NCBI GenBank assembly: GCA_951828515.1
Contig: OX639992.1
Coordinates: 3,512,217-3,576,216 of the forward strand
Length of the DNA stretch: 64,000 bases
Direction: 5' to 3'
Origin: an uncultured Poribacteria bacterium
GTDB taxonomy: Bacteria > Poribacteria > WGA-4E > WGA-3G
Below are positions 1 through 64,000 of the stretch, one piece after another. The notes below the pieces were generated by a model. The model searched no databases. It worked only from the letters and a program-made list of their open reading frames with translations, and was not told where the DNA came from. How positions within the stretch are numbered: position 1 is the stretch's first letter; each line of letters begins with the position of its first letter. The position numbers and the translations under genes are program-made.

Positions 1-123
1 ATCGAGACATAAAAGATTGCAACAGGGTGCGAATTATGATAGAATAAACGGCGACATTTCGTCGTAGCTTTCTGTGAGAAATCCATAAATCAAACGATCA
101 AGGTTACCGCAAACATCAATATT

Positions 124-891
124 ATGAGTACTTCCCATCTACGTTATCTACACGTTGCACAAGACGTTCTGAAACAAATTGAGGCGACACAAGTCGAGGC
201 AATTGCACAAGCCTCTGAAATGTGTGCAGAGACTATAGCAGAAGACGGACTCGTTTACCTATTCGGATCTGGGCATTCCCGTATGCCGGTCGAGGAAATT
301 TTTCCACGTTACGGCAGTTTTCCGGGTTTCTTTCCCATCGTCGAATTGGCGGTTACATTCCACAACCAAGTCGTTGGTTGCAACGGTCAACGTCAAGCAC
401 TCTTTCTGGAAAACATCTCAGGATATGCAGAGGTGATCCTACGCAACTTCACCTTCGGTCCACACGATTGTATGATGGTGTTTTCTAATTCTGGCACGAA
501 CATCCTCCCGATCGAAATGGCGATGGGGGCGAAGGCGCGAAATTTACCTGTCATTGCTGTGAGTTCAATTGCACACAACAGTGCATCGAGCTCAAAACAT
601 GCCTCCGGCAAACGTTTATTTGAAGTTGCGGATCTAACCATTGACAACTGTAATCCACCGGGAGATGCCGTCGTAGACATCCCGAATTTGGCATATCCAG
701 TGGGACCTACGTCCAGTATCGGCACACTTTCGATTGTCAATGCTATTAAATGCCGAGTTGCTGAGCTCCTGACAGAACGTGGGAAGCCTCCTGTCGTGTT
801 GACCGGGGCTCATTTCCTCGGTCCGGAAGAATCAGCGAAGCAGATTGAGAGGGCTTATGACGATTATAAAGCTCGCGTTCAAGGAAGTTAG
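124..891 (+). CDS. SIS-domain protein, UPF0309 family
   Basis: This 255-residue protein carries a single sugar isomerase (SIS) fold of the UPF0309 type. Seen in the sequence: a phosphosugar-binding segment VYLFGSGHSRMPVEE near residues 44-58, the second SIS strand MVFSNSGTNILPIEMAMGAK around residues 118-136, and AVSSIAHN shortly after. Proteins of this family are cytosolic and are thought to bind or isomerise phosphosugars, but the substrate is not defined. The length is usual for the family. It starts at the first ATG. It is separated from nadD by a 315-bp gap rich in repeats, so it is probably its own transcription unit. Family assignment is secure; the reaction is not known. Confidence 0.85.
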   Translation: MSTSHLRYLHVAQDVLKQIEATQVEAIAQASEMCAETIAEDGLVYLFGSGHSRMPVEEIFPRYGSFPGFFPIVELAVTFHNQVVGCNGQRQALFLENISGYAEVILRNFTFGPHDCMMVFSNSGTNILPIEMAMGAKARNLPVIAVSSIAHNSASSSKHASGKRLFEVADLTIDNCNPPGDAVVDIPNLAYPVGPTSSIGTLSIVNAIKCRVAELLTERGKPPVVLTGAHFLGPEESAKQIERAYDDYKARVQGS

Positions 892-924
892 CGCGCCACG
901 ATTTTTCCGTTGACTTTTCTCCGA

Positions 925-1112
925 CAAATCTATATACTTTAACGGAGTAGGACAGACGCAAAGAGGTCAGTAAATCAGTTGTTGGGTGTCGGTTACCAGT
1001 TAAGAGGTTTTGTCTCACAAGAGGGTTCTCGTTGTCGTCTACGCAACTGTTGGTCTCCTGCGCGCGAAGATGTACAACCTAACAGGTTCGGCTACAAGTG
1101 CCTCAAAACCCT
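925..1112. repeat. Degenerate intergenic repeat before the nadD leader
   Basis: This part of the 892-1206 gap has no convincing gene. It holds a CAGTTAAGAGGTTTTGTCTC stretch at about 992-1011 that closely resembles the sequence before the lptB leader (49208 onward, CAGTTAAGAGGTTTCGTCT). Both are followed by a CTCAAAACC motif just ahead of a leader element. It appears to be a worn copy of the heptad/AGAGG repeat family seen at 19.5, 22.9, 31.0, 50.1 and 52.8 kb. Confidence 0.5.
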
Positions 1113-1206
1113 TAGCCCGTAAGCGTAGCGGAGGGCGGATATAAGGAATGTACGTCAAAGTTCAAACGCATGCTGTTTCTCCGCAAGGTAAAATTAAAAC
1201 ATTCTG
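1113..1206 (+). promoter_or_regulatory. Structured leader element before nadD
   Basis: This is a copy of the dispersed leader family. GCCC at 1115-1118 can pair with GGGC at 1133-1136, followed by the shared block GGCGGATATAAGGAA, then ACGTCAAAGTTC, and finally CCGCAAGGTAAAATTAAAA at 1181-1199. Here the ATG lies 26 nt after the first C of CCGCAAGG, instead of the usual 20. The AAGG can serve as a Shine-Dalgarno sequence. Confidence 0.75.
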
Positions 1207-1806
1207 ATGCCGAAAACTACGAAAAGAATCGCGGTGATGGGTGGAACATTCAATCCAATTCACTACGCGCATCTGATCAGTGCTGAACAGGTTCGGGCAG
1301 GATTAGGCTATGATAAGATCCTATTCATCCCTTCTGCCAGACCGCCGCATAAGGTCGCAGACGCTGATATTATCGAACCGGAACATCGGTATCAAATGGT
1401 GCTTTTAGCAATCGCAGAGAACCCGCATTTTGAAGTGTCACGCATTGAATTGGAACGCGCAGGTCCGTCATATACTATTGAGACCTTGAAAGCCTTGAAA
1501 GAATTGTACGGGGAAACGACTGAACTGGCATGGATTATCGGAGCAGACTCTCTTATTGAGTATAAAGTTTGGAAGGACTTTGATGAAGTGTTGGAACGAT
1601 GTGTTATGATCGCGACAACACGTCCGAATTACAACCTGAATCAAGTTCCGTTAGTAATTCAAAAACGGGTTACCACCTTCCCGATAACAGGTGTTGATAT
1701 ATCCGCCACAGTTATCCGGGAGCGGATTCGGAAAGGTCTTTCAATTCAGTATCTCGTGCCTGAAGGCGTCCAAGCATATATCGAACAGCGTCAACTGTAT
1801 CTATGA
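1207..1806 (+). CDS. nadD: Nicotinate-nucleotide adenylyltransferase NadD
   Basis: This enzyme joins nicotinate mononucleotide and ATP to make deamido-NAD in the cytosol, a late step of NAD synthesis. At 199 residues it has the usual family length. The nucleotidyltransferase signature GGTFNPIHYAHL lies at about residues 12-23, and the second signature, ISATVIRERI, near residue 163, is the family's ISSTxIR motif with one change. Its start fits the leader element directly upstream. It heads a run of yacG, yqeK and rsfS; the nadD-yqeK-rsfS order is common in bacteria. The same window encodes NadB, an earlier enzyme of this pathway, behind a related leader at 56.4 kb. Confidence 0.95.
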   Translation: MPKTTKRIAVMGGTFNPIHYAHLISAEQVRAGLGYDKILFIPSARPPHKVADADIIEPEHRYQMVLLAIAENPHFEVSRIELERAGPSYTIETLKALKELYGETTELAWIIGADSLIEYKVWKDFDEVLERCVMIATTRPNYNLNQVPLVIQKRVTTFPITGVDISATVIRERIRKGLSIQYLVPEGVQAYIEQRQLYL

Positions 1807-1892
1807 AGGCTTTTGATTTAGAGTCTCTTGGGCGGTGTGCCACTTCTTTGCGCGCAGATTTCTGATGAAATATGAAACATTGAACCAAACCT

Positions 1893-2031
1893 GTAGCCTG
1901 CAACAACCGAACCCGATACTCGTGCTTTTAAGTATTGTATCGGAGACGAGTTTCGGGTTCGGCAGGCGGATATGAGGAACGCACGTCAAAGTTCTAACGG
2001 ACGTTGTTTCTCCGCAAGGAATAATTAAAAA
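1893..2031 (+). promoter_or_regulatory. Structured leader element before yacG
   Basis: This is the longest simple copy of the leader family. GCCTGC (1896-1901) pairs with GCAGGC (1962-1967). Inside them CCGAACCCGA pairs with TCGGGTTCGG, giving a long hairpin. GGCGGATATGAGGAACGCAC follows, then an ACGTC/GACGT inner pair, and the terminal CCGCAAGGAATAATTAAAAA at 2012-2031 abuts the ATG. Confidence 0.8.
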
Positions 2032-2274
2032 ATGCAACACACATGTAGTATGTGCGGAACAGGATACGATTTTGTGTGGAAAGAGGGAACGCCTTTACCG
2101 AAAAACTTCCCTTTCTGTAGTGCGCGATGTAAAGCGGCAGACTTGTCAAAATGGTTGAACGAGGAATATGCCATTACTAACTCACTGCCAAACACAATTT
2201 TGTCGGACACTGAGCATGAGATTCTTGCCGAACTCGCCGAATTAGGCGTGCGTTCTGATGATGATACCGACTAA
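2032..2274 (+). CDS. yacG: DNA gyrase inhibitor YacG family zinc protein
   Basis: This is an 80-residue zinc-ribbon protein. CSMC near residues 5-8 and the segment PFCSARCKAADLSKWLNEEYAI at about residues 28-48 give the CxxC...CxxxC zinc site and the DLxxWxxExYxI block of the YacG family. In Escherichia coli YacG binds and inhibits DNA gyrase; that role here is by homology only. It is slightly longer than usual, with an acidic tail. The start is fixed by the leader, whose CCGCAAGG motif ends 12 nt before the ATG. It lies between nadD and yqeK. Confidence 0.85.
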   Translation: MQHTCSMCGTGYDFVWKEGTPLPKNFPFCSARCKAADLSKWLNEEYAITNSLPNTILSDTEHEILAELAELGVRSDDDTD

Positions 2275-2311
2275 CGGATTGGCACGGGAAGAATGTAGTA
2301 GAACAAAGCGC

Positions 2312-2424
2312 GTAGCTCGTAATGAAATGGAGAGCGGATATAAGAAAGGCACGTTAAGCTCAATCTCACGTCGTTTAACCGCAAGGAATAATTAAAAAAG
2401 GTTTAGAAACCACCACAATATTAG
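2312..2424 (+). promoter_or_regulatory. Structured leader element before yqeK
   Basis: GCTC (2315-2318) pairs with GAGC (2332-2335) around the loop GTAATGAAATGGA. The shared GCGGATATAAG block follows, then CCGCAAGGAATAATTAAAAA from about 2379. Unlike other copies, the only usable ATG lies about 46 nt after CCGC, because TAG directly precedes the ATG in frame. The translated start is therefore displaced from the element's own ribosome-binding motif. Confidence 0.7.
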
Positions 2425-3027
2425 ATGAATTGCACATTAGCAGAACTTCGGGCACATCCGAAGTCCATCGAAATCCAGAAATATCTCTCAGACAAACTGA
2501 GCGAGAAACGCTATCAGCATGTCCTCTCTGTACAAGAGTTGAGTGTTGATTTAGCACATGTTCATGGAGCCAACCTCTGGCATGCCAACCTTGCTGCGCT
2601 TTTGCATGATAGTGCCAAGTGGATGAGCACTCAAGAATTACACAGCGAAATAAAACGCTACGAGATTCGTCTCGATCCGGTTGAAGAGCGAAATCCATCT
2701 CTTTTGCATCCATTCATCGGCGTAAAAATTGCAATAGAGAAGTTTGCTGTAACGCAGCTTGAAGTCCTTGAAGCCATTCGGAATCATACGACAGGTAGTC
2801 CATCGATGGGTATTATCGCACAGATATTATATGTTGCGGACTTTGCAGAACCAACACGGACCCATAAGGAGGTCGATGTTGTGCGGGAGTTAGCCTATAC
2901 AGATTTGGGCCGAGCGGTGCATTATGTGGCATGTACAGAAATTGTGTATCTCTTAGAAAAAAGGGTGTTGATTCATCCGAATACGCTTCATACCTATAAC
3001 AGTACGTTGGAGGGTGGCGAGATTTAA
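2425..3027 (+). CDS. yqeK: HD-domain diadenosine tetraphosphatase YqeK
   Basis: This 200-residue HD-superfamily phosphohydrolase belongs to the YqeK group, which cleaves diadenosine tetraphosphate symmetrically to two ADP. The metal-binding pieces are visible: H in the KRYQHVLSV segment, HD in ALLHDSAKW near residues 62-70, and a later NHTTG plus ILYVADFAEPTR, with the aspartate typical of the family. Length is normal. The start at 2425 is forced by an in-frame TAG immediately before it. It sits between yacG and rsfS, the common nadD-yqeK-rsfS neighbourhood. Confidence 0.88.
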   Translation: MNCTLAELRAHPKSIEIQKYLSDKLSEKRYQHVLSVQELSVDLAHVHGANLWHANLAALLHDSAKWMSTQELHSEIKRYEIRLDPVEERNPSLLHPFIGVKIAIEKFAVTQLEVLEAIRNHTTGSPSMGIIAQILYVADFAEPTRTHKEVDVVRELAYTDLGRAVHYVACTEIVYLLEKRVLIHPNTLHTYNSTLEGGEI

Positions 3028-3105
3028 AAACAAAGGCGGTTTCCGTGCACCGCCATACGAGTCATCATTACATCAGAAGTGCAACGTCTTGATAGCACCA
3101 AAAAA

Positions 3106-3196
3106 CGTAAGCCCAAGCAACGCGCCGGGCTGGTTCTACGCAAAGGCACGTCAAATGGCAAACTAACCTGACCGAACCGCAAGGAATAATTAAAAA
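3106..3196 (+). promoter_or_regulatory. Structured leader element before rsfS
   Basis: This copy differs most in primary sequence but keeps the structure. AGCCC (3110-3114) pairs with GGGCT (3127-3131). GGTTC (3132-3136) pairs with GAACC (3174-3178), where other copies use GCGGA with TCCGC. It shares the AAAGGCACGTCAAA block and ends in CCGCAAGGAATAATTAAAAA directly before the ATG. Confidence 0.78.
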
Positions 3197-3652
3197 ATGG
3201 GAATCGAAAAGAATACATTAGACATGGTAAAAGCCGCAGCATCAGCAGCGATGAGCCGACGTGCACAGGACGGCGTCATCCTCGATCTGCGGGAACTTGA
3301 TGGCTTCACGGATTTTTTTGCAATCTTTAGTGGTGCCTCTGATATTCAAGTGGAGGGTATATCGCAAGCCGTTATTGAGGAACTCGAAACGAACTGGGAA
3401 CAGCGTCCTTGGCATCAGGAGGGTGAACGCAAAGCAGATTGGATTCTGTTAGACTACGTGGACTTTGTCGTGCATGTCTTTCTTTCCGATAGGCGTTCCT
3501 ACTATAACCTTGAACGCTTGTGGGCTGAAGCAAACCGGATTGAATTGCCAGAATTAACGATGCCTATCCACCAAGAAACATGGGAAGAAGAGGTGGATCC
3601 TGATGGTGCATTGGTTTTTGGTGAACAGGAGAAGGACACGTCAGAGGGGTAA
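3197..3652 (+). CDS. rsfS: Ribosomal silencing factor RsfS
   Basis: This is a 151-residue member of the RsfS/Iojap family. Family members bind ribosomal protein L14 and stop the subunits joining when nutrients are short. Recognisable blocks are VILDLRELDGFTDFFAIFSG (about 28-47), then WHQEGERKADWILLDYVDFVVHVF and RRSYYNLERLW. It is longer than typical by an acidic C-terminal tail of about 30 residues. It starts at the ATG placed 20 nt after the leader's CCGC motif. It closes the nadD-yacG-yqeK-rsfS run and converges with the phosphatase gene. Confidence 0.93.
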   Translation: MGIEKNTLDMVKAAASAAMSRRAQDGVILDLRELDGFTDFFAIFSGASDIQVEGISQAVIEELETNWEQRPWHQEGERKADWILLDYVDFVVHVFLSDRRSYYNLERLWAEANRIELPELTMPIHQETWEEEVDPDGALVFGEQEKDTSEG

Positions 3653-3719
3653 TTTCGTTTGGGTGAGATGAACTGTTAAAAATCTGGGGTAGAAAGAACG
3701 GGAAGATCACTTAGGTGGA

Positions 3720-4454
3720 TTAATCGATGGCAAAGAGGAGAACTGTGACGTTATCGGTACCGCCATAATCGAGTGCTTTGTTAACGAGGTTTTCTGCCGC
3801 CTCTTCAATATCGCGGGCAGCCTTGATAATCTCAGCAATCTCATTATCATCGACGATCATGTCATGCAAGCCATCGGTACAGGCGAGGACGATGTCCCCT
3901 GGACCAAGCGGATAGGCATCAGCACTGACAGTGACAGTCGGTGTCAAGCCGACAGCCTGTGTAACGATATTGCGTTTTTCATGAACACGGCTTTCTTCCG
4001 GAGTTATTTCACCCTTTTCGACCATCTTTTGAACGAACGTATCGTCCGTTGTTATCTGTGTGATCTTTCCGTCGCGTAAGACGTAGAGCCGGCTATCCCC
4101 GACATGGACATAAGCGAGGTAGCTGAAGGTAACAAAACCTGCGATGAGGGTTGTGCCCATACCGCGCGCTTTGCCACTGTTCTCGGCGGCATTGTAGATA
4201 CGCTGATTCGCTTCCTCCGCGAGTTCGGTCAAAACTGCGAGCCTTTTCATGGGACCTAAATCGCTCTGTGGGGATGCTTGGGTTTTCGCCCACTCCTGAA
4301 TGATTTCAAGAGCAATAAGACTCGCGACATCTCCACTTTCATGCCCGCTCATGCCATCAGCGATGGCAAATAGCTGGAGTTGCGTATCAAAGTAATATCG
4401 GTCTTCGTTTCTTTCACGAAGTTTCCCTGTATCTGTTTTTGCTGCAAACTGCAT
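3720..4454 (-). CDS. PP2C-type serine/threonine protein phosphatase
   Basis: This 244-residue protein is a single PP2C (PPM) phosphatase domain without membrane segments. It shows the ordered metal-binding motifs: RNEDRYYF near residue 15, the FAIADGMSGHESGDVAS block at 29-45, GMGTTLIAGF, VHVGDSRLYVLRDG, and the final CTDGLHDMI and GGTDNVTVLLF. Such enzymes remove phosphate from Ser/Thr residues, often opposing Hanks-type kinases; no kinase of that type is in the window, so the substrates are unknown. The gene is convergent with rsfS and divergent from the next gene across an AT-rich gap. Confidence 0.92.
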   Translation of the reverse strand: MQFAAKTDTGKLRERNEDRYYFDTQLQLFAIADGMSGHESGDVASLIALEIIQEWAKTQASPQSDLGPMKRLAVLTELAEEANQRIYNAAENSGKARGMGTTLIAGFVTFSYLAYVHVGDSRLYVLRDGKITQITTDDTFVQKMVEKGEITPEESRVHEKRNIVTQAVGLTPTVTVSADAYPLGPGDIVLACTDGLHDMIVDDNEIAEIIKAARDIEEAAENLVNKALDYGGTDNVTVLLFAID

Positions 4455-4837
4455 TTTTCTATCGCCCGGGGTGTCTGTGGTTAAGAATACGAAAAGGCTT
4501 GTATGTACTTATTCAAGAAGATGCCAGATTCATTCGGAAAGACCACATATTTTCTTTGAAATGTCGACTGCTATAGGAAAAACGATGAAAGTTAATTTTC
4601 GGTTTCAAAATTTGCAGTTGATTGCAAAAAAAAACTGTATTAGGTTAATCATTTCAATTATTAATATGTTAAATTATAAGTGTCCTAAACGCCAATTATG
4701 CCAGAATTAAACTAACACGTCAAATTAATAAATCACCTAAACTGCGACATTCTATAAATTAGAATGATTTCTGATTTTTTAATTTAAAATAAAGCCTAAG
4801 CTTCTGTAATCATTTCGTCCGAATTTGAGCATTTGCT
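4455..4837. other. AT-rich divergent intergenic region
   Basis: This 383-bp gap between divergent genes is markedly richer in A and T than its surroundings and shows no convincing coding frame. A perfect 7-bp inverted repeat, CATTCTA-TAAAT-TAGAATG, lies at 4748-4766, about 70 bp before the next ATG, and could be an operator or small hairpin. No leader element of the CCGCAAGG type is present. Confidence 0.5.
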
Positions 4838-6016
4838 ATGACTAAGATGAACATGGACATAGAAAGGTTATCCGCGACCCCAAAGCACCATTTTTTCGGA
4901 TACTACGGCATTAATCCGTGGGATAGCACGGCAAGATATCACCTCGCGTTGGAGACAGATTTTCATACACACCGCCCTCTGCCTGAGGATATAGCAACAG
5001 TTGGACTGATTCATCGCGAAACCCACGAATTTATCCCGCACGCGAAGACCGCCGCTTTTAACCTCCAGCAAGGGAGTATGCTCCACTGGATAAACGGTAG
5101 CAAAAACGGCGCACACGATGCTGCCCGCGCGGAATTCACGTTTAACGATTGGGAAAATGGCAATCTTGTATCACGTGCTTTAAATCCGAGAACCGGTGCT
5201 ATCCGAACAATTCAGGGGGCGGTCGCGGCTGTGTCCCCTGTTGCCCCACTCGCGATTGGGCTTAACTACGGACGTATGGCACACTGCCGTGCTGTTGTTG
5301 GCTACGCTACACATACTGAATCCAGTGAGGTTACCGCACAACCGGAGGATGACGGCTTATATCAACTCAACCTCCAGGATGGGAATTCTAAGCTTGTCCT
5401 CTCTATCGCCGATGTCATCCGAGCAAGTGGAGACAAACGGGTCGTAGGCAAACGGACCTGGTTCAATCATGTTCTGTTTAATACGGATGGAACACGGCTT
5501 CTATTCTTCTGTCGAGTTCGTCGGAAAACAGGACACTACACCTCACTCTGGACAGTAAACCCTGACGGCTCCGATTTGGAAATGCAAATCCCATTCGACT
5601 ATCGAGTGTCTCATTTCGACTGGCGGACACCCACGCGGATTCTCGTCTCTTCCGACATATTTGGTGAGATGGGGTTTGTTGAATTCACGGATGGAGTCCG
5701 TGAATTCACACCGATTGGGCGTGATGTTTTGCCGAGCGATGGACACGCTTCATTTTCACCAGACCGTGACTGGTTGCTTTGTGATACCTACCCGCGTGGT
5801 ACGGAGCGTTTAGCACAACTTATGGTCTACAATATCGCTGAAAACCGAAAAATTGTTTTGGGCGAATTCCATCACGAGGCGCAGTTTGTTGGAGATATCC
5901 GATGCGATCTACATCCACGCTGGGCACCCGATGGAAAAACGATTACCTTCGACTCAGTTCATGAAGGTTCCCGACAGATATATCTCGTGGAGATACCACG
6001 CGCAAGTCTCCTATAG
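4838..6016 (+). CDS. TolB/oligogalacturonate-lyase-like beta-propeller protein
   Basis: This is a 392-residue protein without a signal peptide. Repeated propeller-blade motifs include NTDGTRLLFFCRVRR, WTVNPDGSDLEM, ASFSPDRDWLLCDTYP and a terminal HPRWAPDGKTITFDSVHEGSRQIYLVE. The last block, with a conserved HPRW and FDS..EG.RQIY, resembles cytoplasmic TolB-like propellers related to oligogalacturonate lyases. No catalytic set could be confirmed, so the function is open. It probably forms an operon with the next two genes (gaps of 40 and 30 bp), followed closely by a dehydrogenase and a dipeptidase. Confidence 0.7.
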   Translation: MTKMNMDIERLSATPKHHFFGYYGINPWDSTARYHLALETDFHTHRPLPEDIATVGLIHRETHEFIPHAKTAAFNLQQGSMLHWINGSKNGAHDAARAEFTFNDWENGNLVSRALNPRTGAIRTIQGAVAAVSPVAPLAIGLNYGRMAHCRAVVGYATHTESSEVTAQPEDDGLYQLNLQDGNSKLVLSIADVIRASGDKRVVGKRTWFNHVLFNTDGTRLLFFCRVRRKTGHYTSLWTVNPDGSDLEMQIPFDYRVSHFDWRTPTRILVSSDIFGEMGFVEFTDGVREFTPIGRDVLPSDGHASFSPDRDWLLCDTYPRGTERLAQLMVYNIAENRKIVLGEFHHEAQFVGDIRCDLHPRWAPDGKTITFDSVHEGSRQIYLVEIPRASLL

Positions 6017-6019
6017 AGG

Positions 6020-6056
6020 AAACCCGGGTCGTTCGACCGCAAGGTGAAATTTAAAA
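6020..6056 (+). promoter_or_regulatory. Minimal leader element before the G1PDH-like gene
   Basis: This is a shortened leader copy, squeezed into a 40-bp gap. Only the 3' part is kept: a small GGTC-GTTC-GACC hairpin (about 6029-6040) and CCGCAAGGTGAAATTTAAAA, which abuts the ATG with the standard 20-nt spacing. It indicates that the terminal motif can stand without the long upstream hairpin. Confidence 0.7.
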
Positions 6057-7118
6057 ATGTTGCGAGATGATTGTTCTCATGAAAAAATTGGACGATTACC
6101 AGATATGGTGAGATGTCCTGTGGCGAATATTAAAGAGCATCGCGAAGCTGTCGTCTTGACAACGGCTCCTGCATGGAAGGTCGTTAGTGGCATCGACATA
6201 AATACGCAACACCCTATATACGTTGAGGGGAACACGCAGGCAGATATGGGCGCGCTCGCGGAGGCGTGTAACGGGGAAGTGGTGTACGGTATTGGGGGCG
6301 GGTTAGCCGTTGATACTGCCAAATATGTTGCGGCTGCAAAAGGGTTGCCACTCGTTGCACTCCCCACCATTCTATCAACTGATGCTTTTCTTACGGATGC
6401 GACAGGCGTTAGGGAAAATGGGTGTGTCCATTATCTTCCATCAAAAGCACCCGACACTGTTATTGTAGATATGGATGTCTTGTGCAATGCCCCTGCCTCA
6501 ATGCGGGCAAGTGGGGCAGCGGATGTCCTCTCAATCGCAACAGCACTCTGGGATTGGCAGGAAGCGGAGAAGATGGGTGCGAACCCAACCAATCAGCAAC
6601 TGACACCACACGCAGTTGACATAGCAGGGACCCTCCTCCAAACGCTTCTCGATAACGCACGGGAAATCGGTCGCGGGACCCCAACAGGCTTGAAACTTCT
6701 ACTCGATCTGCTCTGTATGGAGGTGCAACTCTGCTATCAATGCGGACATAGCCGTGTTGAAGAAGGAAGCGAACATTACTTCGTCTATGCAATTGAGAAC
6801 CATTTAACACCCACTCAGGGCGGACGCTCCGATAGCGAAACTACAAATGGAGGACCGCTTTTACACGGTGAATTGGTAGGGCTCGGCATCCTACTGATGG
6901 CTGTGTTGCAATCGCAACCTTGGACGCAGTACCGTCACGCGTTGGAGTGTTTGCATATCAACTATTTTCCCTCGGCTGTTGCCCGTGAGGCGATTGCCGA
7001 AACGCTTGTTAACCTATCCGACTACGTCGCACAACACCAACTCCCGTATACCGTCGCGACAACTTTACGGATTACTCCCGATATTGCCGAACGGACGATA
7101 CAAACTATATTAGATTAA
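6057..7118 (+). CDS. Glycerol-1-phosphate dehydrogenase-like iron-containing dehydrogenase
   Basis: This 353-residue protein belongs to the fold of iron-containing alcohol and glycerol dehydrogenases, closest in pattern to the EgsA/AraM glycerol-1-phosphate dehydrogenases. It shows the NAD(P)-binding motif VYGIGGGLAVDTAKYVAAAKGLPLVALPTILSTDAF (about 80-114) and the metal-site histidine segment LLHGELVGLGILL near residue 270. In archaea and some bacteria such enzymes make sn-glycerol 1-phosphate from dihydroxyacetone phosphate. Whether this one does, or handles a related phosphosugar, cannot be told from sequence alone. The start is set by the minimal leader just upstream. Confidence 0.72.
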   Translation: MLRDDCSHEKIGRLPDMVRCPVANIKEHREAVVLTTAPAWKVVSGIDINTQHPIYVEGNTQADMGALAEACNGEVVYGIGGGLAVDTAKYVAAAKGLPLVALPTILSTDAFLTDATGVRENGCVHYLPSKAPDTVIVDMDVLCNAPASMRASGAADVLSIATALWDWQEAEKMGANPTNQQLTPHAVDIAGTLLQTLLDNAREIGRGTPTGLKLLLDLLCMEVQLCYQCGHSRVEEGSEHYFVYAIENHLTPTQGGRSDSETTNGGPLLHGELVGLGILLMAVLQSQPWTQYRHALECLHINYFPSAVAREAIAETLVNLSDYVAQHQLPYTVATTLRITPDIAERTIQTILD

Positions 7119-7148
7119 GCCAGAGGACATGGAGAAGAAAAACGAAAA

Positions 7149-8201
7149 ATGACATTAAACACGCAAATTTCCGAACTACACGGGCAGGCACTCGTAATAG
7201 ATTCACATAACGATGCAATCGTGGCACACATTCGTCGAGGGAACGTTAGCCTCGCTGACGAAAACACCCAAAATGCCACAGATTCTGTTGGCACTATCGC
7301 TTATCTACGCGGTCCTGTTCCCCCTGAAGAAGAGGCTATTGGTATCCAGCTTAACATACCGAAGATGCGACAAGGAGGCGTTGACGCGGCGTTTTTTGCT
7401 GTTGACGTAACACGCGCATGGAAAAATCACCTCGCGTATGCGTTAGATGCATTTGGCTGGTTCGAGACAGAAGTGACAGCAAACGCCGACGACATCTGTA
7501 TCGCACGGAAGGCAAGCGACATCCGAGAAGCGAAAGCATCGGGCAAACTCGCCGCAGTTCTTGTTGTTGAGAATAGTGAAGCCGTCGAACGAAGCCTTAA
7601 TATTCTTCGCTCGCTGCATACGCTTGGTGTTCGCTCAATTGGATTAACGCATAACCTGAATACGTGGGCATCGACAGGAAACGATGAAGAAGACATGGGT
7701 GGCGGTTTGACCCGGTTCGGCATGGCGTTAGTCAAAGAGATGAATCGTCTCGGAATGCTTGTGGATGTCTCCCATATTAGTGAGCGTGGATTTTGGGATG
7801 TGCTGGAAATATCGGAACATCCTGTCATTGCGTCCCATAGCAATTGCAAAACGTTGTGTCGGCACTCGCGGAACCTGAGCAATGAGCAACTAAAAGCTTT
7901 AGCGGCTAACGATGGGGTTGTCGGCATTACTTTTGTGCCGGGATTTATCACTGCCGATGGGTGGACGAAAATGCCGCCCTTGGCACAACTGCTCAATCAC
8001 TTCGCCTACGCAATCGACATCGCTGGGATCGACCATGTGGGCATCGGATCAGACTTTGATGGCGGTGGAGACCTGCTTAAAGATGCCAGTGAGTTTATCA
8101 AGATCGCTGAAGGTTTGAGTGATCGTGGCTATTCTGACGAAGATATCCGGAAAGTGCTTGGGGAAAATCACCTACGTGTTTTTGAGGCGGCGTGCGGATG
8201 A
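7149..8201 (+). CDS. Membrane-dipeptidase family (M19) peptidase
   Basis: This 350-residue protein is a peptidase family M19 metalloenzyme with the two-zinc amidohydrolase barrel. Visible metal ligands and landmarks are IDSHNDAIV near residue 18, the acidic VVENSEA bridge segment, VDVSHISERGFWDV and VIASHSNCKTLCRHSRNLSNEQ, and DHVGIGSDFDGGG near the C terminus. The family hydrolyses dipeptides, often with D-residues or beta-lactams. There is no signal peptide, so it is probably cytosolic. Its 3' end overlaps the convergent heptosyltransferase gene by 30 bp. Confidence 0.92.
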   Translation: MTLNTQISELHGQALVIDSHNDAIVAHIRRGNVSLADENTQNATDSVGTIAYLRGPVPPEEEAIGIQLNIPKMRQGGVDAAFFAVDVTRAWKNHLAYALDAFGWFETEVTANADDICIARKASDIREAKASGKLAAVLVVENSEAVERSLNILRSLHTLGVRSIGLTHNLNTWASTGNDEEDMGGGLTRFGMALVKEMNRLGMLVDVSHISERGFWDVLEISEHPVIASHSNCKTLCRHSRNLSNEQLKALAANDGVVGITFVPGFITADGWTKMPPLAQLLNHFAYAIDIAGIDHVGIGSDFDGGGDLLKDASEFIKIAEGLSDRGYSDEDIRKVLGENHLRVFEAACG

Positions 8202-9197
8202 GCCAAGAGTGTCGGAGATAGACTGCCATACCTCATCTACAGTGATCTTTTTCATACAGATATTATCTTTGCATTTGTCTGTGAACTGCTTACACGGACT
8301 GCATGGAACATCGTGGCGGATGGTTTGGTGTAACCCACCGAGTGGTTGAAATCGGATATGATTGCCGGGACCGAACAGGGATACAGTAGGGGTTCCGACC
8401 GCTGCGGCAATGTGCATCGGACCGGTGTCGTTTGTGAGAAAGAGGTCGCATTTTTCAATACAGGCGGCTAACTCCCGAACCTGAAGATTGCCTGCAAACG
8501 GAATGGCACGCGCATCCATCAAATTCGCAACAGTATGCACAAGTTCTGACTCCTTTTGTCCACCGAAAATCAGGACCTCGGCATTGAAATGCTGAACCAG
8601 TCTGTCACCAATGGCTGCGAAGCGATCCGGCATCCATTCGCGCAGCTTCCATCCTGCCCCCGGAAAGACTCCCACCTTTAAACCCGTCTGCGTAACGCCT
8701 GCAGTGTCAAACCGCTGCGAGGCATCTGTGTACTCAGATTCAGCAAGAAACAGCTCAAGCCTTTGATCTACTGCTGGAATTCCAGCTGCATGCAACAGAT
8801 CAAAGTAGTGTGCTGTAGCGTGCTTGTTACCCTGCTCGGGGACTCGGGCAGTACAGAGTGCCCCTTTACCAATACGCTCGGTGGCACCGCTGAAATACAT
8901 CAGCAGCGCAGTGCGAAATTTTCGCTGCAGATCGATAGCCAGTGTGAACGCGCGTTCACGCAGCATGCGGACAGTCCGCAACATCTCGCCTGTATCCTTG
9001 TCTTTAGCGAACCGATCAAACGTAATTATCTCGTTAAGGTGTGGATTTTCTCGAAGGACCTCTGCCGACTGTTTTCCTACGAGCATAGCAATATACGCAT
9101 CCGGGAGATGCGCGCGAACCGCTCGAATAGCGGGTGTTGTAAGCACGATGTCGCCAAGAGAACTCAGGCGAATGAGCAGTATTTTTTCAGAAGCCAT
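8172..9197 (-). CDS. ADP-heptose:LPS heptosyltransferase family (GT9)
   Basis: This is a glycosyltransferase family 9 protein of about 341 residues. The N-terminal KILLIRLSSLGDIVLTTPAIRAV block and the C-terminal TNDTGPMHIAAAVGTPTVSLFGPGNH block are the two GT9 hallmarks. Such enzymes add heptose from ADP-heptose to the LPS inner core at the cytoplasmic membrane face. The chosen start, MASEKILLIRLS at 9197, lies 4 nt after the thiI stop and keeps the usual N terminus; an upstream in-frame start at 9224 would overlap thiI. Together with lpt genes near 48 kb it supports an LPS-bearing outer membrane. Confidence 0.9.
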   Translation of the reverse strand: MASEKILLIRLSSLGDIVLTTPAIRAVRAHLPDAYIAMLVGKQSAEVLRENPHLNEIITFDRFAKDKDTGEMLRTVRMLRERAFTLAIDLQRKFRTALLMYFSGATERIGKGALCTARVPEQGNKHATAHYFDLLHAAGIPAVDQRLELFLAESEYTDASQRFDTAGVTQTGLKVGVFPGAGWKLREWMPDRFAAIGDRLVQHFNAEVLIFGGQKESELVHTVANLMDARAIPFAGNLQVRELAACIEKCDLFLTNDTGPMHIAAAVGTPTVSLFGPGNHIRFQPLGGLHQTIRHDVPCSPCKQFTDKCKDNICMKKITVDEVWQSISDTLGSSARRLKNT

Positions 9198-9201
9198 CTG
9201 T

Positions 9202-10359
9202 TTAACCGATGACCCGTTTTTCAAGATTATTTAACGCCTCTTCAACCAACGTGTCGATATCTAAACCTGATTCTGCGTCGGCTAAATCGGTAAGCGATGC
9301 ACGGGTAGCGGGATGCTTGGGTACAAAGAGCGAACAACAATCTTGGTGTGGTCGTATGGATAGGTCAAAAGTACCGATTCGTTGTGCCTTTTCGATAATT
9401 TCAGCCTTGTCCTCGCCGATAAGTGGGCGTAGGATTGGGATGTCAGCGATCGCTTCAATCGTTCTGAGATTTGTTAGGGTTTGGGAAGCGACTTGTGCAA
9501 GGCTTTCGCCGGTGACGAGTGCTTCTGCATTCTCCATAGCCGCAACGCGCTGCGCGATGCGTGTCATCATTCGCCGATACAGGATGACCCTGAACGGGGT
9601 TGGTGTTGCGGCGACGATAATCTGCTGCAGTTCAGCAAACGGAACGAGATAGACAGTACTGCGATAGTTGGACACTGACAAAATTTGGGCAAGTTCAATC
9701 ACCTTCTCCAAGGAGGCTTTATCGGTATACGGATAACTGTAAAAGTGGATAAAAACGGCTTTCGCGCCACGTTTTATCATCTGCCATGCGGCGACAGGCG
9801 AATCGATCCCACCGGACAACATGACAAGTACTTTACCACTTACACCGACTGGCAATCCGCCAATCCCTGAGATCTTCTCGGTGGAGATATATGCCGCATT
9901 GTGTGTTATTTTCACCCAACATACCAAGTCGGGATTATGCATATCGGCACGCGTGCCCGTTTCCTTGACGAGATGCCCACCAACTTCCGCGCTCACCTGT
10001 GGAGAAGTTAGCGGAAAAGTTTTATCTGTCCGCCGTGTCTCAACTTTAAGGGATTCATAACAACCATCTTCGGTTTGCCTTAGAGCCGCCTCTTTAATGG
10101 CGGTGAGGTCTCTTTCGGTACGAATCGAGAGTTCAAAATGAGCGATGCCCATGACGTGTCGTAGGCGTCTCTTAACTTCAGTGATGTCAGTATCCTGACC
10201 AAGATGAACGAGTATTCTATCGTGAAGTCGCTCTACTTCTGCGTATCCTGTGCCACGCAGGGACAGTTTGATATTATTCACAAGCCGTTTCTCAAAAAAT
10301 ACCCTGTTTTTGCCTTTGAGTCCGACTTCGGCGTAATGAACACTAAATAATTCTTCCAT
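9202..10359 (-). CDS. thiI: tRNA 4-thiouridine synthetase ThiI
   Basis: This enzyme activates U8 of tRNA by adenylation for sulfur transfer, and in some species also supplies sulfur for thiamin. It has an N-terminal ferredoxin-like/THUMP region (YAEVGLKGKNRVFFEKRL near the start), then the PP-loop LVMLSGGIDSPVAAWQMIKRG. With this start it is 385 residues, so the C-terminal rhodanese domain found in E. coli is absent, as in many bacteria. The start MEELFSVHYAEVGLKG at 10359 was chosen because the leader ends there; the longer frame reads into the leader. The downstream glycosyltransferase follows after 4 nt. Confidence 0.92.
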   Translation of the reverse strand: MEELFSVHYAEVGLKGKNRVFFEKRLVNNIKLSLRGTGYAEVERLHDRILVHLGQDTDITEVKRRLRHVMGIAHFELSIRTERDLTAIKEAALRQTEDGCYESLKVETRRTDKTFPLTSPQVSAEVGGHLVKETGTRADMHNPDLVCWVKITHNAAYISTEKISGIGGLPVGVSGKVLVMLSGGIDSPVAAWQMIKRGAKAVFIHFYSYPYTDKASLEKVIELAQILSVSNYRSTVYLVPFAELQQIIVAATPTPFRVILYRRMMTRIAQRVAAMENAEALVTGESLAQVASQTLTNLRTIEAIADIPILRPLIGEDKAEIIEKAQRIGTFDLSIRPHQDCCSLFVPKHPATRASLTDLADAESGLDIDTLVEEALNNLEKRVIG

Positions 10360-10436
10360 TTTTAAATTTTTTAATTTCTGGTCCCGTGGGCTAAAGTAGT
10401 GCCCAAGCAAAAAGCCCTTCCATTTCATTACGGGCA
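10360..10436 (-). promoter_or_regulatory. Variant leader element before thiI
   Basis: Read on the minus strand this copy has GCCC-GTAATGAAATGGAA-GGGC (10414-10435), the same loop sequence as the yqeK copy. A second hairpin GGGC...GCCC follows, then GGGACCAG and an A/T tract to the ATG. The CCGCAAGG motif is replaced by GGGACCAG, as in the nadB copy. Confidence 0.65.
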
Positions 10437-10504
10437 AGTTTCTGGTTAATTCGGGACTGGGTCTGAGAATTTGTGCGTTTTTTCGCTTCTTTTCTTTCTA
10501 CTGC

Positions 10505-11239
10505 CTACGAAGTCCGAACAACATCTGTCAAACGAAAGTGAAGTTTTGCCACATCCCCCAAAGCATCACTTCCGTGCAGTGTGATAAACGCTTTACCTGC
10601 TTCCACGACTTGATACGAGCCTCTCGGTAAGCAAATCTCATATTCTTCGGACAGCGTTTCCATTCTACTCAGGAAAGCATCACGAGCGATAATAGAAGCT
10701 GCTGCAACGGCGATGTCCCGTTCTGCCTTTGGAACCTGTAGTATCTCCATTTCTAAAGGTATACGATCAGAAAATCTGCCTTGAAGTGGAGTGGAGGTCC
10801 TATGTTGTAATTGTTGACCACTGTTCATCCGGTGACGCAACTGCTGCGTGATGAGGTCATCTTTAGAAAACCTGTCAACAAGCACGTGTTTCGCGCCTAC
10901 CCGGGTCGCTAAGGTATGAATAGCTTCCGCATGAAGCGATGCCAAAAGGTGATTGAGATTTTGCCCTCGTCTACGGAACTCGTTATAGAGGGAATTATAC
11001 TCGATGGGTATCCTTTCCACAACGACGATGTGCCGTTCATAGCGAGTGTGCATTAATTCAGCAAGGTCACGTATACGGCGATTTGACAGGGTTTTCCCAT
11101 CAGCAACGCCCAAATCGGCGAGGGTTTCTCGACAGTCTGCGTCTACATAAACAGCCGCGACGACGAGGGAGCCGAAATAATCACCCTTTCCTGCTTCATC
11201 CGTGCCAATCCATGTGTCCCAATTATGTATTGCGTTCAT
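10505..11239 (-). CDS. rnhC: Ribonuclease HIII
   Basis: This 244-residue protein cleaves the RNA strand of RNA-DNA hybrids. The active-site opening GTDEAGKGDYFGSLVVAAVYV (about 13-33) is the HII/HIII DEAGRG motif in the form typical of HIII, and later acidic residues appear in LVDRFSKDD and in AASIIARDAF. The N-terminal TBP-like extension of classical RNase HIII is missing, so this is a short form and the HII versus HIII label is less certain than the catalytic family. It is followed by thiI on the same strand after a 68-bp spacer plus the leader. Confidence 0.82.
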   Translation of the reverse strand: MNAIHNWDTWIGTDEAGKGDYFGSLVVAAVYVDADCRETLADLGVADGKTLSNRRIRDLAELMHTRYERHIVVVERIPIEYNSLYNEFRRRGQNLNHLLASLHAEAIHTLATRVGAKHVLVDRFSKDDLITQQLRHRMNSGQQLQHRTSTPLQGRFSDRIPLEMEILQVPKAERDIAVAAASIIARDAFLSRMETLSEEYEICLPRGSYQVVEAGKAFITLHGSDALGDVAKLHFRLTDVVRTS

Positions 11240-11288
11240 TTCACTTGTTGGATTCTATTCACCTTGTGTTTCAGTGTCGGTTCTGTTT

Positions 11289-11858
11289 TTATGCTGAATT
11301 TTGAAGTAAGGCGAATTTGGTAACCTGTTCGCCGACTGCTTTGACACGCACAGTCAATTCAGCATCGTGTAAATTACCGTCCGCATCAAACGCCTCAGAT
11401 GAGTTTGGGATTGATGCGTCATTCGGTACGACCCATGCGTGAAGGGCAGTGCCTACCGTCCGCAACATGGAAAGCGCATTCACCGCACCCATTCGTCCGC
11501 CCGATACACCGATGAGCCCAATCACCTTATTCTCAAATTCATCAAATCCCATCAGATCGAGCGCGCTTTTAAGGACACCACTGAAGCTGCCGTGGTATTC
11601 AGGCGATCCGAGAAGTATGCCGTGTGCACGTTTCACCTTTTCCCGCAGCTTAAAAACGCCAGGTGGATAATCACTTTCACTCGCAACAGAGCCTTGAAAA
11701 ACGAGGTCATATTCACCGAGTTCAAGCAACTCAACTTCAGCACCTGCTTCTTTAGCAGCGGAGAGTGCGATTCGGAGCGCAGCGTGCGTTGAACTACCCT
11801 GTCGCAAACTCCCACAGATGGCAACGACATAGATGGATCGAGCATCGGTACCCTTCAT
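11289..11858 (-). CDS. NAD(P)H-dependent FMN reductase family protein
   Basis: This is a flavodoxin-fold oxidoreductase of about 189 residues. The FMN-binding loop VAICGSLRQGSSTHAALRIAL lies near the N terminus, and GILLGSPEYHGSFSGVLKSALDLM in the middle is the family's second flavin-contact segment, followed by VIGLIGVSGGRMGAVNAL. The family reduces FMN, quinones or azo compounds with NAD(P)H in the cytosol. The ATG at 11858 was chosen because AAAGGG lies just before it; an upstream in-frame start at 11903 would add 15 unconserved residues. It is followed on the same strand by rnhC after a 49-bp gap. Confidence 0.88.
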   Translation of the reverse strand: MKGTDARSIYVVAICGSLRQGSSTHAALRIALSAAKEAGAEVELLELGEYDLVFQGSVASESDYPPGVFKLREKVKRAHGILLGSPEYHGSFSGVLKSALDLMGFDEFENKVIGLIGVSGGRMGAVNALSMLRTVGTALHAWVVPNDASIPNSSEAFDADGNLHDAELTVRVKAVGEQVTKFALLQNSA

Positions 11859-11997
11859 TTCAGTATCCCTTTCAGAAAAATAATATAACACAATCTTCGT
11901 CAAATCAGTATCACTTATCTAAATCCATTGAACTTCAACTGAGCATACCACAGAAATAGAGGTATGTCAACAGAAAATGCGCGTCTGTAGATTTTTC

Positions 11998-12027
11998 TTG
12001 ACATATTTAAGTTTTTTCTTGTATTCT
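11998..12027 (+). promoter_or_regulatory. Sigma70-type promoter of first LamG gene
   Basis: TTGACA at 11998-12003 and TATTCT at 12022-12027 are separated by 18 bp. The same arrangement (TTGACA, 18 bp, TATCAT) precedes the paralogous gene at 13094-13123, inside a longer conserved block. The transcribed leader has a GCGAGT/ACTCGC hairpin and then a GAGGAGG ribosome-binding site. Confidence 0.7.
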
Positions 12028-12105
12028 ATTCCTGTGAGTTCAAACGCGAGTTTTTCTGACTCGCACGGTACGTTAATTTCGATTTAGACATGAGGAGGTT
12101 TACTC

Positions 12106-12897
12106 ATGCGTTTAATGTTGTATTTATTTGCCGTTGCCTTCCTAATGGTAGGTAGCGCGCTCACTACACACGCCACAGTCACAGACGACGGTTTAATCCT
12201 TTACTTCAGTTTCGATGAAGCAAAAAATGGAACAGTCGCAGATGAAACAGGCGGCGGGAATGATGGCGCAGTTGATGGAGCAGAGATTGCCACTGATGAA
12301 AAAATCTACGGTAAAGGATCGTTGTTATGCGATGATGGTGATGACGGTGTATCGGTTGATTCTTTTCAAGCATTAGAAGACTATACAGACAACTCCTATC
12401 TCTTCTGGCTCAATTTCACCGATGTGAATTCCGGTGCTTGGAATCAAATTATAGCAAAAAAAGCACCCGGTTCTGACCGTTCTCCCGGAATATGGACCTG
12501 TAACCGCGCCAGTTTGCATATCCACTACCGGTTTAACCCCGGTAACCAAGGCACACTCTGTGCAGGTCCCGATGGAGAAGATGACGAATTCGCAGTCGGT
12601 GACTGGCATCACATCGCAGGGGTCAAAGACGGTGACACGTTGAGATTCTATGTGGATGGTGAAGAAGTTGTGGAACAGACTGTTCCGGCGAGCCACGCGC
12701 AAGGTGCAGAAAAACTCTATATCGGTAAAACGGGTTACGCCTCCGCTCTCTTCTATATCGATGACCTTTATGTCTACGATAGAGCGGTCAGTGCCGACGA
12801 GGTTGGAACAATTATGGAGGGTGGACTTCTTACCCCTGTTGAGCCTCAGGACAAACTCGCCACGACGTGGGGGCAATTGAAAACACGCCGTGATTAA
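12106..12897 (+). CDS. Secreted LamG/concanavalin-like exoprotein (paralogue 1)
   Basis: This 263-residue protein has a signal peptide (MRLMLYLFAVAFLMVGSA, cleavage near THA), followed by one LamG/laminin-G-like jelly roll. Family landmarks are LILYFSFDEAKNGTVADETGGGNDG at the start of the domain, DWHHIAGVKDGDTLRFYVDGEEV and YIDDLYVYDRAVSADEVGTIM at its end. Such domains bind glycans or act as surface modules; no enzyme motif is seen. The last residues end KLATTWGQLK plus a basic tail, nearly identical in the adjacent paralogue, which suggests a C-terminal address signal. A GAGGAGGT site precedes the ATG. Confidence 0.85.
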   Translation: MRLMLYLFAVAFLMVGSALTTHATVTDDGLILYFSFDEAKNGTVADETGGGNDGAVDGAEIATDEKIYGKGSLLCDDGDDGVSVDSFQALEDYTDNSYLFWLNFTDVNSGAWNQIIAKKAPGSDRSPGIWTCNRASLHIHYRFNPGNQGTLCAGPDGEDDEFAVGDWHHIAGVKDGDTLRFYVDGEEVVEQTVPASHAQGAEKLYIGKTGYASALFYIDDLYVYDRAVSADEVGTIMEGGLLTPVEPQDKLATTWGQLKTRRD

Positions 12898-12913
12898 TTT
12901 CGCAACACAAAAG

Positions 12914-12939
12914 GTGGGGTGGCTCTCCTGTCATCCCAC
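12914..12939 (+). terminator. Candidate terminator after first LamG gene
   Basis: GTGGGGTG can pair with CATCCCAC (8 bp, one wobble) around a 10-nt loop. Only a short T-containing run follows, so efficiency is uncertain. Confidence 0.45.
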
Positions 12940-13093
12940 ATCCATTTTCCCACCTGTATCTGCCTGATCCTCAAAATTTTTATTATAGTAAATAGACACG
13001 GATCCGAAAGCCAGCAATAAATATACATAGCTGAAATCTGACATCATCTATTTTTTTGTAGGAGGATCAGAAAGTTCCAGACACAGATTTTTC

Positions 13094-13123
13094 TTGACAC
13101 ATTTAAGTCTTTTCTTGTATCAT
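13094..13123 (+). promoter_or_regulatory. Sigma70-type promoter of second LamG gene
   Basis: TTGACA at 13094-13099 and TATCAT at 13118-13123 have an 18-bp spacer. The surrounding bases match the promoter of the first LamG gene closely, indicating that the gene and its control region were duplicated together. The gap 12898-13204 otherwise contains no gene. Confidence 0.7.
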
Positions 13124-13204
13124 ATTCTTACGAGTTAAAACGCGGGTCTTTTTTCTGGCTCGCACGGTAAGTTAATTTTGTTTTAGACATGAGGAGGTAT
13201 GCTC

Positions 13205-13999
13205 ATGCGTTCGATGATATATCTGTTCGTCGTTGCTCTACTGATAGTAAGCAGCGCACTCACCACACATGCGGCAAATGTTGAAGATAAAGGTTTAATC
13301 CTTTACTTCAGTTTCGATGAGGCAAAAGGCGGAAATCTTGTAGATGGAACCGGTGGCGGAAACGATGGTGAAATAGTTGATGGAGCGAAGATCGTCAAGG
13401 ATGAAGTCGTCCACGGTAATGGCGCAATGTTATTCGCAAAACCTGGGGATAGCGTGACAGTCGATTCTTTCAAAGAATTAGAAGACTATACGGACAACTC
13501 CTATCTCTTCTGGCTCAACTTTACGGATCCGAACTCCGGGGGCTGGGATCAAATTATTGCGAAAAAAGCCCCTGGCTCTGACCGTTCACCCGGTATCTGG
13601 ACCTGTAACCGTGTGCCTTTGCACATCCACTACCGGTTCAATCCAGGGAATGCCGGAAGCCATTGTGTTGGTCCTGATGGAGAAGGTGATACATTTGATG
13701 AAAATAAATGGTATCACATTGCTGGTATAAAAGAAGGTACCGACTTCCTGTTTTACATCGATGGCGAAGAGGTTGATAAACAGACTGTTCCGAAGGATCA
13801 CGCACAAGGTGAAGAGAAACTTTACATCGGTAGAACGGGTTATAATGCTGCGAAATTCTACATCGACGATCTCTACGTTTACGACAGAGCTCTCAGCGAT
13901 AAAGAGATTGTAAGCGTTATGGACGGAGAACTGCTCCCTGTTGAACCTGAGGACAAGGTCGCTACGACGTGGGGGCAGTTGAAAGAGCGTCGTGACTAA
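13205..13999 (+). CDS. Secreted LamG/concanavalin-like exoprotein (paralogue 2)
   Basis: This is a tandem paralogue of the preceding gene, about 264 residues, with the same signal peptide type, one LamG-like domain and the same C-terminal ATTWGQLK tail plus basic residues. The two proteins share long identical runs, for example DYTDNSYLFWLNFTD and APGSDRSPGIWTCNR. The start at 13205 matches the paralogue and lies 6 nt after GAGGAGGT; the ATG at 13199 abuts that site too closely. The pair may be co-displayed or may diversify surface binding. Confidence 0.85.
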   Translation: MRSMIYLFVVALLIVSSALTTHAANVEDKGLILYFSFDEAKGGNLVDGTGGGNDGEIVDGAKIVKDEVVHGNGAMLFAKPGDSVTVDSFKELEDYTDNSYLFWLNFTDPNSGGWDQIIAKKAPGSDRSPGIWTCNRVPLHIHYRFNPGNAGSHCVGPDGEGDTFDENKWYHIAGIKEGTDFLFYIDGEEVDKQTVPKDHAQGEEKLYIGRTGYNAAKFYIDDLYVYDRALSDKEIVSVMDGELLPVEPEDKVATTWGQLKERRD

Positions 14000-14018
14000 T
14001 TTCACACCCTGAAATGTT

Positions 14019-14040
14019 GGGACGGCTTCCGCGCCGTCCC
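14019..14040 (+). terminator. Hairpin terminator after second LamG gene
   Basis: GGGACGGC-TTCCGC-GCCGTCCC is a perfect 8-bp stem 20 bp after the stop codon. The following sequence is only moderately T-rich. Confidence 0.6.
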
Positions 14041-14095
14041 ACATCTGTTCTCTCATCCGCGTATGTTTACGCATCAACACCGTCTGCTTCCCGCA

Positions 14096-15421
14096 ATGAA
14101 AACGCTAATCACCTTCTTCGTTCTGCTCATTTCATGTGTCCCGATGCAAGGATGGTGCAATACTGAGCAGGAACTCAACAGCAGGATTGAACGCGGGGTG
14201 CGCTACCTTGATGCGGAACAGTACGATCTGGCACTCGCCGAATTTCAAACCATCCGAAAAGAATTCACGATATCAGAGAGCATTGGGAGTCTCGCCGAAT
14301 GCTATATCGGTATTATCTATCAGGAACTCAACAGTTTAAGCGAGGCGATAACAGCATATCAAGGTGCTTTGACACTGAAAGCACCACAGGATGTGCATGG
14401 AACTGCACACCTTCACTTAGGCATCGTTTACAAAACACAAGGCAAATTGACGCATGCTGAAAACCATCTTAAACAAGCATTTGCCCTGCTGCCTGAAACC
14501 TCAGAAGTACACATCCATCTCGGTGATGTGTATATACAACAACACCGATTGAACGCAGCCGAAGATGCTTATCGTGAAGGTATCCGTTTAAATCCGGATC
14601 ATACTGAATCTTATTACGGACTCGGGAGGGTGTCAGAACTACAGAATCGTCTACAACAAGCAATGGAATATTACGATGCCGCGCTCGTGCGAAATCAGTA
14701 TCTATCACAGGCACACTATCGGCGCGCCCTCACCTATCGGCGGCTTGGGAACAGTGAGCAAGCCGCGGCGGCTATGGCACAGTTCCAACACCTGAAAACT
14801 TACGAGGATACGGTACACCAGTTTCGGGAGGCACTCTATACGAATCCGAACCTACCGATGCTATACATCAAATTAGGGGAACTTCACGAGGCGTATGGCA
14901 ATTTAACGGCAGCAGTTCGGATTTACGAAACTGCTACACAGGTGCATCCGTCTTTTTTACCAGTATACACTCACCTCGGTGAGGTCTTCATCAAACAACG
15001 AGCCTTTGAAAAAGCGGCACTGGCATATCAGAAATCTACAGAAATCGAGCCAAACGACTCACAGACGTGGCTGAAGTTAGGCGTTATTTATATCAATCAA
15101 CAGCGGTTTGACCCAGCGATTGCAGCGTTCAAGCGTGCAATTGTTGTAGATAGCACAGCCGCGGAAGCATATAACAACTTAGCACGCCTTTATGCGGGAC
15201 TTGGTAAAGAGATGCAACAGGCAATTGACTTAGCAAAGCACGCTGTCTCTTTAGCACCAACTGCAAGACACTACGATACGCTCGCATACACCTACTACCG
15301 CAATGCCCAATATGCAGAAGCTTTAGAAGCGATTCATCAGGCTATCGCGCTGGCACCGAATACTGACGGATACAGCAAACTCCTATCGAAAATTCAGGCG
15401 GCACAAAAGGAGAACAGATGA
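14096..15421 (+). CDS. Exported TPR-repeat protein
   Basis: This protein of about 441 residues has an N-terminal signal peptide (MKTLITFFVLLISCVPMQG) and then tandem tetratricopeptide repeats almost to the C terminus. Clear repeat cores are AHLHLGIVYKTQGKLTHAENHLKQAF, VHIHLGDVYIQQHRLNAAEDAY, SYYGLGRVSELQNRLQQAMEYY, TWLKLGVIYINQQRFDPAIAAFKRA and AYNNLARLYAGLG. TPR arrays mediate protein-protein contacts, here presumably in the periplasm. The start at 14096 gives the best signal sequence; the longer frame from 14063 adds a polar segment before it. It follows the LamG pair after a terminator, so it may be transcribed alone. Confidence 0.85.
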   Translation: MKTLITFFVLLISCVPMQGWCNTEQELNSRIERGVRYLDAEQYDLALAEFQTIRKEFTISESIGSLAECYIGIIYQELNSLSEAITAYQGALTLKAPQDVHGTAHLHLGIVYKTQGKLTHAENHLKQAFALLPETSEVHIHLGDVYIQQHRLNAAEDAYREGIRLNPDHTESYYGLGRVSELQNRLQQAMEYYDAALVRNQYLSQAHYRRALTYRRLGNSEQAAAAMAQFQHLKTYEDTVHQFREALYTNPNLPMLYIKLGELHEAYGNLTAAVRIYETATQVHPSFLPVYTHLGEVFIKQRAFEKAALAYQKSTEIEPNDSQTWLKLGVIYINQQRFDPAIAAFKRAIVVDSTAAEAYNNLARLYAGLGKEMQQAIDLAKHAVSLAPTARHYDTLAYTYYRNAQYAEALEAIHQAIALAPNTDGYSKLLSKIQAAQKENR

Positions 15422-15443
15422 AGACATCGGGTATGACGACTAC

Positions 15444-15539
15444 ATGACTGCAGAACTCCCCGTTGATCGAGACAATCCGGAAGGCAGGGTGCATAGTATC
15501 AGTGATGATATGGACAGGATTATCGCTGGGACTGTTTAA
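15444..15539 (+). CDS. Possible 31-residue ORF or gene remnant before nagB
   Basis: A small frame starts at an ATG 23 bp after the TPR gene's stop and ends at TAA. The frame stays open upstream into the TPR gene's last codons in another phase, giving DEDIGYDDYMTAELPVDRD. It has an acidic, coding-like composition but no clear ribosome-binding site. It may be the tail of a lost gene rather than a functional peptide. Confidence 0.25.
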   Translation: MTAELPVDRDNPEGRVHSISDDMDRIIAGTV

Positions 15540-15590
15540 CACTAAACCTAAAAAACGCTAACGCACTTAGAAAGTGCCTCTACGAAATAA

Positions 15591-16382
15591 ATGGAAGTTA
15601 TTATTCAACCGACCTATGCACAACTCGTGTCGGTTTCAGCCGGAATTATCCGAGACGCACTCCGAAAAAAGCCGAATCTCGTTTTGGGATTGGCTACCGG
15701 TAGCACGCCGATCGGGCTTTATGAAACTTTGGCGCGGATGCACAAAACGGAGGAACTCGATTTCTCATCCGTGACGACTTTTAACCTTGATGAGTATGTC
15801 GGGATTCCACCGAATCATCCGCATAGTTACCACACCTTCATGACGACCCACTTCTTTAACGCCGTTAATATTCCCGCTGAGAACTGCCATATCCCGCAAA
15901 GTACGGCTGAGGCACACGAAGAATTTTGTGAACAGTACGAAGCGGCAATTGTAAACGCGGGTGGCATTGATATCCAAGTGCTCGGTATTGGAAAAGATGG
16001 CCATATCGGTTTTAATGAACCAAGTTCATCTTTGGGATCCCGGACCCGTATCAAGACGTTGACTCAGAGTACGCTGGAAGCGAACGCGCCGCATTTCGGT
16101 GGAACTGTGGATGCAGTGCCAAAAATGGCGATTACGATGGGAGTAGGCACGATTATGGAAGCGAGACAGTGTCTGCTGTTGGCAAGTGGTGAATCGAAAG
16201 CGGAAGCGGTTGCTCACGCTGTGGAAGGACCTATCACAGCGGAGGTGCCAGCATCGGTGTTACAGATGCATCCGCGAACGGTTGTCATCATCGACGAGGC
16301 AGCGGCTTCGCAATTGAAACGTGTAGATTATTATAAACAGGTTTATACGAACAAGCAGAAGTTATTGTCCCAAGAACACTAA
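15591..16382 (+). CDS. nagB: Glucosamine-6-phosphate deaminase NagB
   Basis: This 263-residue enzyme converts glucosamine 6-phosphate to fructose 6-phosphate and ammonia in the cytosol, the last step of N-acetylglucosamine use. Family motifs are present: LGLATGSTPIGLYETL (about 32-47), the catalytic TTFNLDEYVGIPPNHPHSY, VLGIGKDGHIGFNEPSSSLGSRTR and the C-terminal GPITAEVPASVLQMH. Length is typical. No nagA or transporter is adjacent, so regulation by local context cannot be inferred. There is no strong ribosome-binding site before the ATG. Confidence 0.95.
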   Translation: MEVIIQPTYAQLVSVSAGIIRDALRKKPNLVLGLATGSTPIGLYETLARMHKTEELDFSSVTTFNLDEYVGIPPNHPHSYHTFMTTHFFNAVNIPAENCHIPQSTAEAHEEFCEQYEAAIVNAGGIDIQVLGIGKDGHIGFNEPSSSLGSRTRIKTLTQSTLEANAPHFGGTVDAVPKMAITMGVGTIMEARQCLLLASGESKAEAVAHAVEGPITAEVPASVLQMHPRTVVIIDEAAASQLKRVDYYKQVYTNKQKLLSQEH

Positions 16383-16456
16383 CTTTCTGTTGTGTTAAAT
16401 CGATACGCTTGGAGAGTCCAGATAAGGGTGTGGAAAATAGCGGACTGCGACAATTC

Positions 16457-17881
16457 TCATTCGTCGGACAGACCGTACTCTTTTGCTTTCCGTTGGACTG
16501 TTCGTCGGCTCACTTTGAGGATTTCTGCGGCTTTTGCCTTATTGTTGTCTACGGATTCGAGGGTAGCGCGCAGTGCCTCTCGGTTAATCTCATCAAGCGA
16601 CATGCCGACTTCCACATTTAAACGTTGCTTACCGTTATTCGCATCAACTTCCCAGACATCAGGAACCGAAAGTAGATTTGAAAACTCTGCCCCTGTCGCT
16701 TTGAGAATGCGTTCGGGCAGGTGAATTTGCTGAATTGTAGATTCGTTGGACATAACAACCATACCTTCAATACAGTTTTTCAATTCACGAACATTTCCTG
16801 GCCAGTCGTATTTCATCAACGTTCTAACTGCCTCCGGTGCGATCGTTACTGTAGATTTACCGTTCTGTTGGCTAAATTCTTCAAGGAAATCTTTAACGAG
16901 CAATGGAACATCTTCAATACGCTCTTGAAGTGTTGGCAGGTAGATAGGCACTACGTTAAGCCGATCATAGAGATCCAGGAGGAATTCTCGCCTTCTACAA
17001 GCGGCTTCTAAATCGTGGTTCGTGGCACACACAACACGGACATCGACCTGAATTGTCTTGTCACCACCGACCCGTTCAAATTCGCGTTCTTCGAGGACGC
17101 GCAAAAGACGTGCTTGATTGGACAGGCTCAGTTGCGAGACTTCATCGAGAAACAGGGTACCACCGTGCGCAAGCTCAAATCTCCCTTTGCGTTGATAATA
17201 CGCTCCACTGAATGCGCCGCGCTCATGACCAAAGAGTTCAGATTCTGCGAGGTTTTCGTTTAGCGTTGCACAATTGAAAGCGATAAGAGATCCGCGTCGT
17301 AAACTTCGATGATGAATCGCACGGGCAACCAATTCTTTACCCGTACCTCGCGCGCCATGTATCATCACAGTCGCTTTTGTCGGTGCGATCTGCGTGATCA
17401 TGTCGCGAATTTTCGTGATCTGAGACGACTTCCCTGTGAGACGGCGTAACCCTTCTTTTTCATCTATTTGTGATTGTAGTTGCCGATTCTCGAAAGCGAG
17501 GCGTTGGTTTTCGAGCGTCCTCTGTAGAAGTGCCGCCAGATGAACAGGATTCACCGGCTTCGGTAAAAAAAAGGTGTCTTTATATGCCAGCATCGCCTTA
17601 ATACCGATATCGGTTTCCAGAATATTAGGTTCTGTAATAAAAATGACACCGACATCAGGTTGATGCTGTGCCGCAGCATCGAGCAGGGTCAATCCATCAA
17701 TCCGTTCTGCTCTCAATTGTGCAATGAGGATATCTACCGTGAGGTGCTCAATATGATGGAATGCTTGATACATATTCCCTGTGACAACAAGACGTAGCCC
17801 TTGACTTGCAAGTGTTTCACAAACAAGTTCTCGTTCGGTCCTGTCGGCATCTACAATAAGCACTGTTTTCTGTGTGTTCAT
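16457..17881 (-). CDS. NtrC-family sigma54 activator with degenerate receiver
   Basis: This protein of about 474 residues has a receiver-like domain (1-120), a AAA+ sigma54-interaction domain and a C-terminal Fis-type HTH (AAEILKVSRRTVQRKAKEYGL). The AAA+ part shows HGARGTGKE (Walker A), RGAFSGA (GAFTGA variant with serine) and GGTLFLDEV (Walker B), so it should remodel sigma54 polymerase. In the receiver, the position of the phosphorylated aspartate in VDILIAQLRAERIDG is glutamine 55, although T83 and K108 are kept. Phosphorylation control is therefore unlikely. GGAAGGTG supports the start at 17881. rpoN is encoded at 50 kb. Confidence 0.9.
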   Translation of the reverse strand: MNTQKTVLIVDADRTERELVCETLASQGLRLVVTGNMYQAFHHIEHLTVDILIAQLRAERIDGLTLLDAAAQHQPDVGVIFITEPNILETDIGIKAMLAYKDTFFLPKPVNPVHLAALLQRTLENQRLAFENRQLQSQIDEKEGLRRLTGKSSQITKIRDMITQIAPTKATVMIHGARGTGKELVARAIHHRSLRRGSLIAFNCATLNENLAESELFGHERGAFSGAYYQRKGRFELAHGGTLFLDEVSQLSLSNQARLLRVLEEREFERVGGDKTIQVDVRVVCATNHDLEAACRRREFLLDLYDRLNVVPIYLPTLQERIEDVPLLVKDFLEEFSQQNGKSTVTIAPEAVRTLMKYDWPGNVRELKNCIEGMVVMSNESTIQQIHLPERILKATGAEFSNLLSVPDVWEVDANNGKQRLNVEVGMSLDEINREALRATLESVDNNKAKAAEILKVSRRTVQRKAKEYGLSDE

Positions 17882-17976
17882 ACTCAGAACACCTTCCAAA
17901 ATCCCGGATTTTCCACGCAAGGCATTTTACTTAAAAAAATCTTTGTTTAAAATTCTGAATTCATATAAACTATAGA

Positions 17977-18002
17977 ATCATAATATACGATAGGATTATG
18001 AT
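17977..18002. promoter_or_regulatory. Inverted repeat between divergent genes
   Basis: ATCATAAT and ATTATGAT form a perfect 8-bp inverted repeat with a 10-bp spacer, between the sigma54 activator and the membrane protein gene. It could be an operator for the activator itself or for another regulator. No -24/-12 sigma54 promoter was found beside it. Confidence 0.4.
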
Positions 18003-18045
18003 ATCTGGTACGAAGAATTTTATTTGCACTTTTTCGGAGGTATGA

Positions 18046-18693
18046 ATGGACAAAAAGTTTAGCTCACTGTATAGACTCGGTGGGCTCACTGGCGGCTTGA
18101 GCGGCTTTCTCATGCTTGCATCAAGTATTTGGTTTATTTTTGGTTTATCGGCTATTTCTTCACTTCCATCAGAAGAACAGCTTGAACTCGTAGGAAAAAT
18201 CGGTGTTTATCACGGAATAGGGGTCGTTTCGATCATTTTACTTCTGCCAACTCTATTAGCTGGATACGGTTTACTCTCTTCAGATGCCAGCTCACGAAGT
18301 ATTCTGGGCGCAAGTTTCGCTATCCCTTGGCTTATCATAGAATTAATAGCCCATTGTTCACAAACTGCTCCGTTAAACTCGCTATCTGATCTTGCAAGTG
18401 AATCGGCGACCGCTGCAATCGGCACGTCACTCTACGCGTTATGGGCAGAGTGGGGTGAAGCCCTCTTCATGACTGGTGCGTTCCTCTGCGGGCTTTTTGC
18501 TGTTTGCAACGGTTCCGCGCTCCACTCGTGGGGAAATCAGGTTGCTGGTTATCTGTTCTTTGTTTCAGTGATTGCCTTCCCCGTGGGCGTTCTTTTAGAC
18601 TTCGGGATACAATTCCATGTGCTTATCCGAGGCATCGCATTCCTGTTCTTCGGAGGCATCCTGATACAAGCACCACATGAAGATGAAATATAG
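18046..18693 (+). CDS. Six-helix integral membrane protein of unknown function
   Basis: This 215-residue protein is almost entirely hydrophobic, with about six predicted membrane spans (around residues 11-35, 50-73, 81-98, 130-150, 163-182 and 190-208) and a short charged C terminus, HEDEI. It resembles small DUF4386-type membrane proteins in layout, but the match is not certain. No catalytic or binding motif is visible. A strong CGGAGGT ribosome-binding site lies just before the ATG. It is divergent from the sigma54-type activator, sharing a gap with an inverted repeat, so it might be that regulator's target. Confidence 0.65.
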   Translation: MDKKFSSLYRLGGLTGGLSGFLMLASSIWFIFGLSAISSLPSEEQLELVGKIGVYHGIGVVSIILLLPTLLAGYGLLSSDASSRSILGASFAIPWLIIELIAHCSQTAPLNSLSDLASESATAAIGTSLYALWAEWGEALFMTGAFLCGLFAVCNGSALHSWGNQVAGYLFFVSVIAFPVGVLLDFGIQFHVLIRGIAFLFFGGILIQAPHEDEI

Positions 18694-18751
18694 TGGCGAT
18701 AGAATTAAAGCAACAATCGTTATACAATAAAGGTTCTAATAGAACCTTACC

Positions 18752-19519
18752 TTATTCCTCTTCTTCGTTTAGCAATCTTTCCAACTCAGCCAAAATATCT
18801 GCTTCGTCGCTTTCCGCCTCAGTGGTGTCTGCATCAAGCGTCTCCAAGTCAGATCGAAATTCTATGAGATTGCTGAGATAGCGTTCACGCGTAATATTTT
18901 CTGCTTCACCGTGTTCCTCGCGTAAACATTCGCCGCAGAACTCCCCAATCTGTTGAATTCCAGTGTCAATGTGTTGCAATGCTGCCGCTGTATCATCCTC
19001 TTGCAGACTCAATTCTGCCTTGGCGATACTGTGCATCATGAGCATATAACCCTTATATTGGTAGCTCCGCCAAGCGATTTCGGATGGGGCACATTCGCGC
19101 GCCAAATTTGTTACTGCGAGATTCGTGGCAGTATCGCGCTGGACGTCTTCCCACCGTTTGATACCTGCAAATAACAGGTAACGGGTATAGCGATGAAAAG
19201 ATTCCTCAAAAAGTGTTTCCCATTCCTCTGACTCCAATTGGAATCCTTCACGGGTTTCGTGTTGCTCTTCATACTCTCGCAACTTTGCGAAGAAGTAATC
19301 GTAATAAGAATCTACACCGTGTGGACGCATACCATCGGGCCGACCGGTCGCGTAAATGCGCGAGATAGTGAAGGCATTGGGTTGTACAATGACTACTTCC
19401 CTACCATCTTCAATTTGCAGGACACTCACAGGACGTTCTGTATCGAGGTTTAACGACTCAAGTATTCGATCGAAGGTTTGAACCCACCGCGTGTTTCTTT
19501 GTATAGAATCATTCGCCAT
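18752..19519 (-). CDS. Conserved hypothetical acidic protein
   Basis: This 255-residue soluble protein is not recognised. The first 60 residues are mixed alpha/beta, with SVLQIEDGREVVIVQPNAFTISRIYATGRPDGMRPHG. The rest is strongly helical, with WEDVQRDTATNLAVTNLAREC and SLQEDDTAAALQHIDTGIQQIGEFCGECL, ending in an acidic tail EILAELERLLNEEEE-like that may form a coiled coil. A two-cysteine CGEC is present. AAGGATATATAA precedes the ATG. It lies 117 bp downstream of carB on the same strand, across a heptad repeat, and may be the last gene of the pyrimidine operon. Confidence 0.6.
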   Translation of the reverse strand: MANDSIQRNTRWVQTFDRILESLNLDTERPVSVLQIEDGREVVIVQPNAFTISRIYATGRPDGMRPHGVDSYYDYFFAKLREYEEQHETREGFQLESEEWETLFEESFHRYTRYLLFAGIKRWEDVQRDTATNLAVTNLARECAPSEIAWRSYQYKGYMLMMHSIAKAELSLQEDDTAAALQHIDTGIQQIGEFCGECLREEHGEAENITRERYLSNLIEFRSDLETLDADTTEAESDEADILAELERLLNEEEE

Positions 19520-19544
19520 TTATATATCCTTATTTTAAGAGTCG

Positions 19545-19635
19545 TCAGTTATTCGGTGTCAATCGTCAGTGAAAGAGGTAGTTTGTATCAACGGAGACCT
19601 CTTAACTGAAAATTGACAACTGAGGACTGAAAACT
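19545..19635 (-). repeat. Heptad/AGAGG palindromic repeat after carB
   Basis: Degenerate 7-nt repeats of the TTGACAA/ACTGA type flank a core with AGAGGT and ACCTCT, which can form a hairpin. It belongs to the same family as the copies at 22.9, 31.0, 50.1 and 52.8 kb and fills nearly the whole gap. Confidence 0.65.
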
Positions 19636-19636
19636 A

Positions 19637-22600
19637 TTAAAGCATCTGAAAATAATCTTGGAGTGGCGTGACTGTAATATCTCCTCGTTGCAACGCATCA
19701 ATAGCGTTAACAGCCGCAGCCGCGCCGGGTATGGTTGAAAAGATCGGGATGTCATGTGCTATCGCCATTTCACGAATTAGGAGTTCATTAGGACGATGTA
19801 AGTCACCGGTCGGTGTGTTGATAATTAGATCCACCGCGTGATTTTTGATATAATCATGAATCGTCGGTCTCCCTTTACCGATACTGAAGACCAGTTCTGA
19901 CTCCATTCCGTTGCGAAGTAGGACCTTTGCGGTTCCGTGCGTAGCGATAAGCTCAAAGCCCATGTCGGTAAGTTTCTTGGCGATAAAGATAATGGCACGT
20001 TTGTCTTTATTCTTGACACTGATAAAGACCTTACCGCCGATCGGTAAAGTATAACCACACGCCTTTTGTGCTTTGGCAAAGGCACGGGAAACATCAGTAT
20101 CGATTCCCATAACCTCCCCAGTCGATTTCATCTCAGGACCCAAGCGCGTATTTGAACCGGGGAAGCGGTTAAATGGGAATACCGGAGCCTTGACGCTGAA
20201 ATACGCAGGTTCAATTTCGTTCGTGAATTCAAGCTCAGCGAGAGTTTTGCCAGCCATCACACGTGCGGCAAGTTTTGCTAATGGTACACCAATGGCTTTA
20301 CTCACAAATGGGATAGTTCTGGATGCCCGCGGATTCACCTCGAGCACATAAATCTCGTCGTTCTTTATCGCGTATTGGACATTCATCAAGCCACGTACAC
20401 GCAGTGCTTTTGCTAAGGAATAGGTAAAGGTTTTGAGATTCTCAATCTGTTCATCCACGAGGGTATAAGGGGGCAACACGCAGTCACTGTCTCCTGAATG
20501 GATGCCAGCCTCCTCAATATGCTCCATAATGCCACCGATAACGGTGAGGTTTCCATCCGATATTGCATCAACATCCACTTCAATCGCTTCTTCAAGGTAT
20601 TTATCAATGAGGACAGGATGTTCAGGTGAAGCTTGAACAGCGGAGTGCATGTATTCATGCAGGAGTTCTTCATCGTAGACGATCTGCATAGCACGTCCGC
20701 CTAAAACATACGATGGACGAACGATAACGGGGTAGCCGAGTGCCGCAGCAATAGGGGCAGCTTCCTCACTTGATGTTGCAGTTCCGTTAGGCGGTTGCAT
20801 TAACCCGATGTCGTCTAAAACCGCTTTGAAAAGACGCCGGTCCTCGGAACGGGCTATATCCTCAGGGCTCGTGCCGATAATCGGTACACCTGCCTCTTTG
20901 AGTGTGATCGCGAGGTTCAATGGTGTCTGTCCACCAAACTGAACAATAACACCAGACGGCTTTTCTTTGTGATAAATGTTGAGAACATCTTCGCAAGTCA
21001 ACGGCTCGAAGTAGAGTCGATCAGATGTGTCATAATCGGTACTAACTGTCTCTGGATTGCTATTCACCATGATGGTTTCATAGCCATCGGCTTTGAGTGC
21101 AAGGGCGGCATGGACACAACAGTAGTCAAATTCGATGCCCTGCCCAATACGGTTAGGACCACCACCAAGAATCATGATTTTGGCTTTATCAGACGGACGC
21201 ACCTCATCTTCACTTGAACAGGTGGAATAATAGTAAGGCGTTTCTGCTTCAAACTCTGCAGCACAAGTGTCAACAGTTTTAAAAGTTGCGTCAACGCCGA
21301 GTTCCTTCCGACATTCGCGGATGGTTTCCTCAGAAACGTCGTAGATATCCCCCAACTGCCGATCCGAAAACCCGAACTGTTTTGCTTGTCGCAGGAGTTT
21401 TTTTGTCAACTCTCCATTTGTTTTAGACTTTTGTAAGTATTGGTCTATATATTGTCGGGTATCAGGTTTGGACAAAGCGTTTTCAAAATCAACAATTTCC
21501 TTCATATTGTAGAGGAAAAATGGGTCGATGTGTGTGTAAGTGTGAATTTCTTCAATGCTCATCCCGCGTGCAAGTGCGGCTTTAATATAAAAGACTCGTT
21601 TAACGTTCGGCACGCTCAGTTTGCTCGGCAATTCGGATAGCGGTAGTTCATCAAGTGGATGGTTATCTAAACCATGCCATCCAGTCTCCAACGAGCGTAA
21701 GCCTTTTTGTAACGCCTCTTTAAAGGTTCTTCCGATAGCCATCGCCTCGCCGACGGACTTCATCTGTGTTGTGAGTGTTTCATCGGTCCCTTGGAACTTT
21801 TCAAAAGCCCATCTCGGAATCTTGACGACCACGTAATCAATAGTCGGCTCAAAGCAGGCAGGCGTCTTCGCAGTGATGTCGTTGGGAATCTCATCTAAAT
21901 TGTAGCCGACAGCGAGTTTCGCTGCGATTTTCGCGATTGGAAACCCAGTGGCTTTCGACGCAAGTGCGGAACTCCGGGAAACGCGGGGGTTCATCTCAAT
22001 GACAACCTGTGTGCCCGTCTTTGGATCAACAGCGAATTGGATATTGGAACCGCCTGTATCTACACCAATCTCACGAATAATCTTAATCGCTGAATCCCGC
22101 ATCAGTTGGTATTCTTTATCCGTCAACGTTTGGATAGGGGCGACAGTAATACTATCGCCGGTGTGGACTCCCATAGCATCGACATTTTCGATGGAGCATA
22201 TTATGACGACGTTGTCTGCCCCGTCACGCATGACTTCTAACTCGAATTCTTTCCATCCGATGACAGACTCTTCAATGAGCAATTCACTGATCGGACTCAG
22301 GGCAAGTCCCGCCGTGACCATTTTTTCGTATTCTTCGATGTTGTAAGCGATGCCGCCACCTGTGCCACCAAGTGTAAATGCAGGACGGATGATCGCAGGG
22401 AAGCCGATCTCTTGGACGAGGGCGAGTGCCTCTTGGACCGAGTGGGCAATACCACTATGCGGAACTGCCAATCCGATTTTTGTCATCGCCTCTTTAAAGA
22501 GCGCGCGGTCCTCTGCCTTTTGGATGGCAGGCAATTTCGCACCAATGAGCTCAACCTCATATTTCTCTAACACACCAGACTCTGCGAGTTCAACAGACAC

Positions 22601-22891
22601 ATTCAAAGCGGTTTGTCCACCAAGTGTCGGCAGCAATGCTTGCGGACGTTCTTTGGCAATTATAAGCTCCACTGTGTCCGCTGTAATCGGCTCAATGTAC
22701 GTCCGATCAGCGAAATCCGGATCAGTCATAATGGTTGCAGGGTTGCTATTGACAAGGGTAATTTCATACCCTTCTTCTTTGAGTGCCTTACACGCTTGTG
22801 TTCCAGAGTAATCGAACTCACACGCCTGTCCAATGATAATGGCACCAGATCCGATAATTAAGATTTTTTCTATGTCTGTTCGTTTTGGCAT
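19637..22891 (-). CDS. carB: Carbamoyl-phosphate synthase large subunit CarB
   Basis: This 1084-residue subunit makes carbamoyl phosphate from ammonia, bicarbonate and two ATP for pyrimidine and arginine synthesis. Both ATP-grasp halves are visible. The first starts [35 protein letters not shown] and the second [35 protein letters not shown]. Matching [18 protein letters not shown] and [18 protein letters not shown] loops follow. The C-terminal MGS-like allosteric domain ends with [19 protein letters not shown]. Length is standard. It follows carA on the same strand across a heptad repeat that runs to the ATG. Confidence 0.97.
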
Positions 22892-22904
22892 TTTTTATTC
22901 GCTG

Positions 22905-22990
22905 TTGGCTATCGGCTTTCAGTTATCAGCAAAGAGGTTTCTGATGAGCCAGAGTCTTCTTGCTGACGGCTGACGGCTGATGGCTAATGG
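22905..22990 (-). repeat. Heptad/AGAGG palindromic repeat in carA-carB gap
   Basis: The plus strand reads GCTGACGGCTGACGGCTGAT, a run of 7-nt units, on one side. On the other side lies GGCTATCGGCTTTCAGTTAT, and an AAGAGGTTTC core sits between them. The carB ATG follows within 15 bp of the repeat (GCGAATAAAAA then ATG on the minus strand) without a normal ribosome-binding site. Confidence 0.7.
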
Positions 22991-24076
22991 CTATTCCATC
23001 ATTTCTGTAAAACGCGAGAAAAGATAACTGGCATCGTGTGGACCTGGCGATGCTTCTGGATGATACTGCACAGAAAAAATGGGGTGCTCCCGATGCTGTA
23101 TCCCTTCGAGTGTGTCATCATTCAGATTGACATGTGTAACGTCAACACTATTCGGTAGTGAGTCGATATCAACGCAGAACCCGTGATTTTGTGCGGTAAT
23201 TTCGACTCGGTCTGTCTCAAGATGTTTGACGGGTTGGTTCGCGCCTCGATGTCCAAATTTCAGTTTGAAGGTCTTTCCACCAAGCGCGAGTCCTAATAGT
23301 TGATGTCCTAAACAGATGCCGAAAAGCGGCTTTTTCCCTATCAGCGTTCGGATGGTCTGAATCGCATAGTCAACCGGCATTGGATCGCCTGGACCATTTG
23401 AGAGAAACACACCATCTGGTTCTGCGGCGAGAATCTCTTCAGCAGTTGTTTTTGCTGGCACGACTTGAACCTCACATCCGTGCTCAGTCAGTTGGCGCAA
23501 AATGTTATATTTGATGCCGAAATCGAGAGCGACGACGCGATATTTGGCATGGGAATTGTTTGCCTCAGGCTGTTGCCAAGCGTACGAACTCGGACACGTC
23601 ACCCGCTGGACCAAGTCCCAACCTACCAATCCGTGCCACGCCTTGGCTTTCGTGACCAGACTCTCAGGATTCAGATCCTCTGTAGAGAGGCATCCATTCA
23701 TCACGCCGTGTACACGGAGACGGCGTGTGAGTGCGCGAGTATCGATGCCTTGGATACCGATAATATCGTGTTCAGCAAGATAGGCATCCAAGCTCCATTT
23801 TGAACGCCAATTGCTATGGTACGCACTGTATTCACGAACGACAAACCCTTCCACCTGTGGACCGATAGATTCTACGTCTGCTTCGTTGCAACCGTAATTG
23901 CCTATCAATGGGTAGGTCATTGTCACAATCTGTCCTTTGTAGGAGGGATCGGTCAAGACTTCCTGATAACCCGTCATACTGGTATTAAAGACTACTTCGC
24001 CGACGGTTTCGCCTGTCGCGCCGAACTGTTCGCCTTCAAAGCCTGTCCCGTCTGCTAATGCGAGAATCGCTTTCAT
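22991..24076 (-). CDS. carA: Carbamoyl-phosphate synthase small subunit CarA
   Basis: This 361-residue glutaminase subunit supplies ammonia to CarB. The N-terminal domain has [26 protein letters not shown]. The class I amidotransferase domain has LSNGPGDP, the nucleophile loop [17 protein letters not shown] with its cysteine, and the catalytic [10 protein letters not shown] near the end. Length is normal. It is preceded by its own leader element inside the operon, so it may be controlled separately from pyrR-pyrC. carB follows after 99 bp occupied by a repeat. Confidence 0.97.
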
Positions 24077-24176
24077 TGTTCTAATTTTCCTTGCGGTTTG
24101 TTCAGGCGGGTTGCGTGAGGAACAGTCCTCTCCATATATCCGCCTGCGCCTGCTTCGCAGTGAGAATACAGGCTAC
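24077..24176 (-). promoter_or_regulatory. Structured leader element before carA
   Basis: Read on the minus strand: GTAGCCTG pairs through GCCTG with the downstream CAGGC, followed by the shared block GGCGGATATATGGA, and it ends with CCGCAAGGAAAATTAGAACA directly before the ATG, the standard 20-nt spacing. It begins just after the pyrC stop, so it lies inside the operon. Confidence 0.75.
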
Positions 24177-24184
24177 TCGCTTGT

Positions 24185-25483
24185 TTATCGTGAGTTGGGG
24201 CGCACTCCTATTCTGCTGCCCTCCCGGAGTGTAATAGCTTGCCACCCCTTAAGTTCCCAACCTCCGAAAGGAGTGTTTCGACTTTTTGAACGAGATGTTG
24301 TCACGTCAACCTGATTAACTAAGTCCGGATTAATTGCCGTTACATCTCCGACTGCACCAATGGAAAGTGTCCCACGATTGATACCGAGTATATTTGCTGG
24401 AATAGAGGTCATTTTCGCAATTGCCTCAACCGCTGTGAGGTGCCCGGGTTCGACGAGGGACGTGAACACAAGTGGAACACAGGTCTCCAGACCGATAATT
24501 CCATTCGGTGCTTCAAGCATACCTTGCGTCTTTTCTTCTGGTGCATGAGGCGCGTGGTCAGTGGCTATTGCGTCAATTGTACCATCGCGTAGACCTTCAA
24601 TAACAGCGTCAATATCGGTCTGTGTACGTAATGGTGGATGCATCTTAGCATTCGTTCCCTGTTTCTCTATTGCCTTATCAGTGAGGATCCAGTGGTGTGG
24701 ACATGCCTCGGCAGTCACATGAACCCCGCGGCGTTTTCCTTGACGTACCAACTCAACTGCCCCTGCGGTACTGACATGGAGAACATGAAGATGTCCGCCT
24801 GTCATCTCTGCTAACATGATGTCGCGTGCGACGATGATGTCCTCCGCGGCGTTTGGGCTTCCGATAAGTCCCAATTTTCGGGACGTTTCTCCTAAATTCA
24901 TGACGGCTCCTGCGTTGAGGTTGTGTTCTTCACAGTGAACCATAATTGGAAAACCGAGTTCCGCGCTCAAGGCGAGTGCGTCGCGCATAAGAGCGGCGTT
25001 CATGACAGTAACACCATCATCGCTGAAGCCAATCGCACCAGCGGAGCGCATCCCACGCATATCCGTGAGTTCATCACCTGCAAGGTTTTTGGTGATACTT
25101 CCGAAAGGGAATACGTTTGTCGCCGCTGTCTCGCGAGCGATGTCGTAAATCTGCTCAATCTTTGCTGGCGTGTCTATTACCGGGGACGTATTTGCCATAC
25201 AAGCAACTGATGTGAACCCACCTGCTGCAGCCGCCGCCGTACCGGTGGCAATCGTCTCTTTATGCTCAAAGCCGGGTTCACGGAGATGGACATGCATATC
25301 GATTAATCCCGGTGTAACAATCAGTCCTGTTGCGTCATGAACATTGATTGGTTCGGGTTCGGTTCGTTTTTCTCCACCACCGACCGAGGCAATTTTGCCG
25401 TTAGCGATAGAGATGTCGCCGACTTCATCAATATTATTAGCCGGATCGATGATACGTCCGTTAGTGATACACGCGTCCGTCAT
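24185..25483 (-). CDS. pyrC: Dihydroorotase PyrC (class I)
   Basis: This 432-residue amidohydrolase cyclises carbamoyl aspartate to dihydroorotate in pyrimidine synthesis. The zinc-binding [17 protein letters not shown] is at about residues 62-78, with IMVHCEEHN and [15 protein letters not shown] further on and the catalytic aspartate in [11 protein letters not shown]. The length and motifs are those of class I (bacterial PyrC/allantoinase-like) enzymes. Its ATG overlaps the pyrR stop (ATGA), so the two are translationally coupled. No aspartate carbamoyltransferase (pyrB) lies between them, unlike many pyrR operons. Confidence 0.95.
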
Positions 25484-26028
25484 TCTTCATCCCTTTCATA
25501 AATCACCGCCGAATCGACTCCACTCTCTTCGGCGAGCTGTACTCTGACGAACTCTTTTTGGGAAGTGGGCACGTTTTTACCGACATAATCGGAGGCAATT
25601 GGCAATTCGCGATGTCCCCTATCGATTAGAGTCGCCAATTGGATTGCAGCTGGACGGCCGAAATCCATAAGCGCGTCCATTGCAGCTCGAACGGTACGCC
25701 CAGTGTAGAGAACTTCATCCACTAAAATAACCCATTTCCCGGTAATGTCAAAAGGGAGCTCAGTGCTGTTGACTTGGATTTGCGACTCATGGAGATTGAT
25801 ATCATCGCGGTAGAGAGTGACATCAATCGCACCCACATCGATTTCAATGTTCTCAATCCGCTCAAGGTTTTCGGCAATGCGATGGGCAAGGATATCACCC
25901 CGACTTTTAACGCCGACGAGTACAATATCGTCAATGTGTTTATGATTGTGCTCTAAAATCTCGTGGGCGATCCTGAGTAAGGCACGGCGAATTTCTTCGG
26001 TGTTCATTACCTGTGCTTTTTCATGCAT
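25480..26028 (-). CDS. pyrR: PyrR: pyrimidine operon attenuator / UPRTase
   Basis: PyrR binds UMP/UTP and then the leader mRNA, favouring termination; many homologues also have uracil phosphoribosyltransferase activity. The protein of about 182 residues shows [23 protein letters not shown], the PRPP-binding [21 protein letters not shown] (about 100-120) and [16 protein letters not shown]. Start 26028 ([12 protein letters not shown]) aligns with known PyrR proteins; 26034 and 26007 are alternatives. A terminator hairpin and a perfect PyrR-binding motif lie upstream, so it probably controls its own operon. Confidence 0.95.
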
Positions 26029-26051
26029 TTGCATTTTTGGTCCCGTTTATC

Positions 26052-26095
26052 CATCAACTCGTACTTTAAGGTCTTGGAACGGAGTCGAGTTGATG
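26052..26095 (-). promoter_or_regulatory. 10-bp hairpin just upstream of pyrR
   Basis: CATCAACTCG and CGAGTTGATG form a perfect 10-bp inverted repeat between the attenuator and the pyrR start. It is followed on the minus strand by CGGGACCA and an A-run. That ending resembles the thiI and nadB leader variants, so the gene may carry a derived copy of the leader family after the attenuator. Confidence 0.55.
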
Positions 26096-26123
26096 AGTAA
26101 AGTTTATCGCTTGAGTTTTGTTA

Positions 26124-26163
26124 AAAAGAAAAAGCCTCTCCCGCCTGATGTGACGAGAAAGGC
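26124..26163 (-). terminator. Attenuator terminator of the pyr operon
   Basis: On the minus strand GCCTTTCTC pairs with GGGAGAGGC (9 bp including wobbles) and is followed by TTTTTCTTTTT, a classic intrinsic terminator about 100 bp before pyrR. Because it lies downstream of the promoter and the PyrR-binding motif and before the first gene, it acts as an attenuator rather than an end-of-operon terminator. Confidence 0.85.
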
Positions 26164-26236
26164 ACCATCCAACCGATCCCAATTTGCAGTCTAAATTATG
26201 ATTCCAATGCAAATTGTGCTTTTGCATCCTTTTTTC

Positions 26237-26250
26237 AACCTCTCTGGATT
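26237..26250 (-). promoter_or_regulatory. PyrR-binding anti-antiterminator motif
   Basis: The minus strand reads AATCCAGAGAGGTT, which matches the known PyrR-binding consensus ARUCCNGNGAGGYU at every position. The CCAATC just before it can pair with GGTTGG near 26173-26178, a possible antiterminator arm. Together with the downstream terminator this gives a Bacillus-type pyr attenuation switch. Confidence 0.88.
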
Positions 26251-26297
26251 GGATTAAAAAGGTTCTTGACATTAACACCCTATTCCCTATTCATTAT

Positions 26298-26326
26298 ATT
26301 ATACTATATTTGCGATTTAATTGCAA
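26298..26326 (-). promoter_or_regulatory. Promoter of the pyr operon
   Basis: On the minus strand TTGCAA (26321-26326) and TATAAT (26298-26303) are separated by 17 bp. Transcription would start near 26290 and run through the PyrR motif and terminator into pyrR. The rest of the 26029-26517 gap upstream of the promoter shows no gene. Confidence 0.75.
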
Positions 26327-26517
26327 ATTTTTTTGTTTCCTTCTTTCCATTCCACTATCTTCGGGATCGGGAGTGTGCCAATTGCGATTTAGAGAGTAGC
26401 TGATTCATATGCCTCATGGAGATAGCTGCTTCATTGGGGGACCATCCACATCGCGAAACGGATAGCATTGTCATGGACTCGGGATTTACTGAGGATTTGG
26501 TCCGGAACAATTATTCT

Positions 26518-27600
26518 CTATTGAATAGTGATTCCGGCTAATTTCCACAATCGGATTGTGCCATCAGCGCTTGCACTCGCCAAAACACGACCGTCAGGGC
26601 TAAAAACTACGCTATGCACTTTGCTAGTATGTCCAATCAGGGTTTTCATGTATTTACCCGTGGAGACATCCCATAAATGAATGTCAATTAGCCCTCCACT
26701 TGCGATTAAGCGGCCATTAGGACTGAAAGCAATACTATGGACGCTGCGTGTAGGCAAAGTGTTGTTGTAGAGCCTGTTGGTCTCATACTCTATGTGAAGT
26801 AGTCGTCTTTGAAGATGGCGTTCTGCGTTTAAGTCGTTTATTTCAAAGGTGGCCGGTTTAGTCAGTATTCTCTGGGCACTTGTAACAGCAGACCATAGCT
26901 GAATATTCCCATCATAACTCCCACTTGCTAAAATGTTTCCGTTGGGGTTAAAAACTATACCGTGAAAATTATTTGTACCTTCAGCAAAGGTCTTCTTATG
27001 TATGGCTATGGCAGCATCCCAGAATCTAATTGTTCTGTCCGCACTACTACTTACCAGAGTAAGGGAATCCGGACTAAAAACTATGCTGTAAACGGCCGAT
27101 TCATGACCATGAATAATTTCTGTATGTCTACTTGTAACAGCATCCCATAACCGAATTGAGTTATCGTAACCCCCGCTGGCAAGTATGCTGCCATTAGGAC
27201 TGAAAGCGAGAGTCAAAACACTATCCGTGTGTCCTGTGAGAGTTTTTTGATATATACCTGTGGTGGCATCCCATAACCGAATTGTGCCATCATTACCGCC
27301 ACTTGCGAGTGTACTACCACTTGGATTAAAAGCAATGCATAAGACATAATCTGTGTGTCCTGTGAGAGTTTTTTGATGTATGCCTGTAGTGGCATCCCAT
27401 AACCGAATTGTGCCATCATTACCGCCACTTGCGAGTGTACTGCCGTTCGGACTAAAAATAATACTGTTAACAGGAAACGTATGTCCTATGAGCGTTAAAT
27501 GCTCATCGTAGTCTTGTGCGTGACTTCCGTTTGATAACAGTAGAACTGCAACAAGCGATAGTGTCAAAATGAGGGAATAAGTTTGTTTTATAAGAGGCAC
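26518..27600 (-). CDS. Secreted WD40 beta-propeller protein
   Basis: This 360-residue protein has a signal peptide (LILTLSLVAVLLLSNGSHA) and then seven WD40 blades. Each carries FSPNG.TLASGG-type and TIRLWD motifs, spaced about 42 residues except for one longer loop near 225-260. WD40 propellers are scaffolds; no enzyme part is present. Two adjacent blades are almost identical at the DNA level (units of about 126 bp at roughly 27227-27352 and 27353-27478), a sign of recent internal duplication. It starts at a GTG 13 bp after the DUF5677-like gene, so the two are probably co-transcribed. The first in-frame start gives a good signal peptide. Confidence 0.88.
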   Translation of the reverse strand: MPLIKQTYSLILTLSLVAVLLLSNGSHAQDYDEHLTLIGHTFPVNSIIFSPNGSTLASGGNDGTIRLWDATTGIHQKTLTGHTDYVLCIAFNPSGSTLASGGNDGTIRLWDATTGIYQKTLTGHTDSVLTLAFSPNGSILASGGYDNSIRLWDAVTSRHTEIIHGHESAVYSIVFSPDSLTLVSSSADRTIRFWDAAIAIHKKTFAEGTNNFHGIVFNPNGNILASGSYDGNIQLWSAVTSAQRILTKPATFEINDLNAERHLQRRLLHIEYETNRLYNNTLPTRSVHSIAFSPNGRLIASGGLIDIHLWDVSTGKYMKTLIGHTSKVHSVVFSPDGRVLASASADGTIRLWKLAGITIQ

Positions 27601-27613
27601 TTTCGTAAGATCT

Positions 27614-28426
27614 TCACCTGTTTAAAAGTTCCTTGTAATTCTTCCAAAGGTTTTCAAGGATAGGGTAACCAGAACGTTCAATCTTAAAGTACGCCATGTA
27701 TTCCTCTAATACTCCAGAAATACATGTGAATATTATCATTAGAACAGCGAGACAGTGGGTATAAGATGGTTGGATGTTCAAATTTACCTCAAATTGCTCA
27801 TCAGTGGATTCAGAAATAGCATCAAGCATCGCACTGATACTAACATGAGATAAGTTTGCAAGATCCTTGTACAATTGGTGAAATTGCTCCAAGTTAACCT
27901 CCTTAACCTTTTCAGTAAGGTCAAGTCCTGCCCAATTATATGGTCTGTGCTTAGGTGTTGCATCCTTTTTCGCTATACCTAATTTTACATCTTGTTCGTG
28001 CTTATTCTTGTACTTCTTTTTCAACTGGTCATATTTATCTGTATACTTATCTTGCTCTTTTTGGGACACCACCTGTCCTAATTCGCGTATTCTTTTTATT
28101 TTATGGTAGAGATATTCATTACCATGATCAAGAAATCTTGTAAAGCGTTCTTCCTTGTCCTGATTAATGTACTTGATGTCTAAAAGAATTTCATATATGG
28201 AACGGGCTGCTCCGATACCTCCATGCCCCCAACCGTGATGACAGCTATAGTAAGCACCGTAGCCGAACTTCAAGACTTCATTCATTTGAACACGGAGGAA
28301 AATCGAATATCGGACTTTCTTGGCATCTACAGATTCAACTGAAGGAAGTGAGTTGTCAACAATTTCTACGGATTGATCTAAAAGATTTTTCGTTAAATCA
28401 AGCAATTCAGTCACTTTTTCATCCAT
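27614..28426 (-). CDS. DUF5677-like hypothetical protein
   Basis: This 270-residue protein is mostly alpha-helical. The segment GGIGAARSIYEILLDIKYINQDKEERFTRFLDHGNEYLYHKI (about 70-110), the later NWAGLDLTEKVKE and YKDLANLSHVSI, and a C-terminal hydrophobic helix resemble the DUF5677 family, which has no known reaction. A basic, lysine-rich segment (residues about 130-155) is unusual. GGAGG precedes the ATG. It lies just before the WD40 gene and after the toxin-antitoxin pair in an AT-rich accessory stretch, a position typical of acquired genes. Confidence 0.6.
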   Translation of the reverse strand: MDEKVTELLDLTKNLLDQSVEIVDNSLPSVESVDAKKVRYSIFLRVQMNEVLKFGYGAYYSCHHGWGHGGIGAARSIYEILLDIKYINQDKEERFTRFLDHGNEYLYHKIKRIRELGQVVSQKEQDKYTDKYDQLKKKYKNKHEQDVKLGIAKKDATPKHRPYNWAGLDLTEKVKEVNLEQFHQLYKDLANLSHVSISAMLDAISESTDEQFEVNLNIQPSYTHCLAVLMIIFTCISGVLEEYMAYFKIERSGYPILENLWKNYKELLNR

Positions 28427-28487
28427 ATTGAACCTCCTTCTAATGGTTATCCTTCCTTCAAAATATATTCAACAGCCTACTTCCAAA

Positions 28488-28754
28488 TTAAGTTTCCAAG
28501 AGATATTCCAACGACTTAGCTTGTGTATTAATACTCTCAAGTCTTTCGGGTGTTTGCCAAGCAGAAACTAAAATATCAAAAATGTTTCTTTTGAATTCTT
28601 CAGACTCTAATGGAATGAGAGGTCGCGTTTCAAGTTCAAAAATAGGTTCATTCACCTCTTCAAGTTCATCTTCAAAATCCGTTAGGTCATGTGTATCCCA
28701 GAAATGCGCAAGTTCTTGAATGGAATCGGTCTTTGGAATGTTTTTACGATTCAT
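28488..28754 (-). CDS. CopG/BrnA-type antitoxin
   Basis: This is an 88-residue acidic protein. The N-terminal segment IPKTDSIQELAHFWDTHDLTDFEDELEEV matches the N-terminal pattern of CopG-type antitoxins found with BrnT-like toxins. The rest is less typical and ends without a clear ribbon-helix-helix, so DNA binding is uncertain. Its start overlaps the stop of the upstream toxin gene by 4 bp (28751-28754), the translational coupling usual for such pairs. Antitoxins of this kind bind the toxin and repress their promoter. Confidence 0.75.
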   Translation of the reverse strand: MNRKNIPKTDSIQELAHFWDTHDLTDFEDELEEVNEPIFELETRPLIPLESEEFKRNIFDILVSAWQTPERLESINTQAKSLEYLLET

Positions 28755-29035
28755 CGGTCTCTCCGTTGCCTATAGCGTCTTTTTTCCTTATCGGTCATTG
28801 CTCTTGCCGTGATAGGGTAACCCCTACCATCAGCAAATCGGATCACAACACAAAACAGATAACGCCCTGCGTTTGTTTGCCCTAAGACATAGTAAACTGG
28901 ATTTTCACCTTGAGATTTGGCACGTTGAATAAACGGTTTACCCATGCAAACTTCTTCGACCTCGTTAGGAGTAACATTGTGTTGTGCAATATGCTCTATT
29001 TGGTCTTGGGGCCAGATTAACTCATGTATCTTCAT
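28751..29035 (-). CDS. BrnT-like ribonuclease toxin
   Basis: This basic protein of about 94 residues has the pattern KIHELIWPQDQIEHIAQHNVTPNEVEEV, followed by NPVYYVLGQTNAGRYLFCVVIRF and a final MTDKEKRRYRQRRDR. It fits the BrnT/DUF4258 toxin fold, a RelE-like mRNA interferase. It comes first in the pair, as in brnTA operons. The ATG at 29035 (MKIHEL) is preferred over 29047 because GGGGTTAGG precedes it and homologues begin IHELIW. The function in this host is inferred. Confidence 0.78.
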   Translation of the reverse strand: MKIHELIWPQDQIEHIAQHNVTPNEVEEVCMGKPFIQRAKSQGENPVYYVLGQTNAGRYLFCVVIRFADGRGYPITARAMTDKEKRRYRQRRDR

Positions 29036-29184
29036 GCCTAACCCCATTTTTGATAGGCGATAATTTTAAAATATTGATTGTTAATTGCATCAATGCTGAG
29101 AAGACTTCCTCACAACACAAACCACTGGTTGTCAATTGATATTATATCGTATTAAGATCCGAATTCACAAGAAAAGAGGGTCCT

Positions 29185-29967
29185 TTATTTTCCTTGCACG
29201 GCACTAATTTCATCTTCCGAAATTTTGTGGACGCTTTTCGGGTTAAACGTCTGTGTTGTGTCTGCCCGCAGTGCTACTTCAATCCTGCCACCCGTTAGCA
29301 CGAAAAACTGGATCAGGAAACCACCACCCTGCATAGATTCAACTTGATATTCCTCTTCGTCGAGATCTCCGAGCCACTCTGGTAACGCTTTTTCAAAGTT
29401 TGGGTGTGCAATGACCTGATCCGGCAACGCGATAATCAGTGTACCCGGATCATCACCAATTGCTTCGCCAATGACCTCTCGTCTTTCTACCATAAATGGG
29501 ACGACAAGGTTAGCATATTCAAAATCATCAGTGACGGTGCGTTCTGGTGGCACAAGTCCCCATGTCAGGTGATGGATAAACGGGTTTCCATATCCTTGCC
29601 CAAGCATGTGCTGCAGTGCCGCTTTGTCAACGGGATGTACGACAGCAACGTAGTCGAACCATCCGTCATCACGCGCTGGACTCTCTATCGGTAGTTGCGC
29701 AGAAACATTGATATAATCACAACCATCAACAGGCGATGGATAGCACCGCGCATCCCATCCATTGACATAGCCGAGTTGTTTCAAACCATCAGCGACGAGA
29801 TGAGGCGGATCACAGAAAATTGCGGCGTGATCCATATTGGCGTAGATTTTAACGCCTGCCTCCATAACACGCTCGGCAACTTCAGTCGCCTCTGCAAAGC
29901 GGAGGTCAGCGTTTTCAATTGTCAGGTAATCCGAAAAATTTGTTGGTAATGTAATTAAGTTTCTCAC
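29185..29967 (-). CDS. Conserved hypothetical protein, possibly VOC/lyase-like
   Basis: This soluble protein of about 260 residues is not recognised. Notable segments are AGVKIYANMDHAAIFCDPPHLVADGLKQLGY, DYVAVVHPVDKAALQHMLGQGYGNPFIHHLTWG and GTLIIALPDQVIAHPNFEKALPEWLGDLDEEEYQVES. The paired-histidine strands recall two-domain VOC-type folds, but this is only suggestive. The GTG at 29967 is the start because GGAGGTCTCTC lies directly before it; the longer frame (to 30087) would add a non-conserved basic stretch. It is divergent from the aldolase gene and may share regulation with it. Confidence 0.6.
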   Translation of the reverse strand: MRNLITLPTNFSDYLTIENADLRFAEATEVAERVMEAGVKIYANMDHAAIFCDPPHLVADGLKQLGYVNGWDARCYPSPVDGCDYINVSAQLPIESPARDDGWFDYVAVVHPVDKAALQHMLGQGYGNPFIHHLTWGLVPPERTVTDDFEYANLVVPFMVERREVIGEAIGDDPGTLIIALPDQVIAHPNFEKALPEWLGDLDEEEYQVESMQGGGFLIQFFVLTGGRIEVALRADTTQTFNPKSVHKISEDEISAVQGK

Positions 29968-30188
29968 GAGAGACCTCCGTCTATATCTCAAAGGGAGGGA
30001 ATTGGGATAAATCAATAAATCCGGCAGATAGTATAAGTTTAACAGAAATAGTGTCAGTAAGCAAGGGTTTTTTGGTGTAGTTCGCAAGTTAAAATCTGCT
30101 GTAAAAGTTGTTGAAAAAAGTGCAGATCTTTGCTAATGTTAATATGGGCTTTTAACCAGCCTTAGACTCAAAAACAGAGGAGCGATTC

Positions 30189-30977
30189 ATGAGAACAAAT
30201 ACCTTTCGAGAACTACTCAACGCAGACAAACCGACTGTCGGCACACATATTCATACCACTTGGCCCTCCATCGTTGAGGCGATTGGGCACACTGGGTTGT
30301 ATGACTACGTCGAATTTGTAGGGGAATACGGTCCGTTTGACTTGCACGATTTGGATAACTTGTGTCGGGCGGCTGAACTGCACAATATCTCCACAATGAT
30401 TAAGGTTGACCAAGAGCCCCGTGGTTTCATCGCACAACGTGCGATTGGTTCGGGGTTCCAAAGTGTGCTTTACGCCGACTGTCAAAACGTTGAAGACGTG
30501 AAAGAATGTGTGAAGATTACGCGTGCGGATACCCCCGAAGATGGCGGTAGCTATGGCGTGGCAACCCGTCGGTTTTCCTATATGGGCTACGGTGGAGGTC
30601 CAGAATACGTCCAAGCCCTCCGCGATGTCGTCAACGTCATCATGATAGAGAAAAAAGGGACTGTTGACAACCTTGAAGAGGTGCTATCTGTTGAAGGCGT
30701 TGACATGATTCAGTGGGGGGGTTCGGATTATTCGATGAGTATCGGGAAAGTCGGTCAGCGTGGGGATCCCGAAATCAGTGAAGCACACGATAAAGTGTTC
30801 AAGACTTCAATAAAAATGGGGGTGCCGCCACGCGCTGAAATCGGAAGTGCTGACGATGCGAAACGCTATCTCGATATGGGAGTTCGGCATTTTTGCATCG
30901 GCACCGATATTTCCATTCTCTACAGTTGGTGGCGTGAAAACGGAGATGGGTTACGGAAAGTGATTGAAGGACATTAG
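30189..30977 (+). CDS. HpcH/HpaI-family aldolase
   Basis: This 262-residue TIM-barrel protein belongs to the HpcH/HpaI aldolase family, metal-dependent enzymes that cleave 2-keto-3-deoxy and related acids to pyruvate plus an aldehyde. Family landmarks are VGTHIHTTWPSIVEAIGHTG near the start, then YVEFVGEYGPFD, VIMIEKKGTVDNLEEVLSVEGVD and the FCIGTDISIL segment near the end. The usual arginine and glutamate metal-site pattern is partly visible, but the substrate cannot be named. It is divergent from the hypothetical gene at 29185 and converges with the creatininase-like gene across a heptad repeat. Confidence 0.85.
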   Translation: MRTNTFRELLNADKPTVGTHIHTTWPSIVEAIGHTGLYDYVEFVGEYGPFDLHDLDNLCRAAELHNISTMIKVDQEPRGFIAQRAIGSGFQSVLYADCQNVEDVKECVKITRADTPEDGGSYGVATRRFSYMGYGGGPEYVQALRDVVNVIMIEKKGTVDNLEEVLSVEGVDMIQWGGSDYSMSIGKVGQRGDPEISEAHDKVFKTSIKMGVPPRAEIGSADDAKRYLDMGVRHFCIGTDISILYSWWRENGDGLRKVIEGH

Positions 30978-30984
30978 AAGGCGA

Positions 30985-31070
30985 AATAGCGGTCAGCCGT
31001 CAGCCGTCAGCCGTCAGAAAGAGAATCTCTTTCCTGATAGCCGACGGCTGATGGCTGATAGCCACCCCGT
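30985..31070. repeat. Heptad/AGAGG palindromic repeat, convergent gap
   Basis: CAGCCGT repeated three times, an AGAAAGAGAATCTCTTTCCT core and then GGCTGATGGCTGAT on the far arm together form an almost complete inverted repeat. It fills the gap between two convergent genes, where it could act as a bidirectional terminator. Confidence 0.75.
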
Positions 31071-31079
31071 CGACAACTA

Positions 31080-31808
31080 TTAAAGCATGGATTCCATCCG
31101 TGCCGCGACCCAGTCTACAGCGACATCAATCATCGCTTGTCCTTTTGAGACTGTCGCCAATTTCGCTTGGTGGTGATATTCTCGATCGGATTTTGCTTGC
31201 CCTGCGTCTGAGATAGTGAGTTTCGCACTGTCGTAATCGACACCGTTCCAGTCAACGTTTTCTGCAAAAGCAGCGAGGGCAAATGCTGTCTCGAATTCCG
31301 CCGCATGGCCAGGGCAAATCCCAGATTCCATCTGTTCTTTGACCAGATCTTCATTGTACGCTTCCCAATAAGAATGATACTCAAGGTTAATACCAAGTTT
31401 CTCTCGGAATCCCGCTAAGCGTTCAGTTACAGGCCCTGAATTTCCCGCGTGCCCATTGACAATCAAGATGTTATCAATGCCGTGCCGTCGCATGCTATCA
31501 GCGACATCATAAAGCACTTCGCCAAAAACCTCTGCACGAAGCGTGAGCGTGCCTTTGTGGTCCATCCAGTGTTCCGACACCCCGATCGCTAAAGGGGTTG
31601 TGACGATAACCTGCGGGAACAACTTCTCAGCCGCTAATTTGGAGACATACACCGCGCTTTGTGTATCGTGATACATTGCTAAATGTTCGTTGTGTTGCTC
31701 TGTGCTACCTGTCGGAATAATTGCTCCCTTGAGTGTGCCGGCATCAATCGCCTCTCGGATATATCGCCGTTGATTTTCCCACAGTAGCACCGATTTGATT
31801 TCAGACAT
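31080..31808 (-). CDS. Creatininase-family amidohydrolase
   Basis: This 242-residue protein belongs to the creatininase superfamily, metal-dependent enzymes that open cyclic amides. Visible ligands are IIPTGSTEQHNEHLAMYHDT (about 30-49, with the E and H pair), WMDHKGTL, the ILIVNGHAGNSGPV block near residue 116, and CPGHAAEFETA. Family members act on creatinine, formamidopyrimidines or mycofactocin and similar substrates, so the substrate here is open. Its ATG lies 19 bp after the kinase-like gene's stop, suggesting one transcript. Confidence 0.88.
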   Translation of the reverse strand: MSEIKSVLLWENQRRYIREAIDAGTLKGAIIPTGSTEQHNEHLAMYHDTQSAVYVSKLAAEKLFPQVIVTTPLAIGVSEHWMDHKGTLTLRAEVFGEVLYDVADSMRRHGIDNILIVNGHAGNSGPVTERLAGFREKLGINLEYHSYWEAYNEDLVKEQMESGICPGHAAEFETAFALAAFAENVDWNGVDYDSAKLTISDAGQAKSDREYHHQAKLATVSKGQAMIDVAVDWVAARMESML

Positions 31809-31827
31809 TTTCTAACCTCCATTATTG

Positions 31828-32856
31828 CTATAGGACACCACATCTGTCGAGTGTGCGATGGATAGCCGCAATTCCATCCTCCATCAATTCCCGATCTGGC
31901 GGCAGGTAGTCTTGCAGACTCTCCCAGTCATACTCGTTTTGTTGTCTGTCCTTGTTTTTAAACAGAATTTTAGTGCCGTAATCTCGGATTTCATTGAGCG
32001 TCCATTCATAGATATAGAAACCGAAAATGTCCGCATATAGGGAGACATCGCACGCTCTCTCCGTGAGATACCGTTCCAAAACTACCTCGAACCGTTCGCC
32101 TGTGAAGGAAACTAAGTCTTTTTCAGGTGGACCTAAGCAGACCCCATCCCAATCAATTAAGTAGAGTCGATTTTCAGTATCCAAAATGAGATTGCCCGGG
32201 GTTGGATCGCCGTGTGTAATCACAAAAGATGTTTGTGATGCCACCGCTGAACGTCCTAATTCATCGTATCTATCCATTGTTTCTAAAATCGAAGATCGAT
32301 GGGCTGCGAGTGCTGCAAGCAACTGCTTCTGGTACGAATTCTGAGAAGGTGCCTTTTTCACGGAAGCCTCAAGCACCGTGTAGAGTTCATTCCGTAGTGG
32401 TAAGTCATATTTTGCAGTGGTGAGGTGACTCGTTTCGATCTCATCCGTGCAAAGATGGATTGTGGCTAACAACGCAGCTGTCTGATCGAGTTCCGCATCG
32501 GTGAAATCTTTTTCGACTTTCCACAGGTCCCATCGACTTTTGCCTTCGATAAAAGGAAACAGTGAGACGCGAAAATCGTGCCATGGGATACTCAGCGTGC
32601 CATCTGATGTTTTCAAAGGTGCGACAACGCCAGATATGTTACATTGATATCGCAGGAGCGACGCATATTGCAGGCAAGTATCCGGGACAGAGGTAGACGC
32701 TTTGACAAAATACTTTTCGCCAGTTTCGGATACCACGATGTAGCCGTAACTATCCTCGCCTTCGGGGAAAAAGGTTATGGAACGTAAGGGAATCGTGTAG
32801 GCAATCCTAAGGCGTTGCAGTAATTCCGTTTTATCAAAGGCGTTGTCAACTTTCAT
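31828..32856 (-). CDS. Aminoglycoside phosphotransferase-fold kinase
   Basis: This 342-residue protein has the APH/choline-kinase fold. The catalytic loop FVITHGDPTPGNLILD near residue 218 and the metal-binding LIDWDGVCLGPPEKDL near residue 236 are intact, and an N-terminal GEKYFVKAS segment holds the ATP-binding lysine. The family phosphorylates small alcohols, such as homoserine, choline and aminoglycosides; nothing in the sequence indicates drug resistance specifically. It is one of three tightly packed leftward genes (lipoprotein, kinase, creatininase) with gaps of 13 and 19 bp. Confidence 0.85.
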   Translation of the reverse strand: MKVDNAFDKTELLQRLRIAYTIPLRSITFFPEGEDSYGYIVVSETGEKYFVKASTSVPDTCLQYASLLRYQCNISGVVAPLKTSDGTLSIPWHDFRVSLFPFIEGKSRWDLWKVEKDFTDAELDQTAALLATIHLCTDEIETSHLTTAKYDLPLRNELYTVLEASVKKAPSQNSYQKQLLAALAAHRSSILETMDRYDELGRSAVASQTSFVITHGDPTPGNLILDTENRLYLIDWDGVCLGPPEKDLVSFTGERFEVVLERYLTERACDVSLYADIFGFYIYEWTLNEIRDYGTKILFKNKDRQQNEYDWESLQDYLPPDRELMEDGIAAIHRTLDRCGVL

Positions 32857-32869
32857 AGGTGAAATCTGC

Positions 32870-33310
32870 TTAATTTGTTGAGGGTGCCTCGACTTTCTGA
32901 AGAATTACCTTGCTCTGATTCTGGAGTTTCAAGGACTCAGTGATGTTTCCCATGTTAATCGCAATCTTGAACTGTTTAGTAGAAGTCGAGAACCGTCCTA
33001 AGTATTCCCCTTCAGGAACGTCTCCATAGTTTTCAACGAATTTGATCTGAATTTTCTGACCTGTTGCAAATGTCGCTTCAAGCATGTCCCCAAGTTTCCA
33101 ATCGCGTTCAGTAAACGGAGCGATGTAGAGATCGGTGACCGCGTTGCCGTGGTCGTCAATTTCAACAATTGTCCCAGAGAGCAATGTCGCTTGAGGCGTT
33201 TCTGGCGTCTGTGTCTTTTGGGCACATCCAATCAGGAATGTTCCTGTTATGAGCATGGCTGTGAGCGTTAATTTCCAATAGTCCAAACGGTATTGATAGC
33301 AGAATTTCAC
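32870..33310 (-). CDS. Lipoprotein resembling the SAM hydroxide adenosyltransferase C-terminal domain
   Basis: This protein of about 146 residues begins with a lipoprotein signal (LTAMLITGTFLIGC), then a short linker and one beta-rich domain, GTIVEIDDHGNAVTDL, YGDVPEGEYLGRFSTSTKQFKIAINMGNITESL. That domain resembles the C-terminal half of DUF62 SAM-hydroxide adenosyltransferases (GxIxxIDxFGNxxTN...), but the catalytic N-terminal half is missing. A binding role is more likely than catalysis. The GTG at 33310 is chosen because GGAGGT lies 10 nt before it; an upstream in-frame start at 33370 would put the signal sequence far inside. Confidence 0.65.
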   Translation of the reverse strand: MKFCYQYRLDYWKLTLTAMLITGTFLIGCAQKTQTPETPQATLLSGTIVEIDDHGNAVTDLYIAPFTERDWKLGDMLEATFATGQKIQIKFVENYGDVPEGEYLGRFSTSTKQFKIAINMGNITESLKLQNQSKVILQKVEAPSTN

Positions 33311-33547
33311 TGTGATGTATACCTCCATAAGTTTTTGAAACTGCCTTAAGTATAGTGGAAGAACAGACAAATGTCAAGCGGAAGTCACTGGCAAATTCGG
33401 TTTGACGTATAAGTGGATATGTGATATTCTTTCTTTAGCATGGTTTTACTGCAAAACATGCGATAATAAATTGATACCAGTTGCGATCGGAGGGCTACTT
33501 GTATAGCAAAGTCGCCTCAATTCAAAATAAAGACGTTGGAGATGAAT

Positions 33548-34666
33548 ATGTTTAAAAAATTGAATTTTTTTTATAGTAAGTTTTCAAATCGTGTAAGTTC
33601 TATCAAGGTCATTCTCCTGTTATTCGGGATCCTGTTAAGCCTATCGGGCTGTGAAAAGATCACACCACCGATGTTACCGGAAGTCAGTACCCCAGATACG
33701 GAACCACTTACCGTGATGACCTACAATGTTTACGTTGGGAGCAGTGCCGAACCGCTTTTGTCTGTAGAAAACGTGTTACAGGTGCCCCAGGAAGTTGCTA
33801 CTATGTACAATAATGTCATAGCCTCTGACTTTCCGGGACGCGCCGCAGCAATTGCCGAGTCCATAAAAGCATATCAGCCACATCTCATCGGTTTACAAGA
33901 GATTTCACTCATTCGCACCCAAAGTCCAGGCAATTCTCTTACAGAAAGGACTCCTGATGCTGAAGAGGTCGTCTTAGATTTTCTCCAAATTTTGATGGAT
34001 GCTCTTCAGGCAGAAGGCTTAAATTATCAGGTCGCTGCCCACGTCGAAAACTTAGACGTTGAAATGCCGATGTTTACGGATGCCGGTATCGACGATGTCC
34101 GATTAACCGATTATGATGTCCTACTCGCTCGCAGTGATGTCACAATATCGCGTCCGATGCACGCGAACTACGCAAATGCCCTTACAATCGAAATGCTCGG
34201 TCTTGAAGTGCAAAGAGGCTATGCTGCCATAGATGCCACCGTCTCTGGTGTCACTTACCGCGTTTTCAATACACACTTAGAGGCATTCGCGGAAGAAAAC
34301 CGGGTTGCACAAATACAGGAATTGATAAATAGCCTCAGCGACGAAACTTTACCGATTGTCCTGTTAGGAGATTTCAATACAAGAGCACCCGACGGCACCG
34401 TCTATCATCTTTTGCTATCCGCGGGGTATGTTGACCTGTGGCAGATGGATTCCGAGGGAACTGGTAACACTTGTTGCCAAGACGATGACATCCTGAATGA
34501 AGTGAGTGATCTCTCTGTAAGGATTGATCAGATTTTTGTCCGAAATCTTGAACTGCCCACGCAGATACTGACCCATACCATAGGAGATACCTCCTCAGAA
34601 CGGCTACCTTCTGGGTTGTGGCCCTCCGACCACGCAGGGGTTGTCGCCCATCTCGCATTTGAGTAG
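33548..34666 (+). CDS. Lipoprotein endonuclease/exonuclease/phosphatase
   Basis: This lipoprotein of about 372 residues has a signal ending LLSLSGC and then an EEP (DNase I-like) fold. Catalytic pieces are VMTYNVYVG, IGLQEISLIR, FNTHLEAFAE, LLGDFNTRAPD and the final WPSDHAGVVAHL, which carry the N, E, D/N and D/H residues of the family. EEP enzymes cut phosphodiester or phosphomonoester bonds in nucleic acids, lipids or inositols. The ATG at 33548 has GGAG 6 nt upstream; 33542 is possible. It is convergent with the substrate-binding gene across a strong hairpin. Confidence 0.85.
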   Translation: MFKKLNFFYSKFSNRVSSIKVILLLFGILLSLSGCEKITPPMLPEVSTPDTEPLTVMTYNVYVGSSAEPLLSVENVLQVPQEVATMYNNVIASDFPGRAAAIAESIKAYQPHLIGLQEISLIRTQSPGNSLTERTPDAEEVVLDFLQILMDALQAEGLNYQVAAHVENLDVEMPMFTDAGIDDVRLTDYDVLLARSDVTISRPMHANYANALTIEMLGLEVQRGYAAIDATVSGVTYRVFNTHLEAFAEENRVAQIQELINSLSDETLPIVLLGDFNTRAPDGTVYHLLLSAGYVDLWQMDSEGTGNTCCQDDDILNEVSDLSVRIDQIFVRNLELPTQILTHTIGDTSSERLPSGLWPSDHAGVVAHLAFE

Positions 34667-34692
34667 CGAAAACTGATTTAGTTACTTAAAAA

Positions 34693-34741
34693 GTAAAGCG
34701 CGCTATGGCGGAGTTTGAAAATCCGTCGCAGCGCGCTTTAC
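34693..34741. terminator. Bidirectional hairpin between convergent genes
   Basis: GTAAAGCGCGCT (34693-34704) and AGCGCGCTTTAC (34730-34741) form a perfect 12-bp stem, with further complementarity in the loop (GGCGGA / TCCGTC). It lies between two convergent genes and can end transcription from both sides. Confidence 0.85.
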
Positions 34742-34760
34742 AATTTAATCGGACACGTCT

Positions 34761-35942
34761 CTACTCGAAAACCTCGAGTTTGCCATCTTTAACAATCAGA
34801 ACAACCGGGTCATAAATCGCGTCTCCGTTGGAATCAAAAGAGAACTTACCCAAAATAGTGTCAAAGTCTTTGATCTCAGCAAGGGCAGCAGCAATCGCTT
34901 CTGAATCCGTTGATTGTGCATTTTTGATCGCTTCCACGAGGATATAAACAGCGGCATACGGTTGTGCAGCCCAAACACTGGGTTCCATGCCGTATCTCGT
35001 GGTGTAGTTCTGAACAAAAGTCTGATTTCCGGGAATGTCAGCCGTGCTAACCCAATCCGTAAAAGTAATCGCTCCCTCGGCGGCATCCCCCGCGCTTTGA
35101 ACTTCGTCTATAGAAAGGACACGACTAATAAACGGAATATCAGCAGGAATCCCAAGTTCACGTCCTTGGGTAAGAATCTTAATAACCTCTATCTGTTGTG
35201 CGGAAACAAAGATCGCGTCCGGACTCAACTCCATTATCCGAGTTAATTGGGCGGAAAAGTCAGTATCACCCGTTTCAAAAGTCTCCGTGGTCAGCACTTC
35301 AATGTTGCTATCGGCGAAAACTTTCCTATATATTTCCTCGCTATTCCGAGAAGCGAAGTCGACCGTATCTGATATCGTTGCTACCCGCTGGTATCCGAGT
35401 TTCTCCTGGGTCACTTTAACACCAATAGGAATCACGACATCCGTAGAGGGACTCGCTCGGAAGATAAATTCACCAATCGCAGCCAAGCCAGAGGCGACAA
35501 CGACTGGACTGAAAGCCACTACCTCGTTTTCTTGGGCAATTGGAAAAACAGATTTGGCGACGTGTGAAGTCCAGACACCGAGGATCACAGGAACTTTGTC
35601 TTGGTGAATTAGTTTGTTGAAAGCCGTAATGGCACCTTCTACAGTGCTCATATCGTCTTCAACGATGAATTTGAGGCGTGTCTCGCCGAGCAGCCCCGAT
35701 GTGTTTATTTCCTCAAGTGCCATGTTAAAACTATTTCCCATCACCAGGGCTCCCGGACCAAATTCACCTGGTCCCAAGTCACCCGTCTGAGGCAAGACGA
35801 CTCCAATGGAAAGTTCTTCGCTGCGATCTTCCACCTGAGTGGTAGGTTTGACGACTTGCTTCACCTGTTCACAGCCGATCATACCGGCAACCAATCCAGT
35901 AATAACAAATATAGATATAAATGCAAGAGATTTAATCTTCAT
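34761..35942 (-). CDS. Branched-chain amino acid ABC substrate-binding lipoprotein 1
   Basis: This 393-residue lipoprotein (lipobox GMIGC) is a type I periplasmic binding protein of the LivJ/LivK class. It shows the two-lobed pattern ELSIGVVLPQTGDLGPGEFGPGALVMGNSF, DDMSTVEGAITAFNKLIHQDKVPVILGVWTS and the C-terminal FDSNGDAIYDPVVLIVKDGKLEVFE. It would bind an amino acid or other small solute at the outer face of the inner membrane. No permease or ATPase genes of a LIV system are nearby, so it must work with parts encoded elsewhere or act as a sensor. A second binding protein lies just upstream. Confidence 0.9.
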   Translation of the reverse strand: MKIKSLAFISIFVITGLVAGMIGCEQVKQVVKPTTQVEDRSEELSIGVVLPQTGDLGPGEFGPGALVMGNSFNMALEEINTSGLLGETRLKFIVEDDMSTVEGAITAFNKLIHQDKVPVILGVWTSHVAKSVFPIAQENEVVAFSPVVVASGLAAIGEFIFRASPSTDVVIPIGVKVTQEKLGYQRVATISDTVDFASRNSEEIYRKVFADSNIEVLTTETFETGDTDFSAQLTRIMELSPDAIFVSAQQIEVIKILTQGRELGIPADIPFISRVLSIDEVQSAGDAAEGAITFTDWVSTADIPGNQTFVQNYTTRYGMEPSVWAAQPYAAVYILVEAIKNAQSTDSEAIAAALAEIKDFDTILGKFSFDSNGDAIYDPVVLIVKDGKLEVFE

Positions 35943-35977
35943 CTTAGTCTCCTGTTCGTTAGGTTTTTAACAGCGAA

Positions 35978-36003
35978 CGAGTTCTCACCGAAATGAGAAC
36001 TCG
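35978..36003 (-). terminator. Hairpin between the two binding-protein genes
   Basis: CGAGTTCTC and GAGAACTCG form a perfect 9-bp stem with an 8-nt loop, 36 bp before the downstream binding-protein gene. On the plus strand CGCACTTTTT follows, but leftward transcription meets no T-run directly, so it may be a leader hairpin or weak terminator. Confidence 0.5.
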
Positions 36004-36043
36004 CGCACTTTTTGAATAAGACTGTTTTTAACCTGTTTTGGAC

Positions 36044-36152
36044 CTACTCGGCGCCACTAATCTCAAACACTGTTTCAGTTCCAACAACTTTGTAAGGCTG
36101 CGTCTGTCCGTTAAGAATGCGGCAATTCCATCCGCAGGAATCCCGAACTTCC
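36044..36152 (-). pseudogene. C-terminal coding remnant
   Basis: An open frame without a convincing start codon ends in TAG at 36044-36046 and encodes RDSCGWNCRILNG followed by QPYKVVGTETVFEISGAE. It looks like the end of a secreted protein domain whose start has been lost. The product is not recognised. A full gene is excluded because the frame is only about 35 codons long and lacks a usable start. Confidence 0.35.
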
Positions 36153-36200
36153 GCGAATAATAAACCCCCTCGTTTAACTAACAAACTTTGTAACTACGTC

Positions 36201-37358
36201 TTAATTTGGGTAAGGATAGACTGTTCCGTCTTCACCTCGGACCACAACGGCACTGTTGTTAGACTCGCGCTTTTGCCCATTATCATTTGCCTTGAAATGA
36301 GAAATCACGGTCGCCCCTGCATAGTCCGTGATGTCGGCAATCGCATCGCGAACCGCTTCTGGATCCGTTGATTGTGCCTTCTCAATGCCTTGTGCAAGTA
36401 ACCGCACCGCATCGTAGCCACCTGCGGCAACACCCCCAGCAGACGTTCCAGGGAACATAGCCTCGAATGCAGAAACAAATTCTGCCGCCTGGGTCCGATG
36501 GAAATTGCTACAGTAGTAGGAATCCGCGAGCAGGGACTTATCCTCTATCTCCGCATGCAGTGGTGCAACATCCCAACCGTCACTGCCGATAAATTTGACT
36601 GTAATCCCCATCGCTCTTGCTTGTTTCATAATAAGAGGGACCTCTGGCGGGAAACTGGCGATAAAAAGGACATCCGGGTTCGCCGCTTTAATCGCGGCAA
36701 GCTGTGCATCAAACATGGTATCCCCTGGCTCATAGACCTCCTCGGCAACAATACTGCCACCGAGTTGTACGAAATTGGCACTGAATTCTTCAACGAAACC
36801 GCCGGAATAGACATCCTGATTCTGCCAAATGATTCCAGCCGTTTTCGCGCCGAGTTCGTCCACTGCAAAATTTGCCATCAGTTCTGCCTGCAACGCATTA
36901 GAAGCACCGACGATAAAGATGAAATCCCCCGTTTCCGTCACATCTTTACCTGTCGCCCCCGCAAGCACTGGAATCGTGGCAACGGGCCCGACCTTCACGG
37001 CATGGCTTGAAAACAGGGGACCTATAATCCCGACAACGTCTTCCATCTCAGCGAAGTCTATTGCGGTCTGAACAACTGTATCGGAGGTCTCCTCCTTAAC
37101 GACAAACTTCAGTTGCCTTCCGAGGACCCCACCCGCGGCATTGATTTGTTGCTGGGCAAGTTCAGCCCCTTGGGTGAAATCAGCATAAGCTGAGTGCCGG
37201 ATCACCCCCACTTTAAGCGGGAGCATCGTGGGGGTATCAGCGGAATCATCTCCCGCGTCAGTCATCACGATGTCACGCACCCTGTCACACCCAGACAGCA
37301 ACACGACTGTGAGTGAAAGCAATACACATATCGCCAATCTAAAAACTTTCACATTCAT
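36201..37358 (-). CDS. Branched-chain amino acid ABC substrate-binding lipoprotein 2
   Basis: This periplasmic binding lipoprotein of about 385 residues (signal LSLTVVLLSGC) belongs to the same LivJ class as the gene downstream. Landmarks are LKVGVIRHSAYADFTQGAELAQQQINAAGGVLGRQLKFVVKEE, GIIGPLFSSHAVKVGPVATIPVLAGATG and GIIWQNQDVYSGGF. The sequences are only distantly similar to each other, so the ligands probably differ. The ATG at 37358 is chosen because AAGGAGATACTT precedes it; the longer frame adds 26 non-signal residues. No transport ATPase or permease is adjacent. Confidence 0.9.
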   Translation of the reverse strand: MNVKVFRLAICVLLSLTVVLLSGCDRVRDIVMTDAGDDSADTPTMLPLKVGVIRHSAYADFTQGAELAQQQINAAGGVLGRQLKFVVKEETSDTVVQTAIDFAEMEDVVGIIGPLFSSHAVKVGPVATIPVLAGATGKDVTETGDFIFIVGASNALQAELMANFAVDELGAKTAGIIWQNQDVYSGGFVEEFSANFVQLGGSIVAEEVYEPGDTMFDAQLAAIKAANPDVLFIASFPPEVPLIMKQARAMGITVKFIGSDGWDVAPLHAEIEDKSLLADSYYCSNFHRTQAAEFVSAFEAMFPGTSAGGVAAGGYDAVRLLAQGIEKAQSTDPEAVRDAIADITDYAGATVISHFKANDNGQKRESNNSAVVVRGEDGTVYPYPN

Positions 37359-37568
37359 AAGTATCTCCTTAATATAGTCAGCTAAGTTGTCAACTTTGTA
37401 GCATAATCTGTTAGAGTGTGTGAGTTGTTGTCGCATAGACTGTTAGTCTGTGCTTGTGCATCCGAAAGTCCACAACGGGTGATACAAAAACGGAGGCTTC
37501 ACAGCGAAAATCTTGTAAGTAGCAACTTGGATTAAACATAATATAAAACAGTTTTCTGTCAAAGACGG

Positions 37569-40541
37569 TTAATTCCGCGCTTCGGGTGTGACTGTTACCT
37601 TTATTCGGTTCCCGTCGCGAAGCACAACTACCTGAACCGGTTCTCCAATCTTCACAGCATCAAGGGCATAGGTATAGTCGTAGATGTTCGCAATCTTCTG
37701 TCCACCGAATTCGATGATAACATCGCCACCCTTCAAACCGGCTTTATCAGCGGGACCACCTGCGCGAACCCCAGAGAGTTTAACACCAGTGCCTTCTGTT
37801 GTATAGTCTGGAATCGTGCCAAGATATGCACGTAGCGTATCGCGACTTCCACCTTCTGACTGGCTCCGTTCGACCTGGACGTATTCCGGACGTTCAAGGA
37901 TACTAATGACATCTAAAACAATACCGTGCGCTAATTGAGATATCCGCGCAAGTCCGTCATAATTGAGGGTTTCTATATCATCCGTTGGACGGTTGTAGTC
38001 TTCGTGTCCACCGGTGAAGAAACTAAGCACCGGCACCTCTTTCGGATAGAAAGCCGTCACGTCCGTCGGCAGATACGGATCGGTTTGTAACGTTAAATTG
38101 AAACCGATGGGAACATTCCGCTTTTCAATGAGTTTCGTCCACACAGATGACGAGCCGACGCCTTGCAAGATGAGTTTATTGTCACGGAGTCGTCCCACCA
38201 TATCGAAATTGACATACGCCACTATCTTATCTAAAGGCACGATTGAATGGTTGACAAAGTGGGTGGACCCGATGAGTCCAAGTTCCTCTCCTGACCAAAG
38301 CGCGAAGATAATTCCCCTGTTAAATTTTTCGGGATGTTCTTGGAACGCTTCACTGAGGGTCGCCGCTAATTCTAACACGACAGCAGTGCCGGAAGCGTTA
38401 TCATCTGCGCCATTATGGATCTGTCCCTCTTCACCCTTCCGAGCAAGTGAACCGATTTCGCCATAGCCGATATGATCATAGTGTGCACCGACAACGACGT
38501 ACTCGGTATCATCCGTTAACTCCGGCGGTGGGAGAAGCGCGATAATATTCTGATCGGTTTTCTTAACCTTCTCAACCGAAACGACGATTTTGATCTTGAC
38601 ATTGGGCAACGGAAACTGTCCAAGGAAGTGTGGATTCTCTACATCAAGTCCCGACTGAACCTCTTTCAGATCCTTGCCAGAGGTCGTAAAGAGTGCATTC
38701 GCGACAGTATCACTAATTGACGCGGCGACAATGCCAGAATCTGCAAGGCTACTATCGAAATCAAGGGGAATCAACTTACCTGCATTCGGAGAATTCGGAC
38801 CGGCGACGACGAGAAACGCCTTTGCCCCGTGTTCCCGTGCTTGCATCGCCTTGTACCGGAGTCCCGCATACCGATTCAGTTGCTGTCGACGTTCCGGGTC
38901 AACCGCTTCGGGAACATAGCGGAGGGCAACGACAATTTTATCCTTCACGTCTAACCCCGCATAAGCGTCATACCCTTCACCCAACTCGCCGGGGACGGTT
39001 AAGCCGTATCCAACAAAGACCACTTCACCTTCAACGATGCCGTTCCGCGAAAAGGAGAGCGGTTGAAAGTCTTGTTCCACACTAAATTCCAATTCCTGTT
39101 CAGCACTATGCATCTGACGCGTGATATGGAACTTGTTTTCTTCCGATATGATCCGTCTGCCTGCGGTGAACTCAAATTCTTGACCAAATCCTCGTAAATA
39201 ACTCGCTTCGTCGCTGATAGGTTTGAGATTCAGGTCTTCAAATTGGGTGGCGATATGCTCCGCTGCGCGTTTCGCACCTTCCGAACCGGTCATCCTGCCT
39301 TCAAGCGCATCGCCAGCCAGAAAATCAATATGTTGACGGATACTCGTTTTTTTAGAGGGTTCGGAGTCAGAAACCGTTCGGACCGGATGTACGGGTGAAT
39401 TGTGGCTCCTCGGTGCTGATGTAACTGCCTTCAGTGCGGCTTCATGGTTCCAGTCGGCGAGGTAAAGTTGCGAAACCTCCTGACTGTTCCGAGTCGAGGT
39501 CCAGCACAAACGGTTGCCATCTGGTGAAAAAACAGGTAGCCCGTCAAATCCGTCGGTTGTGGTAACACGGACGGGTTCATGTCTACCTCTCCCATCAACG
39601 AGATATAACTCAAAATTAGAGAATCCAAGCTTGTTGGAAGCAAAGATAACATAAGCACCGCTCGGATGGAAGTAGGGTGCCCAAGACATGCTATCGAAAT
39701 CAGTGAGTCGCCGTCTATTGGAACCATCTATCCGCATTGTGTAGATGTCGGCTTCGCTGCCGTCAGGTGTGAAGTGTCGCCAAACGATATGTTGTCCGTC
39801 GGGTGTAAAGAATGGACCCCCATCGTAGCCTGGAGAATCCGTTAGCTGAATTTGATCGGATCCGTCGGCATTCATGATATAAATTTCGCCGAAATAGGCG
39901 GGATCGACTTCCAGCTGTTTCAGGTCCTTTGGGGAGAGTTGGCTTTTGGGATATGCGTTCCGTAGCGAACAGAAAACGATACGTTTGCCATCAGGCGAAT
40001 ATGAGGCTTCAGCATCATAGCCCGGCGCGTTTGTCAGTTGATTGAGGTTACCACCCTCTCGGTTTGCCGAGAAGATGTCCATCTTTTCATCGTAATCCCA
40101 ACTGTAGCGTCTTTCTTGCCCCGATGCCCGGAATTTCAGTTCCTCTTCCTGTTTCGCTTGCGCAAAAGCATCGTGATGAGTCGACGCGTAAAGTACTTCA
40201 TCGGTCCCTGGACGGAAAAAAGCACATGTTGTCTTTCCCACACCGGATGAGACACGGTGTGTATCGCCTGTCAGTAGGTCTAAAAGATAGATTTGATAGA
40301 ACGGATTATCCGATTCGCGTTCACTTTGGAAGATGAGCGCGTTGCCATCTTCGGAGAAATACCCCTCGCCAGCACGCTTTCCATCATACGTGAGCTGTCG
40401 GATATTGCTGAGAAATCGGGACTCGTCAGCAGGGTTGACGTCTGTTCCATCTGGTGAAGCATGCTGTGCCCACACTTCGTCTGTTAGAAAAACAGCAAAG
40501 AATATCGCGCAGGAAAAAACGAACCATTTGATGTAGCGCAT
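37569..40541 (-). CDS. TolB-like propeller, M28 aminopeptidase and PDZ fusion, secreted
   Basis: This secreted protein of about 990 residues starts with a signal peptide (MRYIKWFVFSCAIFFAVFL). It has a TolB/WD40-like propeller (PDGKRIVFCSLR, TPDGQHIVWRHF, HPSGAYVIFASNK, SPDGNRLCWTSTR), then a PA-type insert and an M28 zinc peptidase. The peptidase part shows VVVGAHYDHIGYG, HNGADDNASGTAVVLELA, FALWSGEELGLIGSTHFV and VAYVNFDMVGRL. A C-terminal PDZ domain follows (GGPADKAGLKGGDVIIEFGG). It probably trims peptides outside the inner membrane. The start at 40541 follows GGGAGGG; the frame from 40748 would run into the next gene's end. Confidence 0.9.
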   Translation of the reverse strand: MRYIKWFVFSCAIFFAVFLTDEVWAQHASPDGTDVNPADESRFLSNIRQLTYDGKRAGEGYFSEDGNALIFQSERESDNPFYQIYLLDLLTGDTHRVSSGVGKTTCAFFRPGTDEVLYASTHHDAFAQAKQEEELKFRASGQERRYSWDYDEKMDIFSANREGGNLNQLTNAPGYDAEASYSPDGKRIVFCSLRNAYPKSQLSPKDLKQLEVDPAYFGEIYIMNADGSDQIQLTDSPGYDGGPFFTPDGQHIVWRHFTPDGSEADIYTMRIDGSNRRRLTDFDSMSWAPYFHPSGAYVIFASNKLGFSNFELYLVDGRGRHEPVRVTTTDGFDGLPVFSPDGNRLCWTSTRNSQEVSQLYLADWNHEAALKAVTSAPRSHNSPVHPVRTVSDSEPSKKTSIRQHIDFLAGDALEGRMTGSEGAKRAAEHIATQFEDLNLKPISDEASYLRGFGQEFEFTAGRRIISEENKFHITRQMHSAEQELEFSVEQDFQPLSFSRNGIVEGEVVFVGYGLTVPGELGEGYDAYAGLDVKDKIVVALRYVPEAVDPERRQQLNRYAGLRYKAMQAREHGAKAFLVVAGPNSPNAGKLIPLDFDSSLADSGIVAASISDTVANALFTTSGKDLKEVQSGLDVENPHFLGQFPLPNVKIKIVVSVEKVKKTDQNIIALLPPPELTDDTEYVVVGAHYDHIGYGEIGSLARKGEEGQIHNGADDNASGTAVVLELAATLSEAFQEHPEKFNRGIIFALWSGEELGLIGSTHFVNHSIVPLDKIVAYVNFDMVGRLRDNKLILQGVGSSSVWTKLIEKRNVPIGFNLTLQTDPYLPTDVTAFYPKEVPVLSFFTGGHEDYNRPTDDIETLNYDGLARISQLAHGIVLDVISILERPEYVQVERSQSEGGSRDTLRAYLGTIPDYTTEGTGVKLSGVRAGGPADKAGLKGGDVIIEFGGQKIANIYDYTYALDAVKIGEPVQVVVLRDGNRIKVTVTPEARN

Positions 40542-40614
40542 CTCAATCCCTCCCATTATGGTATGGCCTTCTAATGAACATGCAATAAATCGCACGGCTA
40601 CAAACGGGTTGATG

Positions 40615-41466
40615 TTATAGGTATTGAGCGGCTTTTTGTTTGAGGAACGCGAGTCCATCTGTCGCGAGGCTCTCGGCACTCGGTGCGATGTCGCGCCAGA
40701 TGCAGGTCGCAGCGGCGATTTCCTTGACTGCCGGGGTAAATGATTCAATCACGAGCCATTTGTCATAGTTCACTTTAGCGAGGGCACCGAATACACCGTT
40801 CCAATCTACAAGTCCTGTACCCGGAGTACCGCGATCGTTTTCACAGCAATGAACGTGATGCAAGAAATCGCCGGTCGCGATAATAGCATCCGCCTGATTT
40901 TTTTCCTCGATGTTCATGTGGAATGTGTCCAGATGCACCTTGAAGTAGGGACTCTCTACGGCTTCACAAAGTTTAACAGCGTCAGCTGCGATGTTAATGA
41001 AATAGGTTTCAAATCGGTTGAGCGGTTCACTGGCGAGCGTAACACCGTGTTTTCCAGCGAATTCGCAAACATCTTGCAAACCTTCAACACACCATTCCCA
41101 CTCCTGTTCGTTTCTACCGCGTCCAACGAGTTTGCCGACAGCGCTGTACATAGGTCCAACGAGTGTATCGGCACCCAATTCGGCAACAATTTCACAACAA
41201 CGCTTGAGATAGGTTCTTCCATTTTCTCGAATCGCAGGATCTTCGTCAATCGGATTCCGGTCCCCTGCCATGATATTACACCCGATGGGGTCTAAGCCAG
41301 TATCCTTCAGTAATCCTTGAGTATAAGGGATATCCACTGTGTCTGGATCAAAGATGGGGATTTCAACACCATCAAACCCCATTTCGGCAACTTTAGGGAT
41401 CAGGTCTGCAGTTTCTCTGTCGAACTTATCCGCCCAGAGTAATAAATTTACACCAAACTTTGGCAT
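40615..41466 (-). CDS. Sugar phosphate isomerase/epimerase (tagatose 3-epimerase type)
   Basis: This 283-residue TIM-barrel protein resembles the xylose-isomerase-like and D-tagatose/D-psicose 3-epimerase group. The metal ligands appear in order: E in ASEPLNRFETYF (about 145), D in VHLDTFHMN, H in HVHCCENDRG and E in WLVIESFTP. Such enzymes interconvert ketoses or inositol derivatives; the substrate here is not known. It is leftward and is followed by the propeller-peptidase gene after 73 bp. Its start MPKFGVNLLLWA is close to the family consensus. Confidence 0.88.
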   Translation of the reverse strand: MPKFGVNLLLWADKFDRETADLIPKVAEMGFDGVEIPIFDPDTVDIPYTQGLLKDTGLDPIGCNIMAGDRNPIDEDPAIRENGRTYLKRCCEIVAELGADTLVGPMYSAVGKLVGRGRNEQEWEWCVEGLQDVCEFAGKHGVTLASEPLNRFETYFINIAADAVKLCEAVESPYFKVHLDTFHMNIEEKNQADAIIATGDFLHHVHCCENDRGTPGTGLVDWNGVFGALAKVNYDKWLVIESFTPAVKEIAAATCIWRDIAPSAESLATDGLAFLKQKAAQYL

Positions 41467-41499
41467 TCTGTCTTGTTCTCCTTATTATAATGACTAACG

Positions 41500-41934
41500 C
41501 TATTTTGAAGTTTCTTGTGGCGGGGCTGGGGGCGGTTCCGTGAATTTCTCGCCACGTGCCTCAGCTTCCATTCTCCGAGCGTTCCACGCTGCGACTGCTT
41601 GATAAATCTCTGCTTTACCGCGTGCTTCACCGCGTGCTTCACTTTCGGCTTTTATCTCTTTCTCTCTTTTAAGGGAGTCTCTCAAACGTTGGAACATGAC
41701 ATCTATTCCCTCCTCAATGAATGTCAGCGTTGTCGCTGCTGACATAATTTTCGGAAAATTATCGGCAATCGTGTAGAGTGCCTCCAAAAAACCTTTGCTC
41801 TTCAGTAAAATCTCATGTAAAAATACTGTTGCAAGAGAAGCCATCGCAAAGATCGCGAAAGCTACCATGGCACCTTCAGCATTTCGGACTGTGAACATTG
41901 GTGCCTGTTTGTCTTTGTTGTTTTCCATGGACAT
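41500..41934 (-). CDS. Small membrane-anchored coiled-coil protein, paralogue A
   Basis: This 144-residue protein has a hydrophobic segment (AMVAFAIFAMASLATVFL, about 22-40), a second weaker one, and then a charged helix rich in repeated EARGEARG-type units. Its C-terminal block, KAEIYQAVAAWNARRMEAEARGEKFTEPPPAP, is shared with the otherwise different protein encoded at 58118 (AQFYAQVKSWNDRRIEAESEGKDFEEPMPTP). Function unknown. The start follows GAGAGGTAGC. It is leftward, next to the epimerase gene. Confidence 0.6.
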   Translation of the reverse strand: MSMENNKDKQAPMFTVRNAEGAMVAFAIFAMASLATVFLHEILLKSKGFLEALYTIADNFPKIMSAATTLTFIEEGIDVMFQRLRDSLKREKEIKAESEARGEARGKAEIYQAVAAWNARRMEAEARGEKFTEPPPAPPQETSK

Positions 41935-42136
41935 GCTACCTCTCTACACTTTAAGCATATCCAATTTTTGAGATTTTGTCAAGGGCATTTGGCGGAAGAA
42001 AATAGGGCTATTTATGGTGAATTCTAAAAATAAGCAATATTCAATAATAAATTATCAATTTAGATTGTTTTAAGTTATACTCTGGATACATTTACCTCGT
42101 AAGGAGCGTCTCGATTGAGATGCTGTTTATTGTCCG

Positions 42137-43042
42137 ATGCCGAGTCAGGTCCTCCAACAAGTCGCAAAGCGTATTCACTTGGGATACGAAAAGTTCTTTG
42201 ACAACCTTAAGGACCGCAAAGCAGGTAAAACGAAACGTAAAGTCGGTAGACCGAAAATCAAGCCGAATCATAAATATAACTCCTTGACGTTCACACAAGC
42301 AGGTTTCAAATTAGAAGGCAATCGTCTAAGAATCAACTGTCTCGGTAAGTCGTTCACGTTTTGGAAGCACCGCGACTGGACAGGCACGATAAAGACAGCA
42401 ACACTCAAACGTGATAATGTAGGCGACTACTCTCTCTACCTGAGTTGTGAGGACTGCGAACCCTCCGAGGAACTCCCTTTGACCGGTAATGTGGCAGGGG
42501 CAGACTTCGGAATGAAAACATTCCTCACCCTTTCAGATAACACGAGAATAACGTCCCCCGAATTCTACAAGCAAGGTCTCAACGCAATCCGTTCGGCAAA
42601 CAAGGCACTCTCCCGTAAGCAGTATCTTTCGAGTGGATGGTTTCGTGCGAAGCGTCACCTCTGTCGTATTCATAAGAAAATAGCAAATCAGAGACGCGAT
42701 TGGTTCTTCAAATTGGCCCTTCGACTTGTGCGTAAATACGATACGATTGCGATAGAGACCCTGAACCTTGAGGGTATGAAACGCCTCTGGGGACGGAAAA
42801 TCTCTGATATTGCTTTCGGTGAGTTTGCTCTCATCCTGCGATGGACGTGTGCGAAATATGGTAAAACGTTCGCACAAGCTGGTCGTTGGACTGCCACAAC
42901 AAAACCGTGTTCGGTTTGTGGACATCATAACGAAGATTTAACACTTTCAGATAGACAGTGGACGTGTCCTGACTGTGGGTTTCACCACGATAGAGACATC
43001 AACGCTGCTATCAACATTTTGCAGGCTGGGGTACCCGCGTAA
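42137..43042 (+). pseudogene. tnpB: N-terminally truncated TnpB nuclease of IS605 type
   Basis: This 301-residue product corresponds to TnpB from about its first third onward. The RuvC residues are all present: D in AGADFGMKTFLTLSD, E in TIAIETLNLEGMKRL and D in HHDRDINAAINIL. A zinc ribbon CSVCG...CPDCG lies between the last two. The family's N-terminal wedge domain is missing, because an in-frame TGA lies just upstream and only MPSQVLQQVAKRIH remains of it. No tnpA is present. The RuvC centre is intact, but the lost domain makes RNA-guided cutting unlikely. RE-like sequence follows. Confidence 0.85.
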
Positions 43043-43198
43043 CAATGCGCGATAAAGCCGTCCGATCGCACCTTCATGAGTGCGGCGGAGACGGAATAAT
43101 AGCCTGCGGGTGGAGCGACAGTCAGACGTTCAAACCTCTGGTAAGAACGCAGTCGCTACGAAACCGAAGCCCACGCCTTTAGGCGTTGGATGGTATCA
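43000..43198 (+). ncRNA. Candidate omega-RNA / IS605 right end after tnpB
   Basis: The sequence after tnpB ends with GAAGCCCACGCC-TTTA-GGCGTTGG and ATGGTATCAC, the hairpin-plus-terminal arrangement typical of IS200/IS605 right ends, where the omega-RNA scaffold is encoded. The first hairpin strand starts near 43169. The guide would be read from sequence just beyond about 43198, directly before the dockerin-FGE gene. Expression has not been shown. Confidence 0.55.
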
Positions 43199-43224
43199 CG
43201 ACTATATGAAAGGAGTATCAACAA

Positions 43225-44232
43225 ATGAATAGAAAACAGATTGTGTTTATTTTTGCGATCGTCGTGTTGGTGTGTCTCACGCGAGGGATTTCGGTCGGTG
43301 GGAACGTGGATGTCAACGGGGATGGTGTCGTGAATACGGCAGATTTGGAGTTTGTTGGGACACACCTTGGCAGGTTGGGTGAGCATGCTGCCGATGTCAA
43401 TGACGATAACGTTGTGAACATAGCCGACCTGATGTTGGTAAAGAATGCGATAGGCGCGCCGGTTTCAGGCGTTGGCGAAATGGTGCTGATTCCGGCTGGT
43501 GCGTTTCAAATGGGCAGCACCCGCGAGTATTCGAACGAATGGCCTGTGCATACGGTGTACCTCGATGCGTTCTATATGGATAAGTATGAGGTAACGAATG
43601 CGGCGTATGCGGCGTTTCTCAATGCTAAAGGAAAACATGGTGAGGCTGGAGTTATCTGGTATGACCTCGCCGATGGTGATGCGCGGATATCCCTTATTGG
43701 GGGTACCTATCGTGTAGATGCGGGATATGAAGATCACCCTGTGGTAGAGGTGAGTTGGTATGGAGCGATGGCTTATGCGCAGTGGGCAGGCAAGCGTTTG
43801 CCGACAGAGGCGGAATGGGAGAAGGCAGCGCGTGGGGGTTTGGCAGGTAAGAGGTATCCGTGGGGGGATACGATTGATGCTACCAAAGCGAACTTCTGGC
43901 CCCATGTTAAGGATACCACGCCAGTCGGCAGTTATCCTGCGAACGGTTACGGTCTCTACGATATGTCAGGCAACGTGTGGGAGTGGTGTTTGGATGCGTA
44001 TGATGGCGGTTTCTATCGTAATTCGCCGCGTCGGAATCCAATAGCAGGTGCGAATAATATAGCCGAGGTGCTAAATGAATTCACAAATAATAACTTAACA
44101 AATGCTTCCCGCGTTTTGCGTGGCGGCTCCTGGAGCTTTACGGCTCAGGACGTGCGGGTCGCCTATCGCTTCGGCTCTTCGCCTTCGACTGCGCACTACA
44201 GCGGCGGTTTTCGTTGTGCGAGGGCTCGGTAA
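43225..44232 (+). CDS. Secreted dockerin plus FGE-sulfatase-domain protein
   Basis: This 335-residue protein has a signal peptide (IVFIFAIVVLVCLTRG) and two dockerin-like calcium loops (DVNGDGVVNTADLEFVGTHLG and DVNDDNVVNIADLMLVKNAIG, about residues 27-77). A formylglycine-generating-enzyme/C-type-lectin-like domain follows: MVLIPAGAFQMGS, the EWPVHTVYLDAFYMDKYEVTN core, WAGKRLPTEAEWEKAARGG and GLYDMSGNVWEW. The C-terminal RVLRGGSWSF...GFRCAR region is of the kind diversified in many genomes. Catalysis is not assured. The ATG follows GAAAGGAGTATCAACAA. It lies directly after the IS605 right end. Confidence 0.88.
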   Translation: MNRKQIVFIFAIVVLVCLTRGISVGGNVDVNGDGVVNTADLEFVGTHLGRLGEHAADVNDDNVVNIADLMLVKNAIGAPVSGVGEMVLIPAGAFQMGSTREYSNEWPVHTVYLDAFYMDKYEVTNAAYAAFLNAKGKHGEAGVIWYDLADGDARISLIGGTYRVDAGYEDHPVVEVSWYGAMAYAQWAGKRLPTEAEWEKAARGGLAGKRYPWGDTIDATKANFWPHVKDTTPVGSYPANGYGLYDMSGNVWEWCLDAYDGGFYRNSPRRNPIAGANNIAEVLNEFTNNNLTNASRVLRGGSWSFTAQDVRVAYRFGSSPSTAHYSGGFRCARAR

Positions 44233-44386
44233 CCCCTTAACTCTTAACAACTTAACGCCTTATATTCCACCTGCGAATGAAGTTTAAGAATTTAATCGGG
44301 TAATTTCTGAACGTGCGATAAATCGTACTACTACGAACAGTTCTGCTTAGAGTTATGTAGGAAACTGAATGGTGCTGTTTCCCCTA

Positions 44387-45703
44387 TCAGGAACCACCTG
44401 ATTTAAACAGATATTTGCGGGCTAACACCGTTAGCGACACACCGCGGGCAACCAGAAGCAGTGTTAGCGCGCCCCATAGTCCATGATTGCCATAAGGGAC
44501 CAATAGATAGACGGCACTCAAAAAGAGCAACACTGACACAATTACGGAATCCCGCAACGCCTTAGAAGCAGTTGCCCCCAGATAAATTCCATCCCAAATG
44601 TAAGCAGCGACATTCACGACAGGAGCAACGATTATCCAAACAAGATAAGGCTTCGCCTGTTCCACAAGTGGCATCTGATTTGTGAAGAGATAGAGCATCC
44701 GCTCTCCAAAGACCACAAAAATTAACATAATCACACTGCCGAATAGAAACGCCCAAGAAAAGATTTGACGCGTCGTCCGTTTAAGATTTGGCATATCCTG
44801 CGCGCCTTTGTACTTGCCAATCATGCTTTCCGCTGCAAAAGCGAAACCATCAATCGCATAGGATAAGAGATTAACATACTGCAACAGAATAGTGTTAATT
44901 GCCAAAACGGTATCACTCAAAGCAGCGGATTTCGCTGTGAAATAGGCATGGCTGAACACCAAACAGAGTGTGCGGATAAAGATGTCGCTGCTGATGCTCA
45001 GGAATCGTTTGAGTTTGGAAAGTGCCAATATCTCTCGCAGGTCCCACGTTGTCAAAATATTTCTATAGCTTCCGTAAAAAAGTAGAATTGCCAAAAATAA
45101 CCCGATATACTGTGCAAGGACAGTCGCCAAAGCGACCCCCGCCACCTTCATACCGAGTATCCACACAAATACCAGATTTAAGACGATATTGACGAGGTTC
45201 ACCACAATCGCCAACAGCATTGGGTAACGCGCATTCTGCAAGCCCAAAAAAACGCCATGGAAGGCGTGTAGGCATAACGTCGCCGGGGCGGCATAGATGC
45301 GAATATGAAAATAAACACGGGCGAGGTGTTCCACTTCAAGACTCGCATTGACGAGGTAGAAACTGACATCGGCAAACTGCCATTGGAAAGAAAAAAGGAG
45401 GACGCTTGACGCAATCCCAAGGTATATTGCTCGTAGAAGTAAGCGTCCGCATTCCGGCGTATCGTTTTCTCCGAAGGCTTGCGCTGCCAATCCTGTCGTT
45501 GTCATTCGGAGAAACCCAAATCCCCAATAGATAAAACTGAAAATTACACCACCGATGCCCACCGCACCGAGGTAATGTTCGGATTCCAACCGTCCCATCA
45601 ATGCGGTATCCACCGCACCCAAAAGCGGGATAGAAAAATTGCTGACAATATTCGGAAGGGCGAGTCGATAGATTTCTTTATTGACGTTTTCAGGTGTATG
45701 CAT
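44387..45703 (-). CDS. MATE-family multidrug/cation antiporter
   Basis: This 438-residue protein has the twelve-helix layout of the MATE (multi antimicrobial extrusion) family. The N terminus IYRLALPNIVSNFSIPLLGAVDTALMGRL with the DTALMG motif, then GFLRMTTTGLAAQAFGEND and the second-half repeats YAIDGFAFAAESMIGKYKGA are typical. MATE proteins export cationic compounds with a sodium or proton gradient across the inner membrane. The gene is leftward with no close neighbour. Its start at 45703 gives the usual N-terminal helix; substrates cannot be inferred. Confidence 0.92.
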   Translation of the reverse strand: MHTPENVNKEIYRLALPNIVSNFSIPLLGAVDTALMGRLESEHYLGAVGIGGVIFSFIYWGFGFLRMTTTGLAAQAFGENDTPECGRLLLRAIYLGIASSVLLFSFQWQFADVSFYLVNASLEVEHLARVYFHIRIYAAPATLCLHAFHGVFLGLQNARYPMLLAIVVNLVNIVLNLVFVWILGMKVAGVALATVLAQYIGLFLAILLFYGSYRNILTTWDLREILALSKLKRFLSISSDIFIRTLCLVFSHAYFTAKSAALSDTVLAINTILLQYVNLLSYAIDGFAFAAESMIGKYKGAQDMPNLKRTTRQIFSWAFLFGSVIMLIFVVFGERMLYLFTNQMPLVEQAKPYLVWIIVAPVVNVAAYIWDGIYLGATASKALRDSVIVSVLLFLSAVYLLVPYGNHGLWGALTLLLVARGVSLTVLARKYLFKSGGS

Positions 45704-46240
45704 GGAAATGTCCGTTCCTGCCTCTGTCTTAGAGTCTACCGTAAATTACCCTGAAAGTCAACGGATATTCCGCTGACAGCAGGATCATTCAATTGTCCTT
45801 TTTGCAGGTGTTAACACTTAATATATGTTATGCTTTAAGACAAACCGCCGAAATTTTCGCAGCATTTCGCTAGATTTCGCAGCATTTTGATAGGAGGTAA
45901 AACCATGAACACAGAACACGATATGTGTCAAGCATAGGGAGCCTCCAGGCCCGGTAGGGTTTGCTTGTAGGTTTCTGCGGATTTCTTCACGGTTTTGCGG
46001 CGTACTCGTCCAAATTTTGCCCATACGCGGCAAAATTTGTCTTTGCTTTACATTTGCAACCTGCATTCAGACATCCATTCCATAAGCCGTAAGGACATCA
46101 AAAAAATAAAGGGAATCATCCCTCAATACAACAAAGTACCAAATTCTGCTTATACATAGCAGGATTTGTGTCGCGTTACACTTTTCTTTGTAATTTCACG
46201 AGAAATTGAGTATACTATTTAACTAATGAAGGATAATACT
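45704..46240. other. Gap with repeat fragments and a 10-codon ORF
   Basis: No real gene is seen in this part of the 732-bp gap. An ATG at 45904, behind a strong TAGGAGGT site, opens a frame of only ten codons (MNTEHDMCQA), probably a remnant. The direct repeat TTTCGCAGCATTT occurs twice near 45855-45890. GTCTTTGCTTTACATTTG near 46040 matches modules in the leaders at 55.7 and 56.4 kb. Confidence 0.5.
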
Positions 46241-46858
46241 TAACAATCCCAAGCATTTATGCTTGGGTCCAACCCCGTACCGCTCGTGCTTTATTATCAA
46301 AAAAGATTTGACGATGCCTTGATAATGTGGTATCATTAGAGTATCTCGTAGATAGGCATAACCAGCGTAGTCGCAAGGCTGCGTGCCTGTCTCTCACTGG
46401 TTAGGGGATAAAATACGGGAGACGAGATAGGCCCAATGATTCTATCACATAAGATAGCATTAGACGCTACGGACGACCAATGCGCGTGGTTTTCGCAACA
46501 ATGCGGTTATGCTCGTTTTGCGTTCAACCATGCGTTATCCGACTACAACAACGAACCGCGTCCTTGGAAAGAACTCAATACTCGTTTCAATATAGCCAAG
46601 CGTGCGATTGATTGGACGCGCGAAATGGATCAGCGTGCTGCCTTGTTTGGTATAAAGCATCTTGGGGACGCTATAAGCCGTTGGAAAAGTGGACAAAACA
46701 GGAGACCGAAGAAAAAGAGACGCAGAAACCGTCAGTCATATAGCACCGACCCGAACACAGTCAAGGTAGAATGGAAACGTATCAGACACTTGCGGAAGGC
46801 AGTAAATTATGAAACAAGAACGGAGGAATCCCACTGCTTTAGCTGTGGGTGGTGTCAA
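46241..46858 (+). mobile_element. Decayed IS200/IS605 element with truncated tnpB
   Basis: The left boundary is near the perfect hairpin CCCAAGCAT-TT-ATGCTTGGG (46248-46267). The right boundary is near GGAATCCCACTGCTTTAGCT plus GTGGGTGGTGTCAA (46825-46858), which looks like an IS605 right end. Between them lie a promoter and only the first third of a TnpB. The right end now forms the start region of the following acyltransferase gene. Exact ends and target site were not determined. Confidence 0.7.
46308..46336 (+). promoter_or_regulatory. Promoter inside the decayed IS605 element
   Basis: TTGACG (46308-46313) and TATCAT (46331-46336) are 17 bp apart, 100 bp before the tnpB fragment. If active it would read through into the acyltransferase and the lpt genes. 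Confidence 0.6.
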
Positions 46859-46873
46859 AGACTGGTGTTATGA
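46436..46873 (+). pseudogene. N-terminal TnpB fragment (IS605 type)
   Basis: This open frame of 145 codons starts MILSHKIALDATDDQCAWFSQQCGYARFAFNHALSDYN and continues through FGIKHLGDAISRWKSGQNRRPKKKRRRNRQSYSTDPNTVKVE. This is the wedge-like N-terminal region of a TnpB family different from the one at 42.1 kb. After residue 115 it leaves the family and runs into the element's right end. The RuvC domain is absent, so it cannot cut DNA. No Shine-Dalgarno sequence of note precedes it. Confidence 0.8.
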
Positions 46874-47726
46874 GTTTGCTGCCAAATCAATCGGATTCTG
46901 CGTATCCCGACTGCCGCGCTCGGTGACATTGGCTATAGGTGGATGGTTGGGGGTCCTTGTTTTCTGGTTGGCACCACAGCAAAGGGAACTCACCTATGAC
47001 CACTTACGAGGCAGTCTGACACTCTCAGATGAACGCCAAGTCAAAGTAGTGGCAAAACAGTGTTTTGAAAACTTAGGCAAGACTGTAGTGGAGTTCATGC
47101 AGTTCCCACGCTTGGATAAGCAGCAGATTCAACGATATGTCACTTTTGAAGGTATTGAGCATGTGCAGCAAGCCCTTGCGCTTGGGAAAGGGGCAATCAT
47201 TCTAACGGGGCATTTTGGCAACTGGGAACTTCTGGCTGCCAGCATTTCTGTTACAGTTGCTCCGCTCACACCCATCGTTCGTCAATTGCGTTCCCCCCGT
47301 TTAAACGCCTTAGTCTCCAGTTACCGTGAGAAAGCGGGGTATGCGACTATCGACAGGGATACTGGCGTGCGCGACGCACTTCGATGTCTCAAACGTAATG
47401 GACTGCTCGGTATTGTCGCCGATGTAGATACAGCCGTGAACGGTGTTTTTGTCGATTTTTTCGGTAGGTATGCCTATACACCCTATAGTCCAGTTGCTAT
47501 TGCGCTCAAAACAGGTGCGGCGATACTGCCAACGTTCATTATCCGTCAACCGGACGGTTCACACCACGCAATTATCGAACCACCGTTAGCGTTAAAACGG
47601 ACATCTATGAAAGAGAAAGATCTTGTTGTTAACACCCAGAAATTCACAAAAATTATTGAATCATATATTCGACAATATCCGACGCAGTGGATTTGGATGC
47701 ATCGTCGGTGGAAAACACAACCATAG
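46809..47726 (+). CDS. LpxL/HtrB-like lipid A acyltransferase
   Basis: This protein of about 305 residues is a lysophospholipid-type acyltransferase of the LpxL/HtrB family. It has the catalytic HX4E motif in LTGHFGNWELLAAS near residue 138 and later GLLGIVADVDTAVNGVFVDFFGR, FIIRQPDGSHHAIIEPPL and WIWMHRRWK. Such enzymes add secondary acyl chains to lipid A at the inner membrane; an N-terminal hydrophobic segment fits that. Its start codon and about 16 first residues are encoded by the right end of the IS605 remnant, behind GGAAGG. It heads lptC, lptA and lptB. Confidence 0.88.
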   Translation: MKQERRNPTALAVGGVKDWCYEFAAKSIGFCVSRLPRSVTLAIGGWLGVLVFWLAPQQRELTYDHLRGSLTLSDERQVKVVAKQCFENLGKTVVEFMQFPRLDKQQIQRYVTFEGIEHVQQALALGKGAIILTGHFGNWELLAASISVTVAPLTPIVRQLRSPRLNALVSSYREKAGYATIDRDTGVRDALRCLKRNGLLGIVADVDTAVNGVFVDFFGRYAYTPYSPVAIALKTGAAILPTFIIRQPDGSHHAIIEPPLALKRTSMKEKDLVVNTQKFTKIIESYIRQYPTQWIWMHRRWKTQP

Positions 47727-48297
47727 TAGAATCGTCACGCTGTTGTATCTCTGTCTGTTACTCTGCGTAATTTGTTGTAAAAATACAGAGACACCCGTCG
47801 GCGCAACGGATGAACCCATAGAAACGGTTCCGACACAGAAAGTGGATGGGTTTTCTACACAACACACCGAAGCAGGCGTTATCAAATGGACGCTTGTCGG
47901 AGATACCTCAACGTTTCACGGAAGTTACATTGAGGTGCAAAATCCGACTGTTCAGATTTTTGAAGACGGTGTTGTTTCTATGACCTTGAACAGCCGAAAG
48001 GGTAAGCAGTTCCTCACCGGTAGTGAGAAGGACAACCTCCATCTCTCAGGGGATGTCGTCGGTGTCAGTATAAATGGCACTTTATATAGCGAAATCCTCC
48101 ATTGGCAAAACCTGACGGGTAGATTGTACGCTCCCGATGAAGTCACACTCGTGCGTGGAGATTCCACATGGGTTGGAATAGAAATGTACTCAAATCCGAC
48201 GCTCAAAACCGTGAAAATGAAAAACAATCAATTCAAACTTCACTCAAAAGATGAGAAAACACATGAATATCATCAAACCCCAATTGAACAAAAGTAA
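47623..48297 (+). CDS. lptC: LPS export protein LptC
   Basis: This frame of about 224 codons overlaps the acyltransferase end by 104 bp, and the real start is uncertain because only TTG codons are available. After a KHNHSRIVTLLYLCLLLCVICC membrane or lipoprotein-like segment comes the LptC domain. It shows IEVQNPTVQIFEDG, KQFLTGSEKDNLHLSGDVVGVSINGTLYSEILHWQNLTGRLYAPDEVTLVRGDSTWVG. LptC links the inner-membrane LptBFG machine to LptA for LPS transport. The order lptC-lptA-lptB-rpoN-hpf is the classical one. Confidence 0.82.
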   Translation: MLLTPRNSQKLLNHIFDNIRRSGFGCIVGGKHNHSRIVTLLYLCLLLCVICCKNTETPVGATDEPIETVPTQKVDGFSTQHTEAGVIKWTLVGDTSTFHGSYIEVQNPTVQIFEDGVVSMTLNSRKGKQFLTGSEKDNLHLSGDVVGVSINGTLYSEILHWQNLTGRLYAPDEVTLVRGDSTWVGIEMYSNPTLKTVKMKNNQFKLHSKDEKTHEYHQTPIEQK

Positions 48298-49183
48298 CCA
48301 CAAACATAGATTTCAGTTTCGTAAATTTTGCAATTTTTGTGTGCACGCCGGTTTTCTAACGCTTCTTGTTTGTCTTGTCTCCGTAACTCTTGGTGCAGAG
48401 GAGGTAGAAACAGAAGAACGCCCCGCATCCACCGACACTGCAGAAATTCAAGTGACAGAGGACACTGTAGAACAGAATGGTACTGCTGAAAATACAGATG
48501 CTACACCAGAATTGACGAAAGAAATCATCACCGGCACATCGAAAAGGATGGAGAGTTATGAGCAGGAGGGGATAACGATTCTTATTGACGAAGCCAAGAC
48601 GGTTCGACGTAACGAGCAAGGAATTGAAATCGGGTTCCTTAATGCAGATAAAATTACCCTCAAGCGCGACCTCGAAACTGGAACAACAAACGAAATCGTT
48701 GCTGAGGGCAATGTAGAAATCCGAGATCAAGATATCTTTGCTACCTGCGAGCATGCTATCATGGACAATCTGACAAGTACTATTATTCTTACGGATAATG
48801 TCGTGGTCTTACAAAACAAAGATCGGCTCGAAACTAAATTCTTCACTTTCAATCGGGTGACCGGAAAACAGACTGCTGAGGGTGATGTTAAATTTAAGGT
48901 TACCGTTACACAAGCGACACCGGTAGAGCCAGAGACGGATGAGAACGCAGAAAACGGCACAGACACTGCAGAAGAAGGAACTTCTTCAACTACTCCTGAA
49001 GAGACAGGAGATCAGTCCCAAAATGGCGTAGCCGCTCAAACTGGTAATACTGAAGGGGACACTGCGGAGGAACCTGATACAGATACTGAAGAAGCTGGAG
49101 GTACAGATCCGGAGGAAGAAACTGATACAGACGCTGAAGATGCTGAAGGTACAGATCCTGAAGAAGAGACTGATACAGATTAG
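48251..49183 (+). CDS. lptA: LptA/OstA-like periplasmic LPS transport protein
   Basis: This 310-residue protein has an N-terminal membrane-export segment (GFLTLLVCLVSVTLGAEE) after a basic stretch, then an OstA/LptA-type beta-jellyroll. Landmarks are ITILIDEAKTVRRNEQGIEIGFLNADKITL, EIVAEGNVEIRDQDIFATCEHAIMDNL and VVVLQNKDRLETKFFTFNRVTGKQTAEGDVKFKV. The last 90 residues are a low-complexity acidic tail with repeated GTDPEEETDTD units, unusual for LptA. LptA should form the periplasmic bridge that carries LPS to the outer membrane. The start overlaps lptC by 47 bp. Confidence 0.83.
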   Translation: MRKHMNIIKPQLNKSNHKHRFQFRKFCNFCVHAGFLTLLVCLVSVTLGAEEVETEERPASTDTAEIQVTEDTVEQNGTAENTDATPELTKEIITGTSKRMESYEQEGITILIDEAKTVRRNEQGIEIGFLNADKITLKRDLETGTTNEIVAEGNVEIRDQDIFATCEHAIMDNLTSTIILTDNVVVLQNKDRLETKFFTFNRVTGKQTAEGDVKFKVTVTQATPVEPETDENAENGTDTAEEGTSSTTPEETGDQSQNGVAAQTGNTEGDTAEEPDTDTEEAGGTDPEEETDTDAEDAEGTDPEEETDTD

Positions 49184-49260
49184 CGATTAGCGGTTGGCAG
49201 CCAGCGGTCAGTTAAGAGGTTTCGTCTAAAAAAGGGGTCTCTTACGACCCCCTCAAAACC
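49184..49260 (+). repeat. Degenerate heptad/AGAGG repeat before the lptB leader
   Basis: GCGATTAGCGGTTGGCAGCC and CAGTTAAGAGGTTTCGTCT resemble half of the heptad repeat family. A GACCCCCTCAAAACC segment follows, shared with the sequence just before the nadD leader. The opposite arm is not complete. Confidence 0.5.
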
Positions 49261-49391
49261 TGTAGTCCGTAACGAAGTGGAGGTGTTTTTGCTTGGGTGT
49301 TTCTTCAGATAGGTGAAATACACATAACAGTTCAAATCGCCTCGATTACTCCGCAAGGTAAAATTAAAAATCCGCAAGGTAAAATTAAAAA
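49261..49391 (+). promoter_or_regulatory. Leader element before lptB with duplicated terminal motif
   Basis: This copy begins GTAGTCCGTAACGAAGTGGA, matching the loop of other copies, but lacks a strong outer stem. Its end is unusual: CCGCAAGGTAAAATTAAAAA occurs twice in a row with a 21-bp period (49351 and 49372). The second copy abuts the ATG with the standard spacing. It lies inside the lpt operon, between lptA and lptB. Confidence 0.75.
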
Positions 49392-50132
49392 ATGGCAATA
49401 GAACTACAAGCACACAGACTCGTAAAACGCTATACACGGCGCGGTCCCATAGTCGTTAACGAGGTAAGCCTATCGGTACAGCAAGGCGAAATCGTCGGTC
49501 TGCTCGGTCCCAACGGTGCCGGAAAGTCAACGACCTTTTACATGGTAGTAGGACTGATTCGCCCGAATGCAGGCAGAATTACATACGCTGATAAGGACAT
49601 TACCTTTTACCCGATGTATAAGCGTGCGAGGCTTGGCATCGGGTACCTGGCACAAGAAACATCGATTTTTCGTAAACTGACGGTTCAACAGAACATTGAG
49701 GCAATCCTTGAGGTACAAGGTGTGCCAAAATCAGAACGGGAACCTCGTATCCGTGGATTGACAGATGAACTCGGCATTTCAAATCTGTTACCACGGAAGG
49801 CATATACACTTTCAGGGGGTGAGTGTCGTCGAGCAGAGATAGCACGCGCCCTTGCGGCACAACCTAATTTCATTCTGCTTGATGAACCGCTCTCTGGAAT
49901 AGATCCAATCGCTGTCGCTGATATCAAGCAGCTCATCTCGCACTTGCGCGACCGCAATTTAGGCGTGCTCATTACGGATCATAACGCCGCCGAGACACTT
50001 GATATTGTTGACAGGGCATACATCATCGTTGATGGAAAAATTACGCTCGCTGGAACACCTACAGAACTTATCAACAGCGAGACAGCAAGAGACCTCTATT
50101 TTGGACACAATTTCTCCTATCGGGTGGAATAG
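49392..50132 (+). CDS. lptB: LPS export ABC ATPase LptB
   Basis: This 246-residue ATPase drives LPS extraction from the inner membrane with LptFG. The Walker A GLLGPNGAGKSTTFYMVVGLI is near residues 35-55, the signature LSGGECRRAEIARALAAQP near 139, and Walker B FILLDEPLSGIDPIAVADIKQLI follows. The YLAQETSIFRKLTVQQN Q-loop pattern is typical of LptB. LptF and LptG genes are not in the window. The start is set by the leader element. It lies between lptA and rpoN. Confidence 0.95.
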   Translation: MAIELQAHRLVKRYTRRGPIVVNEVSLSVQQGEIVGLLGPNGAGKSTTFYMVVGLIRPNAGRITYADKDITFYPMYKRARLGIGYLAQETSIFRKLTVQQNIEAILEVQGVPKSEREPRIRGLTDELGISNLLPRKAYTLSGGECRRAEIARALAAQPNFILLDEPLSGIDPIAVADIKQLISHLRDRNLGVLITDHNAAETLDIVDRAYIIVDGKITLAGTPTELINSETARDLYFGHNFSYRVE

Positions 50133-50228
50133 CAATCAGCAATTAGCAATCAGCAATCAGAGAAAGGGTGTAATTTCATCAGAAACCTCTTTACTGACGG
50201 CTGACGGTTGACAGCCGATAGCTAATAA
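50133..50228 (+). repeat. Heptad/AGAGG palindromic repeat between lptB and rpoN
   Basis: AGCAATCAGCAATTAGCAAT is a run of 7-nt units. The core follows with AGAGAAAGGG and GAAACCTCTTT, and then CTGACGGCTGACGGTTGACA. The rpoN ATG follows after about 17 bp. Confidence 0.7.
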
Positions 50229-50244
50229 AACGAGGCTTGATGAA

Positions 50245-52167
50245 ATGTACAAAGCGCAACTTACCCAAGCACCCCAATTAACACAGAGAACGTCCATTAC
50301 ACCGAGGTTGCAACAGGCACTTAAAGTGCTAAATATGCCCCTGCAGGAACTGACACAATTCATCGCCCAGGAACTCGAACAGAACCCTTTCTTAGAACTC
50401 GAAGAAGAGGACGAGACAGCACTCCCCGCCGAAGAAGGATCAGATCCAACACCTGAATGGAACGAACCGGAAGAAAACCCTGATCGGGAAGATAGCACTA
50501 CCGATATTGATTGGGAGACAGCCTTTGAGGACCGCGTGTCCGTCAGTGAACGGCTAAGTTCCAGACACTCGGACGCTGACGAGCTACAATCAGATCTGGC
50601 ACATGAACGCTCCCTACACGAGCATCTTGCTGAGCAATTGGCACTTGCACCACCCGAAATTATAGCCTCAGAAACAGAACTCACCATCGGAGAACAGATT
50701 CTCGGAAATCTTAACGATGATGGACAGTTGGAACTTAAACTGTTTCAAATTCCGTGTGAATTCCTGCCAGAACTGGATGAAGAATACCTTTCAGTAGAAC
50801 TGCACATTCTTATTCAGAAAAATTTACAATCAGCAACGGGTGATCGTCACCTTCAATTTTCAGAGTCTGCTACAATTGCTGTGAAAGATACAATGTCCCC
50901 TTCTATGGAGAATGATGGAGGGGCTTCCAATCGCGCATGGAAGATTAATGACACAGACAACAAAAAGACATATACTATACTATACGAATATATGCCATGC
51001 AGCCATACGACAACACTTAATTTTTACCAACTTACGTTGGATGATATTGCCGAAACTGTTGGCTGTGATACATTGCTCGTTGAAACTGTACTCCGTAAGA
51101 TACAAGATAATTTTGAGCCGCTTGGGATAGCGTATCGAGATGTCCGAGAAGCGTTGCTTATACAGATTCGCAATTATGAACCAGAAAGCGGAGTGGATGC
51201 AGAATACAACTCATGGATTACTGAGATGAACCGTGACGGAGAAAGGCGTTCAACATCGTCAGGAGAATGTAAAGCGCTGCAGTATGCGGATTCTCGATAT
51301 AGAAACGTACCTGTGCAATGCCTTGCCCACGAAATCATCGAAAACCATTTCGATACTTTCCTGCATCAACAATGGAATTATATAGCGGAGGCACTGAAGG
51401 TTGACATCACAGCGATTGATACAGTCGGTAAGTGGATAGGAAGATTGTCCCCTCATCCAGGTCGTTACTTCGCAGATCCAACGACTCGATCCCTCAGAAG
51501 AGCTTCCTTCACAGAGATCATCACACCCGACGTGGAGATACAATACCTTAATGGAAAATATCAAGCCATCTCTGTAGACAATCATATACCACGCCTACAG
51601 ATGAATCCTTACTATGTAAATCTGATACGAAATCACCAAGGCACCTTAGATTCTGAAGCAAAAGAATGGATAGAAAAACGGTATCGTGATGCAACCAATT
51701 TTCTCAGCAGCCTCTCGCAGCGAGGCAGCACAATCGCCCGGGTCACCGAAGCAATCTTTGAAGTACAAACGGAATTTCTAACGCAGGGCGTTAAAAGTAT
51801 TAAACCGTTGACCTTGAGAACAATAGCTGAAAAAATAGGCATTCACGAATCGACCGTCAGTCGCGTGACAAGCAATAAGTATGTGCAAACCCCACACGGC
51901 ATGTATCCGCTTCGGTACTTCTTCAGTAATGAATTAGCGACCACACAAGGAGAAGGAGTTTCTGCCAAACAGGTGAAAAATCTTATACAGGAGATGGTTG
52001 ATGCCGAGGTTCCATCGAAACCTCTCAGCGACCAAGCGATCAGTAATTCCTTGAAAGCGAAGGGGATCTTGCTCGCGAGGCGAACCGTTCAGAAATATCG
52101 CGATGAATTGGGAATCCCGACATCACGTGAAAGGTCTGCTGCCCACGAAGGTTCTCGTGTCAATTAA
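50245..52167 (+). CDS. rpoN: RNA polymerase sigma-54 factor with inserted segments
   Basis: At 640 residues this RpoN is about 140 longer than usual. Region I is intact (LTQRTSITPRLQQALKVLNMPLQELTQFIAQELEQNPFLE), as are the HTH region (PLTLRTIAEKIGIHESTVSRVTSNKYVQTPHGMYPLRYFFS) and the RpoN box (LLARRTVQKYRDELGIP). The extra length lies between IGEQILGNLNDDGQ and LTLDDIAETVGCD (about residues 165-270), and again around 325-350, in the core-binding region. It transcribes -24/-12 promoters with enhancer-binding proteins such as the one at 16.5 kb. The ATG follows GAGGCTTGATGAA. Confidence 0.93.
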   Translation: MYKAQLTQAPQLTQRTSITPRLQQALKVLNMPLQELTQFIAQELEQNPFLELEEEDETALPAEEGSDPTPEWNEPEENPDREDSTTDIDWETAFEDRVSVSERLSSRHSDADELQSDLAHERSLHEHLAEQLALAPPEIIASETELTIGEQILGNLNDDGQLELKLFQIPCEFLPELDEEYLSVELHILIQKNLQSATGDRHLQFSESATIAVKDTMSPSMENDGGASNRAWKINDTDNKKTYTILYEYMPCSHTTTLNFYQLTLDDIAETVGCDTLLVETVLRKIQDNFEPLGIAYRDVREALLIQIRNYEPESGVDAEYNSWITEMNRDGERRSTSSGECKALQYADSRYRNVPVQCLAHEIIENHFDTFLHQQWNYIAEALKVDITAIDTVGKWIGRLSPHPGRYFADPTTRSLRRASFTEIITPDVEIQYLNGKYQAISVDNHIPRLQMNPYYVNLIRNHQGTLDSEAKEWIEKRYRDATNFLSSLSQRGSTIARVTEAIFEVQTEFLTQGVKSIKPLTLRTIAEKIGIHESTVSRVTSNKYVQTPHGMYPLRYFFSNELATTQGEGVSAKQVKNLIQEMVDAEVPSKPLSDQAISNSLKAKGILLARRTVQKYRDELGIPTSRERSAAHEGSRVN

Positions 52168-52202
52168 GCTCAGATCCCAACAAAGAAAAACAGGAGATCG
52201 CA

Positions 52203-52760
52203 ATGAAAGTAACGTATTCCGGACATAATATTAAAATAACTGATGATATTCACGCGTACATCCTCAAGCGTGCCGATAAAATCGAGGCACGTTTCAACGG
52301 GATGCAGGAACTAAATGTCGTTCTCAAAGCTGAGAAACACCAGTTTGATGCCGAGATGATAGTGACAGCACCACGCGTGTCATTCTATGCAAAAAGTGAG
52401 ACGCATGAGGTTCTGTCCGCGTTGGACACAGTTACAGATAAAATAATCAGCCAGCTTCGACGTTATAAGGACCGCGTGAAAGATCGCCGAAATGTTGTGC
52501 CCCATCGGGAGGTCGTGGCACGACTCAATCCGGACGAGGTGGAATCATCACTCGAAGTTGAAGATATCGATACGCCTGTCGTCGTGCCAACACAGGATAA
52601 ATTTGCATCTAAACCCTTGACGCTGGCGGAAGCTACAACGGAACTTCAAGCCTCGAATTCGGGATTTCTTCTGTTTTTAAATGCCGATACGCGGCAGGTA
52701 AACCTACTTTATGAAATGACAAAAGGGACATACGGATGGGTAGAACCCCTGTTTGCCTAA
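52203..52760 (+). CDS. hpf: Long-form ribosome hibernation promoting factor HPF
   Basis: This 185-residue protein has the N-terminal HPF/YfiA domain (MKVTYSGHNIKITDDIHAYILKRADKIEARF... AKSETHEVLSALDTVTDKIISQLRRYKDRVKDRR) and the C-terminal dimerisation domain typical of long HPF (LTLAEATTELQASNSGFLLFLNADTRQVNLLYEMTKGTYGWVEP). Long HPF joins 70S ribosomes into inactive 100S dimers. CAGGAGATCGCA precedes the ATG, 36 bp after rpoN, the usual rpoN-hpf order. Confidence 0.95.
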   Translation: MKVTYSGHNIKITDDIHAYILKRADKIEARFNGMQELNVVLKAEKHQFDAEMIVTAPRVSFYAKSETHEVLSALDTVTDKIISQLRRYKDRVKDRRNVVPHREVVARLNPDEVESSLEVEDIDTPVVVPTQDKFASKPLTLAEATTELQASNSGFLLFLNADTRQVNLLYEMTKGTYGWVEPLFA

Positions 52761-52761
52761 G

Positions 52762-52948
52762 GGTTATCGATTATCAGTTACAAGAGGAAACCGTTCTTGA
52801 ACGAAAATCTCTTAACCGATAACTGACAACTGATAACTGACAACTAAAAATATGAGGAATGGTTATCGATTATCAGTTACGAGAGGAAACCGTTCTTGAA
52901 CGAAAATCTCTTAACCGATAACTGACAACTGATAACTGACAACTAAAA
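52762..52948 (+). repeat. Tandem 99-bp heptad repeat abutting valS
   Basis: GGTTATCGATTATCAGTTAC starts at 52762 and again at 52861. The two units are nearly identical over about 90 bp (CAAGAGG versus CGAGAGG). Each unit has outward heptads (AACTGACAACTGATAACTGA), an AGAGGAAACC core and a matching arm. The second unit ends in AACTAAAA, running directly into the valS ATG. Confidence 0.85.
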
Positions 52949-55621
52949 ATGACAAATCTTCCAAAAATCTATGCCCCTCAGGAAATTGAGGGGAAATGGT
53001 ACGAACTTTGGCAGAAAAACGACTACTTTCATGCGGAGGCAACCTCTGACAAACCGCCTTACGCGATTGTGATACCCCCACCGAATATCACAGGCAGTTT
53101 ACACATAGGACACGCACTCGATAATACGCTCCAAGACTGCCTCATCCGATGGCGACGCATGCAAGGTTATAACGCACTCTGGATGCCCGGCACCGACCAT
53201 GCCGGTATCGTCACCGAAATTATTATGGAGCGGAAGCTCGCTGAAGAGGGCATCAGCAGAACCGAACTTGGACGTGAAAAATTCATCGAACGTATGTGGC
53301 AGTGGAAAGATGAATCTGCTGGCTACATTGTGTCACAACTTCAGCAACTCGGATGCTCCTGTGATTGGGAGCGCGAGCGTTTTACACTCGATGAAGGTCT
53401 GTCGAAAGCTGTCCGCACCGCCTTTGTTAAACTCTACAATCAAGGACTCATCTATCACGATACCTACATGGGAAATTGGTGTCCATACTGCAACACTGGC
53501 ATAAGTAACCTTGAAGTCGAACCTATCGAGATAGACGGAAACTTTTATCATATCCGATACCCAATTAAGGACAGTGATGTCGTGCTCGAAATTGCCACGA
53601 CGCGCCCAGAAACGATGTTAGGCGACACTGCTGTTGCTGTGCACCCTGAAGATGAGCGTTATCAACATTTGATAGGAAAAACAGCACTGCTACCGCTCTG
53701 CGACAGAGAAATCCCGATAATCGCTGATGTGCATGTGGATAGGGAATTCGGCACAGGTGCCTTGAAAGTCACACCCGCGCATGATACTAATGACTATGAA
53801 ATCGGCGGACGACACGACCTCGAACAACGGACGATTTTCACGCCGGATGGATACATAAACGAAAACGCACCCGATAATTACATCGGCTTGTCCCGATGGG
53901 ACTGCCGCAAACGTGTCGTCGAAGATCTACAGGGTTTGGATTCTCTCGTCAAAATTGTCCCGCATCGACACGCCGTTGGACATCATGACCGATGTGGCAC
54001 TGTTGTTGAACCTGCTATATTTCCACAATGGTTTATGAATGTTCAGCCACTCGCGCAGCGCGCCATAGAGGCAACCAAAAAAGGCGAAGTCAAGTTTATC
54101 CCAGAGCGGGAAACTTCTCGCTTTTATCATTGGATGGAAAACATTGAACCCTGGCCCATCTCACGTCAACGGTGGTGGGGACATCGGCTCCCAATATGGT
54201 ACTGTAACGTGTGTGAAGCAGTCACTGCCGCTATGGAAACACCGCAGCAGTGCGAATGTGGTGCCTCCGATTTTCGGCAAGAGGAAGACGTTCTGGACAC
54301 ATGGTTCAGCTCTGGGTTATGGCCCTTCTCTACTATGGGGTGGCCAGAAAATACGGAAGAACTAAAGACTTTTTATCCGACCTCCGTCCTTGTAACCGGC
54401 TGGGACATCCTTTTCTTCTGGGTCGCAAGAATGATTATGCTCGGATTAGGGTGTATGGACGAAGTGCCATTCCGCACCGTTTACCTGCATGGACTTGTTG
54501 CCGATGAGAAGGGGCAGAAAATGAGCAAATCGAAGGGAAATAGCATCGACCCGTTAGAGACAATTGACACCTACGGAACGGATGCATTCCGCTTTGCTCT
54601 CGTCAATGCAAGCACTCCAAACCCTTACGTTCCCCTCCCAGAATCGCAGATTGAGGCAGGTAAGCGATTTGCTAACAAAATTTGGAACGCAGCCCGGTTT
54701 ATTCTCATGAACTTAGAAAAACATCCGGTTCCGACAAGTCTGGATGCTACAGAAACTGCACAGGAAACGTTGGAAATCGCTTGGATACGGAGCCGTCTGA
54801 GCCACACAATCACAGCAACAACTGATGCCATTGAGAACTTCCGTTTCCATGAAGCGGCGCAAGTACTCTATGCCTTCCTTTGGCATGAATTCTGTGATTG
54901 GTACTTGGAATTTGCCAAACAGCGGGTCTCACAAAATGAACCAGAGGCACTTTGGGTAGCAGCGGATGTTTTGGAGCAGACAATGCGACTCCTCCACCCT
55001 TTGATGCCTTTCTTGACTGAAGAGATTTGGCAACAACTCCCACATGGAGGCGGCAGAAACGCATCCTCTGGAAAAAATTCGGTAACAGTTTCTTCATGGC
55101 CAGAGCCGATAGGTGAGAATCCGACCGCAGAAGCCACCATGGCAACACTCATGGAAGTCATCGAGAGTATCCGAAGCATTCGAGGTGAGTTGAATGTTCC
55201 CATCGGCGCGTCTGTAGAGGTTCATATCCAATCACCAGGTGCTGAAGTGCGTGAACGACTTGAAGTATACTTGGCACAGTACTTGCCAGCCTTCACACGC
55301 GTAGCAGACATCACTATCGCCGAATCGCTGTCCAAACCCCGTGCTTCGGCAGAAGCTGTTATCGGTGAACTCGCTATCTACATTCCACTTGCCGATATAA
55401 TCGATCTGGATGCCGAACATGCAAGGCTTAGCAAACGGCATCAACAGCTGGTTAAAGATGTCACGGCGGCACAGAAGACTTTGGATAATCCGAATTTCAT
55501 TCAGCGGGCACCTGAAAAGGTCGTCGCACAAAAGCAGGCACAACTTGAACGGATGCTAACAGAACAAGAAAAGTTAGCACGAAGCCTCGCAATGCTCACC
55601 GAATCAGAAAAAGAAGATTAA
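52949..55621 (+). CDS. valS: Valyl-tRNA synthetase
   Basis: This 890-residue class I enzyme charges tRNA-Val. The HIGH motif is in PPPNITGSLHIGHAL (about residues 47-60) and the KMSKS motif is in KGQKMSKSKGNSIDP (about 521). The CP1 editing domain has TTRPETMLGDTAVAVHPED. A C-terminal coiled coil (LSKRHQQLVKDVTAAQKTLDNPNFIQRAPEKVVAQKQAQLERML) is the tRNA arm of ValRS. Length is normal. No ordinary Shine-Dalgarno site precedes the ATG, which abuts the tandem repeat. Confidence 0.97.
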   Translation: MTNLPKIYAPQEIEGKWYELWQKNDYFHAEATSDKPPYAIVIPPPNITGSLHIGHALDNTLQDCLIRWRRMQGYNALWMPGTDHAGIVTEIIMERKLAEEGISRTELGREKFIERMWQWKDESAGYIVSQLQQLGCSCDWERERFTLDEGLSKAVRTAFVKLYNQGLIYHDTYMGNWCPYCNTGISNLEVEPIEIDGNFYHIRYPIKDSDVVLEIATTRPETMLGDTAVAVHPEDERYQHLIGKTALLPLCDREIPIIADVHVDREFGTGALKVTPAHDTNDYEIGGRHDLEQRTIFTPDGYINENAPDNYIGLSRWDCRKRVVEDLQGLDSLVKIVPHRHAVGHHDRCGTVVEPAIFPQWFMNVQPLAQRAIEATKKGEVKFIPERETSRFYHWMENIEPWPISRQRWWGHRLPIWYCNVCEAVTAAMETPQQCECGASDFRQEEDVLDTWFSSGLWPFSTMGWPENTEELKTFYPTSVLVTGWDILFFWVARMIMLGLGCMDEVPFRTVYLHGLVADEKGQKMSKSKGNSIDPLETIDTYGTDAFRFALVNASTPNPYVPLPESQIEAGKRFANKIWNAARFILMNLEKHPVPTSLDATETAQETLEIAWIRSRLSHTITATTDAIENFRFHEAAQVLYAFLWHEFCDWYLEFAKQRVSQNEPEALWVAADVLEQTMRLLHPLMPFLTEEIWQQLPHGGGRNASSGKNSVTVSSWPEPIGENPTAEATMATLMEVIESIRSIRGELNVPIGASVEVHIQSPGAEVRERLEVYLAQYLPAFTRVADITIAESLSKPRASAEAVIGELAIYIPLADIIDLDAEHARLSKRHQQLVKDVTAAQKTLDNPNFIQRAPEKVVAQKQAQLERMLTEQEKLARSLAMLTESEKED

Positions 55622-55636
55622 AATAGAAAGAAAACC

Positions 55637-55773
55637 GTAGCTCGTAATGAAATTATGCCTTAAATGGCATAATTTTGCTTCGCAGCGAGAATGCTTTACA
55701 TTTGGAGAGCGGATTTAAGAGAGGCACGTTAAAGTCCAAACCCACGACGTTTAACCGCAAGGAAAAATTAAAA
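55637..55773 (+). promoter_or_regulatory. Leader element with inserted module before thioesterase
   Basis: GCTC and GAGC pair around a long loop that contains GTAATGAAAT and then an inserted hairpin TATGCC-TTAAAT-GGCATA with a GCTTTACATTTGGA segment. The GCGGATTTAAGAGAGGCACG block and CCGCAAGGAAAAATTAAAA follow, ending in the GTG start. The inserted module recurs before nadB. Confidence 0.75.
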
Positions 55774-56202
55774 GTGGCAATTGAAAATAACGATAACTGC
55801 TTTGTGTGTGGGATGAAAAATCCATTCGGCTTTCAGGTGAAACCTGAAATTAAGAATGGAGGTGAATCTGTGTATATCGAATGTACACCCGCCGAACACT
55901 TGCAAGGTTGGGCGAACATTTTACACGGTGGTATCCTCAGCACTCTATTAGATGAAGCGATTACCTATGTTGGGATAGGTACCTTTGATCAACCCTCAGT
56001 AACAGCGCAACTTGAAGTTCGTTTCCGCAATCCAGCACCAACCGGCGTGAAACTCCATGTATGTGCGGAGCGTATTAAGGCTTCAAAAAGGTTAGTGGAG
56101 GCAAAAGCAGAAGTTACGCTCAGTGATGGCACCCTTATCGCTACTGGTACTGGTAAGGTAATGCCGGTCGCTGAGAGTTTCGCACCTAAGGCACCAACAT
56201 AG
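55774..56202 (+). CDS. PaaI-type hotdog thioesterase
   Basis: This protein of about 142 residues starts at GTG 55774, directly after the leader. A longer TTG-initiated frame (from 55675) would run through the leader and is rejected. The hotdog signature WANILHGGILSTLLDEAITYVG and TAQLEVRFRNPAPTGVKLHV identify the PaaI/4HBT thioesterase fold, which cleaves acyl-CoA or aromatic acyl-CoA thioesters. The CFVCGMKNPFGFQV start is typical of the subfamily. It stands alone between valS and nadB. Confidence 0.85.
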   Translation: MAIENNDNCFVCGMKNPFGFQVKPEIKNGGESVYIECTPAEHLQGWANILHGGILSTLLDEAITYVGIGTFDQPSVTAQLEVRFRNPAPTGVKLHVCAERIKASKRLVEAKAEVTLSDGTLIATGTGKVMPVAESFAPKAPT

Positions 56203-56348
56203 TAAGAGCCGAAAATTGAAAGAATATTCTTGCTGGTAAGGTTTAAAATTTTGATAGCACTATATAATCAGGGCTTAGGCAACATTGAGCCAGGACACAT
56301 ATCAAAACACCCCAATTACTGCGGAGGCGGTTGGACTTAACCAAAAAC

Positions 56349-56438
56349 CACCGTGAAATGAAATTAGGTTCTCCTTAAATGGCATAATTTGTCTTTGCTC
56401 TACATTTGGAACGGTGACCAGATTCAATAATTTAAAAA
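56349..56438 (+). promoter_or_regulatory. Variant leader element before nadB
   Basis: CACCGT (56349-56354) pairs with ACGGTG (56411-56416), a different stem sequence in the same position as in other copies. The loop holds GAAATGAAAT and the module ATGGCATAATTTGTCTTTGC. The end reads GACCAGATTC and TAATTTAAAAA before the ATG, like the thiI copy, not CCGCAAGG. The rest of the gap (56203-56348) holds nothing recognisable. Confidence 0.7.
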
Positions 56439-58103
56439 ATGGAAAATCCAACATCTGCAGTGAATCCAGAGAGGCATTCAAGTTGGGATACGGATGTCCT
56501 GATCATCGGTAGCGGTGCTGCTGGGTTACGCGCTGCTCTCGCTGCAAGCGAGCACACGAATGTGACGTTAATCACCAAAACCACGCTGACAGAGAGCAAT
56601 ACACATTACGCTCAAGGTGGTATCGCAGTTGCTATGAACCTTGATGACACGATTGCCTTGCACATAAAGGATACCTGTGCAGCTGGCGTGGGACTCTGCG
56701 ATGTCAAAGCCGTTGAGATGATGGTATCTGAAGGTATCCCACGTGTCGCTGAACTGCTTGATTGGGGTGCGAACTTTGATTGGGAAGGCACACTACCGCG
56801 CTTCACGCAAGAAGCCGCGCATAGCCGTCGTCGTATCGTCCACAAAGGCGACGCAACCGGTCGTGAAACAACGGATGTCCTTATTCAGCGCGTGCTTAAC
56901 ACTGAAAACATCCACGTCTTACAAAACACGTTTGCTATTGATCTCCTGACGGATGTAGAGAACCCCAAAGGGCATGAAGAAACCGTTACGTGCTACGGAG
57001 TTACCGCGGTTGTAGACGAACAAGTAGTTTATATTCGTGCCAGAGCCACGATTCTCGCGACTGGCGGTCTCGGACGCCTCTACCCTTGTACCTCCAACCC
57101 AAAGGTGGCAACCGGTGATGGATTTGCTGCGGCGTGGCGCGCTGGATGTGAAATGGTCGATATGGAATTCGTCCAGTTTCATCCAACAACGCTCTACTTG
57201 GATGGTGCGCCTAACTTTTTAATTTCGGAAGCAGTTCGCGGTGAAGGCGGGAAACTCGTCAACATTCGTGGCGAACGTTTTATGGAGAAATACCACGAGA
57301 AAGGTGAGCTCGCACCGCGCGATGTTGTCAGTCGCGCTATTCAGATAGAGATGGAATTGACAGGGTTCCCGTGCGTTTATCTTGATATTACACATGAACC
57401 TGCCGAATTTATCCTTGAACGCTTCCCAACCATTTCCGATACCACACAACACTACGGATTAGACATCAGTATTGACTTAATTCCTGTCCGCCCCGGTGCA
57501 CACTTTATGATGGGTGGCATCCGCACGAACACCAACACAGAAACGAACCTCAAAGGGCTTTATGCATGCGGTGAAGTTGCCTGTACCGGCGTGCATGGTG
57601 CAAACCGGTTGGCAAGCAATTCTCTGCTGGAATGCCTCGTCTATGGGGCTCGGGCTGGCACAAACGCAGCAACGTTTGCCGCATTACAACTCTCTCATCC
57701 ACCGGATATGCTATCCGCTGGTAACATAGGGACATCTCAAACACCACATATCGAGGTAGATTTAGTTACTATAGAAGCGATACGGGACGCAATCCGGGAG
57801 ACCCTCTGGGAAAATGTGAGTATTGAACGAAACGGCGAGGGTTTGGAACAAACCCTCGCCGAATTGCAAGATTTAACAACAGATTTAGGAAGCGTCCCAG
57901 CACCACCAGAATCAAGCGATATCGCGATAATTGAAACAATCAATATGCTCAATGTCGCCCTAATGATAACGGAATCAGCCCTTACACGGACCGAGAGTCG
58001 CGGCGCACACTACCGCGCTGATTTTCCGATGTCAGACGATACCGACTGGCACCGCCGAATTCTTATCAAGAATGATAACCCACCAGAAGTTATCCCTTTG
58101 TAG
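56439..58103 (+). CDS. nadB: L-aspartate oxidase NadB
   Basis: This 554-residue flavoenzyme oxidises aspartate to iminoaspartate, the first step of de novo NAD synthesis. The FAD-binding DVLIIGSGAAGLRAALAAS (residues about 20-38), the THYAQGGIAVAMNLDDT loop, HSRRRIVHKGDATGRET, VQFHPTTLYLDGAPNFLISEAVRGEGGKLVN and HFMMGGIRTNTNTETNLKGLYACGEVACTGVHGANRLASNSLLE are diagnostic. The length is normal. It lies away from nadD but carries a related leader, raising the possibility of shared control. Confidence 0.95.
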   Translation: MENPTSAVNPERHSSWDTDVLIIGSGAAGLRAALAASEHTNVTLITKTTLTESNTHYAQGGIAVAMNLDDTIALHIKDTCAAGVGLCDVKAVEMMVSEGIPRVAELLDWGANFDWEGTLPRFTQEAAHSRRRIVHKGDATGRETTDVLIQRVLNTENIHVLQNTFAIDLLTDVENPKGHEETVTCYGVTAVVDEQVVYIRARATILATGGLGRLYPCTSNPKVATGDGFAAAWRAGCEMVDMEFVQFHPTTLYLDGAPNFLISEAVRGEGGKLVNIRGERFMEKYHEKGELAPRDVVSRAIQIEMELTGFPCVYLDITHEPAEFILERFPTISDTTQHYGLDISIDLIPVRPGAHFMMGGIRTNTNTETNLKGLYACGEVACTGVHGANRLASNSLLECLVYGARAGTNAATFAALQLSHPPDMLSAGNIGTSQTPHIEVDLVTIEAIRDAIRETLWENVSIERNGEGLEQTLAELQDLTTDLGSVPAPPESSDIAIIETINMLNVALMITESALTRTESRGAHYRADFPMSDDTDWHRRILIKNDNPPEVIPL

Positions 58104-58117
58104 CACGACGCACTGTA

Positions 58118-58546
58118 GTGATTGCCACAACTATGGTGAGCTTTGCAATTACTTACGGTTGTGGTTTTAGTTTACACGTATATTGTGGTAAAATCTCAAC
58201 CAGGTCAGGCTTGGAAACAAGATGTAGAGGATATTCTACTTTTATCCCCGTTGCTGGGGTAATCGTCGGCGCACTAATAGGGGGTGTTGATTTTATCATG
58301 TTTTTGTCAGATTGGTATAGCGAAAGACAACAGAGGCGTGTTAAGGAAGCTGAAGCGGAGGGGCTTGCTAAGGGAGCGGCGCAGTTCTACGCGCAGGTTA
58401 AAAGTTGGAATGACCGCAGAATTGAGGCTGAAAGCGAAGGTAAGGATTTCGAGGAACCTATGCCGACTCCACGGAACATACAGCTTTCAACCCCCGTTGA
58501 AAAAACCACATACGATCATGCTGCAGATGACTCTATCGCAGAATGA
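58118..58546 (+). CDS. Small membrane-anchored coiled-coil protein, paralogue B
   Basis: This 142-codon frame starts at a GTG 14 bp after nadB; ATG at 58133 is an alternative, and only the part from FIPVAGVIVGALIGGVDFIMFLSDWYSERQQRRVKE on looks protein-like. One membrane helix is followed by a charged helix and the block AQFYAQVKSWNDRRIEAESEGKDFEEPMPTP, shared with the protein at 41500. No enzyme motif is present. Function unknown. Confidence 0.55.
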   Translation: MIATTMVSFAITYGCGFSLHVYCGKISTRSGLETRCRGYSTFIPVAGVIVGALIGGVDFIMFLSDWYSERQQRRVKEAEAEGLAKGAAQFYAQVKSWNDRRIEAESEGKDFEEPMPTPRNIQLSTPVEKTTYDHAADDSIAE

Positions 58547-58555
58547 GGTTCACAT

Positions 58556-60835
58556 TTAAAACCCCTCTAATCGTTTTTGGATGATCCCTGTTGCCGAATT
58601 CACAGCAGGGGGCTCGTTGGCATTCTTATAAATTTCCACATAGTGATCGTAACTATCGATAACCTTCTTGATATGAAGTCGTGTCTCTCGGATAGTGATT
58701 TTCTCAACAAATTCATCAATATCTGCGATGTCTTTAGATGCCACCCACCGTTTCATTCGTCCAGGACCGCCGTTATACGCGCCAGTCACCAGCATTGCGT
58801 CATCATTGAACAGCGAGTTGAGATATCCGATATACTTCGTCCCCATCTGAATATTCACATCGGGCTGCTTGAGCATTGAAGTTCGGAAACGACGGATTTT
58901 GAGTTGCTGAGCGAGTTCCCTTCCAGTAGCCGGCATAATCTGCATCAATCCGATCGCGCCTGCCCAACTAACCGCTTCCGCGTTGTATCGACTTTCCTCT
59001 AAAATCATAGCGGCAATTAAGAAGGTATCCACGTTATACAATTTTGCATATTTCTCAACCGCGCCAGCATAATAGCGAGGATAGAGTTTTCGATGGAGTT
59101 TCTCTAAATCTTCACGCGTCGCATTGGCAAAAGCAGGATTTTCCAGAGACTGTTCGGTCACCTTCCGTGCCTTATCGTACATCGCGAGTCCTTCGTAACA
59201 GGTGATTAAATCGTAAAAACACTCTCGTTCAGAGAGCGGGGTCGTGTTGATGTGGTCGTTTAATTGCGCGATCGCGTCTTCATAGAGCCTGAGTTCCATC
59301 AACAGTGGCACCTGTGGCGGACGCGCATGACGCTTAGGTAATTCAGCATCCCGAATGGCTTTCGGTTCCAACTCGGACGTAGCTACACCCAAAATCGCCT
59401 TTGCCCTTGCTGAGTAGTACCAATACCGTGCCTCTGCAACTTCTTTGTACAACTTCTGCGCAAGGACAGGATTGTTCTGGCGTTCACGTATCTTTGCCAT
59501 CCAAAAGTGGGCGCCCATCGCATAGCGATTTCCGGGGAAGTTCTCCTTCAAGGCTTTAAAAGCGTCATAACTTTCCTCATAGCGGTTCTGGTCAAAACGC
59601 TGCCAGCCAGTTCGCCACGCCGCAACATCAGCGTAGGGACTTTTCGGTGCCACCTTTATTAAACGTGAATACGCATCGACAGCCAACTCCGATTTACCCT
59701 GTTTTTCACGAAGTTGAGCGATGTCATACAACGCATCGTCTACCAACTCGCTCCATGTGTATGTCTTCACGAAACCCTCAAGTTTGCTGATGGCAGTTCT
59801 AATATGCCCTTTTCGACGATAGCATTGGGCTATCTGATAAGTCGCGCGCGTCAGATACTCGTTTTTATCACCGAGTGCAATGACACCATTGAACTTCTTA
59901 ATTGCTGTATTATACCATTTCCGACCCTGATAACTGCGACCAATGAGATAGAGGGCATGTGCCCGTAGATTCAGGTCCACAGTCTTAGGAATTAATTCCA
60001 AGTCCGCCACGGCGGTTCGCCACTGTTTATGAGAGAAAGATACCAACCCACAATTGAGTCGGTCTATTGAGGTAAGTTTTAGAGCTTTATTTGCTCTCGC
60101 AAGCCGCTTGAGTCGATTGAGTGCATCACGGGCAACGCTCTTTGAGTGGTTTTCCGTAATGAGTTCGCGATAAGTGTTGAATGCCGTAGGAATGTCACCG
60201 AGCTCCTCATTACAGCGTGCCAAAGCAAAACTTACCTCTCTCGCGTAGCGGGGTTGCTCAACGAGTTCAACCAATACAGACTTCGCCGAGGCGTACTGCT
60301 TTTTTTCCAGATGAAGTTGCGCTAAAGCCCACTTTGCCTCCACGAGATAAAAACTCGTAGGATAATCCTCGGCGAGTTCGGCATACCACTTTATCGCTCG
60401 TGATCTGTTATTCATGCCTTCGTAAAGTCGCGCTAAGCGATAGATAGCATAATCTGCTAACGGATAACTCACCGAAGCAACTCGTGCGTAATGCCCAATC
60501 GCCTTTGGACGGTTGCGAAGTTTTTCGTAGTTATAGCCGAGCGCATGGTGGATCTCACGTTTCTTCGGCTCAGATAGGTCGGTTTGCAATAAAGCCTCGA
60601 GTTTCAGAGCTGCTTTTTTGCGGTTCCCTTTATCAATCAAGGTGAAGGCTTCGTGCCAGGCGGCACTATGTTCTTCATCACCTGAAACTGGCACCCCGAT
60701 AGCCAAGCATCCATAAGCCAACACGAGCAAACTTAAAAATAACTTTCGGATTATACTGGAATATATCGCAGTTCCCGAACCTGATTTATTGCTGGACTGA
60801 ATTCGGTTTCTGCTAAAAAATATCATGTATTTCAT
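58556..60835 (-). CDS. Lytic transglycosylase with TPR-like region (Slt70 type)
   Basis: This 759-residue protein has an N-terminal membrane or signal segment (RKLFLSLLVLAYGCLAIG), about 500 residues of TPR-like helical pairs, and a C-terminal lysozyme-fold SLT domain. The catalytic glutamate is in AAMILEESRYNAEAVSWAGAIGLMQIMPATG (about 612-640), followed by MGTKYIGYLN and VTGAYNGGPGRMKRWV. It should cleave peptidoglycan to 1,6-anhydromuropeptides in the periplasm. It converges with paralogue B and is divergent from the aldo-keto reductase gene across a 250-bp gap. Confidence 0.92.
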   Translation of the reverse strand: MKYMIFFSRNRIQSSNKSGSGTAIYSSIIRKLFLSLLVLAYGCLAIGVPVSGDEEHSAAWHEAFTLIDKGNRKKAALKLEALLQTDLSEPKKREIHHALGYNYEKLRNRPKAIGHYARVASVSYPLADYAIYRLARLYEGMNNRSRAIKWYAELAEDYPTSFYLVEAKWALAQLHLEKKQYASAKSVLVELVEQPRYAREVSFALARCNEELGDIPTAFNTYRELITENHSKSVARDALNRLKRLARANKALKLTSIDRLNCGLVSFSHKQWRTAVADLELIPKTVDLNLRAHALYLIGRSYQGRKWYNTAIKKFNGVIALGDKNEYLTRATYQIAQCYRRKGHIRTAISKLEGFVKTYTWSELVDDALYDIAQLREKQGKSELAVDAYSRLIKVAPKSPYADVAAWRTGWQRFDQNRYEESYDAFKALKENFPGNRYAMGAHFWMAKIRERQNNPVLAQKLYKEVAEARYWYYSARAKAILGVATSELEPKAIRDAELPKRHARPPQVPLLMELRLYEDAIAQLNDHINTTPLSERECFYDLITCYEGLAMYDKARKVTEQSLENPAFANATREDLEKLHRKLYPRYYAGAVEKYAKLYNVDTFLIAAMILEESRYNAEAVSWAGAIGLMQIMPATGRELAQQLKIRRFRTSMLKQPDVNIQMGTKYIGYLNSLFNDDAMLVTGAYNGGPGRMKRWVASKDIADIDEFVEKITIRETRLHIKKVIDSYDHYVEIYKNANEPPAVNSATGIIQKRLEGF

Positions 60836-61091
60836 TGCGCCCTTTTTTCGGTCCTCCTCACGTCAGTTACTGTGGATTCAATCGGAATAAGCATACATTA
60901 TTTTATGATTTTCTTATCATCATCAACATATCATAATAGACATATAGAATTGTAACGTCTCTTAAGGACGAAAAGCAACAAAAAAATGAATTGGGGCATT
61001 CCGTCTCTGGAATTTCAGAAATTATTTGCCAATTTCGGATACGTTACGCTATACTTAATAGGAAGTTAACCCGTTGGAAGGAGATTTAGGA

Positions 61092-61865
61092 ATGGAAATT
61101 GTAGCATTAGGGAAAACAGGTTTAGATGTTTCACGGCTTTCGATTGGAACCGGATCGAATGGCTGGAATGGTCGCTCAAACCAGACAGATTTAGGATTTG
61201 AAGCTTTACGTGATTTACTGTTATTCTCACACGAAAAAGGTGTAACGTTTTGGGATTCCGCAGATCAGTACGGAAGCCACCCGCATGTCAAAGCAGCACT
61301 TCAAGAGGTAGCACGTGAGAGTGTCACAATCACTACAAAGACAACCTCCCGCACGCGAGAATCTGTAGAAGCGGATGTGAAGCGATTTCTCAAAGAAATA
61401 GGCTCTGACTATGTAGACATCGTTCTACTCCATTGTCTCACGCAAGTAGACTGGCCAGAACGGTATCCAGATGCGATGGAAGGACTCGCGCGTTGCAAGG
61501 AACAAGGGTTGATTCGCGCACACGGTGTATCCTGTCACGATTACGGTGCCTTCCAAACATCAGCGATGACGGAATGGGTTGATGTTGTTCTTGCTCGGAT
61601 TAATTACGCTGGTGTTCACATGGATGCATCCCCTGCTGATGTTATACGCACAATGGAACAGATGGCATTCGCAGGAAAGGGCATCTATGGGATGAAAGTG
61701 CTGGGACAGGGGAAATTGGCAGAAGACGCGACGGGTCAACGCGAGGCAATCGAATTTGTAATGGGACTCCCTTGCGTACACGCAATGACTATCGGTATGA
61801 CTTCGGAAAGTGAAGTGGAAGCGAATATCGCTGTCGTTAATGAACTGTCGGAGAAAGGCATGTGA
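61092..61865 (+). CDS. Aldo/keto reductase
   Basis: This protein of about 257 residues has the AKR TIM barrel. The catalytic pieces are FWDSADQYGSH (tyrosine), TTKTTSRT (lysine) and VDIVLLHCL (histidine), with GLIRAHGVSCHDYGAF later. AKRs reduce carbonyls with NADPH. The C terminus is shorter than in many relatives. The ATG at 61092 is used because AAGGAGATTTAGG precedes it; a TTG at 61074 lies in frame upstream and is rejected. It is followed by a MITE. Confidence 0.88.
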   Translation: MEIVALGKTGLDVSRLSIGTGSNGWNGRSNQTDLGFEALRDLLLFSHEKGVTFWDSADQYGSHPHVKAALQEVARESVTITTKTTSRTRESVEADVKRFLKEIGSDYVDIVLLHCLTQVDWPERYPDAMEGLARCKEQGLIRAHGVSCHDYGAFQTSAMTEWVDVVLARINYAGVHMDASPADVIRTMEQMAFAGKGIYGMKVLGQGKLAEDATGQREAIEFVMGLPCVHAMTIGMTSESEVEANIAVVNELSEKGM

Positions 61866-61867
61866 AG

Positions 61868-61992
61868 TAGGACTTACGCAGGCTGCTTTTCTGTAGCATA
61901 ACCAGTTAGGTTGTGTCAAGGACCCCATATGCGTTTTTTTGTCGGTTTGTCCTCTCAGCACGCGTGCTATCCTCAAAATTGCGTAAGTCCTA
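61868..61992. mobile_element. 125-bp MITE with 13-bp perfect inverted ends
   Basis: TAGGACTTACGCA (61868-61880) and TGCGTAAGTCCTA (61980-61992) are perfect inverted ends around about 100 bp without a coding frame. A possible TA target duplication forms the ends. The TAGGACTTACGC end type is known from small bacterial transposons. No related transposase gene is in the window. Confidence 0.85.
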
Positions 61993-62037
61993 AATCGGCG
62001 ATGAGTGGGGAATAAGAAGTTTTCGTTACCCCCAAAG

Positions 62038-62127
62038 TAGTAGCCTGCAACAACGGCGCGGGCGGATGTAAGGAGCGCACGTCAATGTCGGAAGGCATGT
62101 CCTTCCTCCGCAAGGTATAATTAAAAA
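62038..62127 (+). promoter_or_regulatory. Structured leader element before gatB
   Basis: GCCTGC (62043-62048) pairs with GCGGGC (62058-62063, one wobble). The shared block GGCGGATGTAAGGAGCGCAC and a GGAAGG/CCTTCC inner stem follow. The end is CCGCAAGGTATAATTAAAAA, abutting the ATG. Confidence 0.8.
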
Positions 62128-63573
62128 ATGGAAAAATATGAGATAGTTATTGGTTTGGAAATCCACGCCGAATTGTGTACAGACAGTAAACTTTTCTGTA
62201 ACTGTGCTTATATTTTTGGAGCATCGGCGAACGACTGTACGTGTCCGATCTGTTTAGGAATGCCCGGAACATTACCGGTCGTCAATAGGCGCGCTGTTGA
62301 ATTTGCGGTTCGCGCCGGCTTGGCGATGGAATGTGGAATCACGCCCTCCAGTAAGTTCGATCGGAAGAACTATTTCTATCCAGACCTGCCGAAGAACTAC
62401 CAAATCTCACAATATGACATACCGTTGTGTCAAAACGGGAAAGTGACGTTTGAATTTGAAGGCGAACGCCGTACTGTCGCCCTTCGTAGAATTCATCTGG
62501 AAGAGGACGCAGGGAAATCCATTCACGCCGAAGTCACAGGTGACCCGACACGGAGTTTCATGGATTTCAATCGTGCCGGTGTACCACTCCTTGAAATTGT
62601 TAGCGAACCTGAATTGCACTCTCCTGCGGAAGCCATTGCCTATTGTCGCGCGGTTAAGGAAATTTTGGAATATATTCAAGTCAGCGACTGCAACATGGAA
62701 GAGGGAAGTCTGCGATGTGAACCGAACCTCTCCCTGCGTCCCAAAGGGAGTAAAGAATTGGGAACGCGCACTGAGATTAAGAACAAGAACTCGTTCCAAG
62801 AATTGATAGAGGCAATGGAATACGAGGTGAAACGGCAGGCACGAATTTTAGATGCCGGTGAGGAGGTTGTCCAAGAAACACTTCTATTTGATGCCAGTAC
62901 GGGAAAGACCGTCGCCATGCGAGGGAAAGAAGAAGCCGACGACTATCGCTATTTCCCTGAACCAGATCTCGTTCATGTCCAAATAAGTAATGAATGGATT
63001 GAAGAAGTCCAGCCGACGCTTCCCGAACTCCCTGCTGCCCGTCGGGAACGGTTCATTACAGATTACGACATCTCTCCCGAAAACGCAGAGTTCCTGACCG
63101 GTACCCGATCTCTCGCTGAATTTTTCGATGAAGCCGCTCGACTCAGCGGCGAACCCACCGCCTGTGCAAATTGGATCATGGGAGACCTAACGCGGCTCTT
63201 AAACACAGCCGAAATTGAGATCCAAGATGCGAAGATCACGCCAGCACACCTCAGCGCACTCATCCAGTTAATCGAGGATTCGACCATCAGCGGTAAAATT
63301 GCGAAATCTGTGCTTGACGATGCCTTTGAAACGGGCAAAATGCCGAAGCAGATTGTTGATGAAAAGGGATTGGCGCAGATTACGGACACTTCAGAGATAG
63401 AATCTATCGTCTTACAGGTCGTGGAGGAAAATCCCGGTCCCGCACAAGATTACCGTGATGGCACGAAAAAAGCGATCGGATTTCTTGTAGGGCAAGTGAT
63501 GCGCGCCACTCGCGGCAAGGCGAATCCGCAACTCGTAAATCAGATTTTAACACGTGTTTTGTCGACAGATTAA
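62128..63573 (+). CDS. gatB: Aspartyl/glutamyl-tRNA amidotransferase subunit B
   Basis: This 481-residue subunit, with GatA and GatC, converts Asp-tRNA-Asn or Glu-tRNA-Gln to the amide. The N-terminal VIGLEIHAELCTDSKLFCNC, then CPICLGMPGTLPVVN, LPKNYQISQYDIPL, RRIHLEEDAGKS and SFMDFNRAGVPLLEIVSEPE are GatB hallmarks, and the YqeY-like tail is present. Neither gatA nor gatC is in the window. The start is set by the leader. Confidence 0.97.
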   Translation: MEKYEIVIGLEIHAELCTDSKLFCNCAYIFGASANDCTCPICLGMPGTLPVVNRRAVEFAVRAGLAMECGITPSSKFDRKNYFYPDLPKNYQISQYDIPLCQNGKVTFEFEGERRTVALRRIHLEEDAGKSIHAEVTGDPTRSFMDFNRAGVPLLEIVSEPELHSPAEAIAYCRAVKEILEYIQVSDCNMEEGSLRCEPNLSLRPKGSKELGTRTEIKNKNSFQELIEAMEYEVKRQARILDAGEEVVQETLLFDASTGKTVAMRGKEEADDYRYFPEPDLVHVQISNEWIEEVQPTLPELPAARRERFITDYDISPENAEFLTGTRSLAEFFDEAARLSGEPTACANWIMGDLTRLLNTAEIEIQDAKITPAHLSALIQLIEDSTISGKIAKSVLDDAFETGKMPKQIVDEKGLAQITDTSEIESIVLQVVEENPGPAQDYRDGTKKAIGFLVGQVMRATRGKANPQLVNQILTRVLSTD

Positions 63574-63582
63574 GGCTTTCCA

Positions 63583-63726
63583 ATGAATATAGCCGTGTTA
63601 AAAGACAAACTGTCTGAAATTAATCAGAAGAAGAACAGCCCCACCAACGTAGCAGGTGAGACCTCTATAACGATGCATGAAGAAAATATTGTCGTTTGCC
63701 AGAGGACGCATAATCACGATTTTTAA
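63583..63726 (+). CDS. Small ORF of 47 codons after gatB
   Basis: An ATG 10 bp after the gatB stop opens a frame MNIAVLKDKLSEINQKKNSP... ending ...QRTHNHDF. It has a plausible helix at its start but no recognised family and no strong ribosome-binding site. It may be a real small gene co-transcribed with gatB, or chance. Confidence 0.3.
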   Translation: MNIAVLKDKLSEINQKKNSPTNVAGETSITMHEENIVVCQRTHNHDF

Positions 63727-63739
63727 GACGCTAATTAGC

Positions 63740-63815
63740 CATGAACCTATTTAACCGGGCAGAAACCCGATTTTGACAACGGAAAAATCGGCGCGAAAAC
63801 CCAATCGTTAAAAAA
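63740..63815 (+). promoter_or_regulatory. Leader hairpin before the PotA-like gene
   Basis: CCGATTTT and AAAATCGG form a perfect 8-bp inverted repeat in the gap before the ATP-binding gene, followed by CCCAATCGTTAAAAAA and ATG. The A-rich spacing before the start resembles the leader family, but CCGCAAGG is absent. Confidence 0.4.
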
Positions 63816-64000
63816 ATGTCTGTAGGACAGATTACCCTCACATCCCTAACAAAGCAATTCGGCGACACGGTCGCGGTTGACGATGTGTCTTTACAGATAG
63901 TAGGCGGTGAATTCTTTTCACTGCTGGGACCGAGCGGATGTGGAAAAACGACAACACTCCGTATCATCGGAGGGTTTGAATATCCTACTGCCGGAGAGGT
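63816..64000 (+). CDS. PotA-like ABC transporter ATP-binding protein (partial)
   Basis: The first 61 codons of a rightward ATPase run off the window edge. [23 protein letters not shown] is followed by Walker [30 protein letters not shown]. The pattern is that of the PotA/CysA/MalK class of importer ATPases, most like spermidine/putrescine or iron systems. The gene start is complete; the rest, including the signature motif and Walker B, is outside the window, so the substrate cannot be judged. Confidence 0.85.

Follow-up and report, generated by a model that had tools for sequence, protein, structure and literature searches.

Insertion sequences activate neighbouring genes through hybrid or outward promoters, and some integrating elements, among them those whose integrases use tRNA genes, recombine at a matching attachment sequence and rebuild the end of the gene that they target. 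Within the IS200/IS605 group, ISDra2 integrates 3' of TTGAT and IS608 uses TTAC, and the guide RNA of ISDra2 comprises the 3' end of tnpB, the right end and ~16 nt of the flank (PMC8612924). In IStrons, a group I intron is combined with an IS200/IS605 or IS607 element, which makes the element harmless to the host gene (PMC4227781). A search of the open-access literature, outside which most subscription papers and preprints lie, did not find start restoration by an IS200/IS605 element. The element described here was found in a stretch of 64,000 nucleotides (the window) from a genome (G000) whose nearest named records in a homology search are Poribacteria MAGs. It is very probably a member of an IS200/IS605-type, tnpB-only family that restores the start of the genes into which it inserts, a reading based on comparison of its sequence with related copies and with element-free orthologues.

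The window copy is a decayed element of 628 bp (46231..46858; all features given here lie on the + strand), delimited by the identity of its joined flanks with the empty site and by an end common to other copies. Its right terminus is TCAA (46855-46858); identity with a second copy in the same genome (4632018-4633129) stops at 46858, which fixes the right end, and the cut position is uncertain by 2 nt because AA is common to ATGAA and TCAA. A left boundary at 46241 was rejected, as empty sites and other copies put it at 46230/46231, just after ATGAA. TTAAC, which precedes the native ATG and also occurs within the left end, was rejected as the target, as aligned left ends keep TGAA/GG constant (the slash marks the cut). 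The severed native start ATGAA (46226-46230), recognized by alignment to orthologue starts, now opens a five-codon ORF, ATG AAG GAT AAT ACT TAA (46226..46243), whose stop is supplied by the left end of the element. Further parts are a left-end subterminal hairpin, CCCAAGC ATTTAT GCTTGGG (46248..46267), common to other left ends, and a 5' remnant of tnpB (46436..46786) with a match to HTH_OrfB_IS605, the remainder of the gene being gone in a 751-bp deletion relative to the G030 copy (L011/L135 comparison). The right end carries the ribosome-binding-site-like motif GGAAGG (46794..46799), where intact copies have the 3' arm of their right-end stem, a start codon followed through to the terminal TCAA (46809..46858; 16 complete codons, the ATG included, plus two bases of codon 17) and a terminal hairpin, CCCACTGC TTTA GCTGTGGG (46830..46849), common to other right ends. 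Codon 17, a lysine, is two thirds element and in frame with the acyltransferase, its codon having been rebuilt with the element's AA. These boundaries bear out the original prediction that the element ends within the first codons of the acyltransferase and supplies its GGAAGG site, its ATG at 46809 and about 16 of its residues.

The gene read from this start encodes a lipid A acyltransferase (LpxL-like; 46809..47726; PF03279, E 5e-52) of 305 codons, running from the ATG at 46809-46811 to 47726, and is followed by ORFs that resemble lptC, lptA/LptD_N and lptB (ABC-transporter-like). Because of an in-frame TAA (46803-46805), the ORF has no start codon ahead of the ATG at 46809. When the gene was searched in 35 other genomes of the same genus, alignment began at residue 1 only in G012 (93%) and G030 (91%), both of which carry the same element, and at residue 13-16 in nearly all others; some 30 same-genus relatives without the element begin at the native ATG. 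This comparison of N termini and upstream regions, on which the element origin of the start could have foundered, left the first residues common only to the carriers. Upstream, element-free orthologues read TTGTAA, 17 nt, TATACTATTTAACn and ATGAAAGAYTGG, and the window has the same block (...TATACTATTTAACTAATGAA), then the element, host sequence resuming with AGACTGG after TCAA. Without the element, the window reads ATGAAAGACTGG, the native start; its joined flanks, ...TTTAACTAATGAA/AGACTGGTG, equal the uninterrupted start ATGAAAGAYTGG of ~30 same-genus orthologues, and the native ATG was therefore not removed: the element interrupts its ORF behind the fifth base. The proposed replacement of the native start holds in so far as the sequence of start, ribosome-binding site and N terminus is now the element's, but the native ATG itself persists and is closed after five codons. 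The start region of this gene has been disturbed repeatedly. In G007 (L016), the native start reads ATGAA-ACTAATCAA-AGACAGG, with a 9-nt in-frame insertion whose TCAA end lies exactly at the insertion point, possibly the footprint of an excised or deleted element. In G023 (L042, 3203-4000), the conserved -10 box is separated from the ATG of the acyltransferase by an inserted small gene, which has a signal-peptide-like start of its own and a CHGCH that resembles a heme motif.

The native promoter-like block, TTGTAA (46188-46193), 17 nt and TATACT (46211-46216), together 46188..46216, stands intact upstream of the window element, and almost every same-genus orthologue has kept it, 8-12 nt ahead of the native ATG. 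Given this short distance from -10 box to ATG, the native acyltransferase message may be leaderless or near-leaderless, perhaps throughout the genus. A similar spacing of TTGTCA and TATAAT was seen in other families of the order. Inside the element, the pair TTGACG (46308-46313), 17 nt and TATCAT (46331-46336), together 46308..46336, had been put forward as a promoter; the pair is present, and TTGAC-type/TATAAT-type pairs occupy roughly this position in 24 of 39 full-length left ends, but in G012 its -10 box has been deleted and the right-end start retained. With the native block intact and the internal -10 box missing from G012, the suggestion that the insertion had perhaps replaced the promoter as well is not supported.

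Three carriers record the fate of the insertion. G030 has the full-length element with tnpB as an intact 357-codon ORF, the window copy is the 751-bp internal deletion of this form, and G012 carries another deletion, corresponding to window positions 46321-46786; the segment from the ribosome-binding-site-like motif to TCAA is identical in all three despite the two different tnpB deletions. The carriers show one insertion in three stages at this locus, the full element and two distinct deletion forms, all of which retain the start cassette. In the window lineage, most of tnpB was lost and the cassette stayed, presumably because the gene now depends on it. Host-gene dN/dS is 0.14-0.16 among these carriers, compared with ~0.09-0.10 in two native acyltransferase pairs, and by this measure the gene is still under purifying selection after the insertion. 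G022 and G011 carry another, related element at the same base, again with the frame restored (MKKQESHSFRWGNV-KDW), and the abandoned native ATG of G022 is now ATA. On the gene tree, well supported branches force the insertion state to change twice, and the acyltransferase start has therefore been hit twice independently; in this tree, G022 (L038) carried the native label because its locus came under another name, and it groups with G011.

Two ATG-bearing queries were used to gather right ends of the family by similarity across 38 genomes of the genus, which biases the sample to that type; 91 junctions were examined, 87 without repeats, and part of the copies may go back to inheritance and not to separate insertions. 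The family target in the genus is TGAA, most often within ATGAA, directly after which left ends start with GG(G)A, and in many right ends an AGGAGG-type motif is separated by a short stretch from an ATG, which is followed by NNGAARCAAGAATCCC, a hairpin and the terminal TCAA. Where the ATG lies at -44, an in-frame (phase-2) ORF of at least 300 nt continues across 39 of 46 junctions, as against 1/46 and 0/46 in phases 0 and 1, leaving seven junctions without a restored long frame; such an ORF follows 3 of 25 right ends without ATG (Fisher p 1.8e-9 vs 39/46) and 13.5% of random TGAA in the window (binomial p 2e-27). Open ATGs in the last 70 nt number 62, 6 and 2 at distances of 2, 1 and 0 mod 3 (62/70 in phase 2), the phase-2 distances from ATG to end being 44, 47, 50 and 62, and 2 mod 3 is the phase of an NTG-AA target. 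An SD-like GAGG, GGAG or better precedes the start in 39 of 45 start-restoring right ends, and of the 27 restored copies with a readable left end, 22 have an intact or mutated ATG as left flank, the chance expectation being the 26% of A before TGAA. In G017, near-identical copies of the -50 subtype (L217-L222), four of them on one 289-kb contig, sit at non-start TGAA with no long frame restored.

The order in the left ends is ATGAA, a stop, a hairpin, the promoter-like pair in the 24 of 39 copies mentioned above, and then tnpB. In 21 of the 26 left ends that retain the native ATG, an in-frame stop follows after exactly five codons. Subterminal hairpins are found in many copies (CCCAAGC/GCTTGGG on the left, CCCAC/GTGGG on the right), and tnpB is intact in most full-length copies, with about 357-390 codons; the G030 TnpB (357 codons) matches PF01385 (E 1e-28) and PF07282 (E 1e-19), that is, OrfB_IS605 and Cas12f1-like TNB domains. 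A search of full-length copies against Rfam matched no family at E up to 0.5, and a group I intron was not found.

Empty sites were read in relatives for five further genes, tsaD, a PNPOx-type (pyridoxamine) oxidase gene, leuC, Mrp and an unnamed gene (G000 3146128); in these, the native ATGAA ends exactly at the junction, a few relatives having ATGAG, ATGAC or similar. Including the acyltransferase, junctions equal empty sites at six loci in total, with no target duplication. Domains found after right ends include TsaD, LeuC/aconitase, an Mrp-type ATPase, the N domain of UDP-glucose dehydrogenase, short-chain dehydrogenase, epimerase, sulfatase, DAO oxidoreductase, aldo-keto reductase and others, and in the clearest cases (epimerase, sulfatase, UDP-glucose dehydrogenase and short-chain dehydrogenase) the host domain begins at residues 15-20 of the fusion. 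The predicted N-terminal peptides, for example MKQERRNPTALAVGGVK or MTKQESHDFRRGSIK, would be joined to host sequence, and the N termini annotated for proteins of these genomes may in many cases be incorrect. In the window's own genome, tsaD begins on a transposon right end (L215, G000 4297643).

The exact right-end pattern occurs in 17 of the 38 genomes of the genus and is absent from 47 other genomes of the phylum. A sister genus has TnpB relatives (best about 55-67% identical) whose right ends finish in GTGAGTATCAC with GTG or ATG at -11, again in phase 2; 8 of 13 restore a frame of at least 500 nt, as against one in phase 0 and none in phase 1. There, tsaD has been hit again (MSIT-ILGIDTSCDETAAAVV; L378 in G072, with the element at the tsaD start and ATG at -11). 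Y1 transposase genes are present in 37 of the 38 genomes, in trans only, and none is tied to these ends. The window holds a second tnpB (42137-43199; PF01385, PF07282), truncated at its 5' end, with a right end of another type that ends near TATCAC; start restoration does not occur there, as the formylglycine-enzyme-like ORF that follows at 43225 has an AAAGGAG and an ATG of its own.

In the proposed mechanism, the element inserts 3' of TGAA without target duplication, probably moved by a Y1 TnpA acting in trans, and where TGAA lies within a start codon (NTG-AA) the insertion severs the start from its gene. The right end then reads ribosome-binding site, ATG, open frame and TC AA/, and the distance between ATG and end is always 2 mod 3, such that the element's AA substitutes for that of the target and the host gene continues in frame from the element's start. 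The left end closes the severed native ORF after five codons, and the host gene becomes the last cistron in the order promoter, mini-ORF, tnpB, host gene, presumably transcribed from the native and the element promoter and translated from the right-end start, its protein gaining about 14-16 residues. Start restoration would be a selected trait of the element, as it would make insertions nearly harmless even where the target, tsaD for instance, is presumed essential. The layout is compatible with a guide RNA made from the right end plus flank; if this is arranged as in ISDra2, the guide of TnpB would correspond to the opening codons of the host gene. On this evidence, it seems probable that transposons encoding RNA-guided nucleases have evolved a start-restoring design, with a target that contains the start codon, a stop in the left end and a ribosome-binding site and start in the right end, whereby insertion spares even essential genes, tnpB is tied to host transcription, and the host mRNA serves as guide-RNA precursor with its own first codons as the guide.

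The main rival explanation supposes a filter on survivors: the element would insert at any TGAA, and the ATG and GGAGG of its right end would be accidents of the guide-RNA scaffold that happen to rescue insertions at starts. A neutral filter that removes harmful insertions could yield part of the pattern, and the right-end stem speaks for such a view, as its form is CCTCC-loop-GGAGG, with the ribosome-binding-site-like motif as 3' arm, and the SD arm pairs with the upstream arm in most copies; two copies in which ATG has become ACG have the stem compensated to CCTTA/TAAGG. The GGAGG arm would also lie in the presumed guide-RNA scaffold, and the ribosome-binding site may be a by-product of it, perhaps hidden in the stem. 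Folding of single right ends gave z 0.31 for the window copy and a weak z of -1.71 for an intact one. ATG-less elements share the TGAA-type target and sit outside gene starts, a further point for the filter. Such a filter explains why starts are tolerated, but it explains less well the kept phase of the ATG and the excess over intergenic TGAA. The ATG distance changes only in threes, whereas the -44 and -50 types differ in the frame in which they read the hairpin, so it is the phase at the end that is preserved. In addition, a crude census of the window (87 intergenic TGAA vs at most 31 at start sites) implies that neutral survival would leave at most about a quarter of copies at starts, against the 39/46 observed. 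A filter on its own is for these reasons considered unlikely, though it is the strongest of the alternatives.

Less probable still is that the transposase or the guide actively prefers start regions, for example the single-stranded transcription bubble near +1, with restoration as a secondary matter. This would account for the strong excess of starts over intergenic TGAA and for repeated hits on the same start (the acyltransferase twice, tsaD in two genera), and the native acyltransferase start does lie 8-12 nt past its -10 box. Yet ATG-less relatives with a similar left end are not found at starts, and the other targeted genes seem to have ordinary leaders. One accidental insertion that replaced start and promoter of a single LPS cluster describes the start of the acyltransferase correctly, but the recurrence of the pattern at dozens of genes refutes it as a one-off, and the retained native promoter and the loss of the internal -10 box in G012 also tell against it, leaving it very improbable. 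Equally implausible is that the insertion inactivated the gene and left a decaying remnant, or one read from an internal start: a single case would be in frame by chance one time in three, but the ORF is intact, with low dN/dS in the three carriers and an identical right-end region across two different deletions, and the family frame statistics speak against chance. Judged from these sequence comparisons, start restoration belongs to the element family as a whole and is no accident of one locus, and the wider phenomenon is of more interest than the acyltransferase case alone.

If the start-restoring design is real, it describes a transposon that is harmless without splicing and without a safe site, a gene being cut at its start and handed a new one. 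It would account for tnpB elements in genes such as tsaD, it predicts widespread mis-annotated N termini in these genomes along with translation fusions created by nature, and it sets guide-RNA processing in direct conflict with the host mRNA.

Compared with known systems, the family resembles the IS1341-type (tnpB-only) members of IS200/IS605, relatives of ISDra2 and IS608, in its subterminal hairpins, its TnpB domains and the presence of TnpA genes only in trans in the genomes, and it shares with IS200/IS605 a target motif kept only at the left end without target duplication. Unlike the targets of ISDra2 and IS608, TGAA contains the TG of the start codon, and unlike known IS200/IS605 elements, the right end carries a ribosome-binding site with an in-phase start codon and the left end a phase-matched stop. 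The nearest systems in effect are IStrons, in which an element of IS200/IS605 type is likewise harmless to its host gene; whereas they are spliced out at the RNA level, the present family provides a new translation start, adds residues and is confined in this effect to gene starts. As in promoter activation by insertion sequences, the element gives expression signals to a downstream gene, but here these are a start codon and a reading frame at a constant, phase-locked position. Finally, as with tRNA-gene integrases, the gene is spared through sequence carried by the element; here, however, the element carries no duplicate of the host gene, only a generic start.
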